From a virus: a stretch of DNA of 23,895 nt. Each line of letters opens with the position of its first letter. Position 1 is the stretch's first letter. The stretch is from the IMG/VR virus record IMGVR_UViG_3300037805_000069, positions 1 to 23,895 of that record. One strand, written 5' to 3'. Below are positions 1 to 23,895 of this stretch, piece by piece. The notes under the pieces were generated by a model that saw only the letters and a list, made by a program, of their open reading frames with translations, was not told the origin of the DNA and did no database searches. The position numbers were made by a program, and so were the translations under genes.

Positions 1-603
1 GGAGAAACTGCAGGTGGGAACGCTTCTCTATCCTTTACATATACTGGAGATGGTTATGGTAGAATAGGTATGGGAGATATAACAAATGGTGTTCCAGCAT
101 ATGGTGAAATAAAATTTACATATAATACTGATTTAATAGAAATACCAAGTGCAATAATCACAGCACCCGCTCAGCCAGCATTTCTAGCTTTGAATTCAGC
201 GACTGATCATAACATAGCTGTGTCAAGTTATGTGGACGTGGACTTCAACGAAGTAGACTTTGACCAAGGATCAAATTTTTTATCAGATACATTTACAGCT
301 CCAGTCGATGGGATATATTCATTGGGATCTACTATTAGACTAGGGACACCTGATTATACCGCAGAGTTTTATTATTTAAGACTTACCACAGACCAAAGGA
401 CGTTTTATCATATTGTAGATAATTTAGATTGGAATGGGACAGATCCAGCGTATATAACACTTCACTTGAACGTTTTAGCACAAATGGATGCAAATGATTC
501 AGCAAAGGTAGCAGTATATCAATCAGGTGGGGCAGCACAAGCTGACATAATCGGCCATGCCACATCCACACATACAATTTTTTATGGTCATTTAGTAGCT
601 TAA
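1..603 (+). CDS. Fibre/adhesin protein with C-terminal C1q-like domain (5' partial)
   Basis: The reading frame is open from the first base of the window, so this is the C-terminal 200 residues of a longer protein. From about residue 60 it resembles a C1q/TNF-like jelly-roll: a phenylalanine-led first strand (FLALNSATDHN), then a 'v.F..v.fD.gsnF....FTAPVDGIYSLG' pattern, typical of C1q domains, and a hydrophobic C-terminus. Such domains often form the receptor-binding trimeric tips of phage fibres. The preceding residues (GNASLSFTYTGDGYGRIGMG) look like a fibre beta-structure linker. It lies directly upstream of a small unknown gene and the endolysin, a common place for an adhesin. The domain family is inferred from pattern only, and what the missing N-terminus attaches to is unknown. 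Confidence 0.75.
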   Translation, partial: GETAGGNASLSFTYTGDGYGRIGMGDITNGVPAYGEIKFTYNTDLIEIPSAIITAPAQPAFLALNSATDHNIAVSSYVDVDFNEVDFDQGSNFLSDTFTAPVDGIYSLGSTIRLGTPDYTAEFYYLRLTTDQRTFYHIVDNLDWNGTDPAYITLHLNVLAQMDANDSAKVAVYQSGGAAQADIIGHATSTHTIFYGHLVA

Positions 604-622
604 ACATAGGAGAAAAATAATA

Positions 623-895
623 ATGAGTTTAATAATTTCACAATCAATTTCAGACGCAGATAAACTAATTCTGAATAACGATATAACAAATATTAATGGG
701 TGGGTTCAAGGTGCATTAGACGGCAAAATCAATAATTGCTACAAGAGAATGAAAACTGAATGGGTGCCAAAGTTAATGGATGATCCAAATATATCAGCAA
801 TTTCAGCAAGTAGAGATGAATTTGTTCAGCAAGTATTAACGCATCCGTCATATCAAAATAGAGAGACGAGAGATTCTGGTTCATTGGATATATAA
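623..895 (+). CDS. Small protein of unknown function downstream of fibre gene
   Basis: A 90-residue soluble protein with no signal peptide or membrane segment. The start is well supported by TAGGAGA about 10 nt upstream, and it begins only 19 nt after the fibre stop, so the two are probably co-transcribed. It looks mostly helical, with a tryptophan-containing helix (NINGWVQGALDGKINNC) and a lysine-rich stretch. Its place just after a fibre gene would suit a small chaperone or baseplate-associated protein, but I recognise no family and assign no function. Confidence 0.7.
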   Translation: MSLIISQSISDADKLILNNDITNINGWVQGALDGKINNCYKRMKTEWVPKLMDDPNISAISASRDEFVQQVLTHPSYQNRETRDSGSLDI

Positions 896-910
896 TAATT
901 TTAAAAATTG

Positions 911-920
911 ATATTTATAT
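911..920 (+). promoter_or_regulatory. Candidate late promoter element upstream of endolysin
   Basis: ATATTTATAT in the 58-base gap between two genes, preceded by an A/T tract (AATTTTAAAAA). It is one of six similar intergenic elements in the window. The endolysin ATG follows 33 nt after the element, the same spacing as at three other copies. Promoter activity is inferred from recurrence and spacing only. Confidence 0.5.
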
Positions 921-953
921 AACAACACAGGACTTATTATAGGATTACTCACT

Positions 954-1436
954 ATGTTAACAGAATTTAAAGATATAATTGAAGTAACTTTAGAACACGA
1001 GGGTGGATATGTTAATGACCCTGACGATTTAGGTGGGGAGACTAACTTTGGCATAACCAAACGATTTTATCCTGACGTAGATATTAAAAATATGCTAAAA
1101 ACTGAAGCAGTTACTATTTATAGAAGAGATTATTGGGATAAATACCACACTGACGACTTACCTGATAATTTAAAACATATATATTTTGATATGAGCGTTA
1201 ACCAAGGCAATAAAACAGCAGTTAAAATATTGCAGAGAGCTGCTAATGCAAAGGGAGCCAATCTCACAGTAGATGGTGGGTTTGGGCCATATACAGTAAT
1301 GGCTATAGGTAAATACAAACCATCATTAGAACGGGTTAGATCATATCGTGTATTATATTATGCGCAACTTGTTGCTAAAAAACCTGAACAAGAGAGATTT
1401 TGGTTTGGGTGGTATAGACGGAGTTTAGAAGTATGA
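954..1436 (+). CDS. Endolysin, glycoside hydrolase family 108 muramidase
   Basis: A 160-residue peptidoglycan hydrolase expected to cleave the glycan backbone at lysis. The N-terminal half has the GH108 signature EHEGGYVNDPDDLGGETNFG (residues 14-33). Glu16 in the EGGY motif is the expected catalytic acid. The C-terminal half (about 95-160, with TVDGGFGPYTVMAIG) matches the peptidoglycan-binding region usual in this family, and the length is normal. There is no signal peptide, so export would need a holin or another route, and no clear holin lies beside it. AGGA about 9 nt upstream supports the start. The stop overlaps the next start (ATGA), suggesting translational coupling to the small genes that follow. 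Confidence 0.9.
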   Translation: MLTEFKDIIEVTLEHEGGYVNDPDDLGGETNFGITKRFYPDVDIKNMLKTEAVTIYRRDYWDKYHTDDLPDNLKHIYFDMSVNQGNKTAVKILQRAANAKGANLTVDGGFGPYTVMAIGKYKPSLERVRSYRVLYYAQLVAKKPEQERFWFGWYRRSLEV

Positions 1437-1495
1437 TTAAATTAAAAGATATATTAAATGAAACAACTTTCACCGATAATGGTAAGAAAAAATGA
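1433..1495 (+). CDS. 20-residue peptide with capsid-targeting-like N-terminus
   Basis: A very short reading frame, easily missed. Its ATG overlaps the endolysin stop (ATGA) and its own TGA overlaps the next ATG. It encodes MIKLKDILNE followed by ten more residues. The first ten residues nearly duplicate the starts of two genes downstream (MIKLKDLLKE, MIKLKEMIHE). They resemble the T4 internal-protein capsid-targeting peptide (MKTYQEFIAE in IPIII), including glutamate at position 10. It may be a real peptide or the remnant of a longer internal protein. Its seamless overlaps on both sides favour translation. Confidence 0.5.
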   Translation: MIKLKDILNETTFTDNGKKK

Positions 1496-1644
1496 GAAGT
1501 ATATCTTGGGATCTACAGAAGTATTCTGAATCATTAGAAAAGGCTGTTGCTGACAATGATGTAAATAAAACAACTGATATACTCGCTAATATTGGAAAGA
1601 TTCTTCAGCAAATTAATAAGGGATGGAAATATTTAGTAAAATGA
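1492..1644 (+). CDS. Small helical protein, unknown function
   Basis: A 50-residue frame starting at the ATG that overlaps the previous stop (ATGA) and ending in a TGA that overlaps the next ATG. It encodes MRSISWDLQKYSESLEKAVA followed by a second amphipathic segment (ILANIGKILQQINKGWKYLV), so it looks like a small two-helix protein. There is no independent ribosome-binding site, so translation would depend on coupling to the upstream frame. It carries no MIKLK leader. Perfect phasing within the overlap chain is the main evidence. I do not recognise a family. Confidence 0.55.
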   Translation: MRSISWDLQKYSESLEKAVADNDVNKTTDILANIGKILQQINKGWKYLVK

Positions 1645-2033
1645 TAAAACTTAAAGATTTACTAAAAGAATATATTGAACTTGACGTTAAGATTGGTGAC
1701 ACTGTTTTTATGGGTAAATTTAAAAATAAAAAAGTGGAAGTTAAATCTATAGGGTGGAATGAAAAAGGTGACCTACTTATTAATAATAAATCTGCTATGA
1801 AAATGAGAATCCCTAAACATGCTAAACAAGTTAAAGAACAAAATATAACTGAAATGGACAATGAAAAACGGGCATTTCTAATGTTGAAAATATATGGTCA
1901 AAGTTGGGGTGTGAATATGGGAAAGATATTTTCTGGTATTAATAAAGATAAACCCACATTGATTAAAAAAGGATTAAAAGAAATTAAAATTCTTAATAAA
2001 AAAATGGAAGAAATGATCGAGGAGTTGATATGA
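1641..2033 (+). CDS. Putative head-packaged small protein (MIKLKDLLKE leader)
   Basis: A 130-residue protein. An in-frame ATG 18 nt earlier exists, but I chose the ATG at 1641 because it overlaps the preceding TGA in the ATGA pattern of this cluster and gives MIKLKDLLKEYIELD, matching the leaders of two neighbours. The leader resembles a T4-type capsid-targeting sequence, with L-K-E at residues 8-10. The residue after the possible cut is Tyr rather than the preferred Ala/Gly/Ser, so processing is uncertain. The body has a small beta-rich segment (VKIGDTVFMGKFKNKKVEVKSIGW), then lysine-rich helices. That resembles basic internal proteins, but no specific family is recognised. Confidence 0.65.
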   Translation: MIKLKDLLKEYIELDVKIGDTVFMGKFKNKKVEVKSIGWNEKGDLLINNKSAMKMRIPKHAKQVKEQNITEMDNEKRAFLMLKIYGQSWGVNMGKIFSGINKDKPTLIKKGLKEIKILNKKMEEMIEELI

Positions 2034-2302
2034 TTAAATTAAAAGAAATGATACATGAAGATCATATAACTGAAGGTGATGATGTACAAAAAGTGTATGA
2101 TAAGCATATGGAAGTGTTGAAAAGTGGAGCAGACTTTATAGGTAAAATTAGAACAGGTAAATCGTGGCATGAACTAGAAAAGTTGGTGAATAAAAGCAGC
2201 GATTCATTCCTTAAAAAGAAATTCAAAGAATTTGAAAAAGCTAGACTCAAAACATCACAAGCTGGTAGCATGTTAACGTTGTATTTGAATAATAAAAGAT
2301 GA
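2030..2302 (+). CDS. Putative head-packaged small protein (MIKLKEMIHE leader)
   Basis: A 90-residue, lysine-rich, mostly helical protein. The start overlaps the previous stop (ATGA) and has GAGGAG 5-6 nt upstream, so this start is firm. The N-terminus MIKLKEMIHEDHITEG carries the leader shared with two upstream frames. It also has I-T-E|G at residues 13-16, which fits the gp21 rule of Leu/Ile-x-Glu before Ala/Gly/Ser. After cleavage a basic polypeptide of about 75 residues would remain. A role as an internal head protein delivered with DNA is an inference from the leader only. Confidence 0.65.
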   Translation: MIKLKEMIHEDHITEGDDVQKVYDKHMEVLKSGADFIGKIRTGKSWHELEKLVNKSSDSFLKKKFKEFEKARLKTSQAGSMLTLYLNNKR

Positions 2303-2336
2303 TGTTGAAATTAACAATTAATTAGAAGAAAATAAA

Positions 2337-4796
2337 ATGATAGATAATTTAACTGGAGAATTAATTAGACCCTTTTTAGATGAGGGTTCTACTAAAATTA
2401 AGAAAGTAGTAGCTATATACCCCGGTAGATTTCAACCGTTCGGGCCACACCACAAAGCTGTGTATGATAAATTAAATAAAATGTTTGATGATGTGTATAT
2501 ATCAACATCTAATATACAAAAACCACCAAGGCATCCTTTAAATTTTAAAGAAAAGGCAGTCCACATATCGAAAATGGGAATACCTAAAAATAAAATTGTA
2601 GAAGAGAGGAGTCCATATGCAGCAATTAACATATTAAAGAACTTCAACTCAGATACAACTACAGTGGTATATATAGTAGGGGCTAAAGATAAGGGCAGGT
2701 TATCTGGTGGTAGAAAGAAAGATGGAAGCCCATCATATTTTCAAGACTATAAGAAGAATAAAAATAAATTGAGTGGTTTTAAAGACCATGGATATATATT
2801 AGTAGCACCACACGTATCTATAAAAGTTGACGGTGAAGATGTGAGTGGAACGGTTATGAGAAATATATTAGGATCGTCTAAGTATAGTGATGATCAACGT
2901 GTTGATATATTTAAAAAGACTTTTGGTTATTTTAATGAGAAAATATACAATATGATGGTTGATAATTTTAAAGGTATGTCTGAAAATTTTACAATAACAT
3001 ATGAAATGATTGATGATTTCATATTAGATACTGATATAACATCCATCATAAAAGAAAGCAGTACTACATCTGTTGGTGTAGCTAAAAGTGGAATAGATGA
3101 CGGTGTACGTTTTTTTTGGGGCAATGTGAAGTCATACAAACGTCAAACTGAAAAAGTTGCTAAGAAATTGGGTATGGTAGTTGTAGATTATATAATGAAA
3201 TCTGATATGTTCGATCATAATACAGAAACCACTTACCCCAAAGGTCCAGTAGGTTCAGTATCATACGCACCATCTGGTGTAGTGGGTAAAAAGAGTGGAA
3301 CAAAGGTATTTGAATTGGATAATATGTTCGATGCTTTTGATGAGTGGGATAACCATATATCAAATGTAGTGTTAAAAAGTTTAGGTTGGGAAATTATAGA
3401 TTACTTAGGCGCCGAAAATGTATTTTTAGATGCAAATGCGTCATATATAGATGATTTAAAGGATGCCCAGAATGTCCCAGAAGATGTTAAGGAAAAAAAT
3501 CAGAATAAAGATGGGAGTGTTAGTGAGCGAATCAGTATACTAGACGATGTCGCTTTATTGTTAATGGAGGGTGGAAGTTTTGGACATCTCCAACATCCGT
3601 TTGATAATAAAAATCTAACATTTAGCGATTTTAAGCAAATGATTACTATGGGATTGAGTGGTCGACTGGATGTAGAAGGGAACGTTACCGAAAAGACTGA
3701 TGGTCAAGCTATTGCTATATCTTGGAAAAATAATAAACTAATAGCGGCACGTAATAAGGGCGACCGGAAAAACTTTGGAGAGAATGCGTTGGATATAAAC
3801 GGCATGATATCTAAATTCGAAGGTCGGGGTGATATTAGAGATGCGTTTGTATTCTCAATGAAAGATTTAGAGAAAGCGGTATCAGGATTATCTGATGCTC
3901 AGAAAACTAAAGTATTCGCTGAAGGTGAAAAGTTTATGAATTTAGAGATAATATGGCCAGCATCGTCTAATGTTATAAATTATGACAAGGCAGTGCTCCA
4001 ATTTCACGGAAGCACTAGATATGACAAGGATGGTAATCCTATTGAATATATAAAAGAAGATGCTAGAGTGTTAGAGGGGATGATCAAACAAATCAATCAA
4101 CACATTCAAAAGAAATTTACTATAATTAAACCTCAAGTGTTATCTATCCCAAAACATCAAGATTTTAGTAAAAAACGGAAATATTTTTTATCAAAGTTGA
4201 CAAAATTGCAAAAACAATACAACCTATCAGACGATGATCAATTTGGAATGTACCACCAAAGATTTTGGGAGGAATTTGTATATAACGCATCTAAACAATA
4301 TAAATATAAGATTAAAGGAAACGTTTTACGAGGTTTGACTAAAAGGTGGGCGTTCTTTGATAAGTCATATAAAGTATCTAATATAAAAAAAGACATTGAT
4401 AATGATAAATTTTTAGATTGGGCGTTAACATTTGATAAGAAGGACCATAAAAAATGGGTATCTCAAAACATGATGCCTTTTGAACGATTATTCTTTGAGC
4501 TAGGTGCTGAAATTCTTTCAAACATGAGCGGATTCTTAGCAGCAAATCCTGATGATGCAGTTCAAAGTATAAAAAAAGAAATTGAGAAAAATATTAAGGA
4601 TATTAGGAAGGCTAAAGATCCTAAACAAATAAATTTATTAAGGCAACAACTGGAAAAAATACAATCATATGGTGGTATGGATAAGATAGTACCATCAGAG
4701 GGTTTAACATTTTTATATAAGGGTGAATTATATAAAATTACAGGGAATTTTGGTCCGATAAATGGGTTATTGGGAATTTTAAAATTTAGTAGATAA
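2337..4796 (+). CDS. NMNAT-like nucleotidyltransferase fused to KxDG ligase-like domain
   Basis: An 819-residue, apparently bifunctional protein. Residues 20-215 form an HxGH-class nucleotidyltransferase domain related to NMNAT/NadR. VVAIYPGRFQPFGPHHK lies at 24-40 and the second signature SGTVMRN at 170-176. The usual HxGH reads GPHH, so the first His is replaced. Residues about 430-800 carry nucleic-acid-ligase-type motifs: KTDG at 453-456 (nucleotidyl-lysine K453), ARNKG and FAEGEKFMNLEIIWP downstream. The C-terminus has the pattern YKGELYKITGNFGPINGLLG. The N-terminus ends in F-L-D-E|G at 13-17, a canonical prohead-protease site, suggesting head packaging. Roles in NAD salvage or repair of nicked RNA or DNA are inferences. 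It follows the small leader-bearing genes and has a weak ribosome-binding site (AGAAGAA). Confidence 0.8.
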   Translation: MIDNLTGELIRPFLDEGSTKIKKVVAIYPGRFQPFGPHHKAVYDKLNKMFDDVYISTSNIQKPPRHPLNFKEKAVHISKMGIPKNKIVEERSPYAAINILKNFNSDTTTVVYIVGAKDKGRLSGGRKKDGSPSYFQDYKKNKNKLSGFKDHGYILVAPHVSIKVDGEDVSGTVMRNILGSSKYSDDQRVDIFKKTFGYFNEKIYNMMVDNFKGMSENFTITYEMIDDFILDTDITSIIKESSTTSVGVAKSGIDDGVRFFWGNVKSYKRQTEKVAKKLGMVVVDYIMKSDMFDHNTETTYPKGPVGSVSYAPSGVVGKKSGTKVFELDNMFDAFDEWDNHISNVVLKSLGWEIIDYLGAENVFLDANASYIDDLKDAQNVPEDVKEKNQNKDGSVSERISILDDVALLLMEGGSFGHLQHPFDNKNLTFSDFKQMITMGLSGRLDVEGNVTEKTDGQAIAISWKNNKLIAARNKGDRKNFGENALDINGMISKFEGRGDIRDAFVFSMKDLEKAVSGLSDAQKTKVFAEGEKFMNLEIIWPASSNVINYDKAVLQFHGSTRYDKDGNPIEYIKEDARVLEGMIKQINQHIQKKFTIIKPQVLSIPKHQDFSKKRKYFLSKLTKLQKQYNLSDDDQFGMYHQRFWEEFVYNASKQYKYKIKGNVLRGLTKRWAFFDKSYKVSNIKKDIDNDKFLDWALTFDKKDHKKWVSQNMMPFERLFFELGAEILSNMSGFLAANPDDAVQSIKKEIEKNIKDIRKAKDPKQINLLRQQLEKIQSYGGMDKIVPSEGLTFLYKGELYKITGNFGPINGLLGILKFSR

Positions 4797-4805
4797 GAGG
4801 TTACT

Positions 4806-5342
4806 ATGAGTACAAGAGAAGATGCAGCGCTGAAGTCTATACTAAAGGGGAACGCACCAGCCAAGCGAATATTTGTTGCTGGATCTGACCCTGAGTTTAT
4901 TAAAGATTTAAAAGAAAAGCGGGAAGCTGAACAGGAAAAGATTAAAGAGAAATTAGACATAACTAAAGATTGTAGGACACCTTGGTTTTGTCCAAAATGC
5001 ACTAAGACGATGAAAGCTAAAGTTGATGATAAGATGTGGAGATTGTATGGGCATTGTTTTGATTGTCAAGTGAAGATTGAAACTAAAATGAGAATCAACG
5101 GCACTTATGATAAATGGGCTAGTGATAAAGTCAAGGCTAATAAATTATCATGGATATCCGAGCAAATTGAAGGTATCATGGAATGGCGAGAGCAAAGTGA
5201 CGTTGTATTTCTAAATCAGACAGCAGCTGATGGTGTTACTGTCGATGAGGAAAGATATGCTATTAATACCGATAAGGTAAAAGCTCAAGCAGATGATGCA
5301 ATTGAACATTTGGAACAAATGAGAAGTGATTTAATAGGATAA
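4806..5342 (+). CDS. Zinc-ribbon protein, unknown function
   Basis: A 178-residue protein with a clear four-cysteine zinc site: C62-P-K-C65 and C84-F-D-C87, about 18 residues apart as in zinc ribbons. An extra Cys lies at 56. The N-terminal 55 residues include a charged helix (KDLKEKREAEQEKIKEKL) and the C-terminal 90 look helical. The protein is soluble. It starts 9 nt after the NMNAT-ligase stop, with AGAGG upstream, and precedes two small membrane-type genes and the terminase. A nucleic-acid or protein-interaction role in assembly or packaging fits the position, but no specific function can be read from the sequence. Confidence 0.75.
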   Translation: MSTREDAALKSILKGNAPAKRIFVAGSDPEFIKDLKEKREAEQEKIKEKLDITKDCRTPWFCPKCTKTMKAKVDDKMWRLYGHCFDCQVKIETKMRINGTYDKWASDKVKANKLSWISEQIEGIMEWREQSDVVFLNQTAADGVTVDEERYAINTDKVKAQADDAIEHLEQMRSDLIG

Positions 5343-5346
5343 TCAA

Positions 5347-5667
5347 ATGAACAAGATAATTAAATGGATAATAACTATACTTTCAACAATAGCTGGGATA
5401 TTAGCGTTATTTACATCATCTAAAAAAAGCGTTGAAGTTAAAGAATTGAAGAAGGTCATTAAACAAAGTAAGAAAGATGAAAAGAATGTGGAAAAAAAGA
5501 TAGTAGAACTTGAAACTAATAAATCTACTAATAAGAAAGAGATTACAAAACTCAAACGTAAATTGACCACCACTAAAAAACAAATATCCAAAATGGAGAC
5601 TACGTTTGAAAATGATGATGTAGATGATGCTGTGAAGTTTTTACGCAAATTTTCTAAAAGTAACTAA
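5347..5667 (+). CDS. Membrane-anchored coiled-coil protein (spanin- or holin-like?)
   Basis: A 106-residue protein. Residues 3-24 form one hydrophobic segment (IIKWIITILSTIAGILALFT). A long, highly charged, lysine/glutamate-rich region follows (about 28-85) with coiled-coil heptad character, then a short acidic segment. This is the architecture of an inner-membrane spanin, but it is not next to the endolysin and its partner lacks a lipobox. A small class III-type holin or a membrane scaffold are alternatives. The start is 4 nt after the previous stop, within a compact operon leading to terminase. Topology is read from the sequence; function is not established. Confidence 0.65.
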   Translation: MNKIIKWIITILSTIAGILALFTSSKKSVEVKELKKVIKQSKKDEKNVEKKIVELETNKSTNKKEITKLKRKLTTTKKQISKMETTFENDDVDDAVKFLRKFSKSN

Positions 5668-5686
5668 TTATAAGTATGGAGTTATT

Positions 5687-6049
5687 GTGAGATATTTTAT
5701 AATATTATTATTGTCAATTACGGTTGCAAATGCCCAACATACATTTACTGATGTTGAAGTGTTGAATATATCAAATAAAATATCCAATCTTCAAAGAAGT
5801 GATAGTTTAAAATCAATTCAAATAGGGATTCTTGACAGCTTAGTCAATAGATTAGAAATGCAATCAATACTAGATTCGACATTAATATCAGAAAAGGACA
5901 TTCAGATAAGGTTACTACACGATAGAGAGTTATTGTACAATATTCAAATCGATTTAGTTAAACCTAAGTGGTATCATCATAGATATTTGTGGTTTACATA
6001 CGGATTCGGTACTCTATACATAAGCGTCAAAGCTGTTGGAAGGATTTAG
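5687..6049 (+). CDS. Exported small protein with signal peptide and C-terminal hydrophobic segment
   Basis: A 120-residue protein starting with GTG, preceded by TGGAG about 8 nt upstream. The N-terminus MRYFIILLLSITVANAQH is a textbook signal peptide with probable cleavage ANA|QH. There is no lipobox cysteine. The middle (about 20-85) is helical with coiled-coil character, and the C-terminus has an aromatic hydrophobic segment (YLWFTYGFGTLYISVKAV) that may insert in a membrane. Together with the preceding membrane-anchored coiled-coil gene it could form a lysis or envelope pair, but it does not match a standard o-spanin. The N-A-Q end of the signal peptide is a style common in Bacteroidota exported proteins. 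Confidence 0.65.
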   Translation: MRYFIILLLSITVANAQHTFTDVEVLNISNKISNLQRSDSLKSIQIGILDSLVNRLEMQSILDSTLISEKDIQIRLLHDRELLYNIQIDLVKPKWYHHRYLWFTYGFGTLYISVKAVGRI

Positions 6050-6050
6050 T

Positions 6051-7622
6051 GTGAAAAAAGCGCAATTAAAAGAAGTAATTAAGCATGAATACCTAAAATG
6101 TGCCAAAGATTCTGGATATTTCATGAAGAAATACTGTGTCATTCAACACCCCATACGAGGAAAGATACCATTCACACTATTCGACTTTCAAGAAAAAACT
6201 TTAAATGATTTTATGAAGCATGATTATAACGTTATTCTAAAATCTAGGCAACTAGGGTTATCAACGTTAACTGCAGGTTACGCTTTGTGGATGATGACAT
6301 TTGGTAGTGATAAGAATATACTTGTAATAGCAACTAAGCAAGATACTGCGAAAAATTTAGTGACTAAGGTTCGAGTGATGCATACCAACCTACCCAGTTG
6401 GCTTCAACAATCATGTATAGAAGATAATAAATTATCATTACGATATAAAAATGGATCACAAATCAAAGCTGTTGCGAGTGGGGAAGATAGTGGACGTTCA
6501 GAAGCACTGTCGTTGTTGATTTTAGACGAAGCAGCTTTTATTGATAAGATTGATACTATTTGGACGGCAGCTCAAAGTACATTATCTACAGGTGGTCAGT
6601 GTATTGCATTATCTACACCGAATGGTGTTGGTAATTGGTTCCATAAAACTTGGGTAGGTGCAGAAGATGGTGCTAATAATTTTAATTTTATTAGGTTGCA
6701 TTGGTCATTACACCCCGATAGGGATCAAGTGTGGAGAGATCAACAGGATGTTATCCTAGGTCCATCAATGGCAGCCCAAGAATGTGATTGCTCATTTATA
6801 ACATCTGGTCAATCTGTGATTGATGGTGTTATATTGGAAGAATATAAGGATGTGTATATTGAGGAACCTGTAGAAAAAAGAGGAGTGGATAGTAATGTGT
6901 GGATATGGAGGCATCCTAATTACACTAAAACTTATGTTCTGAGTGCAGATGTTAGTAGGGGTGATGGTACTGATTTTTCAGCATTCCATATAATTGATAT
7001 AGATACATTAGAGCAAGTTGTAGAATATAAAGGAAAAATAGACACTAAATCGTTTGGTAATTTATGTGTAAATATGGCTACTGAATATAATAATGCTCTA
7101 CTAGTAATGGAGAATAATAATATAGGGTGGGCTGCTATTCAACAAGTAATTGATAGAGCTTATCCTAATCTATTTTACACCAGCAAAGATTTAAAATATG
7201 TAGATGTAGACAATCAGATACATAATAAGATAAATAGAGAAGAAAAGAAAATGGTTCCTGGATTCTCAACGACATCGAAGACTAGACCACTAATTATCGC
7301 CAAACTTGAAGAGTATTTTAGAGAAAAGTCAGTTATTATACATTCGAGTCGATTAATTGACGAGTTGTTAGTATTTATATATAAGAACTTTAGAGCGGAA
7401 GCGTTGTCTGGGTATAATGATGATCTAGTTATGAGTTTAGCTATAGGTCTATGGGTTAGGGACACAGCCGTTCGGTTAAGAACCCAAGGAATTGAGCTTC
7501 AAAAACAATCATTGTCTAATATAGCATCTAATACAGCAGCATATAATGGAAGAGAAGAATCTCAAAGTGATTGGCAATGGGATAATGGTAAAACTAAAGA
7601 AAGTTTAGAATGGCTTTTATAA
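6051..7622 (+). CDS. gp17: Terminase large subunit (DNA packaging ATPase/nuclease)
   Basis: A 523-residue motor that translocates DNA into the prohead and cuts the concatemer. I chose the GTG at 6051 because GGAAGGA lies 6 nt upstream and it directly follows the previous stop; an in-frame TTG at 6036 is less likely. ATPase domain: Walker A SRQLGLST (65-72), Walker B LLILDE (155-160) with AAF after it, and coupling motif ALSTPNG. RNase H-like nuclease domain: D300 in SADVSRGDGTDFS, E354 in VMENNN, and D457/D458 in NDDLVMS. All catalytic positions are present and there is no intron or intein. The portal gene follows directly; the tail sheath and tube genes found between them in T4 are missing here. 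Confidence 0.95.
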   Translation: MKKAQLKEVIKHEYLKCAKDSGYFMKKYCVIQHPIRGKIPFTLFDFQEKTLNDFMKHDYNVILKSRQLGLSTLTAGYALWMMTFGSDKNILVIATKQDTAKNLVTKVRVMHTNLPSWLQQSCIEDNKLSLRYKNGSQIKAVASGEDSGRSEALSLLILDEAAFIDKIDTIWTAAQSTLSTGGQCIALSTPNGVGNWFHKTWVGAEDGANNFNFIRLHWSLHPDRDQVWRDQQDVILGPSMAAQECDCSFITSGQSVIDGVILEEYKDVYIEEPVEKRGVDSNVWIWRHPNYTKTYVLSADVSRGDGTDFSAFHIIDIDTLEQVVEYKGKIDTKSFGNLCVNMATEYNNALLVMENNNIGWAAIQQVIDRAYPNLFYTSKDLKYVDVDNQIHNKINREEKKMVPGFSTTSKTRPLIIAKLEEYFREKSVIIHSSRLIDELLVFIYKNFRAEALSGYNDDLVMSLAIGLWVRDTAVRLRTQGIELQKQSLSNIASNTAAYNGREESQSDWQWDNGKTKESLEWLL

Positions 7623-7631
7623 GAGGTAATA

Positions 7632-9461
7632 ATGGATAATAAAAAATCAATACGGTCGAGATTAGCTAGACTATTTTCAACAAACGTTATAGTGCGAAAT
7701 GTTGGTGGTAAGAAGTTAAAGGTAGCTGATATGAATCGTGTACAATCTAACACTCAGCGAAATCTTACGGATAGATTTACGCGAATGTATTCGAATCTAC
7801 AAGGATCATCAGCATATTCAGATCAAACTTTAAGGTTAGCTCAACGAATATCACTATTTAACGATTATGAGGAAATGGATAGTGACCCTATTATAGGGTC
7901 AGCCCTTGACATTTATGCAGATGAATCGACTATGAAATCAGAATATGGTAATGTGCTAGAAATAAAGTCTGAAAATAGCAATATACATGATATATTGCAT
8001 AATTTATTCTACGATGTGTTGAATATCGAATTTAACTTGTGGCCGTGGGTTAGAAATATGTGTAAATATGGTGATTTCTACTTACAGTTAGATATTAGTG
8101 ATAAATATGGGGTCACTAATGTATTCCCTATGTCAGCTTATGATGTTAATAGAATAGAAGGATTAGACCCAGATAACCCATACAGCGTTAAGTTCACAGT
8201 TGAGCAAGGAAATACCAGACATCATGCACATACATCAACTATTAGTAAAGAGTTGGAAAACTTCGAAGTAGCACATTTCAGATTACTATCAGATTCCAAC
8301 TTAATCCCTTATGGCAAATCAATGATCGAGAGTGGTCGAAAGGTGTGGAAGCAACTTTCACTTATGGAAGATGCCATGCTAATTCATCGCATTATGAGAG
8401 CGCCTGAAAAACGGTCATTTAAAGTTGATATAGGTAATATCCCACCACATGAAATTGATAGTCATATGAAAAAGATTATTACAACAATGAAAAAGGTACC
8501 AATCGTTGATCAAGAAACTGGTGAGTATAATTTAAAATATAATATGCAAAACCTAACTGAAGATTTTTTCTTTCCAGTTCGTGGTGGTGATAGTGGAACG
8601 GAAGTTGAAACTTTGAGCGGTTTAGAATTTAACGCTATTGATGATATAGAATATTTACGCAATAAAATGTTAGCATCATTACGTATCCCCAAAGCATTTT
8701 TAGGTTATGAAGAAGAATTGAACGCTAAGGCAACACTAGCTGCAGAGGATGTTCGATTTGCGAGAACAATTGAGCGTATTCAACGAATAGTCGTTAGTGA
8801 GTTAACTAAAATAGCTATAATTCATTTATATGCACAAGGATATACAGATCAAGACCTTGTTGATTTTGAATTAGGATTGACAAGCCCTTCTACAATATAC
8901 GAGCAGGAAAAAATAGAGCTATGGTCATCTAAAGTGGACTTAGCATCTAGTATGGTTGATAATAAGTTACTATCGACTGAGTTTATATACAATCAAATAT
9001 TCGGATTTTCTGATGACGATAAACTTAAAATGCGTAAGCAAGTGGTAGATGATCAAAAACGAATATACAGGTATGAAGCTATATCATCAGACGGGATAGA
9101 CCCAGCATCTCAGGGAAGTTCCGGTGCAGATGATTTTGGTGAAGATGGTATAGACTCTCGAACTGATATGTATAGAACTGGTGATGAGCTCGGACCTGAA
9201 GGAGGATCACTCCCAGGAGGTCAACCTGGAGCAGGTCGCCCGAAAGAAGCCCCTAAATATGATACTGAGAGTAGCGCTAGAGGAAAAGACCCTATAGGTA
9301 AACACGGAATGAAACGTGAAGCTGTATACAAGTCCAAACGGCAGCGTGATGATATCGTTAATAGTATGGGAAAATTAGCTACAGCTACTATAGGATTGTT
9401 AAATGAGGCTGATGAGTTAAAAGATGAATATGAAAATGAAATATCATCTTCAAATGGTTAA
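7632..9461 (+). CDS. gp20: Portal vertex protein
   Basis: A 609-residue dodecameric portal, the DNA entry/exit ring on which the prohead core assembles and the terminase docks. It shows T4-type portal features: an N-terminal DRFTRMYSNLQ region, then YEEMDSDPIIGSALDIYADES, the long central wing and clip, and the conserved KMLASLRIPKAFLGYEEELN segment. It is longer than T4 gp20 (524). The extra length is mainly a glycine/proline-rich C-terminal tail (about 495-550, GPEGGSLPGGQPGAG) and a final charged helix. The C-terminus contains L-N-E|A, a possible protease site. AGAGG upstream supports the start. Assignment rests on sequence pattern and on its position between terminase and protease. Confidence 0.93.
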   Translation: MDNKKSIRSRLARLFSTNVIVRNVGGKKLKVADMNRVQSNTQRNLTDRFTRMYSNLQGSSAYSDQTLRLAQRISLFNDYEEMDSDPIIGSALDIYADESTMKSEYGNVLEIKSENSNIHDILHNLFYDVLNIEFNLWPWVRNMCKYGDFYLQLDISDKYGVTNVFPMSAYDVNRIEGLDPDNPYSVKFTVEQGNTRHHAHTSTISKELENFEVAHFRLLSDSNLIPYGKSMIESGRKVWKQLSLMEDAMLIHRIMRAPEKRSFKVDIGNIPPHEIDSHMKKIITTMKKVPIVDQETGEYNLKYNMQNLTEDFFFPVRGGDSGTEVETLSGLEFNAIDDIEYLRNKMLASLRIPKAFLGYEEELNAKATLAAEDVRFARTIERIQRIVVSELTKIAIIHLYAQGYTDQDLVDFELGLTSPSTIYEQEKIELWSSKVDLASSMVDNKLLSTEFIYNQIFGFSDDDKLKMRKQVVDDQKRIYRYEAISSDGIDPASQGSSGADDFGEDGIDSRTDMYRTGDELGPEGGSLPGGQPGAGRPKEAPKYDTESSARGKDPIGKHGMKREAVYKSKRQRDDIVNSMGKLATATIGLLNEADELKDEYENEISSSNG

Positions 9462-9476
9462 TTTTAAAAAAAATTT

Positions 9477-9486
9477 ATATTTATAT
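9477..9486 (+). promoter_or_regulatory. Candidate late promoter element after portal gene
   Basis: ATATTTATAT, preceded by an A/T tract (AATTTTAAAAAAAATTT), in the 60-base gap after the portal gene. The next ATG (9522) lies 35 nt beyond the element, matching the spacing at other copies. It would drive the prohead core/protease operon through bS21. Inferred from recurrence only. Confidence 0.5.
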
Positions 9487-9521
9487 ATGAACTATTGTAT
9501 AGAAAAATTGGAGTATAAAAC

Positions 9522-10382
9522 ATGACTCGACAACTAAAGCATAATAAGATTAAGAATACTGGTATCTTGTTTGAGCTTCTAACGCGACAGATAACTGTAG
9601 ATGTAATTAATGGGGATGATGATCCTCAATCGATACGTTTATTAAAAAAGTATTTTAATGAAACTACAGAATTAGGCAAAGAATTGCAATTATATAAAGT
9701 GTTATTAGAGCAGAATTTTAATTCAGAGCGTAAGGCTGAACATTTAATAGATGCTGTAATCAAATCGCGCCAGAAATTAAAAAATTTAAATCTCAGAAGA
9801 GAAAAATATAATCTGATTAAGCAAATTAAAGAAACGTATAATGTAGATGATTTTTTTAGAGGAAGAATTCAAAATTTTAAAATGCATGCGTCTATATATA
9901 AATATTTTTTATCAGAATCATCATCTGATGAGTTTGATCCTGTAAAGGTGACTGAAAGTAAATTTTCCATAGTAGAATATATCACCCATCGTAAACCTAG
10001 AACATTAATTGATCAAGTTAGTATATTAGAACATGAAGATAAAGATCTACGGTTATTGACATATCAAATATTGGTAGATAAATTTAACGCTAAGTATAAA
10101 ACACTCAATGCTATGCAACGTAACTTGCTAAGTGAATATATTAATAACATATCCAATACAAATTCATTGCGTGAATTTATAGATAGTGAAGTTATTAATG
10201 TAAAGTCAATTTTAAAGAAGTTTATACCTAAAGTTGATAATGAAATAATCAAGATTAAGTTAGTAGAGGCTATAAATCAAGTTAATACTATATCTAAAGG
10301 TAAGCTCGTAAAGGATAATCACGTTGTGCAGTTAATGCGGTATTACGAACTAGTTAAGGAGCTAAGAAATGTCTGTAAATAA
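9522..10382 (+). CDS. Conserved-position helical protein between portal and protease
   Basis: A 286-residue, highly charged, mostly helical protein (MTRQLKHNKIKNTGILFELL at the start) without signal peptide or membrane segments. Its start is supported by TTGGAG about 8 nt upstream. In T4 the interval between portal and prohead protease encodes the small prohead core proteins gp67 and gp68. This gene sits in that interval but is longer, so any equivalence is positional only. The end overlaps the next gene by 14 nt. A role in prohead assembly or the early core is plausible, but no domain is recognised. Confidence 0.8.
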   Translation: MTRQLKHNKIKNTGILFELLTRQITVDVINGDDDPQSIRLLKKYFNETTELGKELQLYKVLLEQNFNSERKAEHLIDAVIKSRQKLKNLNLRREKYNLIKQIKETYNVDDFFRGRIQNFKMHASIYKYFLSESSSDEFDPVKVTESKFSIVEYITHRKPRTLIDQVSILEHEDKDLRLLTYQILVDKFNAKYKTLNAMQRNLLSEYINNISNTNSLREFIDSEVINVKSILKKFIPKVDNEIIKIKLVEAINQVNTISKGKLVKDNHVVQLMRYYELVKELRNVCK

Positions 10383-10764
10383 TGATATGTTACGTAAATG
10401 GATTAAAGAACTTATTCAGCTTGAGTTAGATGAAGCCACAACCACATCAGCAGTGCCTGGATATGAAACTCCAAACGTTTTTGGTAAGAGAAAGAAAAAA
10501 AAGAAAGTCGAAGCTGTAACTGAGGGTAAGTATCACGAATGGAGAAATGATGATAGCAAATCCCCAAAACAAAAGATTGGGCTTGCTATAAGGGAAGCTA
10601 AAAAAAGTTTAGTAGAATTGGAAAAAGTAGTGGGTATGAGTGTTAGGTTAAGAAATGAAATGGATGTATCACCTGATTCATATTGGAAAAATACACATAA
10701 GGCGTTACATAAAATAGGAGAGAGGTTAGTTAAACTAGCTAATAAGGTCAGCCAATTACGTTAG
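10369..10764 (+). CDS. Putative prohead core protein with N-terminal LDE|A site
   Basis: A 131-residue basic protein overlapping the previous gene by 14 nt, with AAGGAGCTAAGAA as upstream ribosome-binding site. The N-terminus (MSVNNDMLRKWIKELIQLEL) is an amphipathic helix ending in L-D-E22|A23, a canonical gp21-type cleavage site. A lysine-rich patch follows (GKRKKKKKVE). The rest is helical. An N-terminal helix ending in a protease site just upstream of the protease gene fits a core or internal head protein, comparable in position to T4 gp67/gp68. Function is inferred from these features only. Confidence 0.7.
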   Translation: MSVNNDMLRKWIKELIQLELDEATTTSAVPGYETPNVFGKRKKKKKVEAVTEGKYHEWRNDDSKSPKQKIGLAIREAKKSLVELEKVVGMSVRLRNEMDVSPDSYWKNTHKALHKIGERLVKLANKVSQLR

Positions 10765-10771
10765 GTAGCCT

Positions 10772-10960
10772 ATGCCATTTCAAGATAAAAAGAAATCCTA
10801 TATGGATACCCTTTTTAGTATCACTACGCTATTTAAACGATGGTATATTGAGATACAGAATAAGGACGTTGATAAAAATTACATGATATCTAAGCTCAAC
10901 TATTGGATATATGTGATGGAAAACTTAAAAAAAGAAATAATGATGGAGAAATCAAAATGA
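10772..10960 (+). CDS. Small protein of unknown function upstream of protease
   Basis: A 62-residue protein (MPFQDKKKSYMDTLFSITTL...) rich in aromatic and basic residues, apparently two helices. The ribosome-binding site is weak (TTAGG). The stop overlaps the protease start in an ATGA junction, which argues that this frame is translated and coupled to the protease. The length is similar to T4 gp67 (about 80 residues), but there is no convincing sequence resemblance. No function assigned. Confidence 0.65.
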   Translation: MPFQDKKKSYMDTLFSITTLFKRWYIEIQNKDVDKNYMISKLNYWIYVMENLKKEIMMEKSK

Positions 10961-11553
10961 AAAAGCAATTGTTAATCGATTATTTACCATTCGAGGTATC
11001 TCGCGAGCAAATTAACGAGGCTGCTAAAGTTGGAGGACCTCTAAGGGTTCAGGGTGTGTTACAACGAGCTAATGCTAAAAATCAAAACGGTAGAGTGTAC
11101 CCTCGAAAGATTTTGGTTAGGGAAGCTGGTAAATACACAGATAACTTCATTACTCAAAAAAGAGCATTAGGTGAGTTAGATCACCCAGACAGCTCTGTAG
11201 TGAATTTACAAAACACATCACATAATGTAACTGAAATGCACTGGGAAGGTGATAATCTAGTAGGTACTGTTGAAGTTTTAGGGACACCTGCAGGTAATAT
11301 ATTAAAAGAATTGTTTAAAGCTGGAATTAAACTTGGGATTTCATCTAGAGGGTTAGGTTCTGTCGAATCTGCTAATGAATCTGGAGCCCAAGAGGTACAG
11401 GATGACTTCGAACTTATAGCGTTTGACTTTGTTAGTAACCCAAGCACACATGGTGCGTTTTTATACCCAGTAAATGAGAGTGTCGATAAATCAACATGTG
11501 ATAAATATTGCAATATTGAAAACATCATTAACGATATCATTAGAGGTAAATAA
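10957..11553 (+). CDS. gp21: Prohead core protease
   Basis: A 198-residue serine protease that matures the prohead by cutting after Leu/Ile-x-Glu. I chose the ATG at 10957 because it overlaps the previous TGA and has GATGGAGAA 5-8 nt upstream; an in-frame ATG at 10903 is inside the previous gene. Catalytic features: H76 in GELDHPDSS and S129/S130 in GISSRGLG, as in herpesvirus/T4-type prohead proteases, with acidic residues in the later DDFELIAFDFVSNPS segment. The N-terminus contains I-N-E21|A22, a fitting self-processing site. The length is close to T4 gp21 (212). Substrates in this window probably include gp22, gp23 and several small proteins. Confidence 0.93.
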   Translation: MKKQLLIDYLPFEVSREQINEAAKVGGPLRVQGVLQRANAKNQNGRVYPRKILVREAGKYTDNFITQKRALGELDHPDSSVVNLQNTSHNVTEMHWEGDNLVGTVEVLGTPAGNILKELFKAGIKLGISSRGLGSVESANESGAQEVQDDFELIAFDFVSNPSTHGAFLYPVNESVDKSTCDKYCNIENIINDIIRGK

Positions 11554-11933
11554 TGAATTTAAATAAATGGAAAGATTATAGGATTCAACAGCTAACAGAA
11601 GGTGAAGATGATAAAACGTTAACAGGGTTATCAGCAGGAATGTTGGGAGCTGCTCAAAATTTAGTGCCTACACTAACAAACTTCACGAAATATATAGGTA
11701 TTATTATGAATCCTAATGATAATAAGAGGAGTTCAGGTGAAAATGAAATTCGAATCGAAACTGTTAGAAACGCCTTAGGTGATTTAAAAGAAAATGCTAA
11801 ATTGTTAGTTAAAAATTATAAATTTATCGTAAAATATATAGATGAGACGTACGATTTCAAAGTAGAAGATGAAGTTAAAGAGATGGTTGAATTAGAAGAA
11901 TTTTATTCTAAACATAATAAATTAAGAAAGTAA
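11553..11933 (+). CDS. Putative prohead/internal protein with LTE|G site
   Basis: A 126-residue protein whose ATG shares a base with the protease stop (TAATG), with AGAGG 7-8 nt upstream. The N-terminus MNLNKWKDYRIQQLTEGEDD has L-T-E16|G17, a canonical prohead-protease site after a basic amphipathic helix. The remainder is mostly helical, with one hydrophobic stretch (TGLSAGMLGAAQNLVPTLTN) and an acidic C-terminal helix. Immediate coupling to the protease and the cleavage site suggest a core or internal head protein. No family recognised. Confidence 0.7.
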   Translation: MNLNKWKDYRIQQLTEGEDDKTLTGLSAGMLGAAQNLVPTLTNFTKYIGIIMNPNDNKRSSGENEIRIETVRNALGDLKENAKLLVKNYKFIVKYIDETYDFKVEDEVKEMVELEEFYSKHNKLRK

Positions 11934-11946
11934 CTGGAGATATTAA

Positions 11947-12555
11947 ATGGATGATTTAAAGAAATTATTAAATGAAATTTGGGGTATAGGTGGTGTAGTA
12001 ACTCAAAAACCTATCAATTCAATGTCGTTAAGGGATTTAGTAGAAGAGAAATGGGTAGGTGAAGAAGATAGGAAGGTGGACACTGGGACTTTCTTAGAAG
12101 AAGTATCTAAATACGGAAAGTTGGGTGAGTTGATATATAGAGACACACCATTACGAGACGTTGCTAAAGGATTATCTGAGTTGTGCCAAAAAGCAAAAGC
12201 CCACACCCTTCAAGAAACTGACGATTGGTTTGATAGAATTACTATTAATAAGAATATGAAGATGCTAGAAAACCAATCTCATGAATTTATTAAAATCGCT
12301 AAGGATGCTAATGCGTTACAACAACGCATGGAGGGTTTGTATGAAGATATGGGTCACATTTTAAATAGATATTATGATATTAGTGAGGATGTACCCAACG
12401 ACCACACTGTAGCTGAGGGCAAATATCAGGATTTCTTCGCAAAAGCTCTTAAAAAGTTCGGAGCATCATCACCAGCTGATATGGATGATGAAAAAAAGAA
12501 AAAGTTTTTTAATTGGATAGATGATAATTATAAAAGTGAAATTGAGAAGAGCTAA
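11947..12555 (+). CDS. Unknown helical protein with C-terminal FFAKALKKFG-type module
   Basis: A 202-residue protein, start supported by CTGGAGA about 7 nt upstream. The N-terminus (MDDLKKLLNEIWG) again resembles the capsid-targeting leaders of this window, but Ile after LNE makes cleavage doubtful. The middle is a long helical region. The C-terminal ~45 residues (EGKYQDFFAKALKKFGASS, then acidic/lysine residues and FFNWIDDNYKSE) look like a compact module that I believe recurs at the ends of unrelated marine phage proteins, though I cannot verify this here. It lies between the protease and bS21 in an overlapping operon. Function unknown. Confidence 0.7.
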   Translation: MDDLKKLLNEIWGIGGVVTQKPINSMSLRDLVEEKWVGEEDRKVDTGTFLEEVSKYGKLGELIYRDTPLRDVAKGLSELCQKAKAHTLQETDDWFDRITINKNMKMLENQSHEFIKIAKDANALQQRMEGLYEDMGHILNRYYDISEDVPNDHTVAEGKYQDFFAKALKKFGASSPADMDDEKKKKFFNWIDDNYKSEIEKS

Positions 12556-12836
12556 TGAAGAAAATCACAGTTAAAGAGATCGTTAAGTTTATGAAAACGC
12601 TTGAAGAAAACCGTTACCGAAAGCTGGTTGCAGCTGATGCTAGACGTGTAGCGTGGTTTGTTAACAATGATATGTCTGAAGCTTACGAAACTATGCCTAA
12701 GTCTCTAATGAAAAAATGGACACAAGCCAAATACGGTAAAGAGCGATACGTTGCGACTAAATATATAGAATCGAAAAAGCAATATGAATCAATTCGCTCT
12801 ATAATCAAATCCATTATTAAAGAAGAGTTATACTAA
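12555..12836 (+). CDS. Small basic protein of unknown function
   Basis: A 93-residue protein, lysine/arginine-rich and helical, starting at an ATG that shares a base with the previous stop (TAATG), with AGAAGAGC upstream. The N-terminus MKKITVKEIVKFMKTLEENR again has a short amphipathic helix with LEE, but Asn follows, so it is not a canonical protease site. The basic character (YRKLVAADARRVAW, SLMKKWTQAKYGKERY) would suit nucleic-acid binding in the head. No domain recognised. Confidence 0.65.
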   Translation: MKKITVKEIVKFMKTLEENRYRKLVAADARRVAWFVNNDMSEAYETMPKSLMKKWTQAKYGKERYVATKYIESKKQYESIRSIIKSIIKEELY

Positions 12837-12859
12837 AACAAAACCACATCGGAGGTTAC

Positions 12860-13054
12860 GTGATATACGTAAAAGTAAAGAATAATAACATAGACTTTGC
12901 ATTGAGAATGTTGAAACGCAAAGTTAAAGATACCGGGTTGTTGGTTGAATTAAGAGAACGGCAATTCTACATAAAACCATCTACAGAACGTAGAGAACAT
13001 ATAAATAAAGTAAAATTACGCCGCAAATACGACAAAATCAGGTCAACTGATTAA
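12860..13054 (+). CDS. rpsU: Ribosomal protein bS21 (phage-encoded)
   Basis: A 64-residue homologue of small-subunit protein bS21, which sits near the anti-Shine-Dalgarno end of 16S rRNA and takes part in initiation. It starts at GTG with a strong GGAGG 4-5 nt upstream. Diagnostic features: an N-terminal KVKNNNIDFALRMLKRKV segment, TGLLVELRERQFYIKPS in the middle (the FYxKPSxxRR signature), then a basic C-terminal helix. Length matches cellular bS21 (about 55-70). Phage-encoded bS21 genes are known from environmental phages. It is the last gene before the scaffold/capsid unit, and a terminator-like hairpin overlaps its stop, so it belongs to the late protease operon. A role in biasing host ribosomes towards late phage messages is inference. 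Confidence 0.9.
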   Translation: MIYVKVKNNNIDFALRMLKRKVKDTGLLVELRERQFYIKPSTERREHINKVKLRRKYDKIRSTD

Positions 13055-13062
13055 TTTTTTTT
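13036..13062 (+). terminator. Probable intrinsic terminator overlapping the bS21 stop
   Basis: AATCAG, a five-base loop, then CTGATT form a perfect 6-bp stem, followed after AA by eight T residues. The stem spans the last codons and the stop codon of bS21. It is weak (only two G-C pairs), so it may only attenuate. It separates the protease/bS21 operon from the scaffold/capsid unit. Confidence 0.5.
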
Positions 13063-13092
13063 AGATAATCGCGAATTTTTTTTAAAATATAT

Positions 13093-13102
13093 ATATTTAT
13101 AA
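13093..13102 (+). promoter_or_regulatory. Candidate late promoter element for scaffold/capsid unit
   Basis: ATATTTATAA after an A/T tract (AATTTTTTTTAAAATAT) in the largest gap of the window. Unlike other copies it lies 123 nt from the next start (gp22), leaving room for a long structured 5' leader. It would drive gp22 and gp23 up to the terminator at 15813. Inferred from recurrence. Confidence 0.5.
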
Positions 13103-13111
13103 TATAATAAA

Positions 13112-13151
13112 TATACTATCCGGTCTATCAACGGCCATTCTATATAGTATA
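13112..13151 (+). promoter_or_regulatory. Inverted repeat in gp22 leader
   Basis: TATACTAT (13112-13119) and ATAGTATA (13144-13151) are perfect inverted repeats flanking a GC-richer core (CCGGTCTATCAACGGCC). In RNA this would be an 8-bp stem with a 24-base loop. It lies just downstream of the candidate promoter element, so it is likely part of the transcribed leader or an operator. No function known. Confidence 0.4.
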
Positions 13152-13171
13152 CCGTGATAATGAAACCACAT

Positions 13172-13191
13172 TAAAGTTTATAATAACTTTA
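13172..13191 (+). promoter_or_regulatory. Hairpin in gp22 leader between direct repeats
   Basis: TAAAGTT, loop TATAAT, AACTTTA form a perfect 7-bp stem. It is flanked by two copies of CCACATTA (13166-13173 and 13198-13205). The structure lies 35-54 bases upstream of the gp22 start, before the GGAG ribosome-binding site, and could stabilise the message or control translation. Inferred from sequence only. Confidence 0.4.
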
Positions 13192-13225
13192 CTAAATCCA
13201 CATTATAATATAATGGAGAAAAACA

Positions 13226-14185
13226 ATGGATGATCTTTTAAAAGATGCTATTGCTGACGCAAAAGCGGTTCGTGAAACTGCATTGGCTAACGCTAAGATG
13301 GCTCTCGAAGAAGCATTTACTCCTCGTTTGAAGTCTATGCTTTCACAGAAGATTCAGAATGAAATGGAAGGTGATGAAATGGAAGATGAAGCTGAAGAAG
13401 AAGCAGAATATGCTGAAGAAGAAGTTGAGATCGAAGATGCACCTGAAGAAGAAGCTGGAGAAGAAATGGAAGCTGAAGCTGAAGTTGAAGATGAAATGGA
13501 AATGGAAGACGAAGCTGAAGAAGCTGATGAAGAAATGGAAATGGAAATGGAAGACGAAGCTGATGAAGCTGAAGCTGAAGCTGAAGAAGAAGAAGAATTA
13601 GATCTTGAATCTATTCTACGTGAACTTGAAGACGAAGTGAACGAAGAAGAATTTGAAACTGAAACTGAAACTGAAACTGAAGACGAAGGCGAAGAAGAGT
13701 TTGAGCTTGAAATCGAAGACGATGAAGTTGAAGGCGCCGAAGATGAAGAAGAACTTGATCTTGAAGAAGTGCTTAAGGCTTTAACAGAAGACGATGAAGA
13801 GTTAGATGAGGCAGATGATGTTGCCGCATTGAAAAGTGACCTCGAAGAGCACCGCAATGTAGTAAAATACTTACGTTCTAAGTTGAACGAAGTAAACCTA
13901 CTCAACGCTAAATTATTGTTTTCAAACAAACTATTTAAAAGTTATGGTTTGTCTAATGAGCAAAAAGTTAAAGTTGTTGAGACGTTTGACAGAGCACATA
14001 ACCTAAGAGAAGTAAAGTTAGTGTATTCTACACTTGCAGAATCTTTCAACGGTAAAGTGAAAATTAAAGAAAACAATAAAGGCTCAGCTTCAAAAGCAAT
14101 TGCCTCAACTAAACCTAAAACTGAAGTAATCAGTGAAGGTTCAGATATGAGAAATCGCTTTAAGAAGTTGGCCAACATTCTATAG
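13226..14185 (+). CDS. gp22: Prohead core scaffold protein
   Basis: A 319-residue scaffold around which the major capsid protein assembles; in T4 it is degraded to peptides at maturation. The N-terminus is helical (MDDLLKDAIADAKAVRETAL, then NAKMALEEAFTPRLKSMLS). The middle (about 45-195) is an extreme acidic low-complexity tract of Glu, Asp, Ala and Met, and the C-terminal 120 residues form a coiled-coil-like region. The gene follows bS21 and precedes gp23, as expected. Several Leu/Ile-x-Glu sites fit gp21 cleavage: LEE29|A30, LDE|A in EELDEADD, LAE|S in TLAESF, and ISE|G near the end. ATGGAGAA upstream supports the start. The acidic tract is longer than in T4 gp22 (269 residues in total). 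Confidence 0.92.
   Translation: MDDLLKDAIADAKAVRETALANAKMALEEAFTPRLKSMLSQKIQNEMEGDEMEDEAEEEAEYAEEEVEIEDAPEEEAGEEMEAEAEVEDEMEMEDEAEEADEEMEMEMEDEADEAEAEAEEEEELDLESILRELEDEVNEEEFETETETETEDEGEEEFELEIEDDEVEGAEDEEELDLEEVLKALTEDDEELDEADDVAALKSDLEEHRNVVKYLRSKLNEVNLLNAKLLFSNKLFKSYGLSNEQKVKVVETFDRAHNLREVKLVYSTLAESFNGKVKIKENNKGSASKAIASTKPKTEVISEGSDMRNRFKKLANIL
13363..13770 (+). repeat. Acidic low-complexity coding repeat in gp22
   Basis: Tandem GAAGCT, GAAATG and GAAACT units encode runs of Glu-Ala, Glu-Met and Glu-Thr. Examples are EMEMEMEDEADEAEAEAEEE and a fourfold ET run near 13657-13680. The repeat is probably prone to slippage in multiples of 3, and it produces long spurious reading frames on the opposite strand and in other frames. 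Confidence 0.8.
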
Positions 14186-14195
14186 GAGAATAGAC

Positions 14196-15794
14196 ATGGC
14201 AAAAGAACAATTCAGTTCAATCTCTAAGTTGATGGAAGGGTATAACCCACAGCGTCAGCTTTTAGAACAAACTAGACAACTTGTGTCTAAATGGGAACCA
14301 ACAGGTCTATTGGAAGGAATTGAAGATGAGAATAAAACTCACGGTATGGCTGTATTGCTTGAAAATCAAGCACGTCAGTTAATCGATGAAGCATCTTCAA
14401 CAGGAACTTCTGCGAATTCTGAAGAATGGAGTGGTGTCGCACTTCCTTTAGTACGTAGAATCTTTGGTGAATTAGCTGCACAGGAATTCGTTTCTGTACA
14501 ACCTATGAACCTTCCATCTGGACTTATTTTCTATCTAGATTTTAAATACGGAACAGCTCAACCTGGCTTTACTACAGGAACAGATATTCATGGTAATACT
14601 TCTGGTTCTGGTGATGCTTCGGGTGGGTTATATGGTGCTGGTAAATTCGGATATTCGGTTAACGATTCGTCCGCAACAGCAGCAGTTGCATCTACTGGGT
14701 CAGTGACTTGGGAAGATGTTGACTTCGAACCAGACCTTTCCGCATCATTAGGTGATTTAACAAAAGTTACTATCGCTAAATCTTCAGTAGCAGCTAATGC
14801 TGACTGGGATGGCGTGCGTGCTTTTGAAATCTCTGGTAGTGGTGTATCTGCACTTGACAATTATTACCCTGAATACTCAGCTGTATCTGGCAACAACGTA
14901 ACATTTATCGTCGACGCTACTGCTGCTACTATTGCTGGTAATATGACTGTTAAGTATCATGTACAACCTGCTAACGATTACTCGCGTGGTGATTTTGAAG
15001 ACTCATCCCCATCAGAGCCTGCTACTGATGCTGGTATCCCTGAAATTGATATTCAATTGAAATCAATTCCTATTGTTGCTAAAACTCGTAAGTTGAAAGC
15101 AGTATGGACACCAGAATTAGCTCAGGATCTTAACGCTTATCATAGTGTTGATGCAGAAGCAGAATTGACTTCAATGTTATCAGAATACATCTCAATGGAA
15201 ATTGATTTGGAAATTCTTGATATGTTGATGGCAAACGCTTCAGCTAAAACAGAAAAATGGTCAGCTAGACCGGGCTTTGAATATGATGCTGCAACGAACT
15301 TGTTCGCAGAATCTTCAGCTAACTCAAACGCATATACTAAAGGCGAATGGTTCCAAACACTTGGAAACAAAATTCAAGCTGTTAGTAACGCAATTCATCA
15401 GAAAACTCTTCGTGGTGGTGCAAACTTCCTCGTAGTTTCTCCTGAAGTGTCTACTATCATTGAATCCATTCCTGGATATGCTGCTGATACTGGTGCTGCA
15501 ACGTCTAATTCATATGCAATGGGTGTACAGAAAGTGGGTATGTTGAATAGCCGCTATAATGTATTTAAAAACCCATACATGCAAGGTAACACTATCTTAG
15601 CTGGTTTCCGTGGAAGTAATTTCCTAGAAACTGGTGCGGTTTATTCACCATATGTGCCATTAATCATGACACCATTGGTTTATGATCCAACCAACTTTAC
15701 ACCACGTAAAGGGGTAATGACGCGTTACGCTAAGAAAATGGTCAGATCTGAGTTTTACGGAAAAATCATCGTTGCAGATGTAAATTACGTTTAA
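14196..15794 (+). CDS. gp23: Major capsid protein
   Basis: A 532-residue HK97-fold major capsid protein of the T4 type. The N-terminal region (MAKEQFSSISKLMEGYNPQR...) precedes a canonical prohead-protease site I-D-E65|A66, the same position at which T4 gp23 is cut. Mature features follow: EEWSGVALPLVRRIFGELAAQEFVSVQPM and the long insertion rich in Gly/Ser (about 125-270). After that come IDIQLKSIPIVAKTRKLKAVWTPELAQDL and a C-terminal region with LVYDPTNFTPRKGVMTRYAKKM. Length is similar to T4 gp23 (521). AGGAGA 7 nt upstream supports the start. Codon choice (Arg mostly CGT, more C-ending codons) differs from neighbours, as expected for a very highly expressed gene. The unit ends at the terminator 20 bases downstream. 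Confidence 0.97.
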   Translation: MAKEQFSSISKLMEGYNPQRQLLEQTRQLVSKWEPTGLLEGIEDENKTHGMAVLLENQARQLIDEASSTGTSANSEEWSGVALPLVRRIFGELAAQEFVSVQPMNLPSGLIFYLDFKYGTAQPGFTTGTDIHGNTSGSGDASGGLYGAGKFGYSVNDSSATAAVASTGSVTWEDVDFEPDLSASLGDLTKVTIAKSSVAANADWDGVRAFEISGSGVSALDNYYPEYSAVSGNNVTFIVDATAATIAGNMTVKYHVQPANDYSRGDFEDSSPSEPATDAGIPEIDIQLKSIPIVAKTRKLKAVWTPELAQDLNAYHSVDAEAELTSMLSEYISMEIDLEILDMLMANASAKTEKWSARPGFEYDAATNLFAESSANSNAYTKGEWFQTLGNKIQAVSNAIHQKTLRGGANFLVVSPEVSTIIESIPGYAADTGAATSNSYAMGVQKVGMLNSRYNVFKNPYMQGNTILAGFRGSNFLETGAVYSPYVPLIMTPLVYDPTNFTPRKGVMTRYAKKMVRSEFYGKIIVADVNYV

Positions 15795-15812
15795 TTCTAA
15801 CCACAGTTAGAT

Positions 15813-15846
15813 AAAAAAAGCCTCATTTATTTGGGGCTTTTTTTTT
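15813..15846 (+). terminator. Strong rho-independent terminator after major capsid gene
   Basis: AAAAAGCCTC, loop ATTTATTT, GGGGCTTTTT form a 10-bp stem with one G-U pair, continuing into a T tract (nine T in total from 15838). It lies 19 bases after the gp23 stop and is the clearest terminator in the window, insulating capsid from neck genes. Confidence 0.9.
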
Positions 15847-15881
15847 ACTTACAATTTAATAATCATTTTCTTATAAATCTT

Positions 15882-15891
15882 ATATTTATAA
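15882..15891 (+). promoter_or_regulatory. Candidate late promoter element for neck/tail-completion unit
   Basis: ATATTTATAA between the capsid terminator and the gp13-like gene; the ATG follows 34 nt later. The position directly after a strong terminator makes a promoter here necessary, and this is the only recurring motif in the gap. This copy also reads TATAAATG on the plus strand, near the T4 late consensus TATAAATA. Confidence 0.6.
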
Positions 15892-15925
15892 ATGAACAAC
15901 AACACCTTTCACATAGGAGATTATA

Positions 15926-17083
15926 ATGGCAGAACCAATCTGGCCAGGCAGCGGCTCAGCTGTCAGCGGAAATACACCCTTTGGATTCTACGACTCAGAC
16001 GCATCATTTCAAGCAGATGCACCTAAGGTAGCAATATGGGCTGCACGTAGAATGGGGTACCCTCTAATGGATATAGAGATGCAGGATTTGCAATTTTATG
16101 CGTGTTTTGAGGAATCTATTACTGAATATTCATCACAAGTGAATCAATTTAATATTAAAGATAATTTATTACATTTACAAGGTCAAGAGACTGGATCTAA
16201 CGTCACTCATAAGATGGTAAGCCCCACAATGGGTGGAAATATCCGCATTGCTGAACAATACGGTGTCGAATCAGGTCAAGGAAATGTAACATATCATACT
16301 GGATCTATAACAGTTAACAGTGGAAGTCAAACTTACGATTTAAACGCTTTATGGGCTGACGTTTCATCTAGCGAATATGGCGGTGGTGCAATTGAAATTA
16401 AGAGGGTATTCCATGACGAATCTCCTGCAGTTACTCGATATTTCGATCCATACGCTGGATCAGGTGGTGGAGTTAATAATTTAATTGATGGGTTTGGTTG
16501 GGGTGATAGCTCACCTGCCGTTCAATTCACTATGATGCCAGTTTATGCTGATCTACTAAGGATTCAGGGTATAGAATTTAACGATCAAATACGAAAATCA
16601 GCATATTCTTTTGAGATACAAAATAACAAAATACGATTATTCCCTATCCCCACATCCGAATACAAGGTATTCTTCCACTATATTAAGAAAAGTGATAGAG
16701 ATAACCCACTGAAGGCTGATTATAGTGGGTCTGTTGATGTAGTATCTGATATGTCTAATGTACCTTACGATAATATGGAATATCAATACATCAATGATGT
16801 TGGTAAGCAGTGGATTAGAAAATACACCTTAGCGTTAAGTAAAGAGCTTCTAGGGATGGTTAGGAGCAAGTATAGCTCCATTCCTATACCAGGTGCTGAG
16901 GCTACACTTGATGGTGAGACTTTAAGATCAGAAGCTCAAGCTGAGAAGGAGGAGTTAGTAACTCAATTACGAGAAATGTTAGATCAACTGAGCAGGCGAG
17001 CTCTATTAGAAGCTGATCAGGAAGAATCTGAACATCTACAACAAAAAATGGGGAAATCGCCACTTCCCATTTATGTAGGATAA
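15926..17083 (+). CDS. gp13: Neck protein (T4 gp13-like)
   Basis: A 385-residue protein predicted to form the head-completion ring joining portal to tail. The start is supported by AGGAGA 7-8 nt upstream. The N-terminal segment [51 protein letters not shown] (read in parts at about 29-78) matches my recollection of gp13-type neck proteins of marine T4-like phages. The central part is beta-rich and the C-terminus is a helix ([17 protein letters not shown]). Longer than T4 gp13 (309). Identity rests on pattern and on its position directly before a gp14-like gene. Confidence 0.75.
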
Positions 17084-17087
17084 CGAC

Positions 17088-17573
17088 ATGTCTGGTAGAT
17101 TCTTATCCACGAGGGATCAAGACTTATTTACATCAGTTAATAAAGAACTTATAGGTGATGTTAGAACAGGTAAAGATGGTTTAATAAATCAACAAGCCAT
17201 ATTATATCAAGTTTCAGTTCAAGATACGAAAACAAATATGTATGGAGAATCGTCGAGTGGTAAGGTATACACTCCTGGTGTTAAATTCGCATGTATGATA
17301 GAGTCTGAAGATATGGATTTTAATACTGATGAATTCGGACCAGATCTCCGTCAAAATGTAATGTTTATGGTATTAAGACAAACTTTAGTTGATTTATCAG
17401 TAGTACCTCAAATAGGTGACATTTTAGAATGGAATTACGCTTATTGGGAAATAAATAGTATTAATGAGAATCAATTAGTAGGTGGTCAATTCGACGACAA
17501 TTGGAGTGTGAATTGTAATACGCACTTAATACGAAAAAGTAATTTAAATATAGAACGCATTAGGAGCAAATAA
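17088..17573 (+). CDS. gp14: Neck protein (T4 gp14-like)
   Basis: A 161-residue protein starting 4 nt after the gp13-like stop. It has the features of the short gp14-type neck proteins of marine T4-like phages: [20 protein letters not shown] followed by a [20 protein letters not shown] region and an [17 protein letters not shown] motif near the end. It is predicted to help complete the head and attach the tail. Shorter than T4 gp14 (256). The ribosome-binding site is weak, so coupling to the upstream gene is likely. The stop shares a base with the next start (TAATG). Confidence 0.7.
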
Positions 17574-19228
17574 TGGCTCGCAAAAAACCATCATCTCGCA
17601 AACAGCGAGTTGAAAATCGAAGTAGAGATTATAAGAGATCAAACGATAAAGTAAAAAACATATCTGTAGGTTTAATGGATATGGATGCTGCTATCATGTA
17701 TTATTTTAATGAAGTGATAAAACCGACAGTAACTGATAATGGTGAATCTGTTGAAGTTCCAGTAATGTATGCATCTGCTGAAAGATGGTCATCTATTAAA
17801 AATAAGGGGTATTTAAGGGACAATAAGAAACAACTTATATTACCACTTATAGTATTCAGACGTACCGGTTTAGCTAAAAATGATACATTACCAGTTGATA
17901 AACTAGACGCTAACAACCCACAATTACATTACACTTTTGAACGGAAATATTCTCCTAACAATAGATACGATAATTTTTCAGCCCAGCAGAACTTGATCCC
18001 ACAACGAGAATATTATAATGTCGCTATGCCTGATTATGTCACCATAACGTACGATTTCATAATATGGACATCTTATATAGAACAGATGAATAAGATAGTT
18101 GAAAAGGTCAATTGGTCTGACGGTTCGTATTGGGGTGAACCAGGTAAGTTAAAATTTAGAACAGCTATTGATAGCTTTTCAGATGCAACAGAAGTATCTG
18201 ATCAAGAACGTAGTGTAAAAACTGAGTTTAGTATAACTTTAAACGGATATCTAATCCCAGAAGACTTTAATAATAAAATCACAACTCAAAAATATTTAAC
18301 ACCTAAACGATTAGTTATAGGAAACGAGACTGATGTACCATTAGATAGTTTAGTAGAAGTAAGTCACCCTACATCCACATTATCGTTCGGTGGTGGGTTT
18401 GCTGGATCTATATCATCACTAACTATAACTCAAGGAACTGGTGTTGCTGTAAGTAATACTGGCGTTGGGTATGATGGTCAATCAGATTTAACTCAAATTA
18501 TATCAATAGGACAGTCTGTGGATACTGGATCTACAGTGCAATTTAATATAATATCAGCATCAGCTGTCCATTTAGGGACCAACTCAATTGATCTAACTGA
18601 AAACGGCGTAGAAGGTGATTGGAACGTTATTGGTGAACTAGGAAGCACAGGTAATTTACATGTGGATGGAAATGCCACGATAGATGGAATTCTAACAGCA
18701 CAAGAGTTCCACTCTGAATATGTATCAGCATCTATTATATATGAAAGTGGTAGCACTAAATTTGGGGATACTCAAGACGACACCCACGAGTTCACTGGAA
18801 GTTTATCATTTACAGGATCGTTTAATATTAACGATACAGTTTCAATAACATCCATTACAACTGACACATCACTGTCGAGTTCAAGTGCTACTAATTTAGT
18901 TACAGAAAATGCTATAAAATCGTATGTTGATAATATAGTTGATATTAATCAAGTCTTTTTAAGAAAACAGTATACTAAATTTTCCAGTGGATTTATTGGA
19001 GACAATACTGCTAGTTTCAACGCTATAACCGCTTCAGCACCAGCACCTCTTACATCTACAACAGAACATGATTTTATATTTTTTATTAACGGTCAATATA
19101 TGGAGCATGACGCTATATCAATACAGCAGAACGGTTCAAGTTTTCATCTACAAGTTGATACTGACAGTATTGGATACGTTCTTGAATCTGACGATGAGAT
19201 AATGGTGTCTGGAAAATTTAACTCATAA
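17573..19228 (+). CDS. gp15: Tail completion/sheath stabiliser (gp15-like) fused to fibre-like C-terminus
   Basis: A 551-residue protein. Residues 30-245 match T4 gp15 in the order of motifs: VPVMYASAERWSSIKNKGYL (gp15 VPITYASKEHF), QLILPLIVFRRTG, YDFIIWTSYIEQMNKIVEKV (gp15 YELSIFTRYEDDMFQIVEQI) and EFSITLNGYLIPE (gp15 EWSLTFEVNGWMYPP). T4 gp15 ends at 272 residues. Here about 285 more residues follow with a glycine/serine-rich fibre character: SFGGGFAGSISSLTITQGTG, TAQEFHSEYVSASIIYESGS, a VTENAIKSYVDNI segment and a C-terminal domain. This C-terminal half is paralogous to the whole of the next gene. The fusion would place a fibre-like appendage at the head-tail joint. The N-terminal identification is firm in pattern; appendage function is inferred. 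Confidence 0.78.
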   Translation: MARKKPSSRKQRVENRSRDYKRSNDKVKNISVGLMDMDAAIMYYFNEVIKPTVTDNGESVEVPVMYASAERWSSIKNKGYLRDNKKQLILPLIVFRRTGLAKNDTLPVDKLDANNPQLHYTFERKYSPNNRYDNFSAQQNLIPQREYYNVAMPDYVTITYDFIIWTSYIEQMNKIVEKVNWSDGSYWGEPGKLKFRTAIDSFSDATEVSDQERSVKTEFSITLNGYLIPEDFNNKITTQKYLTPKRLVIGNETDVPLDSLVEVSHPTSTLSFGGGFAGSISSLTITQGTGVAVSNTGVGYDGQSDLTQIISIGQSVDTGSTVQFNIISASAVHLGTNSIDLTENGVEGDWNVIGELGSTGNLHVDGNATIDGILTAQEFHSEYVSASIIYESGSTKFGDTQDDTHEFTGSLSFTGSFNINDTVSITSITTDTSLSSSSATNLVTENAIKSYVDNIVDINQVFLRKQYTKFSSGFIGDNTASFNAITASAPAPLTSTTEHDFIFFINGQYMEHDAISIQQNGSSFHLQVDTDSIGYVLESDDEIMVSGKFNS

Positions 19229-20055
19229 TGGCATTATCATTAAAAAAACTTAATATACAATCAGGATCTGGTATAGTTTTATCACCAGATGGTGTATCTA
19301 ATTGGAGGGGTAATGTTAACGATGTTGTAGAGATTTCTATAGGACAAGATGTAAGCATACAATCCAATGTAATATTTAACGTAGTATCTGCTAGTTATAT
19401 GAAGATTGGTACGAATTCTTTAAACATTGAAGAAGGGGGAGTCACTGGCTCATTCTATGTTACAGGGTCGATGTCCACCACCCAGAATTTATCAGTAGGT
19501 GGTGATGCTATAATACTAGGAACAATCGTTGCAAATAAAATAGAAACTGAGTTGTCATCATCTAGTACGATATACACATCAGGTTCTACTGAATTTGGGA
19601 ATACGGTAGATGATGTTATAGATTTTACGGGTAGTTTTAACCTTAGTGGGTCTTTAGATAATATTACACGTGTAAGTTCAGATTCACAATTATCAGGATC
19701 GTCGTCCAACAGTTTAGTGGTGGAAAGTGCCATAAAAAGTTACATAGACTCTATAGAGTTCTCATCTAATTTTAATTTTTTAAGAAAACGTTTTGTGAAA
19801 CAGGCCACATCTGTCATATCTAATTCAACTGCATCATTTTCAGCAGTCACAGCATCAGATGCTGTATCATCTTTAAATGTCGTCGATAAGAATGATTTTA
19901 TATTCTTTATTAACGCTCAGGTAATGGAATCCGACGCCTTGGATATAGAGCAATATAATGCTAATACTTGTTATTTGAAAGTAAACACTTCCAGTTTAGG
20001 ATACACTCTAAATGCAACTGATGATATAGTTGCTTGGGGTAAGTGGAATAGTTGA
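19228..20055 (+). CDS. Fibre-like structural protein, paralogue of the gp15 fusion C-terminus
   Basis: A 275-residue protein starting at an ATG sharing a base with the previous stop (TAATG). It aligns along most of its length with residues about 270-551 of the preceding protein. Shared segments are SIGQ.V...S.V.FN..SAS, a GTNS(I/L) segment, (I/Y)xSGST(K/E)FG(D/N)T.DD, FTGS(L/F), SNSLVVESAIKSYIDSI, NDFIFFINAQVMESDAL and a final GKWNS (GKFNS in the paralogue). It therefore looks like a tandem duplication. It is probably a virion appendage, possibly a collar or whisker-type fibre, or a hetero-oligomeric partner of the fusion. There is no collagen-like or chaperone segment. Confidence 0.7.
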   Translation: MALSLKKLNIQSGSGIVLSPDGVSNWRGNVNDVVEISIGQDVSIQSNVIFNVVSASYMKIGTNSLNIEEGGVTGSFYVTGSMSTTQNLSVGGDAIILGTIVANKIETELSSSSTIYTSGSTEFGNTVDDVIDFTGSFNLSGSLDNITRVSSDSQLSGSSSNSLVVESAIKSYIDSIEFSSNFNFLRKRFVKQATSVISNSTASFSAVTASDAVSSLNVVDKNDFIFFINAQVMESDALDIEQYNANTCYLKVNTSSLGYTLNATDDIVAWGKWNS

Positions 20056-20094
20056 AAAAAAACAAAATATCTATCTTTCTTTTACTATAACTTT

Positions 20095-20104
20095 ATATTT
20101 ATAT
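20095..20104 (+). promoter_or_regulatory. Candidate late promoter element upstream of zinc-finger/NUMOD-like ORF
   Basis: ATATTTATAT only 5 nt before the next ATG, unlike the other copies. If it is a promoter, the transcript would start within or after that ATG. The element would then serve the fibre gene at 20379, or the ORF may have been inserted next to a pre-existing promoter. Confidence 0.4.
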
Positions 20105-20109
20105 ATGAT

Positions 20110-20406
20110 ATGAGAAAGAGACACTGGCCCGATAGAAAAAATAGAAAATGCCCCGACTGTAATAGATTAATATATTACACTAGGAAAGATACATTCGATG
20201 TAGCTGTAGGAAATAATTCAGTGTGTAAATCATGCGCTCAAATGGATAGGAAACTGTCCATGGAAACTATAGAGAAGATGAAAAAACCCAAATCCACACA
20301 ACATAAGTTAAACATTTCTAAAACAATGGTTGATGTTTGGAAAAAACGGAAACTCGAACAGATTAAGGAGTCGGAAAAGTGGCAAAGCTCAAGAGTAAAC
20401 AGTTAA
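20110..20406 (+). CDS. Zinc-ribbon protein with NUMOD3-like segment (homing endonuclease remnant?)
   Basis: A 98-residue protein. Residues 14-42 form a four-cysteine zinc site (C14-P-D-C17 and C39-K-S-C42). Residues 50-80 (METIEKMKKPKSTQHKLNIS) resemble NUMOD3, a DNA-binding repeat in phage homing endonucleases. No HNH or GIY-YIG catalytic core is present, so this is either a remnant or a free DNA-binding protein. No Shine-Dalgarno precedes the ATG, and the candidate promoter abuts it, so expression is doubtful. The C-terminus overlaps the next gene's start. The location in the fibre region parallels the HNH gene at 22272. Confidence 0.6.
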   Translation: MRKRHWPDRKNRKCPDCNRLIYYTRKDTFDVAVGNNSVCKSCAQMDRKLSMETIEKMKKPKSTQHKLNISKTMVDVWKKRKLEQIKESEKWQSSRVNS

Positions 20407-20621
20407 ATCCTAACTTTACCGGATCATTCAGTATATCTGGAAGCTTAGATTTAGTAGGCACATCTGATCTGTTTACATTATATGATAATAACGATAATTT
20501 AATGTTTAAAATAGATAATAAAATGATGGTACTAGGATCGAACCCATCAACCCCTACCGCTATAGAGGGAGGAATGTTTTATTCGGGATCGAGTGAATGG
20601 TTTGTAGGATTTGATGATTGA
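20379..20621 (+). CDS. Small fibre-type structural protein
   Basis: An 80-residue protein starting at GTG with AAGGAG 8 nt upstream, inside the end of the previous ORF. MAKLKSKQLNPNFTGSFSIS, then GSLDLVGTSDLFTLYD and a C-terminal EGGMFYSGSSEWFVGF. The FTGSFSISGSLDL motif recurs in the neighbouring fibre proteins, so it is probably a short virion appendage subunit or an N-terminal attachment module. It ends 58 bases before the next fibre gene, which has its own promoter-like element. Confidence 0.65.
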   Translation: MAKLKSKQLNPNFTGSFSISGSLDLVGTSDLFTLYDNNDNLMFKIDNKMMVLGSNPSTPTAIEGGMFYSGSSEWFVGFDD

Positions 20622-20636
20622 TTTTTTAAAATATAT

Positions 20637-20646
20637 ATATTTATTA
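20637..20646 (+). promoter_or_regulatory. Candidate late promoter element upstream of tail fibre
   Basis: ATATTTATTA after a T/A tract (GATTTTTTAAAATATATAT) in the 58-base gap before the 430-residue fibre gene. The ATG follows 33 nt later, the spacing seen at three other copies. Confidence 0.5.
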
Positions 20647-20679
20647 ACAGAAAGAAATTTTTAATTTAGGAGAATTGTA

Positions 20680-21972
20680 ATGGCTAATTGGAAAAAGTTA
20701 ATAGTATCTGGAAGTTCACCCGAATTCGCAGATGTAACTTTATCAGGGGATTTAACAGTAACAGGTGGTGATATAACTTTAGGGAGTACTAGTATATTTT
20801 CTGGTGGGGATACCACATCATTAAATAATATAGATGCGATAGACGCTACTACTGAAGCTACTATTGAATCGGCGATAGATACTTTAGGTAATCTAACTAC
20901 AGCTGGCTCGCTTGTAACTGTTGGAACGCTTGGAAGTGGAACTATATCAAGTGGATTTGGTAATATCGATATTGGTACATCAACATTTAATGCTGGTAAT
21001 ACAACGGTAGATAATTTTACGAATAATTCGACAGTAGCTGCATCACACCTCACCGGTTCATTCACAGGTTCATTTATTGGTGATGGTAGCGGACTAAATG
21101 GAGTTGCTAACGAAGCATTTAAAACTGTTACAGTATCAGGCCAAGATAATGTAGTAGCTAGTTTAGAATCAACATTAACTGTAGCTAGCGGTAATGGTGT
21201 TGCTATCACAACAAATTCTAACACTGATACCATTACTATTGCTACAGCTGCCATTCCTAATTCATCGCTGACAAATTCAAGCGTTAGTTATGGGGGTATT
21301 TCACTATCTTTAGGTGGTAGTGATGCCACACCAGCATTTAATTTAACGGATGCTACTAATTATCCATATGGTTCTTTAACAGGAACGCCGGCTGGAATAG
21401 TAAGCGGTTCTGTACAAGTTAACCATGATGCCGCGACTAATTTTGTTGCTAATGAACATATAGATCATAGTTCAGTTACGTTAACTGCTGGAAGTGGTCT
21501 AACTGGTGGAGGTACAATAGCAGCATCGAGAACATTTAACATTGGAGCTGGAACTGGTATTTCAGTTGCTGCTGATAGTATTTCTATTGGACAGGCAGTT
21601 GGAACGTCTGATGATGTAACATTTAATAATGTTACTGTTGATGGTAATTTAGATGTAAATGGAACTGTAACGACTATCCAATCAACTAACTTATTAGTTT
21701 CTGATAGGTTTATATTAATGAATAGTGGTTCTGCATCAGGTGATGGTGGTATTATCATTCAAACTGAAACCACTGCTAGTGGATCTGGGTTTGTATGGGA
21801 TGATACTGAAAGTAGATGGGGTTATCAACAAGGTACTAAATTAGCTCAAGACGCTTCAGTTAGTGCTCCTGACGCATATGCAGCAGCTGTTGTTACTACC
21901 GCTGACGTTAATTATCAGAAAAATGGTAATATTAGAGTTGAAAGTGGTGAAATTTATATTTACGTAGAATAA
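20680..21972 (+). CDS. Tail fibre / appendage protein
   Basis: A 430-residue, low-complexity beta-structured protein rich in Ser, Thr, Gly, Asn and Ala, with strong AGGAG upstream. The N-terminus MANWKKLIVSGSSPEFADVT closely resembles that of the collagen-like fibre at 22858 ([20 protein letters not shown]), suggesting a common attachment or docking module. The middle has repeated short beta motifs (SLTGTPAGIVSGSVQVNHD, SVTLTAGSGLTGGGTI, IGAGTGISVAADSISIG). These are followed by VDGNLDVNGTVTTIQSTNLL and SDRFILMNSGSASGDGGIII, patterns I recognise from marine myovirus fibre proteins. The C-terminus reads SGEIYIYVE. It is most likely a trimeric fibre; what it binds cannot be inferred. Confidence 0.8.
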   Translation: MANWKKLIVSGSSPEFADVTLSGDLTVTGGDITLGSTSIFSGGDTTSLNNIDAIDATTEATIESAIDTLGNLTTAGSLVTVGTLGSGTISSGFGNIDIGTSTFNAGNTTVDNFTNNSTVAASHLTGSFTGSFIGDGSGLNGVANEAFKTVTVSGQDNVVASLESTLTVASGNGVAITTNSNTDTITIATAAIPNSSLTNSSVSYGGISLSLGGSDATPAFNLTDATNYPYGSLTGTPAGIVSGSVQVNHDAATNFVANEHIDHSSVTLTAGSGLTGGGTIAASRTFNIGAGTGISVAADSISIGQAVGTSDDVTFNNVTVDGNLDVNGTVTTIQSTNLLVSDRFILMNSGSASGDGGIIIQTETTASGSGFVWDDTESRWGYQQGTKLAQDASVSAPDAYAAAVVTTADVNYQKNGNIRVESGEIYIYVE

Positions 21973-21990
21973 TAAGTAAAAGGTTACATT

Positions 21991-22191
21991 ATGGGAATTA
22001 ATGCTAAAAATGGTATTAAGATAGTGGGTGAAAACGCGTATATCCACCCATTATCTTTAGAAGAAATAGAATTTGTTTTGGGTGTGCTTGCTAACGCGGA
22101 CCATAAAGGGTTTGATGCTATGAAAGTTGCACAAGTCGCCCAAAAATTACAAGAAGAATATAAAAAACTAAGCGAACATCTTAGTGAGTAA
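21991..22191 (+). CDS. Small protein of unknown function in fibre cluster
   Basis: A 66-residue protein with AAAGG 8-9 nt upstream. It has an N-terminal small beta segment (MGINAKNGIKIVGENAYIHP) followed by two helices (LSLEEIEFVLGVLANADHKG and KVAQVAQKLQEEYKKLSEHL). It is acidic and soluble. It lies between two fibre genes, so it may be a small structural or chaperone protein, but no family is recognised. Its 3' end overlaps a possible 28-codon frame in another reading frame. Confidence 0.7.
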   Translation: MGINAKNGIKIVGENAYIHPLSLEEIEFVLGVLANADHKGFDAMKVAQVAQKLQEEYKKLSEHLSE

Positions 22192-22270
22192 CTTAATTGT
22201 TGGCTCATCCTTCGGCAGGGTGGTGAGAAGTGGGCTTGATAGAGTACCAACCGCAATAAGGAGAATATAA
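22184..22270 (+). CDS. Possible 28-residue microprotein
   Basis: An open frame starting with GTG within the end of the previous gene and ending one base before the HNH ATG. It encodes MSNLIVGSSFGRVVRSGLDR followed by VPTAIRRI: a small basic peptide. Its GC content is clearly higher than the surrounding AT-rich DNA, which a purely non-coding spacer would not need. There is no good Shine-Dalgarno, so translation would rely on coupling. Alternatively the stretch could be the 5' part of an interrupted gene, or structured RNA (CCT, loop, AGG at 22209-22219). Low confidence. Confidence 0.35.
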   Translation: MSNLIVGSSFGRVVRSGLDRVPTAIRRI

Positions 22271-22271
22271 A

Positions 22272-22874
22272 ATGCCAGATTATTATAAAATATATGATGA
22301 ATTGTGTACACACCGTAAAGGTGAAAGTAGAAGTACTTTAAATGGTGAATATTATGAGAATCATCACATTATTCCAAAAAGTTTAGGTGGATGTAATTCC
22401 AACTATAATTTGGTGTTATTGACTGCAAGAGAACACTTTTTTGCACATTTATTGTTATATAAACATTATAGAAAAATTGGTGGTGAATCTTTACGAAAAA
22501 TGTCTTTTGCATTAGTTAGTATGAAGGGAAACCCGACTGGAAAGAGAAATATTAAATTTTCAAGTAGAGATTATGGAGTTTTTAAAGAAGCTGCTATGAA
22601 TATGAATTTGGGTAGAAAGGTAAAAGATACATCTAACTATAAAGGTAAGAAATCTAATGAGCATAAGGAAAATATTAGAAAGGCAAGATTACATGCTGGA
22701 TCACATAGCGATGAGCGTAAACTAAATATATCATTGGGAAGACGTGGAATCACACCTAAGCATAATTTTGATAAAATTAAATATACCCATTGTAATAAAG
22801 AGGGTCAAATGATTGCTATGAAAAGGTGGCATTTTGATAATTGTAAGGAGATGATAAATGCCCAATTGGCGTAA
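22272..22874 (+). CDS. HNH homing endonuclease with NUMOD3-like repeats
   Basis: A 200-residue free-standing homing endonuclease. The HNH core is at 29-59 ([13 protein letters not shown]46, then [10 protein letters not shown]), with H31/H32, H55 and H59 as likely catalytic and metal residues. Residues about 110-165 carry NUMOD3-type DNA-binding repeats ([33 protein letters not shown]). The C-terminus has a zinc-finger-like motif ([19 protein letters not shown], 173-191) whose usual first cysteine is Tyr171. The start has AGGAG 7-8 nt upstream. It overlaps the next fibre gene by 17 nt. It is expected to cut a cognate site in related phages lacking it and spread by repair. Confidence 0.88.
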
Positions 22875-23895
22875 ATTAATTCAATCTGGAAGTTCAGCTG
22901 AACTTTCATCATTAACCACTACTGGAAACATAAGCGGTTCATCAACTTCAACTGGTTCGTTTGGACATGTATATGTTGATAGTAGATTAGGTATAGGAAC
23001 GCTCTCACCACAAAAAGGACTTCATTTAGAAGGAACTAGCGGACATGAAGATATACGACAAACAAAAACAGGAACAAGTGGTGATTGGATACATGATATT
23101 TCCGGTGATGGGAGATATAGGTTATATGATAATACTAATTCTAAATATATATTTAGTGTTGGATTAGATGCTGGTAGTGATTTATTAAGTTTAGAAGGTA
23201 ATAAAATAAGCGGCTCATCAACTTCAACTGGTTCATTCGGACATTTATATTTAGACACTCCTACCACTGACGAATCAGTGACAACATTTCTTGTATTAGA
23301 TAATGGTGATGTTAAAACAAGGACAAGTGGGGCTCAAGGAACTCAGGGAACTCAAGGAACAACTGGATCTACTGGATCTCAAGGAACAACTGGAACTCAA
23401 GGAACAACTGGATCTACAGGAACTCAAGGAACAACTGGATCTACTGGATCTCAAGGAACAACTGGATCTACTGGATCTCAAGGAACAACTGGTGGGAATG
23501 GAACTCAGGGAACTCAGGGAACTCAGGGAACAACAGGAACAACTGGTGGGAATGGAACTCAAGGAACAACAGGAACAACTGGATCCACTGGTGGGAATGG
23601 AACTCAAGGAACTCAAGGAACAACTGGATCCACAGGATCTACTGGTGGGAATGGAACTCAAGGAACAACTGGATCCACAGGATCCACTGGTGGGAATGGA
23701 ACTCAAGGAACAACTGGATCCACAGGATCTACTGGTGGGAATGGAACTCAAGGAACAACTGGATCTACTGGATCTACTGGTGGGAATGGAACTCAAGGAA
23801 CAACTGGATCCACAGGATCTACTGGTGGGAATGGAACTCAAGGAACTCAAGGAACAACTGGATCCACAGGATCTACTGGTGGGAATGGAACTCAA
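22858..23895 (+). CDS. Collagen-like tail fibre protein (3' partial)
   Basis: 346 codons are visible and the frame runs off the window. The start is the ATG with AAGGAG about 8 nt upstream, inside the end of the HNH gene. The N-terminus [20 protein letters not shown] resembles the fibre at 20680. Residues about 24-155 hold two copies of a [12 protein letters not shown](V/L)Y(V/L)D module separated by a [16 protein letters not shown]-type segment. From residue 158 on, 63 uninterrupted Gly-X-Y triplets ([15 protein letters not shown], one GAQ) form a collagen-like stalk with no proline. Presumably it is a long trimeric fibre ending in a receptor-binding tip beyond the window. Confidence 0.85.
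22930..22980 (+). repeat. Direct repeat copy 1 ([12 protein letters not shown] module)
   Basis: About 50 bases beginning ATAAGCGGTTCATCAACTTC, nearly identical to a second copy at 23206-23255. The few differences are mostly at third codon positions. Encodes the same peptide module in the collagen-like fibre, consistent with internal duplication. Confidence 0.75.
23206..23255 (+). repeat. Direct repeat copy 2 ([12 protein letters not shown] module)
   Basis: Second copy of the repeat at 22930-22980, starting ATAAGCGGCTCATCAACTTC, located about 70 bases before the collagen-like tract. A recombination target within the fibre gene. Confidence 0.75.
23329..23895 (+). repeat. Collagen-like coding repeat, 45/54-base higher-order period
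   Basis: Nine GGTGGGAAT units begin at 23491, 23545, 23590, 23644, 23689, 23734, 23779, 23824 and 23878, so the spacing is 45 or 54 bases, always a multiple of 9. Within each unit the triplets are [12 protein letters not shown] and GST, with an additional triplet block in the 54-base versions. The repeat is near-identical at DNA level and continues past the window end. Confidence 0.92.

Follow-up and report, generated by a model that had tools for sequence, protein, structure and literature searches.

Three consecutive small reading frames next to an endolysin gene in the virus record IMGVR_UViG_3300037805_000069 of IMG/VR start with closely similar residues, MIKLKDILNE, MIKLKDLLKE and MIKLKEMIHE, and continue into bodies that have no mutual similarity. 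An earlier examination of the letters alone, referred to here as the sequence-only reading, took this leader for a tag that directs internal proteins into the phage head, which raises the question of what the leader does and how widely it is used. The stretch analysed, referred to as the window, comprises 23,895 nucleotides and encodes the portal, the gp21-type protease and the capsid protein of a T4-like head module (Table 1). The three starts are real (frames 1433, 1641 and 2030), the first frame comprising only 20 codons.

Table 1. Features of the window and the basis of their assignment
Feature	Position	Strand	Basis or remark
Endolysin	954..1436	+	GH108 + PG_binding_3, Pfam 1.3e-25; directly upstream of first leader frame
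Frame 1, leader MIKLKDILNE + 10 residues, 20 aa, MIKLKDILNETTFTDNGKKK and stop	1433..1495	+
50-aa ORF without leader	1492..1644	+	between first and second leader frames
Leader MIKLKDLLKE of 130-aa protein	1641..1670	+
130-aa leader protein	1641..2033	+	tblastn mosaic, alignment, AlphaFold, charge
Leader MIKLKEMIHE of 90-aa protein, MIKLKEMIHEDHITEGDD...	2030..2059	+
90-aa helical leader protein	2030..2302	+
819-aa cytidylyltransferase/nucleotidyltransferase + ligase-like protein	2337..4796	+	phrog_395 1.4e-6, PF01467 7.8e-4
Portal protein (gp20-like)	7632..9461	+	phrog_213 4e-66
gp21-like head maturation protease, candidate processing enzyme	10954..11553	+	phrog_207 1.8e-54 (searched from 10903)
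126-aa protein, N-terminus ...KWKDYRIQQLTE|G	11553..11933	+	inspection
202-aa conserved prohead-region protein, leader MDDLKKLLNE	11947..12555	+	same register as MIKLK leaders
Acidic protein, position of scaffold gp22	13226..14185	+	position and composition
Major capsid protein (gp23-like)	14196..15794	+	phrog_138 3.1e-75

The starts of the three leader frames and of the 50-aa ORF all overlap the preceding stop codon as ATGA. Frame 1 is too short for a protein as read and may be a remnant, or may be joined to the 50-aa ORF through a -1 slip or an indel within the A6 run at 1487-1492; the region is known from one contig. No homologue of the 50-aa ORF was present in any of the fetched loci. According to tblastn, alignment and AlphaFold, the 130-aa protein consists of the leader, a beta module (VGDTVFMGKFKNKKVEVKSI), a linker with NITE(71) and a helical module (DEKRAFLMLKIYG...), and the beta module is present too on kinase, metallopeptidase and ligase proteins. 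AlphaFold placed a leader with pLDDT below 50 in front of a linker and the body, and the net charge is +10 for the 130-aa and +5 for the 90-aa protein. Pfam and PHROG searches gave no family match for the bodies of the window leader proteins, homology of these bodies to IPI, IPII or IPIII was not found, and a PDB fold search with the 130-aa and 90-aa models returned nothing at E below 0.2. A search for close relatives yielded one locus for the 130-aa protein and none for the 90-aa protein; deeper homologues of both were taken from the fetched loci. Glu10 of the 90-aa protein is retained in both of its homologues. The motif ITE|G, which the sequence-only reading had pointed out in this protein, is present at residues 13-15 (2066-2074) but is not conserved, as it belongs to an insertion absent from both homologues.

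A fourth leader in the same register occurs within the head operon of the window on the 202-aa protein, relatives of which start with MAKLKDLIKE or MSKKLKDLLSE. By inspection, relatives of the 126-aa protein, located after gp21, have the N-terminus W[KR]D[FWY]RLxE, and the 819-aa protein possibly carries a variant leader, MIDNLTGELIRPFLDE|G. A PHROG search with the acidic protein gave no match.

The leader recurs beyond chance and is conserved at the protein level. Among 68 M[IVLM]KLK frames from loci fetched only via the capsid protein or the endolysin, in which only residues 1-5 were fixed, Glu occupied residue 10 in 50, as compared to 3-10% at residues 11-25. Residues 7 and 8 were L, I, M, V or F in nearly all of these unbiased frames, and synonymous codons differed at residues 2, 3, 4, 8 and 10 while the amino acids were constant. 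Matches to the leader were found at 150 of 6109 candidate starts and at 29 of 11952 internal Met. The back-translated leader hit at least 120 IMG/VR stretches versus 7 for a control pattern of equal composition, in which the leader codons were permuted. The leader is phage-specific: 257 Gb of prokaryote genomes contained 25 leader stretches, several of them on contigs carrying this phage's head genes.

A search of related phages, a large group of uncultured T4-like phages, for the leader on other proteins, as suggested by the sequence-only reading, found it on about 100 unrelated bodies (232 distinct leader ORFs in 100 body clusters). The leader is modular, and an alignment of 91 leader ORFs revealed conservation confined to the first ten residues, where the search rule had in part preset M1, K3 and E10. 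Judged from these sequences, recombination appears to set the leader before new bodies as a reusable tag, and the phages thus appear to carry changing sets of cargo. Tagged enzymes include RimK-like (ATP-grasp) ligases, Nudix proteins, zeta/PNK-like kinases (zeta/AAA), HAD-like proteins, metallopeptidases, lysozymes and M23 + lysozyme proteins. Some bodies (lysozyme, M23 + tail-lysozyme domains) match tape-measure families, and proteins of these types are usually tail or lysis proteins. KptA/ART-like bodies were indicated by weak matches or motif only, an Alt homologue was not found by sequence, and PADLOC gave only single, weak matches. The bodies are basic (75% net positive versus 53%).

In 73 loci selected by the capsid protein, leader genes were most frequent in the interval from gp21 to the capsid protein, where 63 of 257 genes (25%) carried the leader, as compared to 8/166 (5%) upstream and 7/398 (2%) downstream. 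Without the conserved 202-aa family, the counts in these loci were 41/221 versus 6/396. Only this test was used as evidence for proximity to gp21; in contigs selected by the leader itself, proximity was at chance (27 leader genes within 15 kb of gp21, 26.4 expected). Other leader genes lie at a distance from the head genes, scattered over the genome. A gp21-family protease was present on 12 of 16 capsid-protein contigs and on 19 of 42 leader contigs, many of which are fragmentary. Neither gp21 nor the capsid protein was found on 21 of the 42 long leader contigs, two of these 21 carrying a portal gene, and part of the set is therefore of unproven type. PF03420 matched nowhere, controls included, so that its absence carries no information. 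The strand agreement between leader genes and gp21 (50/51) was dropped; with 92-100% unidirectional genomes, it is uninformative because more than 90% of the genes lie on one strand.

The junctions behind the leader resemble those of a prohead protease. Alignment to T4 gp23 predicts cleavage of the capsid protein at QLIDE65|AS (codon 14388-14390); the site reads QLIDE|[AS] in 78 of 79 relatives, the T4-type site being LIDE|A/S. Every window leader contains [L/I]xE. In a kinase family with unrelated N-termini, the junction [LIV]xE|G was found in 12/12 members, including HTVC008M, Melnitz and, at gene-cluster level only, Atu_ph07. A [hydrophobic]-x-E junction occurred in 129 of 198 cases across 31 families versus 33 and 15 in control windows, though part of this divergent set may be the same leader displaced by alignment. 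Residue 11 was S, A or G in 36%, as compared to 15-24% at residues 12-20; P1' is not limited to A/G/S and is Thr, Tyr and Asp in the window leaders. Additional [LIV]xE|[AGS] sites inside leader proteins were at background (0.216 versus 0.206 per 50 aa, no enrichment), and general multi-cutting of leader proteins is not claimed.

The closest counterpart is the capsid-targeting sequence (CTS) of the T4 internal proteins IPI, IPII and IPIII (MKTYQEFIAE), which, like the leader described here, is a ten-residue N-terminal sequence with a final Glu (PMC3012670, PMC9026906). Residues 4 and 7 of the CTS mediate targeting and residues 8 and 10 processing, and with Asp at residue 10 targeting is kept and processing lost (PMC9026906). 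Length, hydrophobic residues 4, 7 and 8 and the spacing to Glu10 agree, the length and Glu10 having been pointed out by the sequence-only reading. Both leaders are common to otherwise unrelated small basic proteins and occur together with a gp21-type protease. In addition, T4 ipIII and ipII directly follow the lysozyme gene e, away from gene 23, the same neighbour relation as that of the endolysin and the leader genes in the window. However, the leader reads MIKLKD[LI][LI]xE here, and MIKLKDLLNE and MKTYQEFIAE, too short for a homology test, are identical only at M1 and E10. About 100 body clusters were sampled here, many multi-domain or enzymatic, whereas roughly ten bodies are reported in T-even phages (PMC12373910).

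The sequence-only reading held the leader proteins, if internal, to be of a kind not described for this lineage, which is half right. The internal proteins of T-even phages belong to the same category (PMC3012670, PMC12373910), but no description of such a leader system was found in the literature for this lineage or on enzymes of such range. The tagged enzymes would resemble T4 Alt, an injected ADP-ribosyltransferase whose propeptides are cut by the prohead protease (PMC9026906), in that an enzyme and not just a small inhibitor carries such a propeptide; they differ from it in class (Nudix, RimK-like, zeta/PNK-like, HAD-like, metallopeptidase). phiKZ-type giant phages also possess internal ejected proteins with N-terminal propeptides cut after Glu, the substrates of SPN3US gp245; most of these propeptides are long, spanning 111-254 residues, while two have 20-24, and their motif is of the S/A-x-E type (PMC10052503), in contrast to one short leader re-used on many bodies. 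The nearest isolates by protease, Microcystis phage Mel-JY01 and Flavobacterium phage immuto, have a T4-like head operon; a few proteins of their head region start in the manner of MISLKSLIK, MKKSQLRQIIKE or LADLLLEE, but these do not form a repeated MIKLK family. A virion proteome of HTVC008M, immuto or Mel-JY01 was not found in the literature.

The supposition that unrelated bodies behind one leader indicate a packaging tag gains support from several independent sequence tests, namely the 100 clusters, the high share of leader genes in the interval from gp21 to the capsid protein in unbiased loci, the junctions, the bias at residue 11, the T4-type site of the capsid protein, the basic bodies and the predicted detachment of the leader from the folded body. 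We therefore consider it probable (about 0.78) that the leader acts as a capsid-targeting propeptide in the way known from the T4 internal proteins, that the prohead protease cuts it off, and that its cargo is injected. The leader genes distant from the head genes, and the lysozyme and M23 + tail-lysozyme bodies with their tape-measure matches, would also fit an assembly tag for neck, tail tip, baseplate or head exterior instead of inner-head cargo. This is unlikely, as leader genes are dense in the interval from gp21 to the capsid protein and scarce among the neck and tail genes downstream of it, the protease-like E|S/A/G junctions would have no role there, and T4 ip genes likewise lie away from gene 23. 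The leader might also be packaged into the head and stay uncleaved, Glu10 serving binding only, as suggested by the varied P1' and by the T4 Asp10 variant that targets without processing (PMC9026906). The bias of P1' to S/A/G, the junction conserved despite swapped N-termini and the gp21-like protease in the same operon render this improbable.

Enzymes such as Nudix, RimK and kinase would be sensible inside the cell too, and together with the spread of leader genes across the genome this could suggest a tag for localisation or turnover within the infected cell (replication compartment, membrane, protease) that is unrelated to virions. Such a role appears quite improbable, given that the leader is concentrated in the prohead-core gene block, is carried by the conserved 202-aa protein of the head operon, and has a spacing and P1' that fit the T4 targeting and processing rule. 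Finally, the leader could be a nucleotide-level translation cassette, an ATGA-coupled start with A-rich early codons encoding a functionless peptide; the ATGA overlap at all window starts helps to fix residue 2 as Ile, and codon 5 is AAA in 50/50. However, amino acids hold while synonymous codons vary, the needs of a start site hardly account for Glu10 and the hydrophobic pair at 7/8, and permuting the codons at equal composition gave a pattern that is rare, so that this explanation is very improbable.

For the capsid-targeting propeptide, the following course would apply. The hydrophobic face of the leader (residues 4, 7 and 8) would bind the scaffold core during prohead assembly and thereby bring the attached protein into the prohead, where a gp21-like protease would cut after Glu10 and the leader would be lost. 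The mainly basic cargo would remain with the packaged DNA and enter the host at infection, and small proteins as well as enzymes, in sets that change, may be carried in this way as injected anti-defence or takeover factors. In a wider reading, to which we give an even chance, this one leader would serve marine T4-like phages in general for loading cargo; the product of any gene acquiring it would be packed into the head, and some multi-domain cargo would be cut up within the prohead at repeated [LIV]xE|[G/A/S] linkers. In that reading, each genome would hold an injected arsenal that changes and comprises enzymes and defence antagonists, among them ATP-grasp ligases, Nudix hydrolases, zeta-like kinases, metallopeptidases and lysozymes.

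If true, a ten-residue motif would mark those phage proteins that reach the host ahead of phage gene expression. Candidates for injected anti-defence or takeover proteins could then be recognized by sequence in abundant uncultured phages, and a function would be offered for many proteins without an assigned one. Capsid targeting, which in T4 serves a few small inhibitors, would be extended to a broad, modular system of delivery, and the leader would add a second natural tag by which proteins can be loaded into phage heads.

All three MIKLK starts that the sequence-only reading had placed next to the endolysin were located in this 23.9-kb virus record (see the table), and each of these three frames starts in an ATGA overlap with the preceding stop. 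Going by one contig, an indel or slip may have divided a single protein into the first frame and the 50-aa ORF. The head module is T4-like, with PHROG family matches for terminase, portal, gp21-like protease and capsid protein. A relative of the 819-aa protein occurs at the equivalent place in Mel-JY01. Orthologues of the bS21-like frame occupy the equivalent place in relatives, with an RpsU annotation in Mel-JY01; ribosomal proteins encoded by phages are already known (PMC6375957). The HNH-like frame looks like a homing endonuclease by its motif.

Features of the window, of relatives' loci (L handles) and of phage Atu_ph07
Feature	Position	Start	Remark
GH108 endolysin	954-1436		leader frames directly after
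First leader frame	1433-1495	MIKLKDILNE	20 codons only
50-aa ORF	1492-1644		-1 frame relative to first leader frame, across run of six A
Second leader frame (130-aa protein)	1641-2033	MIKLKDLLKE	
Third leader frame (90-aa protein)	2030-2302	MIKLKEMIHE	
819-aa protein	2337-4796		cytidylyltransferase-like and ligase-like KxDG domains; adjoins leader genes
Fourth leader frame (202-aa family)	11947-12555	MDDLKKLLNE	head operon; spacing as in MIKLK leaders
Ribosomal protein bS21-like frame	12860-13054		
HNH-like motif frame	22272-22874		between tail-fibre-like genes
Collagen-like repeat	22858-23895		long; continues past window end
Several tandem head-operon genes	L045:867-8623	MKKSELRQIIREEIxxLxE	bodies differ
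Extra motifs behind leader	L013:6284-6640, L009:1291-2721, L052:5129-5806		[RK]xFGEPLPTL and CxCGxxCCS
Atu_ph07 array	MF403008.1 39484-49507	M[KR]W-x-QL[TN]E	tandem; YRG[MI] motif

Relatives' loci were retrieved by capsid protein or by endolysin, and the set is thus not selected for the leader. With residues 1-5 alone fixed (M[IVLM]KLK), Glu occurred at residue 10 in 50 of 68 frames (residues 11-25: 3-10%), and nearly all frames had L, I, M, V or F at positions 7 and 8. A broader leader rule matched 150 of 6109 candidate starts versus 29 of 11952 internal Met. In IMG/VR, at least 120 stretches matched back-translated MIKLKD[hydrophobic][hydrophobic]xE, whereas identical codons in reordered form gave 7. 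Of 25 leader stretches in 257 Gb of prokaryote genomes, several share a contig with head genes of this phage, in bins of marine Flavobacteriales or of other genomes, and the remainder look mostly like chance starts. Leader contigs L368, L372 and L354, some with these head genes, fall into the marine Flavobacteriales MAG NAT55, a weak hint at a Flavobacteriales host.

Strict leaders head 232 distinct ORFs in 100 body clusters, and in 91 aligned leader ORFs residues 1-10 alone are common, with M1, K3 and E10 partly imposed by the selection rule. The proposed search of related phages for the leader on other proteins thereby bore out the claim of one leader on unrelated bodies. Pfam domains in these bodies comprise RimK-like ATP-grasp, Nudix, zeta toxin/AAA kinase, M23 with tail lysozyme, phage lysozyme, GP88, OmpA and zincin-like metallopeptidase. 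In some relatives, extra N-terminal motifs follow the leader on many differing bodies. The MKKSELRQIIREEIxxLxE starts of another relative may represent a second leader class, as their core L[KR]x[LIM][LI]xE fits the MIKLK leader.

Several explanations were weighed. A translation cassette has to be set against the synonymous codon variation at leader residues 2, 3, 4, 8 and 10, which indicates that selection acts on the leader peptide. Alternatively, the leader may mark proteins for another virion part or act as a cell-side tag, and here gene position is relevant. At 73 capsid-protein loci, 63 of the 257 genes lying between gp21 and the capsid protein carried the leader, compared with 8 of 166 genes upstream and 7 of 398 downstream (Fisher p about 1e-20, too small because the loci are related); omitting the conserved 202-aa family left 41/221 versus 6/396. 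In contigs selected by the leader, leader genes were no closer to gp21 than chance, and their strand was uninformative. The leader is thus characteristic of the prohead-core block yet extends outside, like the ip genes of T4, where ipI, ipII and ipIII lie ~30 kb from gene 23. Transcription in T4 passes from the lysozyme gene e directly to ipIII and ipII, and in the window the leader genes likewise come after the endolysin.

The leader might also be a head tag that is left uncleaved, which brings in the protease-type junctions. QLIDE|[AS] is kept in 78 of 79 capsid protein relatives (residue 65 in the window protein) and aligns with the site of T4 gp23, which is cut at E65. With each body cluster counted once, leader residue 11 (P1') was S, A or G in 36%; residues 12-20 gave 15-24% (p 2.6e-4). 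All 12 members of the zeta-like kinase family carry [LIV]xE|G[VILK]xDxxIFKA behind unrelated upstream parts, although the conserved Glu could belong to the kinase domain instead. Pelagibacter phage HTVC008M has MIPFILKE there and Methylophilales phage Melnitz has MKTFAELQE; other members have MIKLKDILNE or long domains. Across 31 families, [LIVMF]xE lay within 2 residues of the junction in 129 of 198 divergent-upstream homologues, a count including some shifted leader copies, versus 33 and 15 in control windows. The ITE|G noted earlier in the third protein is not conserved: both homologues of the 90-aa protein have the leader and E10 and lack the five residues containing it.

The 130-aa protein is a mosaic of leader, module VGDTVFMGKFKNKKVEVKSI, NITE(71) and a helical module. 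Module VGDTVFMGKFKNKKVEVKSI recurs at ~20 loci, preceding kinase, metallopeptidase or ligase-like protein, and the helical module stands behind a different N-terminus in two relatives' loci (L056, L170). AlphaFold models of both window proteins, from thin alignments, place residues 1-13 (pLDDT <50) apart from the body, which argues against the leader being a piece of a folded domain, the case named earlier as refuting.

In Atu_ph07, a jumbo phage, a homologue of the kinase, AUZ94865, opens an array of ~10 proteins and is the member fused to the zeta-like kinase; the array proteins may be ADP-ribosyltransferase-like by the YRG[MI] motif alone. By accession order the array corresponds to about CDS 53-62, within the CDS 31-76 block, for which mass spectrometry of virions found 29 products as a block-level figure (PMC6102473). 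This location serves only as supporting context.

Taken at the level of sequence, the leader is modular, specific and encoded in the prohead-core block, with a conserved junction. Our preferred reading, which we rate at nearly four in five, is a capsid-targeting propeptide cut by the gp21-like protease. The leader would bind the prohead core and be cleaved off by the protease, and its proteins would be packaged and subsequently injected; the functions of the two window proteins are likewise presumed. For packaging in T4, the ten N-terminal residues of IPIII are enough, and residues 4 and 7 of the CTS set targeting, 8 and 10 processing (PMC9026906). In MIKLKDLLNE, positions 4, 7 and 8 are likewise conserved as hydrophobic and position 10 is Glu, in agreement with the resemblance in shape to the T4 sequence proposed earlier. 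T-even internal proteins are described as diverse, with the CTS as sole common part (PMC3012670), and Ip1-3 each inhibit different GmrSD enzymes (PMC12373910). Leader bodies are similarly basic (75% net positive versus 53%), and those of the window gave no IP homology. By analogy, the leader probably works like the T4 CTS; ten residues are too short to demonstrate homology. The literature searched, with most subscription journals outside its scope, held no description of such a leader beyond T-even and phiKZ-type phages. The claim of a kind not described is half right: T-even internal proteins are of this type, and for the present lineage that literature gave no description. While CTS-type working is already known from T4, new here are a different leader, a much wider cargo range and, as the bodies' domains suggest, apparent enzyme delivery.
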